Assembly: GCA_029856045.1 (NCBI GenBank) | Contig: JAHQWG010000016.1 | Coordinates: forward strand, 1 to 64,000 | Length of the DNA: 64,000 nucleotides | Direction: 5' to 3' | Source of the DNA: Promethearchaeia archaeon | Lineage (GTDB): Archaea; Asgardarchaeota; Lokiarchaeia; Sigyniarchaeales; SOKP01 | Shown: positions 1 to 64,000 of the stretch, one piece after another | Layout of the letters: each line of letters begins with the position of its first letter | Numbering within the stretch: position 1 is the stretch's first letter | Position numbers and translations under genes: made by a program | Notes under the pieces: generated by a model | The model's database searches: none | What the model was told of the DNA's origin: nothing | Seen by the model: only the letters and a program-made list of their open reading frames with translations

Positions 1-1645
1 CAATAAATTTGCCCAAAATTATGGCTTTAGTGACTTTATTCTTAAATAAATATGTTTTATTGAAATATTTTTGATATATTTCTTTTTTATTTTGTTGTTC
101 CATCATTTCTGGAATATTAGAAATCTCAAATTTTTCTTTAAATTTAGTAGTTGCTACTTTTGTAAATAATTCTCTCGCTTGAGAAAATTTCGCTGCATAT
201 TTTCTCTGTTTAGATTTTTTCATTAAGAAAAAAGTAAGAAAAGCTTCTTTTAAGGGTTTTAAATTATCACCTAGAATTGCTGCAATTCTAAAATAAGTTG
301 GTGGATGAGAGTTAATAAAATTGCTGAGTAAAGATAATCTTGAGGGTTTTATCATTGAATTATTAATATATTCTGCAGTACTCATATAATCTAATAATGT
401 ATTATTTGGTTTTTGCTTCTCTTCCGCGAGTAATATAGTGTTAAGCCCCACTTCGCGTCCGTGTGCGTAGAAGCTTTCTAGATTATAGAGAGCTTTGGCA
501 AGATTAAGACCAAGGCCAATTTTTTTGGTTTTTAAGTCAGCTCGACCCTCTAAAATTCTTACAAATATAAATAATATTACATAAATGCCTAAATTTAAAA
601 TTATAAAAGCTACCAGGGGAATAGAGGGATTTCCAAAGACATAGTCATAATATGTGGCTGGAATATTTAGTATCATTCTGAAAATTAAATCGATAGAAGT
701 TAAAAGCGTTAAAATTAAAGTATGATATTCTTTTGTATGTGCAAGTTCATGTGCAATTATTCCATCTATTTCATCCTCTGCTATTTCAGAAATATCTTCA
801 GCAATGATTGCCACTCTTTTATCTAAAAAGGAACCATAAGCCATCGCATTGAGTATTGGATATTTACCAAATCCTACCTTAACTTTTCCACGTATCCCCA
901 CTTTTTCCTTTAACTTGTTGACTAAGTTGAGAAGTTTCTCATCTTGGACTTTTTTAATGCCCAACATTTTGTCTAAAATAGGACCAGAAATGAAATAGAT
1001 GACCCAATTTGTAATAAGTAAAACATAATAGATATAATCAATGAAATTTAAAGGAGTATATTGATTGATAAAGATAACGATTAACCAGGCGAGAACATAC
1101 AGGAGTAATGTGAGATATTCAGGACTCATAAATCTAAATACAATAATATATTTTCTTCCAAAGTATGCAAAACCTAAGCCTAAAATTATCCAAATAGAAA
1201 AAGAGAAAGCAGTATTAATAATAATATCATTATTTGTAATTCTTGAAATTATCCCTGAGAAAAAGATTATTGCATAAGTAATTAATGATATATCAAGTAA
1301 TTTGCTTAATACTTCATATTCTTTTACTTCGGATCTTCCTAATAACAGATAAATAAAGAAAGCGCCCATAAAAGAAGTCATTAAATCTTTAAACAGAAAA
1401 AATATCAAGAAGAATAAAAAAGCAATAAAAACTAGATCCGCTAATTCGCTTCTCTTTCCTTCTTTTACCCAATTCCATATTTCATTAACTAGAAAAAAAT
1501 ATAAAACAAGTGTAACCCAAAAAGAAATATCTGATATTATTGCCATCCAATCAGGAGTGAAAAAAACAAATCCAAATAGGTATACACATAAACTAGACAG
1601 CAATAAAGTAATAATTAAAACAAGAATCCGTTTATTTTTCTCCAT
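1..1645 (-). CDS. M48-family membrane metallopeptidase (HtpX/Ste24-like), 3' end cut by window edge
   Basis: The frame is open from an ATG at 1645 to the left edge, so about 548 residues are visible and the C terminus is missing. The first ~250 residues are strongly hydrophobic, with several membrane segments. The zinc protease motif HELAH is at residues 299-303 (near base 745), inside the typical M48 context GIIAHELAH. A second Glu ligand candidate is E366 in LEGRAD, followed by another hydrophobic stretch. M48 proteases are membrane zinc endopeptidases for protein quality control or CAAX-type processing; which branch this belongs to cannot be told. It lies on the same strand as the downstream-facing ATP-grasp gene, with about 70 bases between them. 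Confidence 0.85.
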   Translation of the reverse strand, partial: MEKNKRILVLIITLLLSSLCVYLFGFVFFTPDWMAIISDISFWVTLVLYFFLVNEIWNWVKEGKRSELADLVFIAFLFFLIFFLFKDLMTSFMGAFFIYLLLGRSEVKEYEVLSKLLDISLITYAIIFFSGIISRITNNDIIINTAFSFSIWIILGLGFAYFGRKYIIVFRFMSPEYLTLLLYVLAWLIVIFINQYTPLNFIDYIYYVLLITNWVIYFISGPILDKMLGIKKVQDEKLLNLVNKLKEKVGIRGKVKVGFGKYPILNAMAYGSFLDKRVAIIAEDISEIAEDEIDGIIAHELAHTKEYHTLILTLLTSIDLIFRMILNIPATYYDYVFGNPSIPLVAFIILNLGIYVILFIFVRILEGRADLKTKKIGLGLNLAKALYNLESFYAHGREVGLNTILLAEEKQKPNNTLLDYMSTAEYINNSMIKPSRLSLLSNFINSHPPTYFRIAAILGDNLKPLKEAFLTFFLMKKSKQRKYAAKFSQARELFTKVATTKFKEKFEISNIPEMMEQQNKKEIYQKYFNKTYLFKNKVTKAIILGKFI

Positions 1646-1717
1646 TATAAATTATTAATTAAGAAATAGACTAAAAAAGTTATTATTTTTTAAGTGAATA
1701 AAATTTTTTAGTTGTAC

Positions 1718-2797
1718 TTACCGTAATTTATCTTCTGGAATTAAATAATGAGAACAATCAATATGTCTAATCCAGTATAGATTCGCTGGTAGAATGTTAT
1801 AATTTTTGCCTTCAGGAATTTTTTCATCAAAAGCAAGCTTAACAAGCATATATGGCATATTAGCTTTTGGAACATTGTATTCTTTACCAGCATAAGAAAA
1901 ATAGAAGCTTGTGGTAAAAAATCGACCGGCATTTATTTCAGTTGGAACGATATTTCCTTCTTTATCTTCTTTTAAATCTACCGAAAATACACCAGTTGCA
2001 TTCGAATCAATACTCAATACTGCTTTTGTCGCCATTTCATTTACTTTATCATCATGGATAGTCTTTGCTACAACAGGAGTACCTGTTATTCCTGACGGCG
2101 CAAGATAAGGATATATATATTCTATTCTCTCTCTTGCTTGGGATGTTATAATCTCTCCATCATTGAACACACTTTGAAAGGCAATATTTTTTCCCGGAAG
2201 AAATTCTTGTGCAATAAAATCCCAATTTTTATCTCTCGAATACCAGTAGTGTATCCAACTTGAAGCAGTTTCTATATTATCAGCAGGAGTACTTCCAGTT
2301 CCTCCCGCCCCTTTCTTTGCTCTAATCCAGATTTTATCTCCCAAAACGGAGAAAGCGTTATTTAAATCCATTTCCAGATGATCTTTTCTAAGTTCAATAG
2401 CTTTTGCTGTTGGAAATCCTTTATTTTTCCAGATATCAGCACTTTTAAATTTATCTTGGCAAATACTTATTGTTTCTTTTTTAGGTAAAAATGTATTTGT
2501 ATCTAATTTTTCACGATTTTCTGATATCGCCGCAACTTCTACATCAGGTTGGGGAATTACTAACTGTATTTTATATTTTTCAATTATATTATTAATTTTA
2601 GGTATAAATTCAGGTGAATTACATCTTGGAACTAAAAACACTTCCCTTGTCCATGGTCGGGAAAATTCTAAATGATAAATATTAATATCTGTGCCAAATA
2701 AATTCATTTTTTCTGAAATAATATTCAGAGATTTAAGTGTATTGACTCCAGCGGGACCTCCAGAACCTGTGATTAGAATTCTTTTCAAATAAATCAA
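1718..2797 (-). CDS. ATP-grasp domain protein (CarB-like)
   Basis: This is a 359-residue protein. The N terminus has a Rossmann-like nucleotide motif, ILITGSGGPAGVNTLKSL. An ATP-grasp region follows, with the glycine-rich loop AKKGAGGTGST near residue 165 and metal-binding residues in the EINAGRF region near residue 290. ATP-grasp enzymes join a carboxylate to an amine or thiol through an acylphosphate; the substrate is not evident. The start is TTG at 2797, because the GxGGPxG motif begins only about 10 residues later. It diverges from the glycosyltransferase at 2882, so the 84-base gap probably holds both promoters. The sugar-gene surroundings suggest a role in surface-sugar decoration, but that is inference. 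Confidence 0.75.
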   Translation of the reverse strand: MIYLKRILITGSGGPAGVNTLKSLNIISEKMNLFGTDINIYHLEFSRPWTREVFLVPRCNSPEFIPKINNIIEKYKIQLVIPQPDVEVAAISENREKLDTNTFLPKKETISICQDKFKSADIWKNKGFPTAKAIELRKDHLEMDLNNAFSVLGDKIWIRAKKGAGGTGSTPADNIETASSWIHYWYSRDKNWDFIAQEFLPGKNIAFQSVFNDGEIITSQARERIEYIYPYLAPSGITGTPVVAKTIHDDKVNEMATKAVLSIDSNATGVFSVDLKEDKEGNIVPTEINAGRFFTTSFYFSYAGKEYNVPKANMPYMLVKLAFDEKIPEGKNYNILPANLYWIRHIDCSHYLIPEDKLR

Positions 2798-2881
2798 CTT
2801 TAAAAAATTATGTTATATGAATTAGAATATTCTATTTAAGTAAATATTTTTGAAAATATAAGACTCTATTTTAATTGAAAT

Positions 2882-4045
2882 ATGAAAATTTGTTTTTTTG
2901 GTGCATTTGACAAAAATAGAAATGTGAATAGAGTTTTTTTAAATGGTTTGAAAAAAATCAAAGATATAGAGATTATTATAGTAAATCTTTCGACCCCAAA
3001 TTTAGTAAGAGATTTTTTATTTAATCATAAACATATGTTTACTTTATCATTTTTTAGGAATTTTATAAATCGTAATATTTATTTAATTAAAAAATATTTA
3101 AAATCAAATTATCATGATATAGATTGTATTTATATCGGTTATCCGGGTCATGAATCAATATATTTTGCATATTTTTTAAGAATTTTATCATTGAAATTAT
3201 TTAATAGAAAAATCCCTATTATTTTTAATCCATACACTTCATTAATTGATTCTGTTACAATGGATTATCGAAAATTGAAAAAGAAATCGCTTTTAGCAAA
3301 ATTCTATTACTCAATTGAATGGATTGCTTTTCATTTATCAGATTTTATTATTTCACAATCAAATATGGAAAAATATCGATTTTGTCAATTATTCCATATA
3401 AATCCAAAAAAAATTTTTAGGATATTTTTAGGAGTTAATGAAGTGTTGTTTTATCCTCAGAAATATAAAGGATTTAAAGACAAGTTTGTTATTGGATTTA
3501 ATGGTAATTACATTCCATTACATGGGATTGAATATATTATTAAATCAGCTAAAAGAATTGAACAATATTCTAAAGATATAATATTTGAAATTGTCGGTGG
3601 AACAAAATTAGAGATATTTGAAATGAAAAAAATTGTTAAAAAACTTGGAATTTCAAATATTAGTTTTTTTCCTCAAATTCCAATTGATCTAATACCACAA
3701 ACAATTGCAAGGTCTGATATTCAATTGGGAGTATTTGGTTCTACGTTGAAAGCGAGAAGAGTTATTCCAAATAAAGTTTATACTGCATTAGCAATGAGAA
3801 AACCAATAATTACCGCTAATACAAAAGCAATAAGTGAATTATTAACCCATCAAAAGAATTGTTACTTATGTAAGATAGCAGATCCAGATAGCTTAGCGAA
3901 TGCTATTATCACGTTGTATGAAAATGAAAATTTAAGAAATGAAATTGCATTGAATGGATATGAATTGTTTCAAAAAAAACTCAATTCTGTAATATTATCT
4001 AAAAAGCTAATTGATATAATTAAAAATTATAAAAATCTTAAATAA
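2882..4045 (+). CDS. GT4-family glycosyltransferase
   Basis: This 387-residue protein has a GT-B layout. The N-terminal half is Lys/Phe-rich, and the C-terminal half carries typical GT4 elements: VIGFNGNYIPLHGIEYIIKSA near residue 200 (strand-loop-helix), then IPNKVYTALAMRKPIIT near 300, the usual sugar-nucleotide binding region. There is no signal peptide. These enzymes transfer a sugar from an NDP- or lipid-linked donor to a growing glycan on the cytoplasmic side of the membrane. It faces the GPT/ALG7-like gene tail to tail with a 21-base gap, which fits a role in lipid-linked oligosaccharide or surface polysaccharide assembly. Donor and acceptor cannot be read from the sequence. Confidence 0.75.
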   Translation: MKICFFGAFDKNRNVNRVFLNGLKKIKDIEIIIVNLSTPNLVRDFLFNHKHMFTLSFFRNFINRNIYLIKKYLKSNYHDIDCIYIGYPGHESIYFAYFLRILSLKLFNRKIPIIFNPYTSLIDSVTMDYRKLKKKSLLAKFYYSIEWIAFHLSDFIISQSNMEKYRFCQLFHINPKKIFRIFLGVNEVLFYPQKYKGFKDKFVIGFNGNYIPLHGIEYIIKSAKRIEQYSKDIIFEIVGGTKLEIFEMKKIVKKLGISNISFFPQIPIDLIPQTIARSDIQLGVFGSTLKARRVIPNKVYTALAMRKPIITANTKAISELLTHQKNCYLCKIADPDSLANAIITLYENENLRNEIALNGYELFQKKLNSVILSKKLIDIIKNYKNLK

Positions 4046-4066
4046 CTTGGTTTGAATTAAGCTGAC

Positions 4067-5422
4067 CTAAATACTTTCTTCATCTTCTCTTTTCTTCATT
4101 TTATCAATTTGCTTCCAAAAATAACGTAAGCAGCCTATATAATACCAAAGACCCAATCCAACAGCTGTGAGAAGTCCACTCCACAGCCAATTAAATGGAG
4201 TTTGTACAATAAACCAATCAATAAACCATACAAAAACAATTCCACTAGCTAATAATATCACCATTATTATTGAAATACCTCTAATTCTCGGAAATTTCCA
4301 ATAAATAATTAATGAAAACCCACCACATATCAAAATAAAAATTACCCCTGAAATAACTAAGAACGCAATATTATCATAGTATAGAGTCCATTGCATTGAT
4401 AGAGCAGCAATTATTGAAAATTGTCCGCAAATAAGAGATAAGGCAAAAAAATTATTAACCAATTCAGGTTCCGTTAACTCTCCTTTTGCGAGGATTAACC
4501 TTGGTAAACTCATTGCCGCATCATCCTCCCTTGAAGCTTTAATTTTACCATTTTCTAAAAAGATGATATCACTTTGCTTTATTTGAATCTGGCTACTTTC
4601 GAGTAATCGCCTAAGAGAAGATAATATATAAAAACTGTTAAAAACATGTCCTAATAAAACACAAAACGTTGGCACTTCGATTGAACCAAATATTGCAATA
4701 CAACCTATCATTGCCCCAATAGTAATAGTTCCTACATCACCTGGAAAAACTTTTGCTGGATATTTATTATATAAGAAAAAAGCTAATAATATTGCAATAA
4801 AGGGAACTGAATATATTACTGCTTGAGCAGAATTCCAAATTAAACCCGAAATAAACATAAAAATTACAGCTATTAGACATGTTCCTGAACCTTCTCCGTT
4901 ATAGCCTTCAAGCATATTGACTGTATTTGTTGTAACTGCAATAATTACAGGTAATACGAGTGGATAAATAAAATTAAGACGCAACATTCCTAAAATAGGG
5001 ATTGTGGGACTATCTACATCAATAAAGTTAATAAAATTCAGAATGAAAATAGGTCCACCAGTTATGATAGTTAAAATTATTTTTTTTACTGATGAAAGCT
5101 TTTTTCGGTCATCAATAAGTCCAATAACTCCCGCTATTATAATTGTTAATAGGATAACTAAGAGTTCATTGGTAAGTGAAGGAAATAGTATTAACATAAA
5201 AACCAATGCAAAACATAACCCTATAACTATGCCTATTCCTCCGGACTCTGCAACTTCAGGTTTTTCTACCTTATGAATATCAATTCCAATCCATCCTTTT
5301 GATCTTGTGAATTTAATTACGAATGGAATAACGAAATAAGTTATTAAGAAAATAATTATGAATAGAAAACCCAAATTAATTATTTCCACTACGCCGAATT
5401 GATATTCAGAAAAACTTTGCAC
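4067..5422 (-). CDS. Lipid-phosphate N-acetylhexosamine-1-phosphate transferase (GPT/ALG7, MraY-like family)
   Basis: This is a polytopic membrane protein of 451 residues with about ten or more hydrophobic segments. Family motifs are in order: GIDIHKxxKPxxAESGGIGI (residues 46-65), the Asp pair in GLIDDRKKL (D104-D105), the NTVNMLEGYNGEGSG segment (166-180) and FPGDVGT (226-232). The N-x-E-G-x-N-G form resembles the archaeal/eukaryotic GlcNAc-1-P transferases rather than bacterial MraY. These enzymes move HexNAc-1-phosphate from a UDP-sugar to dolichyl (or undecaprenyl) phosphate, the first step of lipid-linked glycan assembly for N-glycosylation. The C terminus (~330-451) adds extra membrane spans. 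The ribophorin I-like gene lies about 1 kb away on the same strand. Confidence 0.85.
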   Translation of the reverse strand: MQSFSEYQFGVVEIINLGFLFIIIFLITYFVIPFVIKFTRSKGWIGIDIHKVEKPEVAESGGIGIVIGLCFALVFMLILFPSLTNELLVILLTIIIAGVIGLIDDRKKLSSVKKIILTIITGGPIFILNFINFIDVDSPTIPILGMLRLNFIYPLVLPVIIAVTTNTVNMLEGYNGEGSGTCLIAVIFMFISGLIWNSAQAVIYSVPFIAILLAFFLYNKYPAKVFPGDVGTITIGAMIGCIAIFGSIEVPTFCVLLGHVFNSFYILSSLRRLLESSQIQIKQSDIIFLENGKIKASREDDAAMSLPRLILAKGELTEPELVNNFFALSLICGQFSIIAALSMQWTLYYDNIAFLVISGVIFILICGGFSLIIYWKFPRIRGISIIMVILLASGIVFVWFIDWFIVQTPFNWLWSGLLTAVGLGLWYYIGCLRYFWKQIDKMKKREDEESI

Positions 5423-5486
5423 TTATATAATTCACCTAAATTAATTGAGAATTTAAAGGTTTGGCATAAAAGCCTAATTCTAATAA

Positions 5487-5581
5487 TAGCTCCGGCAGGT
5501 TTCGAACCTGCGTTTCGGGGTTCAAGGCCCCGAATCCTTAGCCTTTAATTTCTTAAAATTTGGCCACTAGACGACGGAGCT
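5487..5581 (-). tRNA. tRNA-Gln (anticodon TTG) with a ~22-base insertion, probably an intron, in the D-loop
   Basis: On the minus strand the 5' acceptor arm AGCTCCG (5581-5575) pairs fully with CGGAGCT (5494-5488), followed by discriminator A at 5487. The T arm is GCAGG-TTCGAAA-CCTGC. The anticodon stem CGGGG/CCCCG closes the loop CCTTGAA, giving anticodon TTG (forward bases 5523-5525). CCA is not encoded. The D arm starts GTCT-AGTGGCC but is interrupted by about 22 extra bases (about 5540-5561) before AAGGAT. Removing them leaves a normal 73-base tRNA. The insert can fold as GGCC/GGCT outside and AATTT/AAATT inside with a small internal bulge, like a relaxed archaeal bulge-helix-bulge splice site. 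Position 33 is C instead of the nearly universal U. Confidence 0.82.
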
Positions 5582-5667
5582 TTATTTCTCTTTTACCTTT
5601 AATGAATTCTAATTTAATAATACAATAATTAAAATTATTTTAAAAGGATTAGTTTTTAATTGTTTCT

Positions 5668-6318
5668 TTAGATTTTAAATGGGATCAGATCTCTTTGTAA
5701 GAAATTAATTTTATCAAGAGTTTCCTTCCATTTATTTAAAAAAGTTATGTCTTCTTTTTCATTCCTATATTTATCTGGTAGCATTTGAGGTATTGTTTGA
5801 ACGATAGGATACCATCTATTACATTTAGAGCAAAATAAAATACCTTCTTCTATTTCAGTATCAATTTTAAATTTATTGATAAGATATAATTCTGGAAGGA
5901 TAGAATTAATAATTTCCTTTATTTTTTCTTTTTTATCTTCCTTTGAGATAAGTTTTATAGTTGATTCAATTTTTATCTTTACGCTTGTTTTAAGGAGATC
6001 AATACATTTATTAATTATTGGTTCTTTTGTAAGATTTATTATATTTTTGAGTTCTTGAATGCTTGAATTTATCGTATTTATGTATTCAGAAGATTTTTTA
6101 GATTTGAGCGCTATGCCATCCCGAATTTTTAAACTATTTTCAGTTTCAGTATATTTTATTAATTCTTCATTCTTAATGGATTTTTCATCTCGAACTTGAA
6201 AAATTTTTAAGAACTCTTCAACTTCATTTATATTGGTTTCCCATTTTAGTATTAAGAGTTCTAAAGGAAAATTTTTATCAATTGGGCAAGCTAATATGTC
6301 AAAAAGCCAAGGTTTCAT
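5668..6318 (-). CDS. Trm112-like zinc protein with a long helical insertion
   Basis: The N terminus (MKPWLFDILACPIDKN, C11) and the C-terminal part (LFCSKCNRWYPIVQTIPQML, C163 and C166) match the two halves of a Trm112/YcaR-type domain. In eukaryotes and archaea this protein activates several tRNA, rRNA and release-factor methyltransferases. Here the halves are separated by about 140 Lys/Glu/Ile-rich, probably helical residues, making 216 residues instead of the usual 60-130. The second Cys of the first zinc pair is replaced by Asp (CPID rather than CPxxC), so only three Cys ligands are visible. It lies between the tRNA-Gln gene and the ribophorin-like gene, about 40 bases downstream of the latter. 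Confidence 0.7.
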   Translation of the reverse strand: MKPWLFDILACPIDKNFPLELLILKWETNINEVEEFLKIFQVRDEKSIKNEELIKYTETENSLKIRDGIALKSKKSSEYINTINSSIQELKNIINLTKEPIINKCIDLLKTSVKIKIESTIKLISKEDKKEKIKEIINSILPELYLINKFKIDTEIEEGILFCSKCNRWYPIVQTIPQMLPDKYRNEKEDITFLNKWKETLDKINFLQRDLIPFKI

Positions 6319-6356
6319 TTAAATCATATAAATTTTATGCAATTTTGAATATATTT

Positions 6357-8216
6357 TTAATAGAGGTATGCTTTAAGCTCATTTATTTGCCGGTCTATCG
6401 CTTTCCGAACTTTTTCTCGACGTTTAAGAAAATCCCCTAATAATTTCTCATAAGCGCTTTTAGAGGGTAATTTTCCGCGTTTATATCTAGTTTCTAGCAA
6501 ATTTATATTATCTTTTAAGCTTAATCTTTCAGCTTCAAATAGTTCAAGTTTTTTGAATATGTTTTCAAAAATTTTCGTTGATTCTTCTAATATTTTCCTG
6601 AGAGGGGCAAGTTCGTTTTCTAGTGATTTTAATCTTAATTCATATTTTTTTAACTCACTAAGATATTTCTTTTTGGTAAGTTTCTTTCTTTTCACATCAT
6701 CATCTGCTAGCTGAAGATCTAGGTAAATTGCATTTTTCTCTTCATATAAGGAATAAAATTCACGTAATTCCTTTATTGGAATATCTTTTCTTCTGTAAGC
6801 ATCAATTGGTAATTCTTCTTTTCTAATTTTTGTTAGAATTACAAAAGATGTGAAAATAATCATAAATAGAACTGTAAAAATTAATGGTCTCATTAAAATT
6901 TCAATAAAGTCTAAAGTGTATATAATGTTAATGTGTTTTTCATCAAGGGGTGAAATTACGTCTTCAGTAAAAATTAATACCAGATCATCCCCAAGCGTTT
7001 CAATTGAATCAGGTTGTTTAGTTATGGACATAATATTTTCACAACCATCAATAATAATTTGAATTTCTTGATTATATGTAATATAATCAGATTTTGTGAG
7101 TAATAAATCGATTGAAATAGAATTATAGAGCCAATTAAAAACATGGTATTCATCATAGGGCAATTGATACCTTATAGAAACATCGAATTTAGAATCCACA
7201 TATAGATATACCCTATTTTGTGTCAATAAAATTTTTAAATCTTTAGTAACACCATCCAGATTAGGTTCTGCGTCTAGTGTGGTACCTGTTATTGGGCCTA
7301 AATAATCAAATACTTCAACTTCTGATACAATCGCTGGAATTTTGACAGAAAATTCTGATATTGGAATCGCCCCAGTATTGTGAATTGTGAGTGTCTCATC
7401 CACAATTATATAACCTAGTGAGTTAAATGTAATTTTTCTTAACATTTTATCAATTTGTAATTTAGTGTTATCAGAATAATCAAATGCACCTATTATCAAT
7501 TTATTATAGAAAGGCATCATTAATTCCTTAGAATATTGTAAATAACCACCCTCAAATATTCCCTCTTCACCCGAATCATTAATTGTAAATATTTCTTCTC
7601 CGAGTTTTGGATGATTAAAAAATATACCTACATAATCAACCTCATAAGGGACAATTGGATATAAATAAAAATTAAAAACAACTGTTTGCATTTGCTCTTC
7701 TCCTACACTCATTACAGAAAAATTACAAAGATCTTTATATGAATGAGTAAAAGTGATTAAGGTCTCTTGAGAAGGGAGTAATGGACTATTAAAAAAAATA
7801 TATATCATTTTAAATGTCTCAATCATTGTTTCTGAGAATTGAACATCTAGTGATTCTGAATATGTTCCTTTTGCGTCATAATAAATAAGATTTTCAAAAA
7901 AATATTTATCTATCCCCATTGTAATAAAAGAGATTGGGTTATTATGGATATTTTTTATAGTAAATGTGTCTTCTGCAGTTAATAATCCATTTCCACTAAA
8001 TTCCACATTCCTATAGAGTTCTGTAATTTGAACACCTTCGAATGTATCCAGAATTGAGGATTTTTTTAATGCAATATCAACTTGAAGATTTTCAGTCTTT
8101 TTATTTGGTAATACTGAAATTAATGAGCAAAAAATTAAGAGGGCAAACAAAAAAGTAAGTAATAAAAACCTTTTATTTTTTTTTAATCTATAAGCAATTA
8201 GATTATATCTTTTCAA
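6357..8216 (-). CDS. Ribophorin I (OST1)-like membrane protein
   Basis: This 619-residue protein has an N-terminal hydrophobic segment (about 17-36), a long beta-rich extracytoplasmic region (about 40-435), one membrane span (about 443-463) and a cytoplasmic coiled coil (about 490-615). The same order is found in ribophorin I, a subunit of eukaryotic oligosaccharyltransferase. Near the span, the pattern INIIYTLDFIEILMRPLIF followed by a TM and KIRKEE resembles the ribophorin stretch before its TM. The C-terminal tail (GKLPSKSAYEKLL onwards) resembles the ribophorin end. Ribophorin homologues have been reported in Asgard genomes. The nearby GPT/ALG7-like gene supports a glycosylation role. The match is by eye; an unrelated two-span surface protein remains possible. 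Confidence 0.55.
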   Translation of the reverse strand: MKRYNLIAYRLKKNKRFLLLTFLFALLIFCSLISVLPNKKTENLQVDIALKKSSILDTFEGVQITELYRNVEFSGNGLLTAEDTFTIKNIHNNPISFITMGIDKYFFENLIYYDAKGTYSESLDVQFSETMIETFKMIYIFFNSPLLPSQETLITFTHSYKDLCNFSVMSVGEEQMQTVVFNFYLYPIVPYEVDYVGIFFNHPKLGEEIFTINDSGEEGIFEGGYLQYSKELMMPFYNKLIIGAFDYSDNTKLQIDKMLRKITFNSLGYIIVDETLTIHNTGAIPISEFSVKIPAIVSEVEVFDYLGPITGTTLDAEPNLDGVTKDLKILLTQNRVYLYVDSKFDVSIRYQLPYDEYHVFNWLYNSISIDLLLTKSDYITYNQEIQIIIDGCENIMSITKQPDSIETLGDDLVLIFTEDVISPLDEKHINIIYTLDFIEILMRPLIFTVLFMIIFTSFVILTKIRKEELPIDAYRRKDIPIKELREFYSLYEEKNAIYLDLQLADDDVKRKKLTKKKYLSELKKYELRLKSLENELAPLRKILEESTKIFENIFKKLELFEAERLSLKDNINLLETRYKRGKLPSKSAYEKLLGDFLKRREKVRKAIDRQINELKAYLY

Positions 8217-8385
8217 TTTCTGACGACTCTTGAAAACTTGAAGATTTTAATTTGAACTTGTGTTAATATTTTTTTTAAAATAATTATTAATTCATAAAAT
8301 TTTCTATACAAGTATTTTAGTAATTTTAAATAATTTAGATTTCTTATAAATTATATATCTATTAAACCACATTTTGAATAAAAAG

Positions 8386-8583
8386 ATGTCGCAAAAAAGT
8401 AGAAGAAAGAAAAGAAGGTCAAAAGGTTCGCCCATGCCTATGAGTGGTGCAGGTCTTATGAGATTTTTTGAAGACAGTTCCATAGGAATAAAAATTGGTC
8501 CAATAAGTGCGGTGGTTTTTTCTCTATTACTTATTGTAATAGTCATTCTTGCTCATGTGGGTATATTTGATTGGATTCTTTAA
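8386..8583 (+). CDS. Preprotein translocase subunit Sec61-beta
   Basis: This is a 65-residue tail-anchored protein: a basic Lys/Arg/Ser-rich N terminus, then the family signature GLMRFFEDSSIGIKIGPI, then one membrane span (VVFSLLLIVIVILAHVGIF). Sec61-beta is the small subunit of the archaeal/eukaryotic Sec channel and inserts with its N terminus in the cytoplasm. The ATG at 8386 is preferred over an in-frame TTG at 8374, because the basic tail normally begins just after the start. A TATA-like run, TTATAAATTATATA, lies about 35 bases upstream. Its frequent partner glycosylation and secretion genes (GPT, ribophorin-like) are within 4 kb. Confidence 0.92.
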   Translation: MSQKSRRKKRRSKGSPMPMSGAGLMRFFEDSSIGIKIGPISAVVFSLLLIVIVILAHVGIFDWIL

Positions 8584-8657
8584 GAATGACAATTTTTTAT
8601 TAAATTTTTTTAGCCTAATTGGTTTTTAATTTAATATTTTTTAAGTGAGTTGTATAA

Positions 8658-8963
8658 ATGAGAATCTCAGAATTTCAAAAGCTAATAAAAGATATATATT
8701 ATCATCGGGATAAAGAGAGGGGAGTGTATAAAAATTTTATATGGTTAGTAGAGGAAATAGGAGAATTAGCTAGGAATTTAAAAATGAAGGAATTAGAAAT
8801 TCCCCACATTTCTGAAGAATTAGCAGATATAATTGCTTGGACAGTATCCATTGCGAACATTCTTAATATTAACTTAGAAAAATCTTTAAAAAATAAATAT
8901 CCGGATAAATGTTATGTGTGCAATTCAAAGCCGTGTCAATGTAATAAGGAATTTAAAGGTTAA
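8658..8963 (+). CDS. MazG-like nucleotide pyrophosphohydrolase
   Basis: The protein has 101 residues. The all-helical MazG core shows the metal-binding ExxE pair in WLVEEIGELAR (about residues 29-40) and the downstream EELADI (about 53-58), the expected E-x3-D arrangement. Such enzymes hydrolyse NTPs or dNTPs to the monophosphate and pyrophosphate, cleaning up non-canonical nucleotides. The C terminus adds a small Cys cluster, CYVCNSKPCQCN, which could bind a metal and is not part of the core fold. It is a short single-domain member, not the tandem bacterial MazG. It stands 75 bases downstream of Sec61-beta, same strand. Confidence 0.75.
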   Translation: MRISEFQKLIKDIYYHRDKERGVYKNFIWLVEEIGELARNLKMKELEIPHISEELADIIAWTVSIANILNINLEKSLKNKYPDKCYVCNSKPCQCNKEFKG

Positions 8964-9007
8964 TTTATTAACTAATATGAATTCTTCATTGCATAAAGGG
9001 AAAAAGA

Positions 9008-10009
9008 ATGAATATTGAAGGAAAAAATGTTTTGATTACAGGGGGAGCAGGTTTTATTGGTTCTCATTTAGTAGATCGATTTTTAGAAAAAGAAGCTAGT
9101 AAAATAGTTGTATATGATAATTTTTCAACTGGTAATCAAGACTTTCTTAAAAATAAACCTATAGAAATAATAAAAGGGGATATTTTAGATTATAAAAAGT
9201 TGGAAGAGAGCATGAAAGATGTGGATTTAGTCTCACATCATGCTGCTGAACTTGAAGTTTTTACTGGAATCGAAAATACAATCCATGACTTACGAACTAA
9301 TATTGAGGGAACTATAAATGTATTAAACGCGGCATTAAAAAATAATGTAGAAAAATTAGTTTATGCCTCTTCTGGAGGTGTTTATGGGCAAGCTCAATTA
9401 ACTCCAGAGCCAGAAAATCATCCGTTAATGCCTCATTGGCCCTATGGAGTGAGTAAACTAGCGGGAGAAAAATATTGCCTTCAATATTATTTATTATATG
9501 GTTTTCCAACTATTTCACTTCGGTATGGAATTGTATATGGACCGAGAGAATGGTATGGAAGAGTATTAACATTATTTATTAAAAGAGTTTTAGAGGGTAA
9601 GGCACCGATAATATTTGGAGATGGAAAACAAGTTCGAGATTATGTATACATTAATGATGCGGTTGATGCTAATATTCTTGCGTTAAAAAATGAGAAAACG
9701 AATGGGAAAGTATATAATGTTGGAGGAAAAGAATTTTACTCAATTAATGAAGTTGCAGAAATTGTTATTAAACTCATAAATCCTAATTTAAAACCAATAT
9801 ATGACGATCCTAAACCAGGTGAATCTAGCAAATATCAACCTAATCGAAAAAGATTACCTGGAGAATTAAAAGATTTTATTTTAGATAGTACATTAATTTC
9901 TAAGGAATTAAATTATGAACCTAAAATGAAGTTTGAAGAAGGCGTTAAAAAAGAAGTAGAATGGATTAGGAAAAATTTGAAACTGTGGAATTGTCAACCT
10001 AGGGTTTAA
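9008..10009 (+). CDS. NAD-dependent sugar epimerase/dehydratase (UDP-glucose 4-epimerase-like)
   Basis: This is a 333-residue extended short-chain dehydrogenase. It has the NAD-binding motif GGAGFIGSHL (residues 11-20), the catalytic Ser region YASSGGVYG, and the YxxxK pair in WPYGVSKLAGEKY (near residue 150). RDYVYINDAV and the C-terminal domain are typical of GalE/RmlB-like enzymes acting on nucleotide sugars. It probably supplies epimerised or modified sugar donors to the neighbouring glycosyltransferases. The DUF354 gene follows after 23 bases, so the two are likely one transcript. Exact substrate is unresolved. Confidence 0.85.
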   Translation: MNIEGKNVLITGGAGFIGSHLVDRFLEKEASKIVVYDNFSTGNQDFLKNKPIEIIKGDILDYKKLEESMKDVDLVSHHAAELEVFTGIENTIHDLRTNIEGTINVLNAALKNNVEKLVYASSGGVYGQAQLTPEPENHPLMPHWPYGVSKLAGEKYCLQYYLLYGFPTISLRYGIVYGPREWYGRVLTLFIKRVLEGKAPIIFGDGKQVRDYVYINDAVDANILALKNEKTNGKVYNVGGKEFYSINEVAEIVIKLINPNLKPIYDDPKPGESSKYQPNRKRLPGELKDFILDSTLISKELNYEPKMKFEEGVKKEVEWIRKNLKLWNCQPRV

Positions 10010-10032
10010 TTTTTAAGGGAGGGATTAAAATA

Positions 10033-11106
10033 TTGAAAATTTGGTTAGATTTTTGTGAGCCAAAAAGTGTTACAATGCTTAAACCGCTTTATGAAAAGTT
10101 AATGAAGGATAATGACGTTTTCATAACTGCGAGGGATTTTGATTCGACCTATTATTTATTAAATAAATGGGGAGTAGATTATATTCCAGTAGGAAAGTAT
10201 GGTGGGAGAACTATGCTTGGAAAATTAGAGGCATATTCAAAAAGACTGTCAGAACTAATTGGAATTATTAGTAAGGAAAAACCAAAATTTTTATTTTGCA
10301 TAACAAGTCCAGAGGCATTACGAATTTCCTTTGGGCTCCAGATTCCCAATATAATGTTTAATGATGAACCAAGATCTTATGGACCATGTTCTACAACATT
10401 CCCCTATGTAAATCAAATTATTGTCCCAAAATGTATTCCATTAAAAATGTATTTGGAATATGGGCTTAAAGAAGAAAAAATAATTAGATTTAATGGAATT
10501 GATGAGGTTGGATGGCTTTCAGACTTTAAACCAGATGAAAGCGTATTAAATTATTTAAAATTAACAAAAGATTATTACGTAATTTGTCGAACAGAACCTA
10601 CTAAGGCTGGTTATTTAGCTAATAAAATGAAACCTCATGAAACTCAATTATTAGAGATAATACCTGAATTATTACAGCATACATCTGACTATAAATTTTT
10701 AATTATAACTCGAAATGAGGAACAATATAATTTTCTTAAGTTAAAATTTAAAGAACATATTAATGTTGATACAGTTAGAATATACCAAGGATTAGATAAT
10801 TTAGCTCAAATAATGTATTTTGCGAAATTAGTAATTACTGGGGGTGGAACTATGGTGAGAGAATCTGCTTTATTAGGTGTTCCTTCTATTGAGTTTTTTC
10901 CTTTAGAAACTTATCCACAAGAGCAATTTCTTATAGATAATGGCTTTCCTTTAAAACATTTTCATTTAGCAAAGGATTCTGTCAATCAGTCTATTAAATA
11001 TTTAGAAGGTAATTATAAAATTGATACTTTTGAAAAAATTAGAAAATTAGACAATCCAATTGAAATAGGTATAACCAAATTTAAAGAAACAATTTCTAAA
11101 TCTTAA
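10033..11106 (+). CDS. DUF354 family protein, probable GT-B-fold glycosyltransferase-like enzyme
   Basis: The N terminus (MKIWLDFCEPKSVTMLKPLYEKLMKDNDVFITARDF, split here by description only) is typical of DUF354, archaeal proteins related in fold to UDP-GlcNAc 2-epimerases and MurG-type transferases. The C-terminal half has the sugar-nucleotide-site-like segment VITGGGTMVRESALLGVPSIEFFP. It is 357 residues with no membrane segment. The start is TTG at 10033, preceded by a good ribosome-binding run (GGGAGGG, about 10016-10022). It follows the epimerase by 23 bases, suggesting joint action on a nucleotide sugar. It overlaps the convergent GT4 gene by 11 bases. Confidence 0.7.
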   Translation: MKIWLDFCEPKSVTMLKPLYEKLMKDNDVFITARDFDSTYYLLNKWGVDYIPVGKYGGRTMLGKLEAYSKRLSELIGIISKEKPKFLFCITSPEALRISFGLQIPNIMFNDEPRSYGPCSTTFPYVNQIIVPKCIPLKMYLEYGLKEEKIIRFNGIDEVGWLSDFKPDESVLNYLKLTKDYYVICRTEPTKAGYLANKMKPHETQLLEIIPELLQHTSDYKFLIITRNEEQYNFLKLKFKEHINVDTVRIYQGLDNLAQIMYFAKLVITGGGTMVRESALLGVPSIEFFPLETYPQEQFLIDNGFPLKHFHLAKDSVNQSIKYLEGNYKIDTFEKIRKLDNPIEIGITKFKETISKS

Positions 11107-12223
11107 GGAATTCTTGATAAATATCTATTAAATTTTTACCAAAAGACTCCATAGAATACTTTTTAATTAAATCTTGGGATTTATTTATTAAATTTTTTTT
11201 TATTTCTTCTTTCTCAAAATAATATTTGATTTTTTCTGCCAATAATTCAGGTTCTTTCGGGGGAACAAAAATGGCATTATTACCTAATATCTCTCTATAT
11301 GCTGGAAGATTTGAACAAATTACTGGAGTTCCACATGCAATAGATTCGATTGGAGTTAAACCAAATCCTTCGGATGCATTAGAATAAGTAACGAACACAT
11401 CTGCCATGGAATAGTAATACTGAATCTTTTCTTCTGGAATCATTCCTACAAATTTTATATCTTTATATTTTTCTTTCCAACTTTGATATATATTTGCCAT
11501 TTTTAATGTAGGTTTTCCCCCAATAACTAAATTTAAATCAGATATTTCCTTTTTTACTAAGTGATAGGCTGCAATAAGATCATCTATGCCTTTATAAAAT
11601 GCGACACGTCCAATATAAAGAATAGTTGGTCCCTTTAAATTCAATTTTTCTTTTAGAGAAATGCCTTGTTTAGGATAAGGTTTAAATTTTGGATCGATTG
11701 GATTATATACACATTTAATTTTTTTAATATTAAGCCGTCGAATGTAATATTTTAAACCCATTCTAATTATATTTGATGGAGTAATTATTTTTTTTGCTCT
11801 AAAAGCATTTAATTTTACTAACATTGGTAAAATTGGGATTTTTGAAAAACTGGTTTCGAAAGGTCCTAGATCGTGAATAGTAGTAAGATATTTTCTAAAA
11901 AGAAATGGAATATTCACCCTAGATCCATTACCATGAATTATATCAAATTTTTGCTTGTTTAAAATTCTGAAAACATTTAATATAAATTGAGGGAACCAAA
12001 AAAACCGCTTTCTAATAATATTTATTTGAATTATATTTGGATCCTCTAAATCAATATTCCATTTTGCAGTGATAACCTTTATGTTATAGCCATTATTGTT
12101 TAAATAATTATATATAGAAGTAGCAATTTTTGCAGATCCATCTTTTTTATCAGGAAAAAAGGCAAGAGATACAAGACAGATTTTTATGTGTTTATTTTCG
12201 ATTGATTTGCCTTTTTTTTGCAT
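11096..12223 (-). CDS. GT4-family glycosyltransferase
   Basis: This is a GT-B enzyme of 375 residues. The N-terminal domain carries FFPDKKDGSAKIATSIYNYL (acceptor side). The C-terminal donor domain shows ILYIGRVAFYKGIDDLIAAY near residue 205, and the E-x7-E motif EGFGLTPIESIACGTPVICS near 285, which contacts the nucleotide sugar. No signal peptide or membrane span is visible, so it is likely cytoplasmic or peripheral. It most probably extends a lipid-linked or surface glycan. It is convergent with, and slightly overlapping, the DUF354 gene. The methionine aminopeptidase gene lies 46 bases upstream on the same strand. Confidence 0.85.
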   Translation of the reverse strand: MQKKGKSIENKHIKICLVSLAFFPDKKDGSAKIATSIYNYLNNNGYNIKVITAKWNIDLEDPNIIQINIIRKRFFWFPQFILNVFRILNKQKFDIIHGNGSRVNIPFLFRKYLTTIHDLGPFETSFSKIPILPMLVKLNAFRAKKIITPSNIIRMGLKYYIRRLNIKKIKCVYNPIDPKFKPYPKQGISLKEKLNLKGPTILYIGRVAFYKGIDDLIAAYHLVKKEISDLNLVIGGKPTLKMANIYQSWKEKYKDIKFVGMIPEEKIQYYYSMADVFVTYSNASEGFGLTPIESIACGTPVICSNLPAYREILGNNAIFVPPKEPELLAEKIKYYFEKEEIKKNLINKSQDLIKKYSMESFGKNLIDIYQEFLKI

Positions 12224-12269
12224 AATAATCTTATTTCTATTGTTGTAATATTTGAATATTTGATTTAAC

Positions 12270-13313
12270 CTAAGTTAATTGTGTACATCCATCCTTGGTA
12301 ATTAAAACTGTTTCCTCATGTTGTGAAATATAGACACCTTTCCTTTCAAGAAGTACAGGATATTGAGTGATTTTACCTGAGTTTATTAGCTCTTGTAATC
12401 CAAAACTAGTACCCGATTTTAATTCAGCTAAAAGTTGTCGCTCACAAAAAGGCAGTGTTTTATATTCTTTTGAGATTAATCCTAAAATTTTTCTAGAAAT
12501 TTTTCGTCTTAAAGGAACTCTCCCTGCAGAAGAATTTAGGCTATAGATGTACACATTTCTAGATCTATGAACCGTTCCTTCTCCAGTAGAAGCAAAAACT
12601 TCAACGGCATATATTTCATTTTCTTCAATTTCCGTTCCATGCTTTGAGCTATGGTTTGGGAGTTCTTTTGATCCATGAACTCTCCACCGTTCAACAGAAT
12701 GACCTCCCAACTCCTTTATCGATGTAAATCCATAACCCTTAATTATTTGTTCAATTTTATTACCAATCTCATTGGTTTTAACACCGGGTTTCATCATCAT
12801 TATTGCTGCCTTAACCGCTACTTCTGGTGCTTCTACTATATTTTTTAATGCTTCATTATCATTAAAACTTAGAGAAAATGCATTATCAACGCAAAAACCA
12901 TCGATATGAACTCCAAAATCAATTTTTACAATATCTCCCTCATTTATCACCATCTCATCTTTTATAGGTGAAGTATAATGTGCAGCAATGTTATTAATGC
13001 AAATATTAATTGGAAAAGCAGGTTTAGCTTCTAGATCAAAAATCATATTCTCAATTTCCTTTATTATGTTAATTGCTTTTACACCGACTTTTATTTTAGG
13101 GCGAATAGCGTTTTTTATTTTTTTGGCGATTTCTCCTGCTTTTTTGGTAGATTCAATCTTTTTTTGTAATTCTTCTTCCTCTTCTTTCTTTTTTTCATCT
13201 TTTGATTCTTTCACAATTTGTTTTTCTTTATTATCTTCTTTTTCTTTATTATGTTGTTCAGCAGAATTTTCTATACGATTTTTAACTGTTTTTGGAGCTT
13301 TCTTTTCACTCAT
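12270..13313 (-). CDS. map: Methionine aminopeptidase, type II, with charged N-terminal extension
   Basis: The enzyme removes the initiator Met from new proteins using two divalent metals. The metal ligands are all present: D132 (KIDFGVHIDG), D143, H205 (GGHSV), E238 and E333 (SQHEET), with the catalytic His H112 (AAHYTS). Archaeal enzymes usually start near the KKAGEIAKKI segment, which is residue 57 here. The preceding ~55 residues are a mixed Lys/Glu tract like that of eukaryotic MetAP2. An ATG at 13313 opens this extension. An internal start cannot be excluded, but the frame has no better-placed ATG with a ribosome-binding site before the core. Confidence 0.92.
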   Translation of the reverse strand: MSEKKAPKTVKNRIENSAEQHNKEKEDNKEKQIVKESKDEKKKEEEEELQKKIESTKKAGEIAKKIKNAIRPKIKVGVKAINIIKEIENMIFDLEAKPAFPINICINNIAAHYTSPIKDEMVINEGDIVKIDFGVHIDGFCVDNAFSLSFNDNEALKNIVEAPEVAVKAAIMMMKPGVKTNEIGNKIEQIIKGYGFTSIKELGGHSVERWRVHGSKELPNHSSKHGTEIEENEIYAVEVFASTGEGTVHRSRNVYIYSLNSSAGRVPLRRKISRKILGLISKEYKTLPFCERQLLAELKSGTSFGLQELINSGKITQYPVLLERKGVYISQHEETVLITKDGCTQLT

Positions 13314-13501
13314 TATTTCTTACTCATCACTAATATTAATCAAATTCTAAAATTATTTAAATAATATTCTAAACACTAATTAAAATTAATTAATAAAATA
13401 TAAATTACATTAAAGAAAAATAAAAAATATAAATTAGTTTAATGAGATATTAATTTAGTAAATATTATATTTTAAAAATTCCCAAGGATGATACATTAAA
13501 A

Positions 13502-13894
13502 TTGTCAGAGAACCTTTCGGAGCTTGCAAATATTCTTAGACAAATGGAAGCAATGAATTCTGAAATTCAAGGGAGTGCTATTGTTAGTATTCAAGGATTA
13601 CCAATAGCTAGCGCCCTCCCAAGATTAAGAGCTGAATATGGAGGAGAAACTAATGACGGAATAATCTCAGCAATGAGCGCCGCTATAATATCCGTTTCAG
13701 AGAGAGCAGTATCTGAGTTAGCCCGTGGAAATTTTAAGAGAATTATGATTGAAGGAGATGAGGGCTTAATTATTTTATCAAGGGCAGGAAACAATGCAAT
13801 TTTGTGTGTTTTAACATCTCAAAATCCTTCATTGGGCATGGTCTTTTTAAATATTACTGCTACTTCTAAAAAAATTGCAGGACTATTAGATTAA
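13502..13894 (+). CDS. Roadblock/LC7-domain protein
   Basis: The protein has 130 residues and the typical roadblock/LC7 layout: a helix (LANILRQMEAMNSEIQGSAIVS), a beta hairpin (GLPIASALP), a central helix (ISAMSAAIISVSERAVSEL) and a closing sheet (RIMIEGDEGLIILSRAG, AILCVLTS). Roadblock proteins dimerise and act with small GTPases, as MglB-like GTPase-activating proteins or as dynein/Ragulator scaffolds; Asgard genomes carry many. The start is TTG at 13502, preceded by AAGGATGA about 13 bases upstream. The next gene follows after 64 bases on the same strand. A cognate GTPase is not adjacent; the nearest is at 59.6 kb. Confidence 0.85.
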   Translation: MSENLSELANILRQMEAMNSEIQGSAIVSIQGLPIASALPRLRAEYGGETNDGIISAMSAAIISVSERAVSELARGNFKRIMIEGDEGLIILSRAGNNAILCVLTSQNPSLGMVFLNITATSKKIAGLLD

Positions 13895-13958
13895 ATCAAA
13901 GTAGATATAATAAAGACGATTTTTTTTTATATTAATATAACATTATTTTATTTTAATA

Positions 13959-15308
13959 ATGAATATTCCCAAATATCTTCCTAAATTAGAAATTGAATTG
14001 CGGAAAAAAATTCGTGAGAAAAAATATGCTGATTCTGAGCAATACCTACATAAAATATTTTCAAATTGCATAACTCTTGATTCATTAAAACATTTTCAAA
14101 GCATTTTAGATTTAGCCTCAAAACTAGGCATTTTTGTTGATCCTTTAAAAATTCCAGACAGATTTAAAAAAATTCAATTCGCTATTAATGAATGTATTCA
14201 AAATCTACAATTGGGTGGAATTATTAGTATCTTACAATATGTAAATCGTTATAATTTAAGTTATCGAGAATTAAATGTAAAGAAAATTAATTTAATTAAA
14301 AAATTAAAGCAAAAAACTCTTTTTATGGAAAATTTAATGGATATATTTGGAGAAGTTAGTGATTATTTTATCTATTTTGTACATAAAGATTTACCTGAAG
14401 GATTATATAATTTATTTATTCAAACAGATGGAATATATCCAGGTTATAGTAATCTTGAGGAAATTGGGGGACAAATTCGTATCTATTTTAATAATTATTC
14501 AGTTTATGGATTAAGTGTAAAAAATTTGGGAAAAATTTCGAGATATTTAAAAATTTTTAAAACTCATATCAATAAAACTCATAATTTTGATTTAACAGAA
14601 ATCAATGATGAAGATAATTTCTTGATAATAGAAATTGACAATAAAACTCATTTGATTTCAGAAAATAACATTATAATCAATTTAAATAAAATGACAAATC
14701 CAAAAAGGTATAATTTCTACACATATTCTATGATTTTTTTAGGAGGATTAGGACCAGAGGGGCACGGTTTTAGTTATAGTACTCCAAGAGGTGAAATTGT
14801 AGAGATTTGTTCTGATAGAAAAGAAAGCCAAGCTATAATTGTAAAATTTAAATCATATTTAAAAGAATCATTTTTACAAAAATTAACAAATGAATTATTA
14901 AAAAGCAACATAAATGAAACCGTAATAGATAAAATAATTCAATACATTGATAATATTATATCAGAGGAGGATTATCTTGATATTAATAAGAAAGATCCAC
15001 TAATTAAGAAAATAAAATCATATCTATATTCAAATAGTGAATTAAATGCTAAATTAAAATTAAAAATGGAGGATTTAATTAAAGAAATTTCTCAAATATT
15101 TTCAATAATTCTTAGACCAGTAGATTTAATTGACCAATTTAAATGTCGAATGAATCTCGTAGCGGAGGGTAAGATAAAATCAGAAGAAATACCAAAATTA
15201 ACAAGTTTAAAAAATAAATCACATTATGATGTTTTGAAAGAACGCTTTTTTTTCCAAAATATCGTTGAATTATTTTATCAAAGGTATAAATCAGAAATTA
15301 AACAATAA
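13959..15308 (+). CDS. Unrecognised 449-residue protein
   Basis: I do not recognise the family. The protein is soluble, with no signal peptide or membrane span, and rich in Lys, Ile, Asn and Leu. The N-terminal ~140 residues look helical, then a central mixed region (about 140-290) contains FLGGLGPEGHGFSY and TPRGEIVEICSDRKESQAIIVKF, which read like a compact beta domain. The C-terminal third is helical again. It follows the roadblock gene by 64 bases on the same strand and may be its partner. This could be an Asgard-specific cytoskeletal or GTPase-regulatory protein, but nothing in the sequence shows that directly. Confidence 0.8.
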   Translation: MNIPKYLPKLEIELRKKIREKKYADSEQYLHKIFSNCITLDSLKHFQSILDLASKLGIFVDPLKIPDRFKKIQFAINECIQNLQLGGIISILQYVNRYNLSYRELNVKKINLIKKLKQKTLFMENLMDIFGEVSDYFIYFVHKDLPEGLYNLFIQTDGIYPGYSNLEEIGGQIRIYFNNYSVYGLSVKNLGKISRYLKIFKTHINKTHNFDLTEINDEDNFLIIEIDNKTHLISENNIIINLNKMTNPKRYNFYTYSMIFLGGLGPEGHGFSYSTPRGEIVEICSDRKESQAIIVKFKSYLKESFLQKLTNELLKSNINETVIDKIIQYIDNIISEEDYLDINKKDPLIKKIKSYLYSNSELNAKLKLKMEDLIKEISQIFSIILRPVDLIDQFKCRMNLVAEGKIKSEEIPKLTSLKNKSHYDVLKERFFFQNIVELFYQRYKSEIKQ

Positions 15309-15319
15309 AAAATTTAATA

Positions 15320-15340
15320 CTTGGAGGTTTTATCTCCAAG
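15320..15340. terminator. Hairpin between convergent genes
   Basis: A perfect 7-bp inverted repeat (CTTGGAG / CTCCAAG, loop GTTTTAT) lies 12 bases after the stop codon of the 449-residue gene. It sits within the 110-base gap before the end of the convergent oxidoreductase gene. A short T run (ATTTTTG) follows on the plus strand. Most archaeal termination needs only a T-tract, so the hairpin may instead protect the 3' end. Confidence 0.4.
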
Positions 15341-15418
15341 GTTTCGGAATTTTTGTTAAATTTATGGATAGAAGATTACAAAAAGATTAAAGACAATTAG
15401 AAAAGAGAAGGTTAAATT

Positions 15419-16402
15419 TTAATAGTTTAGATATTCATCTAAAAAAATAATTTTTCCATTATTATTTGCGGATTCTATTGCAGCTAAACATAATGCAACA
15501 GAATTTTTGCCATCTTCACCCACTATTGCTAAATTCTTATGTCTATTGATAATACAATCAATAAAATGAGAAAGTTCATTATAATAACCATCATCTGATT
15601 TCAATTTCTCAATAATCTCAACTGAATATCCTTCAAATATTTTTTCTCCATTGAATTCTATATTTCCTCTTGTTCCTATAATATTTCCATATGTAGTAAA
15701 AATAAAATCTTTTTTTTCGGCCCAGCTCGCTGTACATTTAGCTTTTTTATCATCTTGAAATGTTAAGGATGTATTGGATTTACCAAATACCTTCCGATCA
15801 AATCGTTTTATTTTTTTTGCTTTACATGAAATAGAAATTACATTTCCTAAAATCCATGAAGCATAATCAAGATCATGAATAGAAAGGTCAAAAATTACAC
15901 CACCAGATTTTTTTTCATCTGCAAACCACTCACTCCATGGAAATGTGCTTAATCTTTTCGCTATAAGTTTATGTATATCACCAAGATTGGATTTAGAACT
16001 AATTATAAAATCTCTAACATAGCGGTAAGTGGGCCAAAATCTTAATACATGTCCAATAAAAAGTTTTACATTATTAATTTCAACAGTATTAATAATACTA
16101 TCACATTCTTCAAGTGTAAGTGCCATTGGTTTTTCTAAAAATATATCTAAACCATTTTCGGCGCAGAAACAAGCAATGTTTTTATGAGTGAATGTGGGAG
16201 TAGCAATGAGTACTGCATCAATTTCTTCTTTTTCAATCAATTTTTCATAAGAACTGTAAAAATTTATCCCTTTAGGAAGATTTGCTTTATGAGAACGGGA
16301 ATATATTGCTTTTACTTCAGCTTTTGGATGTTTTATTAAATTCTGAAGGTGAATTGCTCCGATATTTCCATATCCAAGTACTGCAAAGTTTTTAACTTCC
16401 AT
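15419..16402 (-). CDS. Gfo/Idh/MocA-family NAD(P)-dependent oxidoreductase
   Basis: This is a 327-residue two-domain enzyme. The N-terminal Rossmann domain has AVLGYGNIGAIHLQNL (residues 8-23) and the conserved EKPMALT (near residue 95), whose Lys is catalytic. The C-terminal domain contains GGVIFDLSIHDLDYASWILG (near 165-185), with the Asp and His expected at the substrate site. Family members oxidise or reduce sugars, sugar nucleotides or inositols at one hydroxyl. The sugar-metabolism genes in the first 12 kb give a plausible nucleotide-sugar substrate, but this is inference. It is convergent with the 449-residue gene and downstream of the V4R-like pair. Confidence 0.85.
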   Translation of the reverse strand: MEVKNFAVLGYGNIGAIHLQNLIKHPKAEVKAIYSRSHKANLPKGINFYSSYEKLIEKEEIDAVLIATPTFTHKNIACFCAENGLDIFLEKPMALTLEECDSIINTVEINNVKLFIGHVLRFWPTYRYVRDFIISSKSNLGDIHKLIAKRLSTFPWSEWFADEKKSGGVIFDLSIHDLDYASWILGNVISISCKAKKIKRFDRKVFGKSNTSLTFQDDKKAKCTASWAEKKDFIFTTYGNIIGTRGNIEFNGEKIFEGYSVEIIEKLKSDDGYYNELSHFIDCIINRHKNLAIVGEDGKNSVALCLAAIESANNNGKIIFLDEYLNY

Positions 16403-16444
16403 TATTTTCAGTATTTGGTTTTATACTAAAATAAAAGACAATAA

Positions 16445-17905
16445 TTAACTTCTAATTTCTTCTAAAAATTCAACTATTTTATCGGCATGTTGTTTTATTG
16501 ATTCCAGAACCTCCCCTCCGGAGGTTGTTGATTTAACCGTCGTTTTTATACTTTCATGTTCACGGGCGAGCATAATCCGAACTGGAAGACTCAACAAGGC
16601 ATTAATTAACAATAAGATTTCTTGGAAGATCTGTATCAATGTTGATCCTTTTTCTTCTTTAGTCGAAGTAATAGAAGTTAATTCGAATTCCTCTTCAGTA
16701 GGTTTATGTTTTTTTAATTCCTCCCATATATTCTCTTTTAATTCTGAAAAATCAATACCGAGATCTTCTAATGCCATTTTGGTTCCTTCTAAAATAAGGT
16801 CAGTGCAATCGGTTGGAGAAAGGTCTTTAATTTTTTCTACCATTTCTTCAGGAGCTAAATCTCTAAGAAATTCTAGTAAAAGTTGATGGTAATCATCTAT
16901 TATATCAAAAGGAATAAATATTTTATAGGTTTCTTTAATTTGTTGAAAAATATATCCACTTATTTTTGCAAATATTTCATTTGAAAGATATTTCTCAACA
17001 AGTCCTCCATATTCATTAAGTAGATGTATGCTCAAATAACCGATTATTCTAAAAATATCACTCTCATAATTAGTAAACCAATCAAAAAAATCTTCAGTCT
17101 CCATATGCATTTTATCTCTTATAAGATTAGAAAGATTTTCTTTAATTGAATTTAAAGGTTCATCAAAAAATTCTTCAATTCTATCTAAATCTATCTTATC
17201 TCGAAGCTTGTCAAACATATTTTCTTTAATTTCTTTAGCCTCTAACAAGAGATCATGATCTTTATCTCCTGTATAGGAAGAAATAAAATCTTCAGAGTCA
17301 GGAATTTTTGATTTGAAATCTTGAATATTTATAATATCCATTCTGAATTGTAATATGTCATCTCCCTTAGCGTAACATTTTTCTTCTGTTATTTTCATCC
17401 TAAAATCGTTATCTTTTGTCATAAGAAGATAATTAATTACCTTTTCTATCATTCCAATAAATCCACATGCCATTCCATCGGAGTCTGCTTTTAATTCATT
17501 AAAATCTATAGTATCTTCAGGATCCATTCCATATCCTCCACAAACTGGGCATTTTTTTATTTTTACACGAACTATTGGATAAGGATAGCCTTCTTCTACT
17601 TCTTCTTCATATTCATATTCTCCGATTTCCATTCCGAATACTATTGTCCATATAAGTTCAAAATATTTTAATACCCTATCTGGTTCTCCAGGTAAAAATT
17701 TTAAAATCGAAGCTTGTCTTTTTAGAGATTCCAAAGAAGCCTCTCCACCGATAAATCTCATTATCTTAACTGTTTTATCTAAATCTTTTTTAATATCATA
17801 AATCTCTTTAAAAATTTCACGATATAATAAAGTATAAAATAATGCTTTAGTATTTCTTCCAAGCGACTTCCCAATTTTTTTAATTAACCATGATAATAGT
17901 CCCAT
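16445..17905 (-). CDS. Putative V4R/Bet3-like protein with long helical C-terminal region
   Basis: This 486-residue protein is not firmly assigned. The N-terminal ~195 residues contain a helical section, then CPVCGG (C119, C122), a lone C147, and EEKCYAKGDDILQFRMDI (C177). That Cys-x3-GD-x3-F ending is typical of V4R/Bet3-like small-molecule-binding folds, which also include the TRAPP subunit Bet3. The C-terminal 290 residues are helical, acidic and without membrane spans. The gene directly downstream of the 167-residue protein has the same Cys-rich end pattern, so the two could form a heteromeric pair. A different family is quite possible. Confidence 0.4.
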   Translation of the reverse strand: MGLLSWLIKKIGKSLGRNTKALFYTLLYREIFKEIYDIKKDLDKTVKIMRFIGGEASLESLKRQASILKFLPGEPDRVLKYFELIWTIVFGMEIGEYEYEEEVEEGYPYPIVRVKIKKCPVCGGYGMDPEDTIDFNELKADSDGMACGFIGMIEKVINYLLMTKDNDFRMKITEEKCYAKGDDILQFRMDIINIQDFKSKIPDSEDFISSYTGDKDHDLLLEAKEIKENMFDKLRDKIDLDRIEEFFDEPLNSIKENLSNLIRDKMHMETEDFFDWFTNYESDIFRIIGYLSIHLLNEYGGLVEKYLSNEIFAKISGYIFQQIKETYKIFIPFDIIDDYHQLLLEFLRDLAPEEMVEKIKDLSPTDCTDLILEGTKMALEDLGIDFSELKENIWEELKKHKPTEEEFELTSITSTKEEKGSTLIQIFQEILLLINALLSLPVRIMLAREHESIKTTVKSTTSGGEVLESIKQHADKIVEFLEEIRS

Positions 17906-17921
17906 TTCTTTCTACACCTTA

Positions 17922-18425
17922 TTATTTCTCAGATATATAAAATTCTTGCACACATTGAGAATCTCCAATAGCTCTAGATCTACTGACTTCTTTACGTTTT
18001 ATAGAAATAATTTTTTCATTGGGGTATTTTTTATTTAAAATATCAATGAAATTCGGTAAAAACCCTTGTAGCACTTCACATCCCGGGATATCTATATCCG
18101 GATAGTTGTATTTACATAGGCAGCATTTATTATCCACTATTTTTAGAATGTTTTTCTCATAATCTACCTCAAGATTAATTTTTGACTTAAAAATAGACGA
18201 ATATATCTCTTTTAATATAATATCCAGATTTTGTCTATTCAGTGCGTTTTTAGGGAGCCAATATCGGCTGTAGGTTGATGCTATATTTTTCCCTATTCGT
18301 TGTAATCGCATATTAACATCTTTAACATTTTCTTTTTTCATAAATCTAATTAAATGGTATATTGCATTCCTCATTTGATTCATTGCAGCGTCGGCTTGAG
18401 CTAGATCAGATCGTGTGTAATTCAT
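17922..18425 (-). CDS. Putative V4R/Bet3-like small protein
   Basis: The protein has 167 residues. It opens with helices (MNQMRNAIYHLIRFMKK and RLQRIGKNIASTYSRYW), and then has a Cys-rich section: CCLCKYNYPDIDIPGCEVLQ (C101, C102, C104, C116) and a closing C158 before EFYI. The helix plus Cys-x2-Cys/late Cys arrangement resembles V4R (4-vinyl-reductase-like) domains that bind hydrophobic ligands and share the Bet3 fold of TRAPP. It lies 16 bases upstream of the 486-residue gene and shares the pattern, so they are probably one operon. The assignment is by eye only. Confidence 0.4.
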   Translation of the reverse strand: MNYTRSDLAQADAAMNQMRNAIYHLIRFMKKENVKDVNMRLQRIGKNIASTYSRYWLPKNALNRQNLDIILKEIYSSIFKSKINLEVDYEKNILKIVDNKCCLCKYNYPDIDIPGCEVLQGFLPNFIDILNKKYPNEKIISIKRKEVSRSRAIGDSQCVQEFYISEK

Positions 18426-18566
18426 AAAAGTACCTTTAAAAGTAATTATTATTAGGATTAAAAATAAAAATTAATATAAAATCCTTATCAAATCTAATTT
18501 CGTATTAAAGATATTATTAAAATCTTACATTTTTTAAAAATTTGGCAAAAAAATTAAAAAAAACAT

Positions 18567-18908
18567 TTATAATTGACTTATTATTTTCCGAACCATATTA
18601 GCAGGGAGGGCACCAAGTACAACACCATCTTTCATAACTTCATAACCGTCGAGTTTAATGTTATTATGAACCTTCTCACCATTTTTATAAAAGACTAAAT
18701 ACGGAATAGCTTGAATTCCAAAATTTATTGCAAGTTCTTTATTTAAATCAACATCCACAGAAACCACTTTAATTATACCTTCATGTTCAAGATCATGTAA
18801 AATCGGGCTAATCATATGGCATGGACCGCACCAATCAGCTGAAAAATCTACAACAGTTATTCCTTCTTTAGCAATCTCATCATTTAAATTATCAATTTTT
18901 CTAGACAT
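18567..18908 (-). CDS. Thioredoxin
   Basis: This 113-residue protein has the classic redox motif WCGPC in FSADWCGPCHMISPIL (residues 26-29 region), the cis-Pro loop AIPYLVFYKNGE, and a C-terminal helix. Thioredoxin reduces protein disulfides in the cytoplasm and normally draws electrons from a thioredoxin reductase, which is not in the window. The last ~25 residues (DGYEVMKDGVVLGALPANMV) are slightly longer than in E. coli TrxA. Start ATG at 18908. The gene stands alone between the V4R-like pair and the divergent fdhD. Confidence 0.92.
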   Translation of the reverse strand: MSRKIDNLNDEIAKEGITVVDFSADWCGPCHMISPILHDLEHEGIIKVVSVDVDLNKELAINFGIQAIPYLVFYKNGEKVHNNIKLDGYEVMKDGVVLGALPANMVRKIISQL

Positions 18909-19030
18909 GATTAAAATATATCTCAGTTTATTAGCATTTTATTATTTCTATAGAGCTAAAAATATAAAATTCATAATAAAATTTTAGATTATTTTTTGTA
19001 AATAGGAAATTATTAAATAATACAAAATTA

Positions 19031-19849
19031 TTGAAATTGGACTATATAATGTATAAGAGAAAGTATAAAATCAAACAACTCCAAAAAGGAAATTTTCATG
19101 ATTTTGAAGATATATTATTAATAGAACGACCAATTACGATTAAAATAAATGAAAATCAAGTTGTTACTATTATTTGTTTGCCTAAAGATCTTAAAGAATT
19201 AACGATTGGATTTTTGTTTACTGCTGGATTTATTGATTCAATTAATGAAATAAAAAATATAGAAGTTAATTCTATTGAAAACGAGATTTCAATTATTGTT
19301 GATGATTTAAATAAAGCCACCAAAGAAAACTTCAATTCTTCTATATATAATAGAATTATAAAAACATCTTGTTGTATTCCATCAATTTGGAGAGATTTAA
19401 TTTTAAATTCTATTGATAAAACTGAAGAACAATTCAATGATATTAAAATTACTTCCGATTTAATATTTAAAAGTATTGTCAAAATGCAAAAAGAGACATC
19501 TTTATTTAAAGAAACAGGTGGATGTCATGGAGCAGCATTGTTTGATTTTCAAGGAAAATTATTAGAAATATTTGAAGATATTGGGAGGCATAATGCAATT
19601 GATAAAGTTATTGGGAGTGCTTTGATAAAAAATATTGATTTAAAAGAGACATTTCTCTGTTCAACTGGAAGATTAACTGGAGACTCAGTTTTGAAAGCAG
19701 CGAGAAGTAAAATACCCATTTTAGCCTCAATATCAGCTCCGATTGAATCTGGAATAAGAATTGCACTTAATTATAATATTACATTAATTGGATTTGTAAG
19801 GGGAAGCAAGATGAATATTTATACTCATCCAGAAAGAATTGTTGTATAA
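19031..19849 (+). CDS. fdhD: FdhD, sulfurtransferase for formate dehydrogenase-type molybdo/tungstoenzymes
   Basis: The 272-residue protein carries the family signatures ETGGCHGAALFD (near residue 160), EDIGRHNAIDKVIGSAL (near 180) and STGRLTGDSVLKAARS. FdhD passes sulfur from a cysteine desulfurase to the Mo/W-bis-MGD cofactor of formate dehydrogenases. The usual reactive-loop CxxC is altered to a tandem Cys (TSCCIPS, near residue 115). The start is taken as TTG at 19031; an ATG at 19049 is an alternative. It ends 4 bases from the convergent hypD. No formate dehydrogenase gene is in the window. Confidence 0.92.
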   Translation: MKLDYIMYKRKYKIKQLQKGNFHDFEDILLIERPITIKINENQVVTIICLPKDLKELTIGFLFTAGFIDSINEIKNIEVNSIENEISIIVDDLNKATKENFNSSIYNRIIKTSCCIPSIWRDLILNSIDKTEEQFNDIKITSDLIFKSIVKMQKETSLFKETGGCHGAALFDFQGKLLEIFEDIGRHNAIDKVIGSALIKNIDLKETFLCSTGRLTGDSVLKAARSKIPILASISAPIESGIRIALNYNITLIGFVRGSKMNIYTHPERIVV

Positions 19850-19853
19850 TATT

Positions 19854-20942
19854 TTAACCATATTTATAATAAATTGCACACGTTCCTTCTGCTGAGACCA
19901 TACAAGGACCCACAGGATTTACAGGAGTGCAAATCTTTTTGAACAATTTACATTCATATGGATATATTTTTCCAGTCATAACTAAGTGACAAGAACAACC
20001 TGGTTGAATATCTATAGATTTTTCAATTTTAATATCAAATTTTTTATCCGCATCATATTTAGAATAAGAATCCTTAATTGCTAGACCACCATCAAGAATT
20101 CTACCAATACCTCTCCAAGGGGATGACACTGAATCAAAGACATCAGCTATAATTTTTTGAGCAATCTTATTACCCTCAGATTTAACCACTCGTGTATACT
20201 CATTTTCTGTCTTATGTTCTTTATTTTTTATCTGTTTTAATAACATAGCCAATGCCATGAGCACATCATTAGGTTCGAAACCCGCTACAACATTCGGGAC
20301 GTGATATGCATCAGAAAATAATTGAAATGGTGTAGTTCCGATTATAGAAGCAACATGTCCAGGAGATATAAAACCGTCAATGTTTAATTGGTCAATTCCA
20401 ATAAGTAATTCCAATGCAGCAGGAATGAGTTTATGGGCGCAAATTACTGAAAAATTTAATGGAGGATTGATTTTAATCTCATATCCAATCAATGGAACAG
20501 TTGTTTCAAATCCAATAGCAAAAAAAATAACTTCTTTATCGGGATTTTCTTTAGCAATTTTAACTGCATCATTTGGTCCATATACAATTCTTACATCAGC
20601 TCCCTGAGCTCTTAATTCTGCTAGAGAAAGATTAGTTGCAGGAACCCGGAGCATATCTCCAAAGGTTGTGATTATTGTATTCTCTCTTTTTCCTATCTCT
20701 ATTGCTTTATCAATATCGGCTGCAGGACATACACATACAGGACATCCAGGACCGGAAATAATTTCAAGTTCTTTAGGTAAGATTGAACGAATTCCATATT
20801 TAGAAATAGTGTGTTCATGTGTTCCACACACATGCATTATTTTTATCTTTCTATTAATATCACTTAATAATTTTATAATTATACGGACTATTTTTTCTGA
20901 GACTTTTCTATCTCGTAATTGTTTTGTTCCTAGTATTTGCAT
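19854..20942 (-). CDS. hypD: Hydrogenase maturation protein HypD
   Basis: HypD is an Fe-S protein that, with HypC, holds the Fe(CN)2CO unit while the NiFe-hydrogenase cofactor is built. The 362-residue protein has the conserved MHVCGTHEHTISKYGIRSILP (residues ~34-54), GPGCPVCVCP (near 66-75, a Cys set), and the C-terminal Cys cluster including PGCSCHLVMTGKIYPYEC and GPCMVSAEGTC, which ligates the 4Fe-4S cluster. It lies 48 bases downstream of hypE on the same strand, so the two are probably co-transcribed. HypC, HypA and HypB are not in the window. Confidence 0.95.
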   Translation of the reverse strand: MQILGTKQLRDRKVSEKIVRIIIKLLSDINRKIKIMHVCGTHEHTISKYGIRSILPKELEIISGPGCPVCVCPAADIDKAIEIGKRENTIITTFGDMLRVPATNLSLAELRAQGADVRIVYGPNDAVKIAKENPDKEVIFFAIGFETTVPLIGYEIKINPPLNFSVICAHKLIPAALELLIGIDQLNIDGFISPGHVASIIGTTPFQLFSDAYHVPNVVAGFEPNDVLMALAMLLKQIKNKEHKTENEYTRVVKSEGNKIAQKIIADVFDSVSSPWRGIGRILDGGLAIKDSYSKYDADKKFDIKIEKSIDIQPGCSCHLVMTGKIYPYECKLFKKICTPVNPVGPCMVSAEGTCAIYYKYG

Positions 20943-20990
20943 TTTTTAAAATAAATTTTTTATGTAGTTAATTTTCAAATGATAATATTT

Positions 20991-22043
20991 TTAACAAATA
21001 CGAGGAATAGACTCCCCTAAAGGCATATCTACAAATCTAGTTCCTCCAATTATTGTTTTTAAAAATACTTTTTTAGGTTCCTCTGATTTTACCTCTCCAA
21101 TTATCCTGGCTTCTTTTCCAAGTTTTGTGGCTTTTATTTTTTGAAGAACTTTATCAGTATAATTATGTGCGACAGCAATAAGAGCTCTACCTTCACATGC
21201 AATATTAAATGGGTCTAATCCTAAAATATCACAAATAGAGTTTACTTCATCCTTTATTGGAATATTATCTTCCTCGAGCCAAATACTTAAATTAGATTTT
21301 GAACTCCATTCATTCAAGGCACTGGCAATTCCTCCACGAGTAGGATCTTTCATTGCATGAATATGATTTTGTTTAATATCTTCTTTAATTGCAAGATATA
21401 TTTCTTTTAAATGTGCAAGATCCGATTCTAAATTTGTCGATAAATTTAATCCTTCTCTTTTTGCCATTAAAGCAGCACCATGATCGCCGATTGAACCAGT
21501 AACTATAATTTTATCACCAGCCTTTAGATTATTATCACATATTTTTATATCCTTATCTTTTATCCCTATTCCAGAGGTTGCGATAATAATTTCATTCAAT
21601 GTGGTTTTAGGCATAATTTTTGTATCACCAGCAATAATTGCAATACCGACCTCTTTAGCAGTTTGATTAAAAGATTTGACAATTTTTCCTAATATATCAA
21701 AACTAAATCCTTCTTCAATAATATAAATTGAGCTTAAAGCTAAAGGTTCAGCTCCCATCATCAAAATATCATTCACAGTCCCACAGATACTTAATTTTCC
21801 AATATCTCCTCCCGGGAAAAATAGAGGAAAAACAGTGTGTCCATCAGCAGTTATTACAATCTCTTTATCATAATTTTTTAAGGGAATTGTAGCTCCATCA
21901 TCTAATTCTTCAACGCCTATACCATCATTAACATTTTTTTGAGCAATTCCCTTTACTATAAATTCTATTAATTCCGATTGCAAGATTCCACCTGCACCGT
22001 GAGCTAAGCGTATTATTTTTGAGCCTTTTACGTCGCTTTCCAT
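20991..22043 (-). CDS. hypE: Hydrogenase maturation protein HypE
   Basis: The protein has 350 residues. HypE dehydrates the carbamoyl group received from HypF on its C-terminal Cys into a thiocyanate, the cyanide source for NiFe hydrogenase. The end is the expected PRIC with the acceptor Cys as the last residue (C350). The N terminus has RLAHGAGGILQSELIE and the PurM-like ATP-binding segments EELDDGATIP and KDPTRGGIASALNEW. It heads hypE-hypD and is divergent from hypF with a 110-base gap, so hypE and hypF can be controlled from one intergenic region. Confidence 0.95.
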   Translation of the reverse strand: MESDVKGSKIIRLAHGAGGILQSELIEFIVKGIAQKNVNDGIGVEELDDGATIPLKNYDKEIVITADGHTVFPLFFPGGDIGKLSICGTVNDILMMGAEPLALSSIYIIEEGFSFDILGKIVKSFNQTAKEVGIAIIAGDTKIMPKTTLNEIIIATSGIGIKDKDIKICDNNLKAGDKIIVTGSIGDHGAALMAKREGLNLSTNLESDLAHLKEIYLAIKEDIKQNHIHAMKDPTRGGIASALNEWSSKSNLSIWLEEDNIPIKDEVNSICDILGLDPFNIACEGRALIAVAHNYTDKVLQKIKATKLGKEARIIGEVKSEEPKKVFLKTIIGGTRFVDMPLGESIPRIC

Positions 22044-22153
22044 GAATAATATAATAATGAGAATACATTAAAATTTAATTAAATTAAATTAAAATAAAAT
22101 CTATCAATTCCGATTATTGAGAATAAAGTAAAATTAATTCTGCACCTATTGAA

Positions 22154-24547
22154 GTGAAAAATATTAAAATCGAAATAAATATCACGGGAATTGTCCAAGG
22201 GGTTGGATTTAGGCCATTTTTATTTAATTTAGCTCGAAAACATGGATTTAAAGGATATATTTTAAATCAAGGTAATGCGGGAGTTCGTCTTGTTCTCTCT
22301 GGAGAAGAAGAATTATTGGATAGATTTGTTGAGGAAATTAAATTAAAAAAACCAAAAATTTCCTATATTGAATCAATTTCGGTTAAAAAAAGAGTGGTTG
22401 ATGAAGAATTTAAAGATTTAAAGATTCGGAAAAGTGAGAAAGGTCGTGGAATAAGTCTTACTCTTCCCCCAGACATAGCAATATGTGATGATTGCGTGAA
22501 TGATTTAAGAGATAAAAATGAAAAAAGATATTATATGTATCCTTTTGTTGCTTGTGCAGTCTGTGGTCCACGTTATACAACTGTTAATGCTTTACCTTAT
22601 GATCGCGAGAGAAGCACTATGATTAAATTTCCATTATGTGATGAGGACAAAACATCATGTGTTAAGGAATATAAAGATTTTAATAATAGACGATTTCATG
22701 CGCAAACTTTTGCCTGCACAGTTTGTGGACCACATTATCAATTATATGATAAATCCAAAAACATAATTGAGACAAATTCCATAAAGGAAATCTTGGAAAT
22801 CGCAGCAAGAAGAATCAATAGAGGTGAAATTGCTGCAGTTAAAGGGATAGGAGGAGTTAATTTAATTTGTCTGGCTGAAGATGATAAAGTATTAGAAGAA
22901 CTAAGAAATAGAAAAAAAGAGCGGAAATATAAACCATTTGCTATTATGACCCCTAAATTAGAGATTCTTGAAAATTTTGTTGTAATCTCTGAGAAGGAAA
23001 GAGAATTATTAAATTCTTTCAGAAAACCTATAGTTATTCTTGAAAGAAAAAAAAAATCTAATAAAGTAATACTTTCAAATCAAGTGGCTCCAGGTTTAAG
23101 TTCAATAGGTGTGATGTTACCTTATGCTGGGATTCATTATCTGCTTTTTGATTTTATAGGGCAAAAACCCTTAATTTATACTAGCGGAAATGTATCAAAT
23201 TTACCAATGGGAATAAGAAATGAAAATATTTTTGAGCAATTGAAAGATCTTGCTGATTTTTTTCTTTTACATAATAGAACAATTTTCCAGAGATGTGATG
23301 ATAGTGTTTTACGAGTTCATAATGATAGAGTTAAATTGATACGTCGATCTAGAGGATTTGTCCCAGAATATCTGCCATTGCCTTTTGAAGTTGAGATTCC
23401 AGGTGCTTTAGCAACAGGTCCTGAATTAAATGTAACCGGTGCAGTTTTACGGCGTAATAGAGTATTCCCAACTCAGCATATTGGGCATATTAAAAGTCTT
23501 GAAACTTTTAATTTTTTAAAAGATGCACTTTTTAATATAAAAAATCTATTGCAAATTGAAGATGATGAAATTAAATTTATTGCATGTGATCTACATCCAT
23601 CTTTTTATACCACAATTTATGCTAAAGAACTTGCTGAAAAGTATGGGATTAATTATTTCCCAATTCAACATCATTATGCTCATGTTTTGAGTTTAATGGC
23701 TGAAAATAATATAACTCCAGATGAAAAAATTATAGCAATTACAACAGATGGAGTAGGTTTTGGACCAGATAATACTGTATGGGGAGGAGAGATCTTATTA
23801 AGTTCCTACTATGAATATCAAAGATTAGGTCATTTAGAATACCAACCCATGGTTGGAGGAGACCGATGTGCAAAATATCCAGGAAGAATGTTCGCCTCGA
23901 TATTATTAAATTCTTCAGGAGTTGAAGACTCTAAAAAGATATTTGAAGAAATTGGGTTAAAAAATGATTTAGAATATAAAGCTACTGAATTAGAGGGGAT
24001 AATATCACAATTTAATAATTCTAGAGGAATTTTTCCTTCTAAAAATATTCCTCTAACTAGCGCTACCGGTAGAATTTTTGATGTTGTATCTTATTTATTA
24101 GGTGCTTGTAATATCAAGACATATCAAGGTGAGCCAGCTATTCGATTAGAAGGATTAGCTTCTAAAGGAAACCCAAAGAATATACAACTCTCGATAGATT
24201 ATTTCAAAGAAGACGGACAATATGTAATTAAAACCTCGGAAATTATTACTGGTATTTTAGAATTATTACGAGATTCAAATAATAGAAGAAAAGATATCGC
24301 TGCAGCATTTCAAATTGAGTTCGGTAGAGCTTTTGCAAAAATTGCTATTAAAGTGGCTGAACTAAATGAAATTAATAAAATTGGGTTAACGGGAGGAGTT
24401 GCATATAATTATTCATTTAGTAGTATAATTAAAAAATCAATTAATGACAAAGGGATGACGTTTTTAGAACATGATTTAGTCGCCCCTGGTGATGCTGGTA
24501 TTAGTACAGGGCAATTAATTGGTGGAATTTTTAAATATCAAAGTTAA
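22154..24547 (+). CDS. hypF: Carbamoyltransferase HypF
   Basis: HypF activates carbamoyl phosphate and transfers the carbamoyl group to HypE. All four parts are visible in 797 residues: an acylphosphatase domain (GIVQGVGFRPFLFNLARKHG, residues 10-29), two zinc-finger Cys sets (CDDCVNDL...CAVCGPRY and ...CTVCGPHY, about 115-200), a YrdC-like nucleotide domain (about 210-400), and the Kae1-like C-terminal domain with the HHYAHV metal site (near 510). Length is normal. The start is GTG at 22154, placed so that the acylphosphatase begins directly. It reads away from hypE. Confidence 0.95.
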   Translation: MKNIKIEINITGIVQGVGFRPFLFNLARKHGFKGYILNQGNAGVRLVLSGEEELLDRFVEEIKLKKPKISYIESISVKKRVVDEEFKDLKIRKSEKGRGISLTLPPDIAICDDCVNDLRDKNEKRYYMYPFVACAVCGPRYTTVNALPYDRERSTMIKFPLCDEDKTSCVKEYKDFNNRRFHAQTFACTVCGPHYQLYDKSKNIIETNSIKEILEIAARRINRGEIAAVKGIGGVNLICLAEDDKVLEELRNRKKERKYKPFAIMTPKLEILENFVVISEKERELLNSFRKPIVILERKKKSNKVILSNQVAPGLSSIGVMLPYAGIHYLLFDFIGQKPLIYTSGNVSNLPMGIRNENIFEQLKDLADFFLLHNRTIFQRCDDSVLRVHNDRVKLIRRSRGFVPEYLPLPFEVEIPGALATGPELNVTGAVLRRNRVFPTQHIGHIKSLETFNFLKDALFNIKNLLQIEDDEIKFIACDLHPSFYTTIYAKELAEKYGINYFPIQHHYAHVLSLMAENNITPDEKIIAITTDGVGFGPDNTVWGGEILLSSYYEYQRLGHLEYQPMVGGDRCAKYPGRMFASILLNSSGVEDSKKIFEEIGLKNDLEYKATELEGIISQFNNSRGIFPSKNIPLTSATGRIFDVVSYLLGACNIKTYQGEPAIRLEGLASKGNPKNIQLSIDYFKEDGQYVIKTSEIITGILELLRDSNNRRKDIAAAFQIEFGRAFAKIAIKVAELNEINKIGLTGGVAYNYSFSSIIKKSINDKGMTFLEHDLVAPGDAGISTGQLIGGIFKYQS

Positions 24548-24683
24548 TAATTTCTGCTAAAAATTTTCTTAATAGATAATCAATTTTTATAGATACTTCT
24601 AATCTAATTCAAATACCATTTAAGAGAATATAAATTAAAATAAAAAATAAAAATTAAAAAATATTAAGGGATGCTAACTCAGA

Positions 24684-25364
24684 ATGGAGCGAAACAAGAG
24701 ATTAACAGAAAAGGTTAAAGAATATTGCAGAAAAGTTGGTATAGATATAGTTGGATTTGCAGACACCAAACATTATAATCGATTTCCAGAGGAGAATCAA
24801 CCTCAAAACTATTTAAAAGAATCTCAGACCGTTATAATTCTTGGATTCCATTTACACGACATAATTCTTGATGCTTGGAATCAAGATCAAAAAACTGATA
24901 AAAGCTTTCATTTTGCTGATGCAGTATTGGAAAATTATTGCAATTTGGTTAAAAATTTTATTAAAAAACAAGGATATGATTCCAAAATAATCTCATATTC
25001 CCCAGGTTTATTTTTAAAAGATTCAGCAGCCTTAGCAGGAATAGGCCCCATTGGGAAAAATAACTTGCTGATTACTGAACATTTTGGCTCACAAGTGCGA
25101 TTAAGAACATTAACTACAACAGCTCCATTGGTATGTGGAACGCCTATTTCTGAAAGTAAATATTGCAGGGAATGTAATATATGTATTGAATCATGCCCTG
25201 CTGGCGCATTTCCTGATGGAAAATATAATAAGGATATTTGTCGACCTTATGCAATATCACATTTGAGGAATCTATCTGAAAATACCGCGATATGGTGTAA
25301 TATTTGTATTGAATCTTGCCCTTTTACCAAAATCGAATATAAAAAAAATTTTGAAAAGAAATAA
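24684..25364 (+). CDS. Double 4Fe-4S ferredoxin-type protein related to epoxyqueuosine reductase (QueG)
   Basis: The 226-residue protein resembles a short QueG-like protein. Its C-terminal half has CRECNICIESCPAGAF and, further on, WCNICIESCPFTK, with an extra Cys in NKDICRPY, enough for two 4Fe-4S clusters. Ahead of these is GIGPIGKNNLLITEHFGSQVRLRT, the usual region before the clusters in this family. Most archaeal members of this group are not involved in queuosine but act as redox proteins or corrinoid-related reductases. Its place between hypF and hdrC suggests an electron-transfer role, which is inference. Confidence 0.75.
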   Translation: MERNKRLTEKVKEYCRKVGIDIVGFADTKHYNRFPEENQPQNYLKESQTVIILGFHLHDIILDAWNQDQKTDKSFHFADAVLENYCNLVKNFIKKQGYDSKIISYSPGLFLKDSAALAGIGPIGKNNLLITEHFGSQVRLRTLTTTAPLVCGTPISESKYCRECNICIESCPAGAFPDGKYNKDICRPYAISHLRNLSENTAIWCNICIESCPFTKIEYKKNFEKK

Positions 25365-25504
25365 ATCAAATTATTTGGTTTTTAATTTTCATTACTAATT
25401 CTTTTTAAAGGAATTTAAAAAAACTGTTAAGATTAAATAGAGTTAGTCTTTTATTTTTTGGAATTGTAACAAAATTAAATTATAAAATAATTTAGTGATC
25501 AGAT

Positions 25505-26035
25505 TTGGCAGTTATCGATTTCGAATTCCGTAATAGTATTATCCAAAAGGATTTGGGAAATACACTTTCCTATTGTTATCAATGTGGAACATGCTCTGGA
25601 GTTTGCCCAGTGGCTCAAGTAACCAAGGGTAGATATAATCCGAGAAAATTAATTTTAAATTCACTTTTGGGACTTAAAGAGAACTTATTATTAGGTGCTG
25701 AAAATAATTTTAATATCTGGGGCTGCACCGTTTGTGATACATGTGATGAAATGTGCCCTCAGAATGTTGAATTGACTGAGATTTTTACGATATTAAAAAA
25801 TATGAGCGTAAAAAAAGGAGAAGCCCCTGATTATTATACAACTCAGGCAAAATTTATTTTAGAGCATGGTAAGGCAATTCCGCTAGCACCTGCAATAGAA
25901 AGAAGACGAGAACAGATGGGATTACCTAAAACACCAAAAGTTGATAAAAAGGAAATTAGAGCATTACTGAAGGAAACAGGACTTGTAAAAATAATAGGAT
26001 CATTAGAAGAAGAAAAGAAGGAGGGAGTAAAATAA
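25505..26035 (+). CDS. hdrC: Heterodisulfide reductase subunit C-like (HdrC)
   Basis: HdrC carries two 4Fe-4S clusters that pass electrons from HdrA to HdrB. In this 176-residue protein the Cys sets are CYQCGTCSGVCP (C24, C27, C30, C34) and CTVCDTCDEMCP (C74, C77, C80, C84). The start is TTG at 25505. It overlaps hdrB by one base (taATG), a sign of translational coupling. No hdrA is in the window. In Asgard archaea HdrABC-type complexes are thought to couple ferredoxin reduction with hydrogen or thiol oxidation; HypD/E/F upstream fits a hydrogenase link. Confidence 0.9.
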   Translation: MAVIDFEFRNSIIQKDLGNTLSYCYQCGTCSGVCPVAQVTKGRYNPRKLILNSLLGLKENLLLGAENNFNIWGCTVCDTCDEMCPQNVELTEIFTILKNMSVKKGEAPDYYTTQAKFILEHGKAIPLAPAIERRREQMGLPKTPKVDKKEIRALLKETGLVKIIGSLEEEKKEGVK

Positions 26036-26916
26036 TGGAAGCGTATGATTTATTCCCTGGATGTGTCATTCAAAATCGAATTCCTTACATAGAAGATTCG
26101 GCAAGAAAAGTTTTTGACAAACTGGGAATAAAAACATCTGATGCGCCTTTCGGTTGCTGCCCAGATCCTGTAGGATTTAATGCAGTTCATCATAAAAGTT
26201 GGACTGCAATGAGTGCAAGAAATCTCACAATAGCAGAAAACGATGGTAGATCTATTGCCTCATTATGTAATGGATGCACTCAGACTTTGAAAGCAGTTAA
26301 TGTTGAATTAAAACAAAATGAAGAAGAAAGAGCTTCAATTAATGCAATTCTGACAAAGATTGGTCGAGAATTTAAAGGTACTATTAGTGTAAAACACTTT
26401 GTGCAAGTTTTAATCGAAGATGTGGGTATAGAAAAGATTAAAGAAGCTATAACGACACCTTTCACTGGCCTTAAAGTCGCTTGCCATACGGGATGCCATT
26501 ACGCTAGACCATCTCATATTATGCAATGGGACGATCCTATGGAACCCAAGTGTCTGCGTGAATTAGTTGAGGCAACTGGTGCAACTGCAGTTGATTACGA
26601 TGAAGAAGTTTTATGTTGCGGAGCGGGTGTAGGAAATACTGAAGAAGAGCCAGCAATGCAAATATTAAAACAAAAATTAGATAGCGCTTTAGAAGCGAAG
26701 GCAGATTGTTTTGTAGTAATATGCCCTGCATGTTTCCAACAGATGGATGGGAACCAACGAATCTTAAAAAAAATGTTTGAAAAAGATTATAATATTCCAA
26801 TATTGTATTTAACCGAATTATTTGCACTTGCAATGGGATATAAATATGATGACCTTAACTTAAAACTTCATAGAGCGCGCCCGCAAGCATTGTTAGAAAA
26901 ATATAATGCTGTTTAA
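26035..26916 (+). CDS. hdrB: Heterodisulfide reductase subunit B-like (HdrB)
   Basis: HdrB holds the non-cubane 4Fe-4S clusters that reduce the CoM-S-S-CoB-type disulfide or another disulfide. This 293-residue protein has both CCG-type motifs. First: C10, C41-C42 (FGCCPDP), C78 and C81. Second: C150/C154, C194-C195 (VLCCGAGVG), C230 and C233 (CPACF). The arrangement is complete, so the protein should be functional. Its first base is the last base of hdrC. Coenzyme M/B genes are not in the window, so the natural disulfide substrate is unknown. Confidence 0.93.
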   Translation: MEAYDLFPGCVIQNRIPYIEDSARKVFDKLGIKTSDAPFGCCPDPVGFNAVHHKSWTAMSARNLTIAENDGRSIASLCNGCTQTLKAVNVELKQNEEERASINAILTKIGREFKGTISVKHFVQVLIEDVGIEKIKEAITTPFTGLKVACHTGCHYARPSHIMQWDDPMEPKCLRELVEATGATAVDYDEEVLCCGAGVGNTEEEPAMQILKQKLDSALEAKADCFVVICPACFQQMDGNQRILKKMFEKDYNIPILYLTELFALAMGYKYDDLNLKLHRARPQALLEKYNAV

Positions 26917-26968
26917 TTTTTTCATATTTTTAATTTCAAATTTTAACTTCTTTTAGTAGTAAAAAAAA

Positions 26969-27457
26969 ATGAGTAGAAGAGAGAAGCATTTTCCTTATAA
27001 GTCCATATTAGTCGTTTGTAGCGTTAATACCGCTAGAAGCCCGATGGTAGTAGGATTTTTAAAAAAGATTTTAGCAGAGAATAATATTTCAGATGTAGAG
27101 ATTTTTTCTGGTGGTATTAGTTCTCACGCAAGAGATGGGATGCTCACCTCATTGGATGCCAAAATGGTGATGGAAGAGGTTGGAATAAAGTTGCCTGAAG
27201 ATTATATGTCTATTGATTTAAAGAAACACCGAGATTTGATTTCGAAAGCAGATCTAATTTTAACTTTAACCGAGCAACATAAAAAAGAAATAAAAAATTT
27301 TGATGAATCTAAAGATAAGGAGATTCTACCATTAAAAGAAATTGCTGGGGAGACGGGAGATATTGAGGATCCCTCAATGGGTGGATTGCGAAAATTTAGA
27401 GAAATACGAAATTCAATAAAAAAATATTTGGATAAATGGTTTAAAAAATTTTTTTAA
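26969..27457 (+). CDS. Low-molecular-weight protein tyrosine phosphatase / arsenate reductase family
   Basis: This 162-residue protein has the phosphate-binding loop CSVNTARS (C17 nucleophile, R23) near the N terminus. The acidic EDPSMGG near residue 134 corresponds to the general acid DP of LMW-PTPs. The family contains phosphotyrosine phosphatases and thioredoxin-coupled arsenate reductases, and the loop alone does not separate them. No ArsR, ArsB or ArsM gene is next to it, which favours the phosphatase reading. It stands 52 bases after hdrB and 49 bases before the hydrolase, same strand. Confidence 0.85.
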   Translation: MSRREKHFPYKSILVVCSVNTARSPMVVGFLKKILAENNISDVEIFSGGISSHARDGMLTSLDAKMVMEEVGIKLPEDYMSIDLKKHRDLISKADLILTLTEQHKKEIKNFDESKDKEILPLKEIAGETGDIEDPSMGGLRKFREIRNSIKKYLDKWFKKFF

Positions 27458-27506
27458 AAATTAAATATTTAGATAAATATAAACTATAAGAGAAAATATT
27501 TAGAAT

Positions 27507-28343
27507 ATGAGTTTTGCAGATATTAATGGAATAAAGCTTTGTTATGAAATTTACGGCAGAGAGAATAATATTTCTATAATCTTAATTCATGGGTTTGGTG
27601 CAAAAAAAGAGATTTGGAACTCACAAGTGGGGGCGTTAAGCAAAAAATTTAAAGTAATTACATTTGATATTCGTGGCTCTGGTAAATCCGACCGCCCAAA
27701 TGAACCTTATACTATGGAAATGTTTGCAGATGATATAAAAGGTTTAATTGATTATCTCAATATCAAAAAAGTTCATTTAATTGGAAGATCTTTGGGTGGG
27801 ATGATTGCTCAGCATTTTGCATTAAAATATCCTGAACGTTTAAATAAATTGGTTTTAATTACTACTAATCCAGGTATGCCAGATGAGCAAGGAGCCGAAA
27901 TGCTTAAAGAATCCTATATTGAAGGTTTGAAACGACTTAAAGAAGATCCAGTGAAAGAGTTTTGGCAAAAGTCTCGGGTATTATATTATAAAGAATTTAG
28001 AAAACAAATGGAAGCTAATCCTAAGAAAAAATTTCATGGAATTTGGTCAGTAGAGGATCGCATAAGAGAAAACACAATAGATCCACCAACTCCTCAAGAT
28101 ATTGAAAATCGAGCCCATGCCATTGCGAAACATAATACATTAGAAAGATTGAGTGAAATTAAAAATAAAACCTTATTACTTGGAGCTTCTCATGATAGAT
28201 TGACTCCTAAATCATCTATGGTTGAAATGCATAAAAGAATTCCCAATAGTGTCTTAAAGATTATTGATAAAGCAGGACATTTTATGACATTATCAAGAGC
28301 TCCTGAAATAAACAAGATTATCTTAGATTTTCTAGAAAATTAA
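27507..28343 (+). CDS. Alpha/beta hydrolase
   Basis: The 278-residue enzyme has the alpha/beta hydrolase triad layout: nucleophile elbow GRSLGG (S95), oxyanion-hole HGFG (residues 28-31), acid in GASHDRLTP (near 230) and His in KAGHFMTLS (near 260). Typical substrates are esters, thioesters or C-C bonds; the exact one cannot be seen. No signal peptide is present. It is the last gene of a same-strand run starting at hdrC, before a 364-base gap. Whether it is co-transcribed with the phosphatase is unclear. Confidence 0.85.
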   Translation: MSFADINGIKLCYEIYGRENNISIILIHGFGAKKEIWNSQVGALSKKFKVITFDIRGSGKSDRPNEPYTMEMFADDIKGLIDYLNIKKVHLIGRSLGGMIAQHFALKYPERLNKLVLITTNPGMPDEQGAEMLKESYIEGLKRLKEDPVKEFWQKSRVLYYKEFRKQMEANPKKKFHGIWSVEDRIRENTIDPPTPQDIENRAHAIAKHNTLERLSEIKNKTLLLGASHDRLTPKSSMVEMHKRIPNSVLKIIDKAGHFMTLSRAPEINKIILDFLEN

Positions 28344-28707
28344 AACCAGAGAAAATGAGATAAAATAATATTGGTTGAGTTAATTTTTTTGAGATTTTAT
28401 ATTTAAAAGCACTCAAATAGCTGGAAAAGACTTTATAATAACTTTTATCAAGAATATTCCATCGATATATAAGAGGAGAAAAATGAAAGATTTTAAGGAA
28501 TCTGGATAAAATAGTCTAACAAAACTTTTTTTTTGATTTTTTCTTTTTCAAATTAATTTTTTCTAAGTCAATATTGACCATCAAATCGTTTTAGTCCAAA
28601 GTATTCCAGTATTAAATCGGTGATATTTATAGAATAAAAAGAAAAAAAATATTTTAGTATTAAATGTTAAATATAACTAAACAACAAAATTTTGAGCGTA
28701 ATTAAAA
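28344..28707. other. 364-base gap without a convincing gene
   Basis: Very AT-rich. On the plus strand AAGAGGAG (28471-28478) precedes an ATG at 28483, but the reading frame runs only eight codons (MKDFKESG) to a stop at 28507-28509. A T-tract (CTTTTTTTTTGATTTTTTC, about 28525-28543) follows and could be a terminator for the upstream genes. I see no tRNA, repeat or conserved structure. Confidence 0.5.
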
Positions 28708-29478
28708 ATGAGAAAACAGATTATAGGAGGAAACTGGAAAATGCACTTGGGAATACCACAAGAAGCCCAGGTATTTGTTGAGAAATTAATTCATATAGTC
28801 AAGGATTTAAATAATGTTGATATTGTAATTGCGCCGCCTTTTACCGTTTTGTATGAAGTCTCAAAAATAATTAAAGGCACAAATATTAAATTATCTGGGC
28901 AAAATATGTATTTTGAAGATAAGGGTGCATTTACGGGAGATATCTCACCAATTTTTCTTAAAGATGTCGGTTGTAACTACGTTATCTTGGGACATAGTGA
29001 AAGAAGGAATATTTTTGGAGAAACAGATGAATTGATAAATAAAAAGTTAAAAAAGGCGCTTCATATTGGATTAAATCCGATTGTATGTATTGGGGAACTA
29101 CTTGAAGAAAGGGAGCAAGAAAAGACTGAAGATGTAATTGAATATCAATTGAAAAATACATTTAAAGATTTATCAAAGGATGAGTTTATAAAAACGATCA
29201 TTGCGTACGAACCAGTTTGGGCAATTGGAACTGGAAAGACTGCAACACCTGAACAAGCAGAAGTAGTTCATAAATTTATCCGGGAATATATAATTAGAAC
29301 TTATGATTTAGATACTGCAGACAAAGTTAGGATCCAATATGGTGGTTCTATAAAACCAAATAATGCAGAGAATTTATTTAATCAGCCTAATATCGATGGT
29401 GGATTAGTTGGCGGCGCATCACTCAATATTGATTCGTTTTATGAAATCTTAAAAGCCGCAAATGAAGTGAACAAATAA
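28708..29478 (+). CDS. tpiA: Triosephosphate isomerase, bacterial-type length
   Basis: The enzyme interconverts dihydroxyacetone phosphate and glyceraldehyde 3-phosphate. Catalytic residues are present: K11 (GGNWKMH), H96 (LGHSERR) and E168 (AYEPVWAIGTGK), followed by phosphate loops (QYGGSIKP, GGLVGGASL). At 256 residues it has the full bacterial/eukaryotic length; archaeal enzymes are usually about 220-230 residues and have shortened helices. The loop-6 sequence PVWAIGTGK is also of the bacterial/eukaryotic form. It is isolated by gaps of about 350 bases on both sides. Confidence 0.95.
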   Translation: MRKQIIGGNWKMHLGIPQEAQVFVEKLIHIVKDLNNVDIVIAPPFTVLYEVSKIIKGTNIKLSGQNMYFEDKGAFTGDISPIFLKDVGCNYVILGHSERRNIFGETDELINKKLKKALHIGLNPIVCIGELLEEREQEKTEDVIEYQLKNTFKDLSKDEFIKTIIAYEPVWAIGTGKTATPEQAEVVHKFIREYIIRTYDLDTADKVRIQYGGSIKPNNAENLFNQPNIDGGLVGGASLNIDSFYEILKAANEVNK

Positions 29479-29828
29479 ATATTATTTCTTAATCTTTAAA
29501 AAGAGTTAATTAAAGCTGGATTATTCTCCTTGCATTTATTGAGATAGTACCGAGTATAATAATTGTTAGAAATCAAGGTAAAAAATTTATTTAAGTGAAT
29601 AAATAGAGATTTTTATTTCTAATAGAAAAGAGAAATAATAATTTAAACCCATATTAGAGATTTATTTAATTAAATTATTTATTTTTATCGCAGTAATTAT
29701 TTATTTTGAATTAGATAACCAAAAAGAAAATTCAAGGACTTTTTAAATAAACTAAGTAAAGGGATAATGTTAAAGTAAGATATATTAAGGTTAAATAACG
29801 ATCAAATAAACATAAAAAAATAGAGTAT
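29479..29828. other. 350-base gap, nothing recognised
   Basis: The sequence between tpiA and the HerA-like gene is about 80% A+T with stops in all frames. I see no tRNA, clear hairpin or repeat. Promoter elements for the downstream gene are expected near 29780-29815 (AAGATATATTAAGG is a weak TATA candidate), but no ribosome-binding run precedes the ATG at 29829. Confidence 0.5.
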
Positions 29829-31541
29829 ATGACTAAATATAAAGAATGGGGAAAAATCCAAAGAGATTATACGATTAAAAAAAATAAAGTATATGAAGAT
29901 ATTAGTGTTGCTAAAAGCAAAAAACCTGAATCCATTGATTTACTAGCCCCGTCTAGGAAAGATTCTAAAAATGGAGTAATTAAAATTGGTAGTTCTTTAG
30001 TGGCAAAAGAATCTTTTTTGCTAAAAAGACCCAAATATAAAAAGAAACATAATATTTATTTAAGCGAAGAGGATCTACATAGACATATTTTTATTAGTGG
30101 TTTAACGGGAGCGGGAAAAACTAATTTCGTTAAAAATTTTTTATTTAATTTTATTAGAAAATTTAATATTAATTTTCTAATCATTCAAATAAAAAACGAT
30201 TTCGACTTTTTTAAGAATTATTTTAAAGATCTTGAAATATATTCTCCTGGTGAGAATTTTTCCATTGATATCTTTAATCCAGGTAAAACTGGTCCTTTAA
30301 TTCATGCTGAAAGAATATTTGAAATGTTTAAAAATACAAGGTTAATTGATTCTTCAAGTGAGTTTTCCCCACAAATGGAGAAAGTTCTTGTGGATGTTTT
30401 AACAGATGTATGTAGAAGTAAAGGTTTAAAAAAATGGCAAAACTTTTATGAAATTTGTAATGAATATTTTAAGAATCATAAACATGAAATTCCACAATTA
30501 GCACAAACATTAATAAGTATAAAAAATAGAATTCGAAGGTTTTCAGAAGGTCCTTTAAGTAAAGCATTTAGTAATGAAAATTTAATTCCAATTAGTAAAA
30601 TTTTAAATAATAATTGTATTTTGAATTTGAACTCAATCATTAGACTTGGAGGAGATAAAGAAGATATTTATTTCTTTTTAATGTTAGTTTTAAAAAATAT
30701 CTGGGATTATAATGTTTCAGCTGGTGTTTTTAATAAGTTAAAGCATCTTACAATTGTTGATGACGCAACATACTTTATGCCTAAGGATAGTTTTCAGAAT
30801 GATAAAATTAGCACGTATCTTGAAGACATTGCTTTGCTCCAGAGAGGTACGGGTGAAAGTTTAATGGCTATTGCCACAAGACCTGATATTAGTGAAAATA
30901 TTTTAGCTAATTCGGGTGTGGTTATAGGTTTTGAAACACATTTTAAGAAAAAAGATTTCGCTGAATTATTAAATTTACCCGAAGAGAAGTATATGTATCT
31001 TTCATTATTAGGAAAGGGACAATGCATAATTCGAACGCCCTCTATTAAAAATCCCTTTCTTTTACAAGTGCCTTGGGTAAAAGAGACTCACTCATCGAGA
31101 AAATCATCAAATGTAAAAAAGAAGGAAAATCATATCGATATGAAGGATAAGAGATTTAATAAAATCAATGTTAAGAGAATCAATAAGGCAATTAAAATTA
31201 AAGACCTCAATTATCGACTCAATTTTACTAGAAATTGTTTTCATTCAGGGGATTATTCAAGTTGTTATTTCATTTGTCTTGAAATTATTGACTATATTGT
31301 TGATCAACTTGTTTTTCGATTAAATTATAAGTTTGGAGGTGTTGAAAAACTTGTATTTGATATTGAACAAAATAATCTTTCAAATCGCATTAAAATTTAT
31401 CCCGAGTTAAAACTAATTTCAAATAATATTAAAAATACTAAAAAAAAAAAAATAATCTCACGTACCGATGTTTTAGAATTATTTGAACAAATTCGTAATA
31501 TTTTGAATAAATATAAATATGCCGAAATTAGCGTTCTTTAA
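29829..31541 (+). CDS. HerA/VirB4-like ATPase with extra C-terminal helical domain
   Basis: The 570-residue protein has a Walker A motif GLTGAGKT (residues 91-98) and Walker B LTIVDD (307-312), then TRPDISENILANSGVVIGFETHF, a segment typical of HerA/TraG-type hexameric DNA-pumping ATPases. Residues ~455-570 form an added Lys-rich helical domain containing LNFTRNCFHSGDYSSCYFICLEIIDYIV. That segment looks like a HEPN or small helical adaptor with a loosely placed Arg/His pair (RNCFH), but the HEPN reading is unsure. No NurA nuclease or defence gene adjoins it. Roles in DNA repair, conjugation-like transport or defence are all possible. Confidence 0.65.
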   Translation: MTKYKEWGKIQRDYTIKKNKVYEDISVAKSKKPESIDLLAPSRKDSKNGVIKIGSSLVAKESFLLKRPKYKKKHNIYLSEEDLHRHIFISGLTGAGKTNFVKNFLFNFIRKFNINFLIIQIKNDFDFFKNYFKDLEIYSPGENFSIDIFNPGKTGPLIHAERIFEMFKNTRLIDSSSEFSPQMEKVLVDVLTDVCRSKGLKKWQNFYEICNEYFKNHKHEIPQLAQTLISIKNRIRRFSEGPLSKAFSNENLIPISKILNNNCILNLNSIIRLGGDKEDIYFFLMLVLKNIWDYNVSAGVFNKLKHLTIVDDATYFMPKDSFQNDKISTYLEDIALLQRGTGESLMAIATRPDISENILANSGVVIGFETHFKKKDFAELLNLPEEKYMYLSLLGKGQCIIRTPSIKNPFLLQVPWVKETHSSRKSSNVKKKENHIDMKDKRFNKINVKRINKAIKIKDLNYRLNFTRNCFHSGDYSSCYFICLEIIDYIVDQLVFRLNYKFGGVEKLVFDIEQNNLSNRIKIYPELKLISNNIKNTKKKKIISRTDVLELFEQIRNILNKYKYAEISVL

Positions 31542-31606
31542 GATTCAAATACCTATTTACATTTTAAAATCATTCGGACTAGATATTTCTTGGTTCGTAT
31601 ATTTAT

Positions 31607-32146
31607 TTATACTTTAAAAATTTTTTTTTGATTAAAGGTAAAAGTTCTTCTTGTTAAATGATATGGAATTTCTACTTTTTCAACATCAATTCTATTTTCT
31701 TTTAAAAAATCCTCATTTCCTAGGCATGTTACAACCTTTCCAATGAACAAAGTGTGATCTCCATAGACCTTAATATCGATTAGTTTACATTCTATATGAC
31801 TAATACATTCTTTTATTCGAGGGCATTTCACGTTTATTCCATCTAATGGTATTAAGCCGGTTTCTTTAAACTTATTTACTTTTTTACCTGAGGTTTGACC
31901 GCAATACATTACTTTTTTTAATATTTCCCTTGTAGGAATATTTATTGTGAATTCTCCTTGATCTTTAATTAAATTATGAGAAAATCGTGAGGGTGATACA
32001 GAAATACCTACAATCGGTGGTTTTTCACTTAAAATTAAAGTCCAAGCAAGGGGGATAATATTTGCAGGATAAGTAGTTATTAAAATTGTTTGTCTTGGAT
32101 ACATCAATCCAATATGATTTGTAATTGGTAATTTTTTAAAGCCCAT
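31607..32146 (-). CDS. Flavin reductase-like FMN-binding split-barrel protein
   Basis: This is a 179-residue protein of the flavoredoxin/flavin-reductase-like group. Visible marks are PRQTILITTYPANIIPLAWTL near the N terminus, PPIVGISVSPSRFSHNLIKDQGEFTINIP (FMN phosphate region) and HIECKLIDIKVYGDHTLFIGKV near the C terminus. Such proteins bind FMN and reduce it or pass electrons to a partner; in anaerobes they often serve electron transfer or oxygen detoxification. It is convergent with the HerA-like gene, and its start at 32146 faces glmS with about 70 bases between. Confidence 0.85.
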   Translation of the reverse strand: MGFKKLPITNHIGLMYPRQTILITTYPANIIPLAWTLILSEKPPIVGISVSPSRFSHNLIKDQGEFTINIPTREILKKVMYCGQTSGKKVNKFKETGLIPLDGINVKCPRIKECISHIECKLIDIKVYGDHTLFIGKVVTCLGNEDFLKENRIDVEKVEIPYHLTRRTFTFNQKKIFKV

Positions 32147-32218
32147 ATGTATATAAATAGATTTATTTTCTTTAGTACTTTACTGACATTAATCTAATTT
32201 AAAATTGATTTAGAAGTT

Positions 32219-34060
32219 ATGTGCGGAATTTTTGGAGTTATAACAAATCAAGAGATACCAATTGGTAAAATAGCACTTGAAGGAATAAAACGGTTAGAAT
32301 ATCGAGGATACGATTCTGTTGGTATAGTTTCACAACATGAAGGAAAATTATTTATAAAAAAAGATGCTGGAAAAATTGATGAGGTACATAAAAAGCTTAA
32401 ATTGGACGACTTTCCAGGTAAAGTTGCAATTGCGCATACTAGATGGGCAACCCACGGTGCCCCGACAAAAGTTAATAGTCATCCACATACAAATTGTACT
32501 AATAATATAGCTGTAGTTCATAATGGAATTATTGAAAATTTCATGACACTTAAAAAAGAACTTATTCGAAATGGGCATAAATTTAGATCTGATACTGATA
32601 CCGAGGTAATTCCGCACTTAATTGAAGATAAAATGAAAGAAGGGTTGGATCTTAAAGAATCCATTATTGAGGTTTTGAAAATCTGTAAGGGTTCATATGG
32701 ATTAGCCATCTTACACTTGGATTTGCCGGATGCAATTATTGTTGTTAGAAAAGAATCTCCTTTAGTAATTGGGATTGAACCTGGAAAAACAACCTACTGC
32801 GCATCGGATATTCCTGCTTTCCTTCCATTAACAAGAATATGCTACATTTTAGAAGATTGTGAAATGGCGATCTTAAGAGCAGGAGAAGTAGATTTTTTTA
32901 ATATAAATACTTCAGAAAAGATAGAGAAGAAATCTCAACAAATTGAGTGGAGTATTGATGCAGCTGAAAAGGGTGGTTATAAACATTTCATGTTAAAGGA
33001 GATCTACGAACAACCTACTGCCTTAAGACAAACTTTAAAGATTTCAGAAGATGAAATGAAAACATTTGCTCAGATACTTTTATCTGCTGAAAATATTTAT
33101 ATTACGGGTGCAGGAACATCATTATTTGCATCATTGGCAGGAAAATTTATAATTTCAAGGTTTTTGGGTAAATTCATTCAAGCAATTGAGTGTTCTGAGT
33201 TAAAAATCCAATTAAAGGATTGCTTAAAAGAGAACTCAGTAATAATTGCACTTTCACAATCTGGAGAGACAATAGATACAATTGAAGCTATTCGCTGGGC
33301 TAAAAAAACACAAAATGTAAAAATTTTATCAATAACAAATATAGTTGGTTCTTCAATTACTCGATATTCAGATCATGTGATAATTACTCGAGCTGGTCCA
33401 GAAATTGGAGTTGCTGCTACAAAAACCTATGCTTGTCAAGTTTTAACTCTTGGATTAATATCCTTAGAGATTGCAAAATTGAGAAAGCAAGAAAATGAAG
33501 AGGAGATTCAACAATATGAAAAGGCATTAAAATCAACACCTCAAATTATTGAGGCTTTTTTGGAAAATAACATAAATCTAATTAAAAATACTGTAAAAAA
33601 TTTAGAAAAACATTCGAATTATTTCTTTCTTGCTCGAGGTATATCAATTGGGATAGCTAAAGAGGGAGGATTAAAGTTAAAAGAAGTTGCGTGTAGATTT
33701 ATTGAAGGATATTCTGCTGCTTCGGCAAAACATGGTCCTATTGCATTAGTTCGAAAAAATTTCCCAATTGTATTTATTGCACCACCTGATGAGACCTATG
33801 AGCGATTAATTGGAAATGTAATGGAGTTTAAAGCGCGAGGTGGTAAAATCATATCATTTGTTGTTGAAAGTGATAAAAAAATAACAGAGCTAAGTGATAT
33901 AACAATTAGAATACCTCAACCAGGTAATAAATATTTTAATCTATTCAGTCCAATTACTTTTATCCCTGCACTACAATTACTTGCTTATTATACAGCAATT
34001 TTTCATAATCTTAATCCAGATAAACCGATGAATTTAAGTAAGACTGTTACAGTCCATTAA
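32219..34060 (+). CDS. glmS: Glutamine-fructose-6-phosphate aminotransferase (GlmS)
   Basis: GlmS makes glucosamine-6-phosphate, the entry to UDP-GlcNAc. The 613-residue enzyme has the N-terminal glutaminase with catalytic C2 (MCGIFGV), R/D residues in RLEYRGYDSVGI, and the two SIS sugar isomerase domains (ITGAGTSLFASLAGKF and CRFIEGYSAASAKHGPIAL). The length is normal. The product feeds the UDP-GlcNAc pool that the GPT/ALG7-like enzyme at 4-5.4 kb would use for lipid-linked glycan. It is divergent from the flavin-reductase gene and convergent with the gene at 34077, with 16 bases between. Confidence 0.95.
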   Translation: MCGIFGVITNQEIPIGKIALEGIKRLEYRGYDSVGIVSQHEGKLFIKKDAGKIDEVHKKLKLDDFPGKVAIAHTRWATHGAPTKVNSHPHTNCTNNIAVVHNGIIENFMTLKKELIRNGHKFRSDTDTEVIPHLIEDKMKEGLDLKESIIEVLKICKGSYGLAILHLDLPDAIIVVRKESPLVIGIEPGKTTYCASDIPAFLPLTRICYILEDCEMAILRAGEVDFFNINTSEKIEKKSQQIEWSIDAAEKGGYKHFMLKEIYEQPTALRQTLKISEDEMKTFAQILLSAENIYITGAGTSLFASLAGKFIISRFLGKFIQAIECSELKIQLKDCLKENSVIIALSQSGETIDTIEAIRWAKKTQNVKILSITNIVGSSITRYSDHVIITRAGPEIGVAATKTYACQVLTLGLISLEIAKLRKQENEEEIQQYEKALKSTPQIIEAFLENNINLIKNTVKNLEKHSNYFFLARGISIGIAKEGGLKLKEVACRFIEGYSAASAKHGPIALVRKNFPIVFIAPPDETYERLIGNVMEFKARGGKIISFVVESDKKITELSDITIRIPQPGNKYFNLFSPITFIPALQLLAYYTAIFHNLNPDKPMNLSKTVTVH

Positions 34061-34076
34061 TTTTTTATAAATTTCA

Positions 34077-34946
34077 TTAACCTAAAATACTATTAATTTT
34101 AGAGGCTATAATACCTGGGGATTCTCCAAGAAAGCTCTCAGGACTAGCGAAAAGAATATAATAATACGGCATAAAAATAGATTCTTCAGAAGGTCCTACT
34201 CCAGAATTGACGATATATACCCATTTCCTTAAATCTCCAATTATTGATTCTCGATATTTCCATCGTAAAGTCTCTACTTCAGGAATATTTCCTAAATTTC
34301 TTAGGAGGTCTGCAACGGATTTAAAATTAATACCAAAAGAAATTATAGGGGATAAATCAAATGATGTAACACATACTCCTTCAAGTCCATAAACCTTCAT
34401 TTCATTTAAAAATTCATTAAAAACAAGTGTTAATTCATCTTTTTTTGCTTCAATTTGTTCTTTTGCTTTTGCATCTGTAATTATTCCTATAATTCTTTCT
34501 TTTTCTTCAAGATTTATTTTTTTTTCTGGACCAAGTGGGATTTTATTTTGAATTACCCAATCAAATATCATTTGAACTTTTTGTTTTACAGCCTTACTAT
34601 TTAGATAGGTTTCTGTTTGACATGTGATTAAAACATTGCCACTTTGTTTTTTTATTTGCTTTTCTTGGGATTTTTTGTTACTTTTTGTATTTTTACGTAA
34701 GGGAATAAATTCCAATACTTTTAGGTTTTTATCTAGAAGTCTTGCAAATTCAAAAATAGCTGAAACAAATCCAGAAGTCAATTCAAAACATTCGATTGGA
34801 TTGAATTCATTATTATGGTTAAATTCATGAGTTGAAAAATCGAAAAATCTTAGATAAAGAGGGATTCCTTCAGGCTGAGGTTCTATATCTAGATTATAAT
34901 ATGGATACCCAGTAGTCGTTATAACTTGAAGTGAGTAAATTGTCAT
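34077..34946 (-). CDS. Unrecognised 289-residue protein, possible longin/profilin-like N terminus
   Basis: No family was recognised. The protein is soluble. The first ~30 residues (IYSLQVITTTGYPYYNLDIEP) read like the first strands of a longin- or roadblock-like profilin fold; a Lys/Gln linker follows (about 100-125), then a helical section and DLSPIISFGINFKSVADLLRNLG. It neighbours another longin-like protein 112 bases upstream on the same strand. If both are longin-type, they may form a pair with trafficking-like roles, as described for other Asgard proteins; this is inference. Confidence 0.6.
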   Translation of the reverse strand: MTIYSLQVITTTGYPYYNLDIEPQPEGIPLYLRFFDFSTHEFNHNNEFNPIECFELTSGFVSAIFEFARLLDKNLKVLEFIPLRKNTKSNKKSQEKQIKKQSGNVLITCQTETYLNSKAVKQKVQMIFDWVIQNKIPLGPEKKINLEEKERIIGIITDAKAKEQIEAKKDELTLVFNEFLNEMKVYGLEGVCVTSFDLSPIISFGINFKSVADLLRNLGNIPEVETLRWKYRESIIGDLRKWVYIVNSGVGPSEESIFMPYYYILFASPESFLGESPGIIASKINSILG

Positions 34947-35058
34947 AGATTCTTAAAAATTTCTCAATTTTTCATATATTCAATATATACTAAAATTTGT
35001 TAATTGGATATAAATAATTATAGAAAAATTAATATTAAAAGAGATAGAACAAGTTTTA

Positions 35059-35622
35059 TTAACCCGAAATTGAAATTATTTCAGCACTTCTTACAATAAA
35101 ATTTGTATCAATATAGAGTAATAGAGCATGGTCTTGATGATTAAAAACTAAAGGAACAAGTTTTTTAGTTGAATTCTCGATTAAACTATTCTTTACATAT
35201 ATTTTAAGAGTTTTTTTACAATATTTACAAAATGCATCTATAAATCTTCCATTTTTACTTGGCACAATTTTTATAGCTTTCTCTACTACTGAGTTAAAAC
35301 CTTTAAAAAAATCATCGTAAATTGCGTCATAGGAATTTAAGATAGATTCTCCATAGATTTCAATAAATTTATCGGAGATATAATCCAAAATCGCCTCAAT
35401 TAACTGAAATTGAACAGATTTATCGGTAACAATCACAAAAACTATATCTTTTTTTTTGATAAATACAACTTTAGAGTCAGCTTTGTTTATATGATAATAT
35501 CTAGATTCTTGAGGAACATCTTTAGCGAGAGTATATTCAAAAAAAAAAGCTTTTGGTAAATTTTTTTGTTTCCAGGAAAAATAGGTGTTTTCGAAACATT
35601 CAATATTAATAAAATAAATCAA
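35059..35622 (-). CDS. Longin-domain-like protein
   Basis: The protein has 187 residues. After a short N terminus, residues ~45-105 run KADSKVVFIKKKDIVFVIVTDKS followed by LIEAILDYISDKFIEIYG. A strand-rich hairpin before a helix ending in F-x2-Y-G is characteristic of longin domains and AP-complex small subunits. A further Cys pair, FCKYCKKTL, lies near residue 135. It begins with TTG at 35622. Longin domains bind GTPases or SNARE-type partners, and Asgard genomes carry many. Neighbours are the similarly puzzling 289-residue gene and leuS. Confidence 0.5.
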   Translation of the reverse strand: MIYFINIECFENTYFSWKQKNLPKAFFFEYTLAKDVPQESRYYHINKADSKVVFIKKKDIVFVIVTDKSVQFQLIEAILDYISDKFIEIYGESILNSYDAIYDDFFKGFNSVVEKAIKIVPSKNGRFIDAFCKYCKKTLKIYVKNSLIENSTKKLVPLVFNHQDHALLLYIDTNFIVRSAEIISISG

Positions 35623-35727
35623 ATTTGTATAATCTGGGAATTGTTTGGATATTTTTCAGCACCCTTAATTTCGCATTATATGAATAAAATATATTTTTTT
35701 AAGCTTTTATTTTTAATTCATTCTCCA

Positions 35728-38508
35728 TTATTCTAAAATAAGAACTGGTTTGCCAGGTAGTGCTTGTCCAGCTTTTTTATGTTCAATTTGATCTTCTAAA
35801 TGTATTTCAATGTTACACCCAAAATTATCTTGAAATGTTGGTTTTATTTCATTAAAAAAGTCCATTTCACCTTTTGATGTTAAGACTATTTTTGAATATA
35901 TCCCAAGATTTTGTAAAATATTATTAATAATTTGATTTATTTTTTTCCCAAATTTTTTTAATTCAGCGTCTTGCATAATTATTTTCATAATTTCTCCTTG
36001 ATCTTTAGATTTTTCAATCAATGGTATTAATTTTGAAAATAATTTGTATTTCCATTCGGTTGCAATTACAATTTTAATCAAAGAAATTTTTTGACCCTTT
36101 AAAATTTGTATTATATTTTTTATATCATCTATTGTGTTGTTCATTAAATTCCATTTAAAATCGTTTTCATCTGTTAATAGATTTTTGTTATGGGATGGCC
36201 AAGGACTTTTACTTAAGAAATCTTTATGACCAAGCAGTTCCCATAATTCTTCTGTTATGTGTGGTATAAATGGATGTAAGAGCAGAAGCAATTTTTCTTG
36301 ACATTCTTTATAGAGATGTTCAATAACACCTTTTTTCTTATATTCTTTCAAATTTGGAATGAATTGAACAATTTCATTTATCGTATCACGTAATGCGAGA
36401 TTATTCATGTGCTCTGTAGCTATTTTTATGAGTTTGTTTAATTTATATTCTATAAAAGTATCATTTATATTCCTTTGGTTTCTAATTTTTTCGACAGACT
36501 CTGTAAAAAGTGTCCATAAACCAGAGACAAATTTATATGCAAATCCAACTCCTTGATCAGACCATTCCAATCCTTTCTCTGGACTTGCTCCGAATAATAT
36601 GAAAAATCTAGTTGCATCTGCTCCATATTCATTCATAATTCCAATTGGATCAACGGTATTTCCTAGAGATTTGCTCATCTTAACACTTTTTAGAATATAT
36701 TCAGTTCCACATCGTTTACAAGTATCATCATGCATTTCTGCTTTCATCGCAAAGGTATTACATTTTGGACAATATGGATGTGCTTTATTAATCATACCAT
36801 GTGTTAATAATCGTTGAAAGGGTTCATCATGTGAATGTAACCCAAGATCACGTGCTACTTTTGTAAAAAATCTTGCATAAAGAAGATGCATAATTGCATG
36901 TTCGATTCCGCCAATGTATTGATCGACATTTCCCCAATAATCAACAATATCCTTTCTATATGGTAAATCATTTGTATGAGGATCACAGAATCTAAAGAAA
37001 TACCAAGAACTATCAACAAAAGTATCCATTGTATCAGTCTCACGCCTCCCTGGTTTACCACATTTTGGACATTGGCAATTAATGAAAGATTCAGAAGTTA
37101 TTAAAGGATTTCCTTTTCCAGTAAATTTAACATCTTTTGGTAATTCTAATGGCAAATTCTCATAAGGAACAGGCACAACTCCGCAATCATCGCAATATAT
37201 TATTGGTATTGGGCATCCCCAATATCTTTGACGGGAAATTAGCCAATCCCTTAACTTATAATTAACGGTTGCTTTACCCATCCCTATTTTTTCTAACTTT
37301 TTTGTTATCGAATTAATCGCGGTTCGATTATCCATCCCATCAAATTCTTCCGAATTTACTAGGATGCCATCTGCCACATAAGCTCTTGTCATTTTATCCG
37401 CATTTAATTCATAATCAGGTGGTTGAATAACAACTTTAATCGCGATATTATATTCTTTTGCAAATTCAAAATCACGTTGGTCGTGAGCAGGAACAGCCAT
37501 GACTGCACCTGCCCCGTATTCATAAATGACAAAATTTCCACTATAAATAGGAACTTTTTCTTTTGTCACTGGATTAATCGCATATTTGCCAATAAAAATC
37601 CCTTTTTTATCAACCTCAATATCCGTCCTTTCAAATTTATTCTGCGTCATAACATCAGTGTAAAAAATTTCGAAATCTTTTTCATATTCAGTTCCTTTAA
37701 CCCATTCGCGAACCCAAGGATGTTCTGGAGCAAAAACCATAAAAGTGACTCCATAAAGTGTATCAGCTCTAGTTGTAAATATGTCAATGGTTCTGTCTTC
37801 TCCCACAACTGGGAATTTAATTATCGACCCCTCCGACCTCCCGATCCAATTTCTTTGCATAACTTTAACTTTGTCAGGCCAATCAACATTATTTAAGCCA
37901 TTTAACAATTCTTCAGCATAAGATCTTATTTTTAAAAACCATTGGGTCAAAAATTTTTGTTCTACTTCTGAATTGCAACGCCAACAGAGACCACCTTGAA
38001 CTTGCTCGTTAGCCAACACTGTTACACATTGAGGGCACCAATTAATATAACTATCTTCTCGATAAGCTAGATCTTTTTCAAACATTTTCAGAAAAAACCA
38101 CTGATCCCATTTAAAATAATTTGGATCATGGCTATGAATTTCACGAGTCCAATCATAAGATAATCCTATCCTTTTTTGTTGATTTCTCATGATATCGATA
38201 TTTAAATTGGTCCATTCCTCTGGATTCACTCCCTCGTCAATTGCGGCGTTTTCTGCGGGTAATCCAAAAGAATCATATCCCATAGGATAAAGTATATGGA
38301 ATCCGCACATTCGTTTGTATCTAGTAAATGCATCGCCAACAGTATAATTACGTAGATGGCCTATGTGAAGTTTTCCAGAGGGATAAGGGTACATTTCGAG
38401 TATATAATACTTTTTCTTTTTTGGATCTTTTTGTATTTCGAAGATTTTTGCTTCTTCCCATTTCTTTTGCCATTTCTCTTCTATTTTTTGGGGGTTATAA
38501 TCATTCAT
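35728..38508 (-). CDS. leuS: Leucyl-tRNA synthetase, bacterial type
   Basis: The 926-residue class I synthetase has HIGH (residues 48-51, KLHIGHLRNYTVGD), KMSKS (610-614) and a CP1 editing domain after the zinc-binding WCPQCVTVLANEQV. The pattern PYPSGKLHIGHLRNYTVGD, then YDSFGLPAENAAI, QRNWIGRSEG and AVMAVPAHDQRD, belongs to bacterial LeuRS, not the archaeal/eukaryotic type. Its Cys-rich insertion near 445-460 (QCPKC) and at 560-585 (CPKCN, CKRCG) can bind zinc. The 326-base region upstream holds a leader with alternative hairpins and a Leu-rich small frame (38509-38834). The start is the ATG at 38508 after AAAAGGAAAT. Confidence 0.96.
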   Translation of the reverse strand: MNDYNPQKIEEKWQKKWEEAKIFEIQKDPKKKKYYILEMYPYPSGKLHIGHLRNYTVGDAFTRYKRMCGFHILYPMGYDSFGLPAENAAIDEGVNPEEWTNLNIDIMRNQQKRIGLSYDWTREIHSHDPNYFKWDQWFFLKMFEKDLAYREDSYINWCPQCVTVLANEQVQGGLCWRCNSEVEQKFLTQWFLKIRSYAEELLNGLNNVDWPDKVKVMQRNWIGRSEGSIIKFPVVGEDRTIDIFTTRADTLYGVTFMVFAPEHPWVREWVKGTEYEKDFEIFYTDVMTQNKFERTDIEVDKKGIFIGKYAINPVTKEKVPIYSGNFVIYEYGAGAVMAVPAHDQRDFEFAKEYNIAIKVVIQPPDYELNADKMTRAYVADGILVNSEEFDGMDNRTAINSITKKLEKIGMGKATVNYKLRDWLISRQRYWGCPIPIIYCDDCGVVPVPYENLPLELPKDVKFTGKGNPLITSESFINCQCPKCGKPGRRETDTMDTFVDSSWYFFRFCDPHTNDLPYRKDIVDYWGNVDQYIGGIEHAIMHLLYARFFTKVARDLGLHSHDEPFQRLLTHGMINKAHPYCPKCNTFAMKAEMHDDTCKRCGTEYILKSVKMSKSLGNTVDPIGIMNEYGADATRFFILFGASPEKGLEWSDQGVGFAYKFVSGLWTLFTESVEKIRNQRNINDTFIEYKLNKLIKIATEHMNNLALRDTINEIVQFIPNLKEYKKKGVIEHLYKECQEKLLLLLHPFIPHITEELWELLGHKDFLSKSPWPSHNKNLLTDENDFKWNLMNNTIDDIKNIIQILKGQKISLIKIVIATEWKYKLFSKLIPLIEKSKDQGEIMKIIMQDAELKKFGKKINQIINNILQNLGIYSKIVLTSKGEMDFFNEIKPTFQDNFGCNIEIHLEDQIEHKKAGQALPGKPVLILE

Positions 38509-38698
38509 ATTTCCTTTTATTCCATTCCATTGTTTTTATTAAAATTATCCACATTTTTTCAATATTATGAATTCTTTTTTTCAATGCTTCTTCGAACCTT
38601 TGAGCTTTAATTCTAAAAATATTTTCTGGATATCAAGAGAGAACAAATCCATAAAAGTTATTAAAAGAAAAAAAGACTCAGGTTCATTCTCTCTTGAA

Positions 38699-38779
38699 TT
38701 AAAGTAATAACAATAATACCACTACTAAGAGTAGTACAAATAACAATATGTTTTGTACTTTTTTCATCAAGAGAGACAT
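38699..38779 (-). CDS. Candidate 26-residue Leu-rich leader peptide
   Basis: The frame runs ATG (38779) to TAA (38701-38699) and encodes 26 residues, 12 of them Leu (five at the end), with KK at 6-7 and a hydrophobic run from residue 11 to 26. It is placed upstream of the leuS gene on the same strand. A leaderless start is suggested by the TATA element. It could be a leader peptide sensing leucyl-tRNA supply, a small membrane protein, or not translated at all; an AT-rich frame this short can occur by chance. The adjacent alternative-pairing segments favour the leader reading. Confidence 0.4.
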   Translation of the reverse strand: MSLLMKKVQNILLFVLLLVVVLLLLL

Positions 38780-38802
38780 AATGATAGATATTATAATTAC
38801 TA

Positions 38803-38811
38803 CTTTTAAAG
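38803..38811 (-). promoter_or_regulatory. TATA-like element before leuS leader
   Basis: On the minus strand CTTTAAAAG is preceded by AATAAT and lies about 28 bases upstream of the ATG at 38779. In archaea that spacing puts the transcription start at or just before this ATG, as in a leaderless mRNA. No ribosome-binding run precedes the ATG, which fits leaderless initiation. Confidence 0.4.
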
Positions 38812-38834
38812 ATTATTATAAGGTCTATAGAAAT

Positions 38835-39935
38835 TTAATTATCAATTCTTTCACGAAGGAGAGTTTTTATTTTTATTGCTCTTTTATATAGGTTTTCAAT
38901 TTTATCGCCAATCTTTTTAAAATTATGCAGTTTATCAGTTAAAGCATAAGCATTTTTAATTATTTTATTTCTAAAAGTTGAATCATGAAGTAACATTTCA
39001 ATTCCACTCAAAAATTCATTATGATGATATGCTTTACAACAAGACTCATTATGAATTAACCAATTAAAGGGTTCAATATCACGGGCTACAATTGGTAATT
39101 TACAAACTGCAGCTTCCATGAGAGGAATCCCTTGATTTTCTACATATGATGGGAATAAAAGAACATCAGCCCCATAATAAGGCTCACAAATATTATCATA
39201 ATATCCTGTAAAAATACAATTTTCCAGCGATGTAGCTTGTTTTACATAGAAATTTTCTTTTATTGGTCCTACCCAAACAAACCAATAATCTGATAAATCT
39301 CTTGCACATTTATAGAATTCATCAACTCCTTTTCTTCTCCAAGTGAAACCTACATTTAGAATGATTTTGGCATCAATTGGAACATAATATCTTTCATTTA
39401 AAAATTTTCTAAATTTTTCTCGATATTCCTTTTTTTCTTTAAATTTTTCAAATTTAACTCCATTGCTAACTGCATATATTGGTGGTTTTTTCTTTAAATT
39501 TAACCTCTTTATTGAATTTTTAGAAAATTCTGATGGAGTTATTATCAAATGTGACACGTTATATAAATATTTAAGATATAATCGAGTTAATTTTGCCCAA
39601 ATTTTCATATTAGGTAAAAATCCACCTTCTAAATCTTCAACTGTTGTATGTGCATGTTGGATAACTGCAGCATTGTGTGTTTTTTTCATCTTATACAATT
39701 GCCATACAGTTAATGGATCAAATGAGGAACTAGATACTACATCTACTTTATTTTTTTGAACCCATTTTGGTGGAGATTTATTCTCACTTGGGACCCATAC
39801 GTTATGACCCTTATTTCTTAATGAATTGATAACATCCCAAGTATTTGTTTCTATACCACCAACAGTTTTAACTTGGGTGAATTTTTTGTATATATGAAAA
39901 TTTTCGATAAAGATAATATTAAGAATTTTTTTCAT
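38835..39935 (-). CDS. GT4-family glycosyltransferase
   Basis: This 366-residue GT-B enzyme has an N-terminal GGIETNTWDVINSLRNKGHNV segment (acceptor side), VSNGVKFEKF near residue 160, ILNVGFTWRRKGVDEFYKCA near 195, and the donor-site segment FPSYVENQGIPLMEAAVCKLPIVARDI near 285-305 (E-x7-E-type). It would transfer a sugar from a nucleotide or lipid donor in the cytoplasm. It is divergent from the radical-SAM gene (52-base gap) and lies directly upstream of the leuS leader. The sugar and the acceptor are unknown. Confidence 0.85.
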   Translation of the reverse strand: MKKILNIIFIENFHIYKKFTQVKTVGGIETNTWDVINSLRNKGHNVWVPSENKSPPKWVQKNKVDVVSSSSFDPLTVWQLYKMKKTHNAAVIQHAHTTVEDLEGGFLPNMKIWAKLTRLYLKYLYNVSHLIITPSEFSKNSIKRLNLKKKPPIYAVSNGVKFEKFKEKKEYREKFRKFLNERYYVPIDAKIILNVGFTWRRKGVDEFYKCARDLSDYWFVWVGPIKENFYVKQATSLENCIFTGYYDNICEPYYGADVLLFPSYVENQGIPLMEAAVCKLPIVARDIEPFNWLIHNESCCKAYHHNEFLSGIEMLLHDSTFRNKIIKNAYALTDKLHNFKKIGDKIENLYKRAIKIKTLLRERIDN

Positions 39936-39987
39936 TTACTTTATATTATTTTTAAATTAATATAATTATTTAATTTTAAAATATTCT

Positions 39988-40986
39988 ATGACGATTGAAA
40001 AAATTAGAGTTTCTATTGGTAGTGCCACGATTTTAGGATTAACTTCCATAAAGCTCGAGACCCCTCCAACTACGGTTTATATTATGACTTACAAGAAAGG
40101 AAAATGCATTGCAAATTGTGGTTTTTGTCCTCAAGCTCGTGATTCAAAAAGTTCAACAGAAAAATTATCACGTATCAATTGGCCAATTTTTCCTTTTAAG
40201 GATTTTTTAACCAAATTGAAATATACTGCTTCTTTAAAAAAATATCAGAGAATCTGTGTTCAAACGCTTAATTATGCCGAGAATTTACAAGATTTAATTG
40301 AAATTATATCTGAGATTAAAAAAGTTACCAATCTACCAATATCTGTGGCAATACCTCCAATATCCAAAGATGAATTAAAGGATTTAAAGTTATGTGGAGT
40401 ACAAAGAGTGGGAATAGCATTAGATGGTGCAACACAAGAAATTTTCGAAAAAATTAAGGGAATAGGAGTTAATGGTCCTTATTTTTGGCGTTCTCATTTT
40501 GATAGTTTAAGAGATGCCTTGGATATTTTTAGAAAAGAACTTGTAACCACTCATATAATAATTGGTTTTGGTGAAACTCAGAAAGCAACATTAAAATTAA
40601 TTGCAGAATTGCATGAGTTGTCTATTTTACCCGGATTATTTGCATTTACACCTATTGAAGGAACGAAATTTGAAAATATGATCCAACCAGATATAAATCA
40701 CTTTAGAAAAATACAATTAGGTAGATATTTAATCGTAAATGATTACAAGAAATTAGATGATTTTACATTTAATCAAAAAGGAGATATCATTCATTTTAAT
40801 TTAAATAAGAAAGAATTAAGAAATTTTGTTGATGAGAGTGAAGCTTTCATGACTACGGGATGTCCTAGTTGCAATCGTCCTTATTATACTTCTAAGCCAT
40901 CAGGGCCAATTTATAACTATCCACGAAAATTAAATGAGAATGAGAAAGATGAGATATATAATATATTATCAAATTTTACTAATTAA
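39988..40986 (+). CDS. Radical SAM protein, probable lipoyl synthase component (LipS1/LipS2 type)
   Basis: The 332-residue protein has the radical SAM CX3CX2C motif CIANCGFC (C40, C44, C47), a TIM-barrel middle, and a C-terminal Cys pair GCPSCNRPYYTSKPSGP (C292, C295) that could help ligate an auxiliary cluster. It looks like the proteins often annotated as biotin synthases that were shown in Thermococcus kodakarensis to work as a two-protein lipoyl synthase. It is followed by a lipoate-protein ligase-like gene after 17 bases and then a second radical SAM gene, matching that gene set. There is no biotin-operon gene beside it. Confidence 0.65.
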   Translation: MTIEKIRVSIGSATILGLTSIKLETPPTTVYIMTYKKGKCIANCGFCPQARDSKSSTEKLSRINWPIFPFKDFLTKLKYTASLKKYQRICVQTLNYAENLQDLIEIISEIKKVTNLPISVAIPPISKDELKDLKLCGVQRVGIALDGATQEIFEKIKGIGVNGPYFWRSHFDSLRDALDIFRKELVTTHIIIGFGETQKATLKLIAELHELSILPGLFAFTPIEGTKFENMIQPDINHFRKIQLGRYLIVNDYKKLDDFTFNQKGDIIHFNLNKKELRNFVDESEAFMTTGCPSCNRPYYTSKPSGPIYNYPRKLNENEKDEIYNILSNFTN

Positions 40987-41003
40987 ACATTTGAAGTGAT
41001 AAA

Positions 41004-41783
41004 ATGGTTCCGTGGAGATTTTTGCCCTTAGAAATCAGAAATGGTTATTGGAATATGGCATTAGATGAAGCAATATTAGAAGCATGTATTGAAAAGAAAT
41101 CTCCAAATACAATTCGGTTATATAAATGGAATCCATCTACAGTGTCTTTAGGATATCATCAGAGTGTATCAGATGAAGTTGATATGGCTGTAGCTAAAGC
41201 GAAAAAAATTAACGTAGTCAGAAGAATAACGGGAGGTGGTGCAGTATTTCATGATTCTGAAGGAGAAATTACTTATTCAATTATATGTCCTTCAAAATTT
41301 TTTGAGATAATGGGATACAGAAGAGTAATTGAACAATATGAAATTATTACTCAAGGAATTATTAATGCACTTGATTTTTTTAATTTAAAAACAGATAAGG
41401 GAGTCATCCATTGCCCAGCGATTTTTTTAGATGGGAAAAAGTTTTCAGGAAATGCACAAAGGAAGAGAAGGGGATACTTATTACAACATGGAACAATATT
41501 ATTAGAAATCCAGCCAGAATTAATGTATTCAGTCTTGAAAGCACCAAAAAACGTCTCAACAAAGAAAATGGTGGCATCAGTGTATGCAAAAGTAATTGGA
41601 ATTAGAGAACAAATTAAAAATTTTGATGAAAACAAATTTATATCTTTTCTTATTGATGGTTTTGAAAATGCTCTAGGGATTCAATTAGAAACTGGAGATT
41701 TTTCACAATACGAGTTAGATTTAGCAAAAAAATTGGTTAAGGAAAAATATAATACGGAGAAATGGTTATATAAATATGAATAA
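41004..41783 (+). CDS. lplA: Lipoate-protein ligase A-like (octanoyl/lipoyl transferase family)
   Basis: The 259-residue protein has the BPL_LplA fold: WRFLPLEIRNGYWNMALDEAILEA at the N terminus, the RRITGGGAVFHDSEGEITYS motif (near residue 73-93) that binds the lipoyl/octanoyl-AMP, and the DGKKFSGNAQRKRRG lysine segment (near 145). It lacks the long C-terminal domain of E. coli LplA, like archaeal split ligases. It would attach octanoyl or lipoyl groups to E2/GcvH-type domains. It overlaps the next radical SAM gene by 8 bases, strong evidence of one operon. Confidence 0.88.
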   Translation: MVPWRFLPLEIRNGYWNMALDEAILEACIEKKSPNTIRLYKWNPSTVSLGYHQSVSDEVDMAVAKAKKINVVRRITGGGAVFHDSEGEITYSIICPSKFFEIMGYRRVIEQYEIITQGIINALDFFNLKTDKGVIHCPAIFLDGKKFSGNAQRKRRGYLLQHGTILLEIQPELMYSVLKAPKNVSTKKMVASVYAKVIGIREQIKNFDENKFISFLIDGFENALGIQLETGDFSQYELDLAKKLVKEKYNTEKWLYKYE

Positions 41784-42840
41784 TACCCACACTCTATTAG
41801 GAAAAATTAAAACAGGAAATGCTTTATGGGATGATTATTTGGAATTTTTAAAATTGAAAGAAGATGATGAATTAGATTCCTTTTTTCATCTTGCTCAAAA
41901 AATAAAAATTCAAAATTTTAAAAATCAATTAAAAATTTATATTCCTAATAAAAGATTTCCTGCTGTAAGTGTAACTGGAAATGAATGTGCATTAAATTGT
42001 CAGCATTGTAGTAAGAAATATTTGGAAGGAATGAAGCCAATTTTAAATCCTATTGAATTAGAAAAATTTTTACTACATCTTTCAAAAAATAATGGAGTAG
42101 GTGCTTTAATTTCAGGAGGTTGTGATGAAAATGGCTCTGTACCACTAAAAAGTTTTTTGGATGTTATTAAAAGTATAAAAAATAAGACAAATTTAATTAT
42201 TAATGCTCATACTGGGTTACTGGACGAAAATACTGCACAGAAATTAGCAGAATCTAAAGTTGATATAATATCATTTGATATTAATATTGATGAGGAAATC
42301 ATTCATAATATTTACAGGTTGGAAAAAAATATAGAAGATTATAAAAATGCTATTAATCTATTAAAAAAATATAATTTAAATATCATTCCTCATATTTGTG
42401 TAGGTCTTTTTTACGGAAAACTCCATAAGGAACTTGATTCAATAAAATTTATAAAGCAAATATTAGTTAATCCTTCTATAATTGTGTTAATTGCTTTAAT
42501 TCCACCAATAAATTCAGAAAAAGCAAAAAAATTTGTAGCTCCTAATCCTATCGATATTGCAAAAGTAATTGCAGTTAATCGATTTGTATTTCCTAAGGCA
42601 GAACTTTCATTAGGATGTATGCGGCCAAGAGGACCTTTAAGATTTGAAATAGAGAAATATGCATTAATGGCAGGAGTTAATAGAATAGAGATTCCTATGA
42701 AAAAAACTTTAAGTTGGGCAAAAAAAAGATTTCCAGGAATCTCATTCGAGTTTTTTTCTGCTTGTTGTGCCATATCTAAGGATTATGAGAAACTTGCTGA
42801 AAGTTTTGGAAAAGATATTAAAAGATATTCAAAAATATAG
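41776..42840 (+). CDS. Radical SAM protein, second probable lipoyl synthase component (LipS1/LipS2 type)
   Basis: The 354-residue protein has the SAM-cluster motif CALNCQHC (C71, C75, C78) after TGNE, and a C-terminal tandem Cys (FFSACCAISKDYEKLAESF, near residue 330) that may ligate another cluster. It resembles the biotin-synthase-annotated partner of the first radical SAM protein. Together with the ligase between them, the set recalls the Thermococcus LipS1/LipS2 pair with a short lipoate ligase, which builds the lipoyl cofactor on octanoylated protein. Start ATG at 41776 overlaps the ligase end by 8 bases. Confidence 0.62.
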   Translation: MNNTHTLLGKIKTGNALWDDYLEFLKLKEDDELDSFFHLAQKIKIQNFKNQLKIYIPNKRFPAVSVTGNECALNCQHCSKKYLEGMKPILNPIELEKFLLHLSKNNGVGALISGGCDENGSVPLKSFLDVIKSIKNKTNLIINAHTGLLDENTAQKLAESKVDIISFDINIDEEIIHNIYRLEKNIEDYKNAINLLKKYNLNIIPHICVGLFYGKLHKELDSIKFIKQILVNPSIIVLIALIPPINSEKAKKFVAPNPIDIAKVIAVNRFVFPKAELSLGCMRPRGPLRFEIEKYALMAGVNRIEIPMKKTLSWAKKRFPGISFEFFSACCAISKDYEKLAESFGKDIKRYSKI

Positions 42841-42855
42841 AAAAAGTGAGAAAAT

Positions 42856-43656
42856 ATGCAAATTAAAAATCAAATTAAGATAATAGGTGTTAAAAATATA
42901 CCTCTTATAAAAGAAGGAGATAATATACCAAGAATAATTTTTAATACATTAAGAGAAAACAGTTTAAACTTAAAAGATAAGGATATTATCGTTATTGCTC
43001 AATCAATTATCTCAAAAAGTAATGGGAGAATTAAAAATTTAAATGAGGTTAATCCTAGTAAAAAAGCAATTGAGATATATAAAAAAATAGAACCTAAAGC
43101 TAAAAAAGTAGGAATTCCAATGAAATCGCCAGAATTAATCCAAGCAATTTTAGATGAATCGAGAGAAATCCTTAAAATTGAGCATGTTCTAATCGTTGAA
43201 ACAAAACCACAAGGTTTTATTTGCGCTAATGCGGGAATTGATCAATCAAATGTTGCGGGAAAAAACAATATAACTTTATTACCAGAAAATCCAGATGAAG
43301 ATGCTAAGAAAATAAGGAATGAACTTAAAAAGTTAACCAAAAGAGAGGTTGCAGTAATTATTTCTGACTCATTTGGGAGACCATTTAGAAATGGATCAAT
43401 AGGTGTTGCACTAGGTATTGCTGGTATTAATCCGATATTAGATAAACGAGGGTTTAAAGATTTATTTGGTTATGAATTACAAACAACAATTATAGGACAA
43501 GCAGATAATATTGTTTCTGCAGCGCAACTAATTATGGGAGAGGCAGATGAGGGAATTCCTGTTGTAATAATTAGAGGTTATGATTACGAAATAGATGAAA
43601 ATGCTTCAATTAAGACCATTTTGAGAGAAATTGATTTAGATATATTTAGGAGTTGA
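42856..43656 (+). CDS. cofE: Coenzyme F420-0:L-glutamate ligase (CofE)
   Basis: CofE adds glutamates to F420-0 to give F420-2, using GTP. The 266-residue protein has the family order: IPLIKEGDNIPRII at the start, KDIIVIAQSIISKSNGRI (near 42), the NTP/Mn segment IISDSFGRPFRNGSIGVALG (near 165), and GQADNIVSAAQLIMGEADEGIP (near 215). Length is normal for the archaeal single-domain form. The stop overlaps the Shine-Dalgarno region of the next gene, so cofE, the nitroreductase and cofD are likely translated from one mRNA. Confidence 0.93.
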   Translation: MQIKNQIKIIGVKNIPLIKEGDNIPRIIFNTLRENSLNLKDKDIIVIAQSIISKSNGRIKNLNEVNPSKKAIEIYKKIEPKAKKVGIPMKSPELIQAILDESREILKIEHVLIVETKPQGFICANAGIDQSNVAGKNNITLLPENPDEDAKKIRNELKKLTKREVAVIISDSFGRPFRNGSIGVALGIAGINPILDKRGFKDLFGYELQTTIIGQADNIVSAAQLIMGEADEGIPVVIIRGYDYEIDENASIKTILREIDLDIFRS

Positions 43657-43661
43657 ATTTA

Positions 43662-44285
43662 ATGGATTTATTAGAAAGTTTAAAAAAAAGAAGGAGTTAT
43701 AAATTTCCTTTTGAAAAAAAGCAAATTGACCCCAAAATAATTGAAAAATGTATCAATATTTCTAAATGGGCTCCTTCTGCACATAATTCTCAACCTTGGC
43801 GTTATATTGTATTGCAGAATATGGATCTAAGAACCAAATTAATTAATAGGATGAATAATAAGCTGAGAAAGGATTTGAGAAATGACGGTAAATCTGAAGA
43901 ATTCATAGAGAATAAAATTAAAACAACAAAAACGCAATTTCTCCAAGCACCCATTTTAATTCTCGCGGGTATTGATTTAAAGGCATTAAAAGACTATCAG
44001 GATAGTGAGAGAAAGCATAATGAGTTTGTTTTAGGAGTTTTAAGCGTCGCAAGTTCAATAACTTATTTACTAATCTCACTTCAAGAGCACGGTTTAGTTT
44101 CTTGCTGGTATTCTGCACCATTGTTTGCGAGAGAAATAGTCTCAGAAATGTTGAAATTACCGGGAACGTATTATCCATTAGCATTTATCACGGTTGGATA
44201 TCCTTCAATAAAAGAGATTACCCCCCCTAAACATCAAAAATTAGATACATTTTTATTTTATAATTCGAATTTGCCAATAACATAA
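43662..44285 (+). CDS. Nitroreductase-family FMN oxidoreductase, possible dehydro-F420-0 reductase
   Basis: The 207-residue protein opens MDLLESLKKRRSYKF and has KWAPSAHNSQPWRYIVL (nitroreductase FMN loop), then SITYLLISLQEHGLVSCWYSAP and LPGTYYPLAFITVGYP. The ATG at 43662 is chosen because AGGAG at 43648-43652 precedes it by 9 bases; the earlier TTG at 43653 touches that run directly. In mycobacteria FbiB is a fusion of CofE and a nitroreductase-type domain that reduces dehydro-F420-0 with FMN. Here the two parts are adjacent separate genes followed by cofD, so the same reaction is the natural inference. Confidence 0.78.
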   Translation: MDLLESLKKRRSYKFPFEKKQIDPKIIEKCINISKWAPSAHNSQPWRYIVLQNMDLRTKLINRMNNKLRKDLRNDGKSEEFIENKIKTTKTQFLQAPILILAGIDLKALKDYQDSERKHNEFVLGVLSVASSITYLLISLQEHGLVSCWYSAPLFAREIVSEMLKLPGTYYPLAFITVGYPSIKEITPPKHQKLDTFLFYNSNLPIT

Positions 44286-44298
44286 GAGTAGAGATAAA

Positions 44299-45237
44299 TT
44301 GTCAGAAAGTTCAAAAATTGTGGTCCTAGCAGGTGGGATCGGTGCAGCTAAATTAATCAATGGTTTAATCGTAGTTTTACCAGAAGAGAATTTTCAAATT
44401 ATTGTAAATACAGGAGACGACATAGAATTGTTTGGATTAAAGATTTGTCCGGATTTAGATATTATCACCTATAATATTGCGGGAATTGTTGATAAGAATA
44501 AAGGTTGGGGATTTGAGAATGATAATTTTAATTGCTTAAATATTTTAAAAAAATATTATGATTTTAATTGGTTTAATATTGGAGATAAGGATGCAGCAAC
44601 TCATATTTTTAGAACTGATTTAATGAATAAGGGAATTTCAAAATCAGAGGCCACAAAAACGATTTGCAATAAATTAGGAGTTAAATGTGAGATTATACCT
44701 ATGACTGATACATGGGTGGAGACACACATAATAACACCACGTGGAGATATTCATTTTGAAGAATATTTTATAAAATATAATACAAACATTCTAGTTAAAG
44801 ATGTAATTTTTAATGGAATAGATAAAGCCGAACCAGTAAAAGGTGTTTTAAAGAAAATTGAAAAGGCTAAAAAAATTATTATTTGCCCATCAAATCCAAT
44901 TGTATCAATTAAACCTATTTTAGAGGTAAAGGGGATAAGAGATACCTTAAAGAAAGTGAAAAATAAGGTAATTGGAGTCTGTCCTTTAATAAAAGGTGCT
45001 CCAGTGAAAGGTCCTACAGATAAATTAATGAAAGCTTTAAATCTTGAAGTTTCAGCTTTTGGAGTGGCAAAATATTATGCAGATTTTTTAGGACATTTTA
45101 TCATTGATAAACAAGATAAAAAAATTAAACCTCAAATTGAAAAATTAGGAATAAAAACCTATACGTATGATACATTAATGAAAAATTTACAAAAAAAAGT
45201 GGCATTAGCAAAATATATTATTAATTTAAACATATAA
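44299..45237 (+). CDS. cofD: 2-phospho-L-lactate transferase (CofD)
   Basis: CofD joins a phospholactyl- or phosphoenolpyruvyl-guanosine donor to Fo, forming F420-0 or its dehydro form. The 312-residue protein has VVLAGGIGAAKLINGL (residues 8-23, GGxGxxK), VNTGDDIELFGLKICPDLD (near 38), GWGFENDNF, and MTDTWVETHI near 140. The start is TTG at 44299. It closes the cofE-nitroreductase-cofD run, after a 13-base gap, and ends 7 bases before the convergent membrane-protein gene at 45245. CofC, CofG and CofH are elsewhere. Confidence 0.93.
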   Translation: MSESSKIVVLAGGIGAAKLINGLIVVLPEENFQIIVNTGDDIELFGLKICPDLDIITYNIAGIVDKNKGWGFENDNFNCLNILKKYYDFNWFNIGDKDAATHIFRTDLMNKGISKSEATKTICNKLGVKCEIIPMTDTWVETHIITPRGDIHFEEYFIKYNTNILVKDVIFNGIDKAEPVKGVLKKIEKAKKIIICPSNPIVSIKPILEVKGIRDTLKKVKNKVIGVCPLIKGAPVKGPTDKLMKALNLEVSAFGVAKYYADFLGHFIIDKQDKKIKPQIEKLGIKTYTYDTLMKNLQKKVALAKYIINLNI

Positions 45238-45244
45238 AGTGTTA

Positions 45245-46675
45245 TTATGTGATTGTAACTTCTCCTTCTTCTTCTATTTCACTCTTTTCTTGTTCTGTAG
45301 TGACTAAATAATCTCCAACAGTAGCTTGAATTTCTTTTATTTCTCCTTCTTCCTTCAATTGACTAATTAGGGCTCTTTTTTTAACATAAGATATTATTTG
45401 AGCACTTATAGGGAAAAGTAATATTATTGGCAACATTACAACAAGTATTATTTCCGGTGAGAACATTGCAACACTTCTTGATATCGCCTCCGGTAAATTC
45501 AAAACTGAAATAATTAACCAAGAAGTATGGAGAATAATAAAACCAATAGAGATTAATGCAATTACTCTAATAAAAAAACTAGTGAGAGTTGAAATGATGA
45601 GTTTAGAAGGCCTTGGTGCGGAACTTGTGGCTGTGAGTGTATCTCGTGCTTCTGAATCTTCTATAAACAATCTTTCTATATAACTCCCTAATCGTCTTGT
45701 ATCATGAGCAGCAGAAATCAATTTCTTTTCCTCCTCTTCTAATTTCTTTTTTAATATCATCTCCTTTATATATGAGAATTTTTGTTCCTTCTTTCCTAAG
45801 AACTTAGAAATTTTTGCCCCCTTTTCAATTCCCAATTCTTCCTTTTTCTTTTTACTTTCTTCTTTAATCTGTTCAATATTTGTTGTAATCTCCAAAGCTT
45901 CTTTATTTAATACTTCTAATTGAGATTCCAATCTTTCAGTTCTTTCTAATGAAGGCATCGAGACTATATTTGTATAATTTATTTGAAAGGAGAGATCTAG
46001 ATAAATATAAAGAGCAAGTGCCAATTGAGAAATAGAACTTAAAATAAAAGCCATAAAGTCATTAACCGGTCTATCAAGAATAGATGGAAAGAGCGGATTT
46101 GGAAGATCATCTAAGTATTCTATACTAATAGTAAATAAATCAAACATATTTCTTAATCCTTCAAAGAACAGCGGAATTATAATCATTCCTACAAGGCACC
46201 CAACTACCCAGAAATTATATTTTGGATTTGTTTGAAGAATAGATCTAATAAAATTAATAATTAGAAGTAGAAATAAGATTTGAAATGATACATTATAAAT
46301 ATCATCCGTTATTAATTCAATTTGATTTAATAAACGGGTTGGAATCTGGCCCAAGGATTCTACTGATCCTTCTGGAAATGCAAACCATGAGTTTAAAAGA
46401 CCTTTAAATAAATTATCAAGAAAATTACGCATAAAAGAAGAATCAAAATGGCCGTGCCATAAAAACAAGAAAACTACCATCATGGATATTCCTACTGCGA
46501 CCAAATAGAGCAATCCAAAAATCAAATAGCTAATAATATTCTTTAAAGAAGTAATTACATTAATTATTGCAGCAAAATCAATTAAACTATTATCAAAAAT
46601 CGTATTAAAAATTGCTAAAATCCAAAAAAATACTAAAATATTTGCAACTTTTAATGTTGTTAGATACCATCTCAC
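45245..46675 (-). CDS. Polytopic membrane protein of the MoxR-DUF58-transglutaminase-like operon
   Basis: No clear family. The 476-residue protein has several hydrophobic segments in the first ~200 residues, a coiled-coil Lys/Glu region (about 235-330: ERTERLESQLEVLNKEALEITTNIEQ and following), then two more membrane spans near 355-440, and a Glu/Ile/Lys-rich tail. It is the last gene of the minus-strand operon (52-57 kb to here), with a 3-base gap from the DUF58 gene. Similar membrane partners accompany bacterial MoxR-DUF58 sets, so it may organise the complex at the membrane. Confidence 0.7.
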   Translation of the reverse strand: MRWYLTTLKVANILVFFWILAIFNTIFDNSLIDFAAIINVITSLKNIISYLIFGLLYLVAVGISMMVVFLFLWHGHFDSSFMRNFLDNLFKGLLNSWFAFPEGSVESLGQIPTRLLNQIELITDDIYNVSFQILFLLLIINFIRSILQTNPKYNFWVVGCLVGMIIIPLFFEGLRNMFDLFTISIEYLDDLPNPLFPSILDRPVNDFMAFILSSISQLALALYIYLDLSFQINYTNIVSMPSLERTERLESQLEVLNKEALEITTNIEQIKEESKKKKEELGIEKGAKISKFLGKKEQKFSYIKEMILKKKLEEEEKKLISAAHDTRRLGSYIERLFIEDSEARDTLTATSSAPRPSKLIISTLTSFFIRVIALISIGFIILHTSWLIISVLNLPEAISRSVAMFSPEIILVVMLPIILLFPISAQIISYVKKRALISQLKEEGEIKEIQATVGDYLVTTEQEKSEIEEEGEVTIT

Positions 46676-46678
46676 TAT

Positions 46679-47983
46679 TTAATACGCCTTCCCCTTTTTC
46701 TTTGCTTCTAAATATTGGGCTAAAATCTGAGACATCATATCATCTGGGCCCACACTAATAATTGGTACTCCCAATGCTCTGGCATTTTGTCTTATTTTTA
46801 GAATTTGTTCCATCATTTCTTCTGATATTGCTTCAGCTAGAGCTTTATCACTTGGGGATAAATCAACCTCGTGAATTTCAAACCAAGGACTAAATGGACT
46901 TACGACAACTAAAGAATGCTTCCACATTACAACTTTTTTAATTCCCTTTATAATATCATCAGAAGTTTGCTCTAAATCTGTAATTAAGAACACTAAACTC
47001 CTTTTTTGAAATCTTTTATTAATAAAATCCATTGCTTCTTCTAATTTAGTTTTTCCAGATGGTTTTACTTTTGCAATAAAATCAAGCACTTGATAGAAAT
47101 GATCGCTCCCACTATTTGGTTCCTTAAAATAATAATTTTTTTTATCTGAAAATAAAAAAACCCCAACTGAATCTTTTCTCGTGAGTGATATCTTTGTTAA
47201 TAACATTGTAGCTCTAATAGCATATTCGAATTTTGTGTTTTCAATTGATCCACCTGCCATAGACTCTCCACAATCAACCATTATTAGCACTGTAATGTCT
47301 CTCTCCGATTCAAATTCTTTAACTATGAGTTTCTGATGACGAGCACTTGCTTTCCAATCAATTAATCGAAATTGGTCTCCAAATACATATTTTCTCATTC
47401 CATAGAATTCAGAACCCAAACCTTTCATCTTTGATCTTTGAACACCGTAGTTTAAACTAAGAGATCTTTTTGAACCAAGAATTTCAATTCGTCTAATATC
47501 CTCATAAGGAGGATAAATTAAAATTTTGGTGACTGATTTTGGAACGATTCTTTCTTCAGAATTAAAACCTAATCTATCTTTTACAATGACGGATAATGGT
47601 CCAAAAGGATATTCACCTCGAACCCTTGGTTGTAAGATGTAAGAAAATTTTATTATTTCTTTTGGATCAATTCTTGTTAAAATGTAATTTTCTCCTAAAA
47701 CCAATCTGAAAAGTGTAGGGTTGTAATAATCTCTCACTTCGATAAATTCAAATTTATTTTTCCCCAAATTTTCTACAACGACTTTCACATGAACAAAATC
47801 ATCTTTGAATACCTTATTTTTCTCTAATTCCCTTGTAACCTTGAGATCTTCAATATTTAACCCTAAATAAAATGATGGCAAGCTGATAATCGTTGAAAAT
47901 AAGAGTATAATTGCAAGGAAAATTAAAAAAAAATTTACAAAGGCAAACCCTGCCATTAAAAAAAATGCAGAGAGCAGTATCAA
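46679..47983 (-). CDS. DUF58 family protein with von Willebrand A-like domain
   Basis: The 434-residue protein has two N-terminal membrane segments (about 5-37), then a beta-rich section. The DUF58 core GSEFYGMRKYVFGDQFRLIDW and KASARHQKLIVKEFESERD (about 190-225) follows, leading into a vWA-like fold with VLIMVDCGESM. The MIDAS motif is altered: D-C-G-E-S rather than DxSxS, so metal binding may differ. DUF58 proteins are the usual partners of MoxR ATPases, which remodel vWA-domain substrates. Gap to moxR is 48 bases and to the next gene 3 bases, consistent with one transcript. Confidence 0.85.
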   Translation of the reverse strand: MILLSAFFLMAGFAFVNFFLIFLAIILLFSTIISLPSFYLGLNIEDLKVTRELEKNKVFKDDFVHVKVVVENLGKNKFEFIEVRDYYNPTLFRLVLGENYILTRIDPKEIIKFSYILQPRVRGEYPFGPLSVIVKDRLGFNSEERIVPKSVTKILIYPPYEDIRRIEILGSKRSLSLNYGVQRSKMKGLGSEFYGMRKYVFGDQFRLIDWKASARHQKLIVKEFESERDITVLIMVDCGESMAGGSIENTKFEYAIRATMLLTKISLTRKDSVGVFLFSDKKNYYFKEPNSGSDHFYQVLDFIAKVKPSGKTKLEEAMDFINKRFQKRSLVFLITDLEQTSDDIIKGIKKVVMWKHSLVVVSPFSPWFEIHEVDLSPSDKALAEAISEEMMEQILKIRQNARALGVPIISVGPDDMMSQILAQYLEAKKKGKAY

Positions 47984-48031
47984 TAACCGTCCATGTCCCG
48001 CTAGTATTTTATCTTCACCATTTTATTTTTT

Positions 48032-49012
48032 TTATATAGGAACTGGTAACTCTTCCAATATTCTTTTAATAACTGTGCTAGTATCAAGACCTTCTAATTC
48101 TGCTTCTGGTTTTAATAATACACGGTGGTTTAATACTGATATACATAGTGATTTTACGTCATCAGGAGTTACATAATTCCGTCCTAGAATTGCTGCTCTT
48201 GCCTTACCACATTTCATTAATGCTAAACTTGCTCTAGGTCCAGCTCCTAGAGCAATTTGTGGGTGTTGCCTAGTTTTAATGATAATATCTCTAATATATT
48301 TAAGGATTCTATCATCAATATATACCATATTTACCAAACTTTGAATTTGAATTATTTCTTCAGAATTGGTTATATTTTCAACAGCACTTACATCTCCAGA
48401 TAATTGTCGGCGAATAATCTCAACCTCATCATCTATTTCTGGATAATCAAGCCAAAGTTTAAAGATGAACCGGTCAACTTGAGCCTCCGGAAGGGGATAT
48501 GTACCTTCCATTTCTATTGGATTTTCCGTTGCAACAACCATAAATGGTTTTTCTAATATCCTAGTTTCATTTTCAATTGTCACTTGCCGTTCAGCCATCG
48601 CTTCTAGAAGAGCTGCTTGAGTTTTAGGGGCACTTCTGTTTATTTCATCCGCGAGAACTATATTAGCGAAGATTGGTCCTGGCATTAATACAAAACTACC
48701 TTCACTTTGATCAAAAATTTTGGTGCCAGTGATGTCTGCAGGTAAGAGATCTGGTGTAAATTGTACTCTACTAAATGACATACCGAGCACTTTTGCAAAC
48801 GTTTTTGCCATAACCGTTTTTCCAAGGCCTGGTACGCCTTCTAGCAAAACATGACCGTTTACTAGAAGTGCGATAAAAAGGTTCTGCATGATTTCTCCAT
48901 ATCCTACAATAACAGATGCTACTTCTGAGAGAACATTTTGTGCAACATTCCTTACTGGAGATAGGTCAAATTCTTGTCCAAATCGGTCTTTTACTTTTTT
49001 TGGTGCTTCCAT
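48032..49012 (-). CDS. MoxR-family AAA+ ATPase
   Basis: The 326-residue protein is a MoxR-type AAA+ chaperone. Walker A is GVPGLGKT (residues 59-66), Walker B VLADEINRS (near 119-127), sensor I ATENPIE (near 155), and the sensor-II region follows (GAGPRASLALMKCGKARA). MoxR proteins use ATP to insert metals into, or activate, vWA-domain partners. The DUF58 partner is downstream, and the DUF4350-like membrane protein upstream. An A-rich spacer of about 67 bases separates it from that upstream gene. Confidence 0.93.
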   Translation of the reverse strand: MEAPKKVKDRFGQEFDLSPVRNVAQNVLSEVASVIVGYGEIMQNLFIALLVNGHVLLEGVPGLGKTVMAKTFAKVLGMSFSRVQFTPDLLPADITGTKIFDQSEGSFVLMPGPIFANIVLADEINRSAPKTQAALLEAMAERQVTIENETRILEKPFMVVATENPIEMEGTYPLPEAQVDRFIFKLWLDYPEIDDEVEIIRRQLSGDVSAVENITNSEEIIQIQSLVNMVYIDDRILKYIRDIIIKTRQHPQIALGAGPRASLALMKCGKARAAILGRNYVTPDDVKSLCISVLNHRVLLKPEAELEGLDTSTVIKRILEELPVPI

Positions 49013-49079
49013 TTTTTTTCACTTTTTTATTTTTTTTTTTTTAATTTGTTTATTTTTTTAATGATTTAATTTTGGGCAA

Positions 49080-50753
49080 TCAAATTTGATTCATTGCCCA
49101 TTCCATTTCGAAGAATAACTTTTGGAACTCTTCAGGATCTTTAATTTTCTTTTTATTATTTTTAACACCAATTATTGCTTCAAAAAAATTAATTAATCTT
49201 CTTAAATTTGTTTTTGAGATATTGGCTTTTCCTTTTTCCATAATAATTAAATTAATTATATTTTCTACAGTTAAGGCTCGACCTTTTAATAAAGTATTGA
49301 TTTTTCTCTCAAGCCTTCTGAATAGTAAAGTTAAAGCTTGATTATATTTACGATTATCTTTATACCAATTAATTTTTCTTGCAAAGAAGGAGGAAGTTCG
49401 GAATTTTAATGTTTCTTCTTTCTTTTCCTCTTCTTTTTCTATCTTTTTTTCTTCTTCTTTAGCTTCTTTAGGCAAATATCTTTTAAGAGTATAAATTCCT
49501 AGTAATGGATAAATAAAGGCAGTTAGAGGATTTGTTGATAAATGAATTATATAACCTAGATAGAGACCAAAAATACCTGCAGAAGATACATCTGGCAAAT
49601 TTTCCGGTCTTATATGAGCCTCATCAAAAGTGATTATATAATTTGAAGGGTTTCCAAAGGTAAGCCAGTTTAAAATATTTAATGCAAATTGTTTGTTATC
49701 ATAATTATCATTATTTATTAGGTCATTATCAAATAAACTGGCATCTGCAGAACAGAATATACGGGAATTGTTTCCAACATCAGTTGCCATGAATACTGCT
49801 TGTGGATACCCTCCTAATGGAATTGTAAATTCGCCTTCAATCCCTAAAAATTCGCCCATGCCTCCAACAAAGGTATATCCATCATTCTCACTAGTATAAA
49901 CTCCATCTCCGTTTCTATCTATAAAGCTATATTGACTTGATTGACCAATTAAACTCCATCCAAACATATCAATAAATGGTCCACCTAAGGCACAAGATGA
50001 ACGACTTAAAATTACATTGGAAATTCCTTGGGTTGTTGGGTGAGTTTGAAAATCTGTTATAACTGGGAATGTTGGATTTGTATCATAAGAAGCATTATCA
50101 CGTAAAATTCCTTCAGGAAATATGGTTACGGGGAATGATCCAAGACTTGTAAGTGCAATTTGGTATAATAATTCTGATGTACTTCCATGATCATGACATA
50201 CAAGTAAGGAGTTATTTCCTTTCATAAAATCAATAAAAAATGGGATTTCATATAATGGATTATAAAAACGGTTTGCTCCCATTATAATTAAAACCACAGG
50301 TTTATCAAGTCTCTGAGTTGCACTTAAGTCAGTTTGAATGGAAGAAACATTGTAACTATTGTCTTCGAGTGTATCTTTCAGTTCAGAACATCCATTCCAT
50401 TTAGAATTATGTATAGAGAAATTATGGTCATTTCTTCCTTGATCTATTATAGAAGATAATAGAGGTATGAAAGATACAATGAAAATTATAAGGAATAAAC
50501 TCTGTTTCCAACTAATCTTCAATTTTTTCTCTGATTTTGCCTGTCGGGTTTTTTGTTTTCTAGAAGCAATAAAAAAAATTATAAGTCTAATTCCAATAAT
50601 TCCAGCAACTAAAAAACATACCATTGGAAGAAAACTAACAAAATAGGGAGCATTTGTCACAGTAGACAATTCAATTCCCACTACTATTAAATACACAGTA
50701 AAAAAAATATAAACTATGTATTTAGAAACTACAACACTTTTTCTTTCTGGCAT
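49080..50753 (-). CDS. DUF4350-like membrane protein
   Basis: The 557-residue protein starts with two membrane segments (about 12-58) and another near 85-103. A periplasmic-type domain follows: NSKWNGCSELKDTLEDNSYNVSS, then PVVLIIMGANRFYNPLYEIPFFIDFMKGNNSLLVCHDHGS. That strand-loop pattern recalls the GATase-like DUF4350 domain. Another membrane span lies near 395-415, then a Lys/Glu linker and a helical cytoplasmic end with Arg-rich LTLLFRRLERKINTLL. In bacteria DUF4350 proteins sit beside MoxR-DUF58 operons, the same neighbourhood as here. Confidence 0.65.
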   Translation of the reverse strand: MPERKSVVVSKYIVYIFFTVYLIVVGIELSTVTNAPYFVSFLPMVCFLVAGIIGIRLIIFFIASRKQKTRQAKSEKKLKISWKQSLFLIIFIVSFIPLLSSIIDQGRNDHNFSIHNSKWNGCSELKDTLEDNSYNVSSIQTDLSATQRLDKPVVLIIMGANRFYNPLYEIPFFIDFMKGNNSLLVCHDHGSTSELLYQIALTSLGSFPVTIFPEGILRDNASYDTNPTFPVITDFQTHPTTQGISNVILSRSSCALGGPFIDMFGWSLIGQSSQYSFIDRNGDGVYTSENDGYTFVGGMGEFLGIEGEFTIPLGGYPQAVFMATDVGNNSRIFCSADASLFDNDLINNDNYDNKQFALNILNWLTFGNPSNYIITFDEAHIRPENLPDVSSAGIFGLYLGYIIHLSTNPLTAFIYPLLGIYTLKRYLPKEAKEEEKKIEKEEEKKEETLKFRTSSFFARKINWYKDNRKYNQALTLLFRRLERKINTLLKGRALTVENIINLIIMEKGKANISKTNLRRLINFFEAIIGVKNNKKKIKDPEEFQKLFFEMEWAMNQI

Positions 50754-50785
50754 ATTTTAAAGATGATTTTATCTTTTTAAATTAA

Positions 50786-51151
50786 TTAAAAACTGAATTG
50801 TTTTCCAGTTATTTCTGTATAGATTTTTGAAAATAAACTTATTGTGGCCTTGAAATCAGTTTCAGTAGGTTCAACTCCTCCGTATATCGTTTCTTCAATT
50901 TTTTGAATGAATGGATAAATATTTTCCGGATTTTGGCCTAATTTTTTTACGCATGTTATTGCAAAGTCTCGAATGGTTTCAAAAAATTTTCTTGGTTGGC
51001 CATATTTTTGCCGTATTAAATCGGTATAAATTAAATAAATGTATGCAATAGCTTCTTTCATACGATCTGTTTTATTTAACACTTGTATATTTCTTTTTTT
51101 ACCTTCTATATCAAAAATAGGTTGTGTTTTCTTTTTTTTACTTTTTGCCAT
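50786..51151 (-). CDS. Small DUF4129-like protein
   Basis: The 121-residue protein has a basic N terminus and then a helical part with RMKEAIAYIYLIYTDLIRQKYGQPRKFFETIRDFAITCVKKLG and a final FSKIYTEITGKQFSF. The C-terminal ~85 residues of the neighbouring 519-residue protein have the same pattern (REESVVYLFYVFLQLSEAKYG ... FYDFTGYQIKL), so the two are paralogous. The layout resembles DUF4129, normally the cytoplasmic tail of bacterial transglutaminase-like TgpA proteins. Here it is a separate protein with no membrane span. It is preceded by a 27-base A-tract on its own strand. Confidence 0.65.
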   Translation of the reverse strand: MAKSKKKKTQPIFDIEGKKRNIQVLNKTDRMKEAIAYIYLIYTDLIRQKYGQPRKFFETIRDFAITCVKKLGQNPENIYPFIQKIEETIYGGVEPTETDFKATISLFSKIYTEITGKQFSF

Positions 51152-51171
51152 ATTATTTCACAATTTTTTTC

Positions 51172-51198
51172 TTTTTTTTTTTTTTTTTTTTTTTTTTT
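51172..51198. repeat. 27-base T homopolymer (A-tract on the coding strand)
   Basis: Twenty-seven consecutive T on the plus strand lie between the stop of the 519-residue gene and the start of the 121-residue gene (both minus strand). On the mRNA it is an A27 run about 20 bases upstream of the ATG. A tract this long is prone to polymerase slippage and to sequencing error; its true length is uncertain. Confidence 0.8.
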
Positions 51199-51205
51199 CC
51201 ATATA

Positions 51206-52765
51206 TTACAATTTAATTTGATATCCTGTAAAATCATAAAATAATTTAATAAATTGAGAGAAAATTTCTACAAAATCTTCTTCACTAATTTTACCTCCAC
51301 TTCCATATAAAATTTGTTCAATTTTTTTTATGAAAGGATATATTTTTAAGGGTGTAAGCCCCATATCCCTAACACATTTGATAGCATAATCATTAATGGT
51401 TTCATTAGGCTGCTTTATTATTCCATATTTTGCTTCACTAAGTTGTAAAAAGACATAAAATAGATAAACTACTGACTCTTCACGCCTATCAGTATCTTTC
51501 AGGATAGTTATATTTTTTAACTTATTCTCAAGAGGGATTTGGACTACTTTAGGCTCAGCAGCTTGTCTCTTACTAAAAAAATAAACGGTAATAATAATTC
51601 CCGTTATTATAGCAATTATAATAATAATTGATACTGGATCAATTAGAAATCCTCCTGGTGGAGGTGGTTCAGCACCAGCAGTTACATTAACAATGATTGA
51701 TGATCGTAATGGCAAATTAAGAAGATTGTCAGTTGAAACTGTTAATGTACCATTTCCCGAAGGCACAAAGTTAAATGAAAACCCACCACTACCATTTGTT
51801 GTTAAATTTTTAATTAAAACTCCACCAAAATGAATATTAATTGATCTATTAAATATTTTAAAGGATGGATCTGTGGATGATGATAATTCTCCTCGTACGG
51901 TAATATTCTGTCCTTCGGTGATATTTTCAGGCACATTCCAATTACATGTGAAATTTGAAAATACCAATAAATTATTAATTATTAAACTTGATTCATAAAT
52001 GTTTGGAGACCCGGTGAAATTAAGAACTAACTCAATTGAACTCCAACTAGTAGAAGGGAGAGAAATTTGCCCAGAAAAATGTCCGTTTAAATCTGTTGTT
52101 ATAGTGCCCTGAGGTGAGTCCAAACCATTGATTCTCCAATATGCTTCCACATCTGTTGTAGAAATTCCAGAATTATTATCAAAATATAAATTGCCTGCAA
52201 TTTTATATTTTTCACCAATAACTTTAGGATAATTATTTATTTCTTCATAAATCATACTAGAATCTGCACCTACATTAATAAGATAATGATGGTTATATTT
52301 TGTAGGTTTATCATCAGTAACGTTAACATTGATTAAATGTGATTGATAAACATTAACCCAGATTGGAATTATTGTTGTTATTGTAAAATTTCCTGTTGCA
52401 TCTGTAACATTTTTTGCACCAATACTTTCACCAAAGTCATTTCCATCGAAAATTAAGGAGACATTTACATTTACTTGAGGGTTAGGATCATTTTTTTTAT
52501 AAACAATGCCTTTAACTGTTATTGGCTCATTATGTTTATAATTGGAATTATTTACTTCAGAGGGATTTGTCAAATTTAAAATATAATAATAAACTGCACC
52601 AGATTTCGGTAGATTATAATCATTGCTAAATTCGAATTCATTCTGGCTAATGTTAATGGAGCTAAATGAAATGTTTAAAAATGAAATTAATAAAAAAGCA
52701 AACAAAATTATTAAAGATTTTTTATGTTTTGAATCTCTCATAATTAACTTCCCAACTACTCCCAT
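51206..52765 (-). CDS. Membrane-anchored Ig-like surface protein with DUF4129-like cytoplasmic end
   Basis: The 519-residue protein has an N-terminal membrane segment or signal (about 14-34). A long beta-rich extracytoplasmic part follows with Ig-like modules (about 60-370), holding several N-x-S/T sites. A span (near 375-400, GFLIDPVSIIIIIAIITGIIITVYFF) and a cytoplasmic DUF4129-like end (about 420-519) come last. It overlaps the upstream transglutaminase-like gene by 10 bases. Together the two look like a split version of bacterial TgpA: extracellular domain, membrane anchor and cytoplasmic tail. The 121-residue protein next to it duplicates the tail. Confidence 0.7.
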   Translation of the reverse strand: MGVVGKLIMRDSKHKKSLIILFAFLLISFLNISFSSINISQNEFEFSNDYNLPKSGAVYYYILNLTNPSEVNNSNYKHNEPITVKGIVYKKNDPNPQVNVNVSLIFDGNDFGESIGAKNVTDATGNFTITTIIPIWVNVYQSHLINVNVTDDKPTKYNHHYLINVGADSSMIYEEINNYPKVIGEKYKIAGNLYFDNNSGISTTDVEAYWRINGLDSPQGTITTDLNGHFSGQISLPSTSWSSIELVLNFTGSPNIYESSLIINNLLVFSNFTCNWNVPENITEGQNITVRGELSSSTDPSFKIFNRSINIHFGGVLIKNLTTNGSGGFSFNFVPSGNGTLTVSTDNLLNLPLRSSIIVNVTAGAEPPPPGGFLIDPVSIIIIIAIITGIIITVYFFSKRQAAEPKVVQIPLENKLKNITILKDTDRREESVVYLFYVFLQLSEAKYGIIKQPNETINDYAIKCVRDMGLTPLKIYPFIKKIEQILYGSGGKISEEDFVEIFSQFIKLFYDFTGYQIKL

Positions 52766-55700
52766 TGCAACTCCACTCTAATATCTATGATAAAATTTTG
52801 ATTTACGAGAGATATGGCAAAAATTTTTTCAGGGTTTTCCCATATATATTGAAATACGATCTCAGCATAAAAATATCCGAACTCATTTGTTTGTTCTGTA
52901 TCGTTCCAATCATAAACAGTTCCGATAGAATCTTCTAATGTACAATTCACTTGCTCGTATTTAACGGCGCTTCCATTATCATAGTACATGGTTCCGTAGA
53001 TCTGTATAATATCACCATCATACCACTCACCCTCTATATCTGTATGATAATTACCATCAATTGTTACTGTAGCAAATACATTTAGGATTTTTAACTCACT
53101 GCTATTTGATATCATATAATTGCTAAGATCAATAAAAATAGGACCAGAATAATCTCTAATTGATCCATTAAAATCGACACGTGCATAATATTCGCCTGGA
53201 GGTGTCGAAATATTAAGTTTAAAATAAAATTTATAATTCCAACTATTCCCATTTGTAGTAAGTACGTAACTTTGACCCCAATCAATAATGAGATAATTGG
53301 TATTATCCACCATTGTTATTTTATTAAATAATCTAATGTTAACTTCCACTTGTTTCAATTTTATATCAGGGTCGGGAAACATATCCTTGACACTCCCAGA
53401 AATGGTTATCCAATTTAGATTTCTAGTTACATTGTTTTTATCAACTGAAATTTCTACCATCTTACTTCCATTCACAATAATAAATGTATAATTTGGGAAA
53501 TCATAGCCATCAGACTGATATAAAACCTTGATTTTATGAGGTCCTACAACCCATGAATCATTTATATGTAAAATAAATTCTGCAATTCCATTTGCATTAG
53601 TTTGATTAACCCAAAACCTATTTTCATAAACATCATAGAGATATATATCACTACCAACGGGAATGGGATATTTAATAACTCTTACAGTAAAATTAACGTA
53701 ATCACTACGCATAAATGATTGAGGACAATTATCATTATCATAAAAAGATTGTGTTTCACTTCCATTTATTTCTAATTTGATAGTTATATTATACGGATCT
53801 TTTATTTCTAAATCCATTACAGCAGAAGTAGATGTATTAATATAGATAAGAAAGAAATCATGTGGATAATCATAGTCTTGATTTAAATAATAAAATGTCC
53901 CATTAAAATCGGCTCTTATGGAATAATTTCCAGCCGGAATAGTATCACTTACTTCAAAATTTAGATCAAAGGTACCATCTGCACCACAATAATAAGGATT
54001 TGTGCTTGGATATATAGGAATGAGTTGTGTATTGTATTTATAATTATTTTTAATTAAATTTACGGTAATTTCTGCATATTTTATATGTCTATTATAAAAA
54101 TCATCAACAATAGAACCCTTGATATTAAATATGGTTCCAACGGAACCACTTCGATTAATAATATTTGGGACAGGCTTTGGTGGATTTAAATCTATTCTAA
54201 TAGCTTCATCTATAATGAAATAAGAGTGATTCTTTAAACTGCCCCATTCCCATTCTGCATAAACCAGATGTGGTCCTGCTAATAAATTACCAGTATTAAA
54301 ATAATAAGTAATATTTGCATATCCATTCTCATCTGTAATCTTTACGCCTATTTCGGAATTATTTGTTTCATCGAAAAATCTGACTGATTCTCCCTCTAAA
54401 GGACCACTTCCACCTTGAAGATTTACTTTTAAATTTAACTCTTGAGTTCTTTTTACAATTGGTTGTTCAAATTCGGAAGTTGAAGTTCCATTTATCCAAA
54501 AATCAAGGATTTGAATATCTGGAGCTTCAATTTTTAAGTCCATCACTGTAGAAGTAGATGTGTTAATATAAGTAAGAAAGAAATTATGTGGATAATCATA
54601 GTCTTGATTTAAATAATAAAATGTGCCATTAAAATCGACTCTTATAGTATAATTTCCGGGAGAAATATTATTATCAACATCGAAATTTAGATCAAATGTG
54701 CCGTCCTCACCACAATAATAGGGATTAGTACTTGGATTTAAAGGTTGAAGTTCCATAAAATATTCTATATTATTTCTAATCAAATAGACAGTTATTTCCG
54801 CATGTTTTATTGGATCATTATACCCATCATCCACAATCGATCCTTTAATATTAAATGTAGTAGATCCTGAACCGGTCCTATTAATAATATTCGGAACTGG
54901 TTTTGGTGGATTAAGGTCTATCCGAACACTTTCATCTACAATAAAATATGAATGATTTCTTAGAGTTCCCCATTCTGCACAAATTAAATGTGGTCCTGCG
55001 ACTGTGCTATAATTCCCCAAATCATACCAATAATATGCCTCTCCATTAAAATCAGTAGGAACAGAATTAATTATTATAGGGTCGTTATATAAATCTCCAG
55101 TAATGTCGTAAAAAGTAATATATTCACCAGTTAAAGGTGTACCACTTACTGTATGCAATTCTGCTTTTAATTCAATCCAATCATAGGCATTAACTATTGG
55201 ATTTTGAAAATCATCATTTGGATACCCTTCGATATAAAAATCTAAGAAAGTAGCAGATGGATTGAAGATATCAATAGATATAGGTAAACTGGAATCATTT
55301 ATTATAGGATAATAGAATGGATATGAAAAACCCAATAAAGGCACATAAACATTAAATGATCCATTAAAATCTACTCGAACATTGTATGTTCCACTTATCA
55401 CATGGTCATTCACTCTTACATCCACATTATATTCTCCATTATTATCTGTAATTTCAGAATCGGGTACGAATGCAAATGAATTTTTATTATTTAATGAATC
55501 TAAGAGTATAAATTCCACTTCCCCATCGGATACACCTTTTCCGTTTGCGGGATCAATTAGATCACCAGTTATATTTGTGTTACTAGAAATTGTTTTATCA
55601 ATATAATTGGGCAACACACTATCAAGGTTAACTTCTATAGGAGCATCCAAAAAGTAATTAGTATAATTAACAATAATTTCTTTTGATGCTTGAATTAAAT

Positions 55701-57159
55701 GAGGTCCAGCAACAGTATTAGTATCAATATTTATTATTATTGAGCATGATCCATCACTATCTGTTATACTTTGACCTAAATTTGGATCATTTTCAGTTAT
55801 ATCTTCAAAATTAATAACTTCTCCTTCTTGTGGAATTCCATTTAAATAAAGTTCAGCTATGATTTCAATATCATCACCACGAATTACGGGGGATATTGTG
55901 TTTGTATATACAATTAATTCCATTTCTTCAAAAGTTAATCGATTTTGTCCTTCAAATAAAATATCCATTTCAGTCCAAACACCAGATCCATCAATGGCTA
56001 ACGGAACATAAATTTCTGACCATGAGTAAAGATTTAATCTTTTGATTGTGTAGTAATTTTTTCCTTCCCATTGATTATAACTTTCTTCTGTATATCGAGA
56101 ATTGAAACCATCAACATATCGACTTGCGATTCCAAATGCACGAGTTAAAGCTGTATAAGTTGCAGCAAAATCAGAAAAAATTCCAGATTGAGTGCCACAA
56201 AACCACTCAACTACATCTTCTCCTTGAGCTGGGCGATTATAAGGAGGTAAAAAATCAATTTCAAAATTTTGTTGCAAATAATTTCTTATTTTATCTGCCT
56301 TTACATATGCATTATCTGTATAATCAATAATAACATCTAATGCATCATAATGACTTTTAAAATTAGGATTATTTTGGATATATCCAGGAATTCCTCCAGG
56401 GTCTGGTAATTGATAATATTGATCTTTTATCGAAGAAGGAGTATAAATTTCCATAACAGCGGAATTGTTTATTTCAGTTGGGCTCAAAACACTTTCTCCA
56501 AATAAATCGTATGTAAGATTTCCTGAATAGTCAGAGTTAAAATTAAGATTTATCGATGCTACATTGAATAAATCTTTATATAATATAGAAGATTGAGGAT
56601 CAAACCAATCTGCCCCGGGGGTTAACCATGGTCTGTCCATAATATGAGGTGTAGGGAATAAGGAGGGAATTATCAGTGAATTTTCTCCTGTTGTTGCATC
56701 AATGGGATATTTTATTCTTATCATATCTCTATCTGAATAGTCATTATAATAATCATTCCAAGAGGTAAATGTCGCTGGGCTTACCCCAGAAACTGATTGG
56801 GACCAGCTCCCGTCGTTATTATATTCATCCATTACAGAAAATTTCCATAACCAAGATTCATCAAAATAATCATAATCTTCAATATAAAATACTGCTTCTT
56901 CAGCATGTTCCAAAAGGTCTTCATAATTTAGAAGGTCCATTAAATTAAACATATCAAATGCAATATCGAATAATTCTGCCTCCTCATCCAGTGCATTTGT
57001 TAATTCATCTGATGGAGTTGTTCTTATACCGAATATAAAACCAATTAAAGCTGTAGAGCCTAAATATAGCCCAAAGAGTAAGATAGCTACTATTATTACT
57101 GAAATGGCTTGCTTTTTTGCATTTCCTTCAGTAATTAGCTCCGTTCTTCTCTCAGGCAT
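52756..57159 (-). CDS. Transglutaminase-like fold with degraded active site, fused to Ig-like repeats
   Basis: This 1467-residue protein has a membrane segment at about 17-44. Then comes a transglutaminase-like core at about 320-400: SGIFSDFAATYTALTRAFGIASRYVDGFN and LYSWSEIYVPLAIDGSGVWTEMD. The usual catalytic Cys position is F328, the usual His is Y378, and the Asp is kept (D399). C321 is the only nearby Cys. So the protein is probably not an active protease or transglutaminase. From ~430 to the end are Ig-like modules, including two near-identical ~240-residue units. Many N-x-S/T sites suggest it is glycosylated on the cell surface. It heads the operon ending with DUF58 and the membrane protein. 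Confidence 0.75.
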   Translation of the reverse strand: MPERRTELITEGNAKKQAISVIIVAILLFGLYLGSTALIGFIFGIRTTPSDELTNALDEEAELFDIAFDMFNLMDLLNYEDLLEHAEEAVFYIEDYDYFDESWLWKFSVMDEYNNDGSWSQSVSGVSPATFTSWNDYYNDYSDRDMIRIKYPIDATTGENSLIIPSLFPTPHIMDRPWLTPGADWFDPQSSILYKDLFNVASINLNFNSDYSGNLTYDLFGESVLSPTEINNSAVMEIYTPSSIKDQYYQLPDPGGIPGYIQNNPNFKSHYDALDVIIDYTDNAYVKADKIRNYLQQNFEIDFLPPYNRPAQGEDVVEWFCGTQSGIFSDFAATYTALTRAFGIASRYVDGFNSRYTEESYNQWEGKNYYTIKRLNLYSWSEIYVPLAIDGSGVWTEMDILFEGQNRLTFEEMELIVYTNTISPVIRGDDIEIIAELYLNGIPQEGEVINFEDITENDPNLGQSITDSDGSCSIIINIDTNTVAGPHLIQASKEIIVNYTNYFLDAPIEVNLDSVLPNYIDKTISSNTNITGDLIDPANGKGVSDGEVEFILLDSLNNKNSFAFVPDSEITDNNGEYNVDVRVNDHVISGTYNVRVDFNGSFNVYVPLLGFSYPFYYPIINDSSLPISIDIFNPSATFLDFYIEGYPNDDFQNPIVNAYDWIELKAELHTVSGTPLTGEYITFYDITGDLYNDPIIINSVPTDFNGEAYYWYDLGNYSTVAGPHLICAEWGTLRNHSYFIVDESVRIDLNPPKPVPNIINRTGSGSTTFNIKGSIVDDGYNDPIKHAEITVYLIRNNIEYFMELQPLNPSTNPYYCGEDGTFDLNFDVDNNISPGNYTIRVDFNGTFYYLNQDYDYPHNFFLTYINTSTSTVMDLKIEAPDIQILDFWINGTSTSEFEQPIVKRTQELNLKVNLQGGSGPLEGESVRFFDETNNSEIGVKITDENGYANITYYFNTGNLLAGPHLVYAEWEWGSLKNHSYFIIDEAIRIDLNPPKPVPNIINRSGSVGTIFNIKGSIVDDFYNRHIKYAEITVNLIKNNYKYNTQLIPIYPSTNPYYCGADGTFDLNFEVSDTIPAGNYSIRADFNGTFYYLNQDYDYPHDFFLIYINTSTSAVMDLEIKDPYNITIKLEINGSETQSFYDNDNCPQSFMRSDYVNFTVRVIKYPIPVGSDIYLYDVYENRFWVNQTNANGIAEFILHINDSWVVGPHKIKVLYQSDGYDFPNYTFIIVNGSKMVEISVDKNNVTRNLNWITISGSVKDMFPDPDIKLKQVEVNIRLFNKITMVDNTNYLIIDWGQSYVLTTNGNSWNYKFYFKLNISTPPGEYYARVDFNGSIRDYSGPIFIDLSNYMISNSSELKILNVFATVTIDGNYHTDIEGEWYDGDIIQIYGTMYYDNGSAVKYEQVNCTLEDSIGTVYDWNDTEQTNEFGYFYAEIVFQYIWENPEKIFAISLVNQNFIIDIRVELQWE
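53800..54300 (-). repeat. Tandem repeat unit 2 inside the Ig-repeat gene
   Basis: This stretch matches the one at 54526-55026 with a fixed offset of 726 bases (242 codons). The match is seen at TGTGGATAATCATAGTCTTG (53861 versus 54587) and at the TCTAT start of a later segment (54191 versus 54917). The encoded modules share IDLNPPKPVPNIINR and STNPYYCG. The similarity suggests a fairly recent in-frame duplication. The end boundaries are approximate. Confidence 0.75.
54526..55026 (-). repeat. Tandem repeat unit 1 inside the Ig-repeat gene
   Basis: This is the partner of the unit at 53800-54300, 726 bases away and in the same frame. On the protein it is the first of two modules that carry IDLNPPKPVPNIINR, VDD, STNPYYCG and GTFYYLNQDYDYPH. 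The fine differences are mostly third-codon or conservative, so both modules are probably under selection for structure. Confidence 0.75.
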
Positions 57160-57388
57160 ATGTTGGTATTCTCATATAGATTATTATATATTTGTAATAA
57201 TATAAAAATAAAAATAGAAATATATAATTTAGCTGTATTTCTAAAAAAGTAGAATAGTCAAATTTTTTTTTTGCGAATTATATATTAAAATTTAACATGA
57301 TTATATTCGAAATTAGAAAAATAACTAGAAGAAATTCGATAAAAGAGAAAAAAGAGAATATTCAAATAAAAAGAATTTAGACAAACCT

Positions 57389-58258
57389 TTAAAATTCATA
57401 GCCACACTTGGTGCATATATTTTTCTTTGCGTAAATCGGTTTAGGGACGTAGGATACTATTTTAGTTTTATCTTCAACCTCTTTAATCGCAGTAGAGCCA
57501 CAGTTAGGACAGACTCTTCTTATTCCACCCCCTAATCCAATTGTGGGAGCTATGGTTGGCTCAAGTGTTGGTTTTAAAGGTGTTGGTGCCGGCGTCGGTG
57601 AAGTTGGTGTTGGCATAGTAGGTTGTTGGCTACTAGGATAAGGGCTTGTAGAAGCAAGTGTAGAAGGCATTACAGATTTTGGCTCTTTCAATTCTTCAAT
57701 TCTTTTATTTTTTGCTGAAATTTCTTGTGTTAATTCATTTACTTTTGCTTGCAGTGGGCCAACTTGTTGTTTTAATTGAACATTTTCAGCCGAAAAGGAG
57801 CGTGCTTGGGTTTGTGCTTCTGCTAATTGTGTTTGAAGTTGTTGAATATGTGAGTTGAGTTGATCTACCTGATTTTTATGGGCTTCCATCGATTGCTGGA
57901 GAGTGGCAAGTTGTTGGTTTAGTTGGTTAATTTGAGCATCTTTTTGAGTTGCAATATTATGCAATTCATTAATTTGATTATTTTTATTTCCCAGTTCTGC
58001 CTCTAATTGGTTAATTTGCCTATTCAAATCTTGTACTTGAGTCTGAATTTGACCTATATCAACAGAAGATATTTGAGTGGATGGCAATGGTGGTTGTGGC
58101 ACTGGAGGGGGAGAAGGTATTCGTATTGGCGGAGGAATTGGTGGACTTATTGGAGGTGGGATTTGAGTAGGGGCTGGTGGTGGAGGTGTGTATGGAGGTG
58201 CTCCTAAAGGTTTTTTTTCCTCTTCTTCATCTTTTTCAGGGTCGTATTCATCTGACAT
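57389..58258 (-). CDS. Coiled-coil protein with proline-rich N terminus and C-terminal zinc ribbon
   Basis: The 289-residue protein is made of an acidic start, a Pro-rich region (about 18-62, repeated PPP/PPI), a Gln/Leu coiled coil (about 65-195, QTQVQDLNRQINQLEAELG and onward) and a second Pro/Thr/Ser-rich linker (about 200-240). It ends in a zinc ribbon with CPNCGS and CTKCGYEF (four Cys). No membrane segment is seen. The composition suggests a scaffold or adaptor. It lies upstream of the Ig-repeat operon with a 229-base gap, same strand; no direct functional link is shown. Confidence 0.7.
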   Translation of the reverse strand: MSDEYDPEKDEEEEKKPLGAPPYTPPPPAPTQIPPPISPPIPPPIRIPSPPPVPQPPLPSTQISSVDIGQIQTQVQDLNRQINQLEAELGNKNNQINELHNIATQKDAQINQLNQQLATLQQSMEAHKNQVDQLNSHIQQLQTQLAEAQTQARSFSAENVQLKQQVGPLQAKVNELTQEISAKNKRIEELKEPKSVMPSTLASTSPYPSSQQPTMPTPTSPTPAPTPLKPTLEPTIAPTIGLGGGIRRVCPNCGSTAIKEVEDKTKIVSYVPKPIYAKKNICTKCGYEF

Positions 58259-58398
58259 TTTTAATCATTTAAATTATTTTAAAATAATTCTCTAACAAAA
58301 AAATAGATAGACTTTTTAATTTATATATTTATAGGTCGCTTTAAAAAAATTTTACGTTATGGAGAAAAAAAATTAAAAAAATATTTTGATTCAAATGA

Positions 58399-59484
58399 TT
58401 AAAAACAATCCCAATATTCTGATAAGTTGTTCTTGATTTGTTTGATAAGTCTTTCTTGGGTATATTCAAATATTTTTTCATCAGATTTTCTTTCATCTTC
58501 GGAAATTAAATCAGTTTCACTGTTTAGAACTTTTAATACATTATATATTGCTTGAGCCTGTTTATCTAATTCATATCCTCCTTCTAAAGTAATTAAGATT
58601 TTTCCATTGGCATAATCATCAGCTAGTGATTTAATCAATTTTGTAAGATTTGCTGGCCCTTGGATTGTCCAGCCCATTCTTGTCAGGAGGTCAGTATGAT
58701 GAGTATCAAAACCAGCAGAGATTAAGATAAATTCTGGTTTAAATTCATTTGTTATTGGAATTGCTATTTCTTTATACAACAATTGAATTATATCATCACC
58801 AGAGGAAGGAGCCATAGGGAAATTAATTATATGGCCCTCTCCCTTTCCTGAACCAATTTCATTAGTAAATCCGGTTCCAGGATATAGAGTTCGTCCATCT
58901 TGATGAGAACTGAAAAAAAGTAATTGTCCATTTTCTGAGCCATCATAAAAAATATCTTGAGTTCCGTTTCCATGGTGGCAATCCCAATCAAAGATTGCAA
59001 CTTTTTTTATATTTTTTTCTCTAAAGAGATATTCCGCAGCGATAGCAATATTATTAAAAATACAAAAACCAGCGCATTTATATCTATTGGAATGATGCCC
59101 AGGTGGTCTAACAAGACCAAAAGCGCTACTAATTTCTCCCTTTAATATTTTATCAATACCAGTTAAATTTCCCCCGACTGAATATAAAGAAGATTCAAAA
59201 GTATCTCCAGAAACAACTGTATCCAGATCGATATTTTTTAAACTCTCTGTTTTTGCTGCTAAATCACTTAGTTCCTTAATTTGCTCAATTAGCCTCTCCG
59301 AATGAACATATTTTATTTGATCAATGGTTGCTTTACGAGGTTTAATTACCGGAAAATCTTTAGAGTTCCACATACCCTTTTCCTCTAAAAAATTTTTCGC
59401 TACAATAAGTCTTTTTGGCGTCTCTACATGGACTCCTACTTCATGTTTTAAATAAATCTCGTCATAAATTAATCCAACTGGCAT
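58399..59484 (-). CDS. Histone deacetylase-family (AcuC/Hda-like) deacetylase
   Basis: The 361-residue enzyme has the arginase/HDAC-fold signatures: RPPGHHSNRYKCAGFCIFNN (H130, H131), DWDCHHGNGTQDIFY (ligands D168 and H170), and SAGFDTHHTD (D260). The Zn ligands and the catalytic His pair are complete, so it should be an active amidohydrolase. Archaeal members may deacetylate proteins such as Alba or metabolites (acetylpolyamines, acetoin). Start ATG at 59484. It is divergent from the small GTPase with a 156-base gap. Confidence 0.92.
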   Translation of the reverse strand: MPVGLIYDEIYLKHEVGVHVETPKRLIVAKNFLEEKGMWNSKDFPVIKPRKATIDQIKYVHSERLIEQIKELSDLAAKTESLKNIDLDTVVSGDTFESSLYSVGGNLTGIDKILKGEISSAFGLVRPPGHHSNRYKCAGFCIFNNIAIAAEYLFREKNIKKVAIFDWDCHHGNGTQDIFYDGSENGQLLFFSSHQDGRTLYPGTGFTNEIGSGKGEGHIINFPMAPSSGDDIIQLLYKEIAIPITNEFKPEFILISAGFDTHHTDLLTRMGWTIQGPANLTKLIKSLADDYANGKILITLEGGYELDKQAQAIYNVLKVLNSETDLISEDERKSDEKIFEYTQERLIKQIKNNLSEYWDCF

Positions 59485-59600
59485 TTTTAAAATCTTTCAA
59501 TCATTAGATGGTTTTCATTTAATTGAATATAAATAATTTTTAAAGGTTAAAAAGATTTGGGGATAATTCTGGATTAATTCTTTTTAGTTATTGACTTAAA

Positions 59601-59614
59601 GAAAAGTATTAAAA
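59601..59614 (+). promoter_or_regulatory. BRE/TATA-like element upstream of the small GTPase
   Basis: GAAAAG followed by TATTAAAA lies about 27-34 bases upstream of the ATG at 59641, and no ribosome-binding run precedes that ATG. This fits an archaeal promoter giving a leaderless mRNA. Confidence 0.4.
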
Positions 59615-59640
59615 CACAAACTAATTTAATATTTACAAAG

Positions 59641-60162
59641 ATGAGTGATATTCAAGTATTTAAATTTAAGTTTGTTATAATTGGTGAAAACGGTGTAGGA
59701 AAGACATCTTTAGCGAGATCTTTTGTATCTAAACAATTTGCTATGGACTATAAACCGACAATTGGTAGTAATATCTTTATGCATAATGTTTCTTTATCAG
59801 ATAATATTAATGTTTCAGTTGCTTTATTTGACATTGCTGGTCAAGAGAAGTGGGCAATGATGAGGCATATTTATTATGAAGGAGCTCAAGCAGCTTTTTT
59901 GGTTGGGGATGTAACAAGAGAGCGTTCTTTCGATGAGTTAGCAAATTTTTGGTATCCAGATTTTATAAAATTTTGTGAGAAAAAGCCAACAATCTTACTT
60001 GCAAACAAGAGTGATTTAGAATCAAAAACGGATAAGAAGAAAATTGAAGAAGCGGCAAAAAAAATAGGAGCTATAGATATTGTTTATACTTCTGCAAAAA
60101 CGGGAGAAAATTGTGATGATGCGTTAAAAAAGCTCGTATTATATTGTATGAATCAAATTTAA
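59641..60162 (+). CDS. Ras/Rab-like small GTPase
   Basis: The 173-residue GTPase has all five G motifs: G1 GENGVGKTS (15-23), G2 T40, G3 DIAGQ (64-68), G4 NKSD (122-125) and G5 SAK (151-153). The catalytic Gln is Q68. There is no C-terminal Cys (end MNQI), so lipid attachment of the Rab/Ras type is not expected. Such proteins are abundant in Asgard archaea and resemble Rab/Arf-like eukaryotic regulators. Roadblock and longin-like candidates in the window could be partners. It ends 1 base from the convergent mcm. Confidence 0.95.
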   Translation: MSDIQVFKFKFVIIGENGVGKTSLARSFVSKQFAMDYKPTIGSNIFMHNVSLSDNINVSVALFDIAGQEKWAMMRHIYYEGAQAAFLVGDVTRERSFDELANFWYPDFIKFCEKKPTILLANKSDLESKTDKKKIEEAAKKIGAIDIVYTSAKTGENCDDALKKLVLYCMNQI

Positions 60163-60163
60163 C

Positions 60164-62296
60164 TCATCTATTATCCACAAATTTTATATATTTACTTCTA
60201 GGTTTATAAAGAGTTCCTTCTTTTACTGCTTGATCAATGGTTTCCTCAATAAATTCTCTATCTAGATCTTCTTCCATTTCAAGTATTTCTATAACATTTT
60301 CTATTTCGACTGCATTTCCGTCATTTTCATTGATCATATTCTTTATTCTATCTAAGATTTTAGTTATTTTATTTATCCTTGAGCGAGTCTGTCCGGTAAA
60401 AATTCTATCGATGTCAAATTTACCAGTGCTTTCATCATATCCTACATCTCGTAAGTATCTATTAAATATTTTTATTATTTCTTCGACATCTTCTATTAAT
60501 ACTTTATCTCTTAGAGCCATTTTTGTATATGATTCACTTAACCTAATTAAAGCTTCTAAATTTCTTGCCAATATTGATACTATTGCTTGTTCTGCATCGT
60601 ATTTACCTCTTAAATCTAAATAATACTCCTTTATTTTATCTTTTGCTTCTTGTGTTAAAACTGGAAAACAATTACAACGTGCATAATGAATATATTTTTT
60701 AAGAAGGTCATGATTTATAGGAATTAATGGCTCGTCAGCATTTTGAGAGATTTTTGTAAAATCACCAGTAGCTTGTTCTAAAATGAATTCTGCCAATTGA
60801 GCATCTTTAGCTTTATCAGGTTCATCCACAACGATAAAAATAAGATCAAACCTTGAAAGTAATGTTGGTGGTTGTTTAATATTTTCAGTAGGAGTCTTAT
60901 ATTTATTATATCTGCCCAGAGAAGGATTTCCAGCAGCTATTATACCGGTTTGAGCTCTTAATGTAGCTATAATTCCTGCCTTGGCTATACTAACGGTTTG
61001 TTGTGCCATCGCCTCGTGTATAGCAGCAATATCTTGCGATTCCATTTTGTCAAACTCATCTATAGCAGCAATTCCTCCATCAGCTAATACAATTGCCCCA
61101 GCTTCAAGAGACATAGTTCCTGTATCTGGATCTTTTACAACAGCTGCCGTAAGTCCTACAGCTGTAGAACCTTTACCCGATGTATACAATGCTCGAGGAG
61201 AAATATTAACAGCACTCTTAAGAATCTCACTTTTACCTGTTCCAGGGTCTCCTACAAATAATACATGAATATCTCCTCTTCTATAAGTTCCATCAACTTT
61301 TTTTAGTCTAGTACCCCCAAATAAGCATAAAGCGGTCGCCAACTTTAAATTCTCTCTTCCATATATGGATGGTGCAATAGATCTGGCGATTTTTCTTTGA
61401 ATATATGGCTCTGCAGCGAGTTCTTTAATTTGTTTTAATTCTTCTTCAGATGGATAAAAATCTTTATCCTCTTTATCTGAAGATTTAATAGAATTCACAT
61501 CAATAAAAGTTCTAAATATAAGTGAGCCTTTTCCTTTAGCATTTCTTAGTGGCAATGATTTAAAAACTCCCATTATTTTTACACGGTCACCAGGACGTAC
61601 CTTATCAACCAAATCTTTAATAAGAATTCCATCTATAGATCTAGGTATTCTTCCAGCTGGCAACTCTTCTGGTGTTTCTTGTATTGTTATTTTCTGCCAA
61701 TCAATAAAATCAGATTTTTTAGAAATGAAAATAAAATCTTTTTGATTATTTGCCTTACATTTTGGATTCATACAATGATTTGGCCAAATAAGTGTGTTGG
61801 ATAGTTGAATTTGTGGGAATTCAACATCGCATCTTAAACACTTATAAATTGCATTTTCTAATTTTGGACGAACAGTAGAAGCACGAAGTAAAATGCCACG
61901 AGTAAAAATTAATTTATCAATATGTTTTGATCTTAATCCTCTAAGTAAAACAAGATTAGAATCATTATCTGTTGAAATTTGAATAAAACATTCTACTTCA
62001 TCCTTTAATTTGCCTCCAGGAGCGTGAAATTTTAATAAATTTTTAAAAGCCTCAATGGCATCCGGGATTACATCTTCAGGATTATTTTTTAATATCTCTG
62101 CTAATGCGGGATCAAATGCATTTAGATCTTCAAATAAAAACTCAAGAGTATTTTCTCCTTCTGCGTAAATTTTAGAGATTTTATCTCTATATTTAAATTC
62201 AGTTGGTTTTTCTTGAAATAACCTGAAAAAATCTTCAAATCTTTTGATTTTATTAATTGGAATACTTGGTTGAGGCTGTTTATTATTAATTGTCAT
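60164..62296 (-). CDS. mcm: MCM replicative DNA helicase
   Basis: The 710-residue helicase has the archaeal domain order: an N-terminal A domain, a zinc-binding domain (C153, C156, C175, C180), an OB-like region (GDRVKIMGVFKSLP) and the AAA+ core. Walker A is GDPGTGKS (349-356), Walker B AAIDEFDKM (410-418), sensor-1 GNP (456-458) and arginine finger SRF (481-483). The C-terminal helical region ends in a winged-helix-like portion. MCM unwinds DNA at the fork with GINS and Cdc45/RecJ; none of those is in the window. It is convergent with the GTPase. Confidence 0.97.
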   Translation of the reverse strand: MTINNKQPQPSIPINKIKRFEDFFRLFQEKPTEFKYRDKISKIYAEGENTLEFLFEDLNAFDPALAEILKNNPEDVIPDAIEAFKNLLKFHAPGGKLKDEVECFIQISTDNDSNLVLLRGLRSKHIDKLIFTRGILLRASTVRPKLENAIYKCLRCDVEFPQIQLSNTLIWPNHCMNPKCKANNQKDFIFISKKSDFIDWQKITIQETPEELPAGRIPRSIDGILIKDLVDKVRPGDRVKIMGVFKSLPLRNAKGKGSLIFRTFIDVNSIKSSDKEDKDFYPSEEELKQIKELAAEPYIQRKIARSIAPSIYGRENLKLATALCLFGGTRLKKVDGTYRRGDIHVLFVGDPGTGKSEILKSAVNISPRALYTSGKGSTAVGLTAAVVKDPDTGTMSLEAGAIVLADGGIAAIDEFDKMESQDIAAIHEAMAQQTVSIAKAGIIATLRAQTGIIAAGNPSLGRYNKYKTPTENIKQPPTLLSRFDLIFIVVDEPDKAKDAQLAEFILEQATGDFTKISQNADEPLIPINHDLLKKYIHYARCNCFPVLTQEAKDKIKEYYLDLRGKYDAEQAIVSILARNLEALIRLSESYTKMALRDKVLIEDVEEIIKIFNRYLRDVGYDESTGKFDIDRIFTGQTRSRINKITKILDRIKNMINENDGNAVEIENVIEILEMEEDLDREFIEETIDQAVKEGTLYKPRSKYIKFVDNR

Positions 62297-62505
62297 GTAT
62301 TAACCCATTACTTTTGATCATTTTTTTTTATAAAATGTCGGTATTTTTAAATTAAAGAATTTTAGATTATAAAACAATTTATTAATTCACAGATATTATC
62401 AGTAGATTAATACTGCATTAATATATTCAAAAAATAAAATATTAAGAGATTGTAAATTTAGAGATTTATAAAATACAAGAAGCAAAATTATTACTTGAAA
62501 TTATT

Positions 62506-64000
62506 TTATTGAAGTTCTTGTAGCACATTACAAATTATTGAGTCTTGAGACATCTCACATCTAATTTTTAAAAGAGCTATTATTCTCTTTTTAATATCTT
62601 CTTTTTCATATTTTGCTGTTCTTAAAAAGATTTTTGCAACAGATCTTTGTGTATTTATTGGAGTATCAGAAGAAAGTAGCTTTAAAAGAGTAGATAATAA
62701 ATTTTGAATTCCAATTTTATTTATTAATTGAGAAACTGATATAATAGTTTTTTCTCGGACAGAATCTGATGGATCGTTAAGTAAATCAACGATATAAGGA
62801 AAAATTTCATCTAAATCTTCTGAACTATAAATTTTTATCAATTTTATTGAAGATTCCCTTACAATTTCATCATCATCTCTTAAATTTTTGGAAATTTTAT
62901 TAAACGGAATTAATTTTGGGGATATATTTGGGATTTCAGTTAATATTTCCATTGAACTTCTACGTACCCATTTTTGATCATCATCAAGCATTTTAATAAG
63001 TTGATTTAAAATGATATCATAATTCTTGATATCTTTTATTAAATTTCCTAAACTTTTTATGATAGCATCCCTGACTACCCATTCGTCATCAGACATTGAA
63101 TCTATTAACACATTAGCTACTTTATCGGGAGCTTTATGCCCAATAAAAAATAAAACATTAGCTGCTGATTCCCGTACGAAAGGTTCCTTATCTTTTAATA
63201 AATTGATGATAGGGTCAATAGGTATTATCTCAGGGGAATTTTTTGCAATATCTATAAGCGATTTAGACAAAGTTATTTTTACTGATTTTTCTTGTACAAT
63301 TATAGTGTTTAAAAGAACAGAAATTAAAGGTTCGACATAATTGGGCATTCTAATCGCAATAATCGAAATAATCTTAGATGCTTCTGTTTTTAATTGCTTA
63401 GTTCCCTCAGATTTTAAAATATTTATAAAGGGATCAATGTTTATTAAATCAATATAATCTTCTGCTAGTTCAGATAATGAATTAATTGAAGTTAATTTAA
63501 TATATTCTTGATCTGAATTCAAATTTACTAGTAATTTTGGAATAAAAAGTTTAGGATTTTCTTTAACGATATTGATTACAGTTTTGGTTATTATACCTTT
63601 CGTGATAAATTTTGCTGAATCAGGGATTTTAATCAATTTACTAAAAACCATCTCAGGATTTTGTTTTCCAATATTAATAATCATATTGGAAATGCTATTT
63701 TTTATCTGTTCATCATCTGATTTAATATATTTTAATAAGATATCTGTGATTTTCTCAGGATTTGTCTCCCAGATTTTTCCTAATAATCTCAGAATACTAT
63801 ATTGAATTTCTAATTTTGATGAAGCCATCTTACTTAATAAGTAATCCAAATTAAGAGCGGTCGGAACTTCATTATGATATTTTTCTAATGCTTTTATTGC
63901 AGAATTCCTAACAGCTTCATTAGGATCTAAGAGTCCATCTAAAAAAGGTTTTATTGGAATAAAATATTCTTTAAAATTCCCGATTTTAGCTATTGTAGAA
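62506..64000 (-). CDS. HEAT-repeat protein, 5' end cut by window edge
   Basis: The frame is open to the right edge: upstream of the TTG at 63849 it continues without a stop for another ~50 residues (for example ALEKYHNEVPTALNLDYLLSKM). About 497 residues are visible, and the true start is outside. It consists of helical repeats of about 38-40 residues with the HEAT pattern, e.g. SVREKTIISVSQLINKIG and EIVRESSIKLIKIYSSEDLDEIFPYIVDLL, and WVRRSSMEILTEIPNISPKLIP. HEAT arrays act as binding platforms in trafficking and DNA-binding complexes. Its partners are unknown; the end is ATTATTTTATTGAAG at 62506. Confidence 0.85.
   Translation of the reverse strand, partial: STIAKIGNFKEYFIPIKPFLDGLLDPNEAVRNSAIKALEKYHNEVPTALNLDYLLSKMASSKLEIQYSILRLLGKIWETNPEKITDILLKYIKSDDEQIKNSISNMIINIGKQNPEMVFSKLIKIPDSAKFITKGIITKTVINIVKENPKLFIPKLLVNLNSDQEYIKLTSINSLSELAEDYIDLINIDPFINILKSEGTKQLKTEASKIISIIAIRMPNYVEPLISVLLNTIIVQEKSVKITLSKSLIDIAKNSPEIIPIDPIINLLKDKEPFVRESAANVLFFIGHKAPDKVANVLIDSMSDDEWVVRDAIIKSLGNLIKDIKNYDIILNQLIKMLDDDQKWVRRSSMEILTEIPNISPKLIPFNKISKNLRDDDEIVRESSIKLIKIYSSEDLDEIFPYIVDLLNDPSDSVREKTIISVSQLINKIGIQNLLSTLLKLLSSDTPINTQRSVAKIFLRTAKYEKEDIKKRIIALLKIRCEMSQDSIICNVLQELQ

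Follow-up and report, generated by a model that had tools for sequence, protein, structure and literature searches.

A leader upstream of leuS, conserved across a Lokiarchaeal family, is a likely ribosome-mediated amino-acid attenuator

Introduction

Can a Lokiarchaeal leucyl-tRNA synthetase gene be controlled by a ribosome that translates a short leucine-rich frame ahead of it? The question is raised by the region upstream of leuS in a stretch of 64,000 nucleotides of Lokiarchaeota DNA (G000:C27), called the window below, for which the original prediction had proposed a leucine attenuator. The bacterial ribosome-mediated attenuators (trp, his, phe, leu, ilv) resemble this region in placing a short frame rich in the cognate residue, directly followed by alternative hairpins, ahead of a gene concerned with that amino acid. 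The Corynebacterium ilvBNC leader (PMC10272879, PMC11857589) is also alike in its branched-chain amino-acid leader frame and its competing hairpins, but it is bacterial and belongs to a biosynthetic operon. According to a 2021 paper, no attenuation or antitermination is known in archaea, and we found no archaeal leader-peptide attenuator in the open-licence literature that was searched. The gap named in that paper would be closed if Asgard archaea do have a conserved leader-peptide switch. If confirmed, such a switch would be the first archaeal case of ribosome-mediated attenuation, which is familiar from bacteria, and would indicate that transcription and translation are functionally coupled in the archaeal lineage nearest to eukaryotes, with the ribosome travelling just after RNA polymerase.

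In this study, sequence comparison led us to conclude that the region is probably a cis-acting ribosome-mediated amino-acid attenuator, most plausibly one acting on termination at a U-tract, although expression, the direction of the response and translation are inferred.

Architecture of the leuS leader

The presumed regulated gene, leuS (35728..38508, minus strand), encodes a bacterial-type leucyl-tRNA synthetase with a Pfam leucyl editing domain. All of the leader elements upstream of it are read on the same minus strand. A TATA-box region (CTTTAAAAG, 38803..38811) is followed about 28 nt behind the box by the leader frame MSLLMKKVQNILLFVLLLVVVLLLLL (38699..38779), which has 26 codons, 12 of them for leucine. 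Because TTTAAA starts 31 nt before the leader ATG, the transcript is likely to be leaderless or nearly so, an inference from TATA spacing made without transcription-start data. Of 30 leaders, 19 have the motif TTTA(T/A)A beginning 29-34 nt ahead of their ATG, and a TATTTTAATA-like box can be recognized by eye in most of the others.

Segment 1 (UCUCUCUUGA, 38767..38776) lies inside the frame and can pair with segment 2 (38680..38697), which starts right after the leader stop codon and pairs with segment 3 (GGAUUUGUUCUCUCUUGA, 38633..38650). Between segments 2 and 3 lies a T-rich run (38663..38676), referred to here as the U-tract, which is a candidate archaeal termination signal. Segment 2b (GAACCUGAGUCUUU, 38672..38685), which takes in the U-rich part together with the bases before it, pairs with segment 4 (GAAUUAAAGCUCAAAGGUUC, 38594..38613) to make a late hairpin, and the leuS start follows about 90 nt behind segment 4. 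The TATA-like element, the frame with its 12 leucines, segments 1 to 3 and the T-rich run between segments 2 and 3 had all been part of the original prediction, and each was found in its place; helix 2b:4 had been missed at that first reading.

Selection on the leader frame

The leader frame was compared with all frames of 20-32 codons that start with ATG in 464 kb of its contig, and of these 1551 it has the highest share of leucine. Three further species of the window's genus carry it as MSLLMNKVQNALLFVLLLVVVLLLVL, except that one ends instead in VVVLSLVL. Differences among the sibling species are mostly synonymous, and some of them, such as CTA to TTA or TTA to CTC, exchange one leucine codon for another; pN/pS over the four species is 0.19 in the leader frame versus 0.68 and 1.79 in the two other frames. 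When the same substitutions were placed at random, the residue changes proved to be few for the number of substitutions (p about 0.01 in each comparison); the leucine count alone was not significant in this simulation (p 0.18-0.31, four species). Coding selection on the frame is shown by these comparisons, whereas translation itself is inferred, as there are no ribosome-occupancy data.

Leucine makes up 58% of the last 12 codons of the leuS leaders, reaching 97% at codon -3 and 67-97% over codons -1 to -4. A short leucine-rich frame conserved as coding sequence, one criterion for an attenuator, is thus present, with leuS leaders in five genera (g1, the genus of the window, g2, g3, g5 and g8). 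In almost every leader that was read, the stop codon borders segment 2.

Two competing helices

In an alignment of 31 leuS leaders that was not fitted to structure, 92.2% of the cells of helix 2:3 are paired and 6 of its 12 pairs show two-sided change. It is these two-sided changes that weigh most, because relatedness inflates such pairing tests. Shuffled controls equalled the helix in 0 of 500 cases on three of five measures and in 0-2 of 500 across all measures, and versions slid out of register reached at most 50.5% pairing. With 72 sequences aligned to a covariance model, two-sided change was seen in 9 of 12 pairs (60 cells), in an alignment that leans towards the structure. Support for helix 2b:4 is weaker: 75.5% of cells are paired and 8 of 14 pairs show compensatory change, but on two of the five measures it does no better than 32/500 and 101/500 against shuffles, slid versions come close on several measures, and bulges shift the register in some sequences. 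An alignment-free duplex test gave lower energies within than between sequences for both helices (-17.3 versus -14.3 kcal/mol for 2:3 and -14.5 versus -10.6 kcal/mol for 2b:4; 0 of 2000 in each case), with one segment-3 position misplaced (L194). Covariation is therefore strong for 2:3 and moderate for 2b:4, and the comparison shows mutually exclusive hairpins beside the frame, as an attenuator requires; that they exclude each other in the cell is inferred.

In the window, the stretch that forms 2:3 folds at -20.4 kcal/mol (z -4.0), with none of 200 shuffles as good, whereas the late hairpin has a z of only -1.5. Folding by increasing length indicates that the 2:3 hairpin forms once the RNA includes segment 3. 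When the RNA also includes segment 4, the long hairpin 2b:4, which excludes 2:3, is the more stable of the two in 40 of 41 leaders. The U-tract, T-rich in all leaders compared, lies in the loop of 2:3 and is largely paired in 2b:4, where segment 3 becomes the loop. A pseudoknot in which both helices coexist was considered and judged sterically unlikely, as segments 2 and 2b are separated by 0-1 nt and each helix has about 12 bp. Equilibrium folding with a modelled ribosome footprint gave no clear switch by codon position, so the attenuator model rests on the order of folding.

The original prediction had allowed only the pairings 1:2 and 2:3, and this held in part. Helix 2:3 is conserved, but 1:2 occurs only in genus g1 and in the small-protein leaders of one g8 lineage, and leuS leaders from other genera lack it; it is 2b:4 that is conserved as the competitor of 2:3. 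Loss of the frame or of the pairing in relatives would have counted against the attenuator, but the relatives keep both the leucine codons and the 2:3 pairing, and neither check refuted it.

Distribution on leuS genes

A DNA search recovered a fourth sequence in the window's genus (G002) and, in four g8 genomes, a closely similar leader that precedes a small protein of about 52 aa, not leuS. We also read 20 regions upstream of archaeal-type leuS genes of the same family, from two to three other genera including g2 and g8, chosen solely for preceding leuS; 3 of the 20 had given weak DNA matches. All 20 have a TATA-like box and a 27-31-codon frame with a terminal leucine cluster (e.g., MISNKTALKMNLREKVSLVDLLAVLLLS), then a stop codon, segment 2 (GCGAAACAAATCC), a U-rich stretch, segment 3 (GGATTTGTTCGC) and segment 4. 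The layout of the element overall is a TATA box, an apparently leaderless leucine-rich frame of 24-31 codons, a stop codon, segment 2, the U-tract, and segments 3 and 4.

The covariance model built from these leaders, R1, has matches in 55 of the 65 genomes of the family, and one lies upstream of every archaeal-type leuS start of the family that could be matched (31 of 31). Twenty of these 31 leaders are in the model; the 11 independent ones (G006, G032, G058, G059, G064, G070, G077, G080, G081, G084 and G085) match with E-values from 1.5e-18 to 0.005. The window, itself among the model-building sequences, matches at E 5.4e-12 and meets the criteria of this new Lokiarchaeal leader family, namely a TATA box, a frame ending at segment 2, a U-tract, and segments 3 and 4. 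What had been proposed as a candidate leucine attenuator at one locus is supported, and it is a family-wide system rather than a one-gene oddity.

Bacterial-type leuS genes carry the leader only in G000, G001, G002, G004 and G016. It is absent from most bacterial-type leuS genes of the family, including that of G003, which belongs to the same genus as the window; at some additional bacterial-type regions, this absence rests on the whole-genome covariance-model search. In G000, G001 and G004, a partial set of matches shows no archaeal-type leuS, so that the gene carrying the leader there appears to be the resident leuS.

In many genomes of the family an archaeal-type LeuS occurs beside a bacterial-type one, and where both are present the leader was found on the archaeal one. 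Some bacterial-type leuS copies (L017, L019, L023 and L025) contain in-frame stops (TAA, TGA, TAG) and are perhaps decaying second copies or assembly errors.

The model search found no significant further copy in the window's own genome. Beyond the family, there was no convincing match in 14 other genomes of the order, where weak matches, once read, were not leaders, and four other leuS upstream regions outside the family lack the leader. Several candidates were set aside: a leucine-rich frame in G008/G026 (MILIPLLL) and one in G017 were too weak to count as leaders, and the low-scoring model matches L266, L268, L269, L271, L274-L276 and L278-L281 were attributed to chance, being without a convincing frame.

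Proposed mechanism

The covarying helix 2:3, the tight placement of the stop codon and the family-wide association with leuS are shown. Taken together, the frame and its competing hairpins, conserved across one archaeal family, are strong comparative evidence that an amino-acid shortage is sensed via the translating ribosome. Translation, the sensing of leucyl-tRNA, the exclusivity of the hairpins in the cell and termination at the U-tract are all inferred, without start-site, RNA 3'-end, ribosome-occupancy or expression data. The claim of the original prediction that a shortage of leucyl-tRNA changes the pairing and the expression of leuS thus remains an inference.

In the proposed mechanism, a ribosome would follow RNA polymerase through the leader frame and, when leucyl-tRNA is scarce, would dwell on leucine codons, so that its position relative to segment 2 selects the hairpin. 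The choice of hairpin would leave the U-tract exposed, or not, to the archaeal terminator aCPSF1/FttA and would thereby set the amount of leuS transcription. Exposure of the U-tract is a natural switch point because Lokiarchaeal aCPSF1 is reported to act with U-tracts (PMC8716108). In the direction that we prefer, a ribosome stalled on the last leucine codons would cover segment 2 and block 2:3; 2b:4 would then hide the U-tract and leuS would stay on. This choice of 2b:4 as the on-state is favoured by the leucine frequencies at codons -1 to -4, since a ribosome stalled there would cover the start of segment 2. The opposite direction is possible: leuS would then be on when 2:3 forms, in the manner of the trp operon. 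That direction fits better the mixed-residue leaders described below, as ribosomes would stall far upstream of segment 2 on them and let 2:3 form. One point against an attenuator is that the U-tract precedes segments 3 and 4; the pairing must therefore act after the U-tract has been synthesized, unlike in a bacterial intrinsic terminator.

In contrast to the bacterial attenuators, the Lokiarchaeal element has an archaeal TATA promoter, an apparently leaderless frame and a U-tract in the loop of the early hairpin. No terminator hairpin with a U-run was found at the element, and that criterion of a bacterial attenuator is not met. We therefore regard it as a variant, which would work like a bacterial attenuator but lacks this feature. 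Reports on promoter-proximal termination by archaeal aCPSF1 (PMC8448881) and on U-tract termination (PMC8716108) describe plausible machinery for premature termination at or near U-tracts, although we found no leader peptide or RNA switch in the relevant passages. The leader sequences presented here offer concrete material for testing both coupling and aCPSF1 termination.

Alternative explanations

The rival that survives best, though we consider it unlikely, is translational control without any premature termination, in which the leader ribosome and the hairpins would make the leuS start more or less accessible or would permit re-initiation. The same frame and hairpins would suit such control equally well, and small overlapping frames bridge the gap to leuS (window minus strand, 38652-38581 and 38584-38501). 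However, none of the conserved helices extends as far as the leuS start, around which the predicted fold is mostly unpaired, and the U-tract is kept in all leaders. The bridging frames, which overlap each other and the leuS start, show mostly residue-changing substitutions in relatives, with the ATG of the first lost once, and they are probably not coding.

The original prediction had also raised a structured RNA acting without translation. Such an RNA would bind a ligand, tRNA or LeuRS (a riboswitch, a T-box-like element or an autoregulatory operator), leaving translation of the frame irrelevant. It is true that distant leaders resemble each other more in the RNA part than in the peptide. Nevertheless, this rival is very unlikely: substitutions in the frame's own register show purifying selection, the leader residues differ by regulated gene, and the stop codon keeps to the segment 2 edge. 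T-box elements of aminoacyl-tRNA synthetase genes in Firmicutes are alike in regulating such genes by tRNA charging, but they sense tRNA directly without translation, unlike the proposed switch. The T-box family (RF00230) gave no match at the gathering score in the window or in 20 related loci, nor did it match around the leader when E-values up to 10 were allowed; no other Rfam family, Leu_leader and other leader-peptide families included, matched the window or these loci.

It is equally improbable that the frame encodes a small hydrophobic membrane peptide with its own function, co-transcribed with leuS by chance. MSLLMKKVQNILLFVLLLVVVLLLLL does have the look of a membrane helix, but leaders such as MISNKTALKMNLREKVSLVDLLAVLLLS and MNFSRHNTSTWAGCKRAIIPTVTVL are not hydrophobic throughout and yet have the same RNA behind them, and the element stands upstream of all 31 archaeal leuS genes. 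Finally, the same attenuator could be driven by nascent-peptide arrest, as in TnaC, instead of charged-tRNA starvation, an idea favoured by leaders not rich in one residue (FSHHNTTxTWxGYKRAFIPVVVL) but very doubtful because the leuS leaders share the leucine run while the rest of the peptide varies.

The same RNA before other genes

The same RNA, again behind a frame that stops at segment 2, stands upstream of an FrhB/FdhB-like Fe-S protein of 474-477 aa (identified with Pfam), where the leaders are isoleucine-rich, such as MISSNTAKRILVRVLISLSIIILAVLII (loci L244-L248, L254 and L322). It also precedes small proteins of 45-70 aa with valine- and leucine-rich leaders such as MISNTTTGNTSEEFLSELDLGVVVVVVL. 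Another group of small proteins has leaders such as MNFSRHNTSTWAGCKRAIIPTVTVL, each with about 15 different residues; in the part of this mixed-residue group that belongs to genus g8, the frame extends 11-13 nt into segment 2. None of the small proteins tested had a Pfam match, which leaves leuS as the only gene for which the leader residue can be argued to fit the function. Possibly, the small proteins behind the valine- and leucine-rich leaders are starvation-response proteins, and the mixed-residue leaders may be candidates for a general amino-acid sensor controlling small proteins.

A bolder reading, which we consider as likely to fail as to hold, is that Lokiarchaeota have a general, modular attenuation in which one RNA switch is combined with interchangeable leader peptides. 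In this joint reading, leucine would serve leuS, isoleucine-rich leaders the FrhB-like Fe-S protein and valine- and leucine-rich leaders the small proteins, leaders with about 15 residues would act as a general starvation sensor, and the position of the ribosome would govern aCPSF1-dependent termination at the U-tract.

Some features of the small-protein loci may be recorded separately. The small proteins behind valine- and leucine-rich leaders (L165-L168 and L328-L329; L243, L249, L250 and L319-L321) often stand in tandem and contain a motif P(G/A)E(I/L), as in DYTRFFEPAEINNIS and VKPGEIEIEDEIRLGYLWARYG. The mixed-residue leaders, M(N/S)FS(R/H)HNTxxTWxGYKRAFIPVVVL, precede small proteins with the motif DYYKDW (L169, L251-L253, L256, L258, L261, L264, L270, L272 and L297-L305). 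In L253 (407-513 and 1047-1148), L258, L297 and L298 the element occurs twice in tandem, at a spacing of about 630 nt; the two copies have different kinds of leader, and each is followed by a separate small protein.
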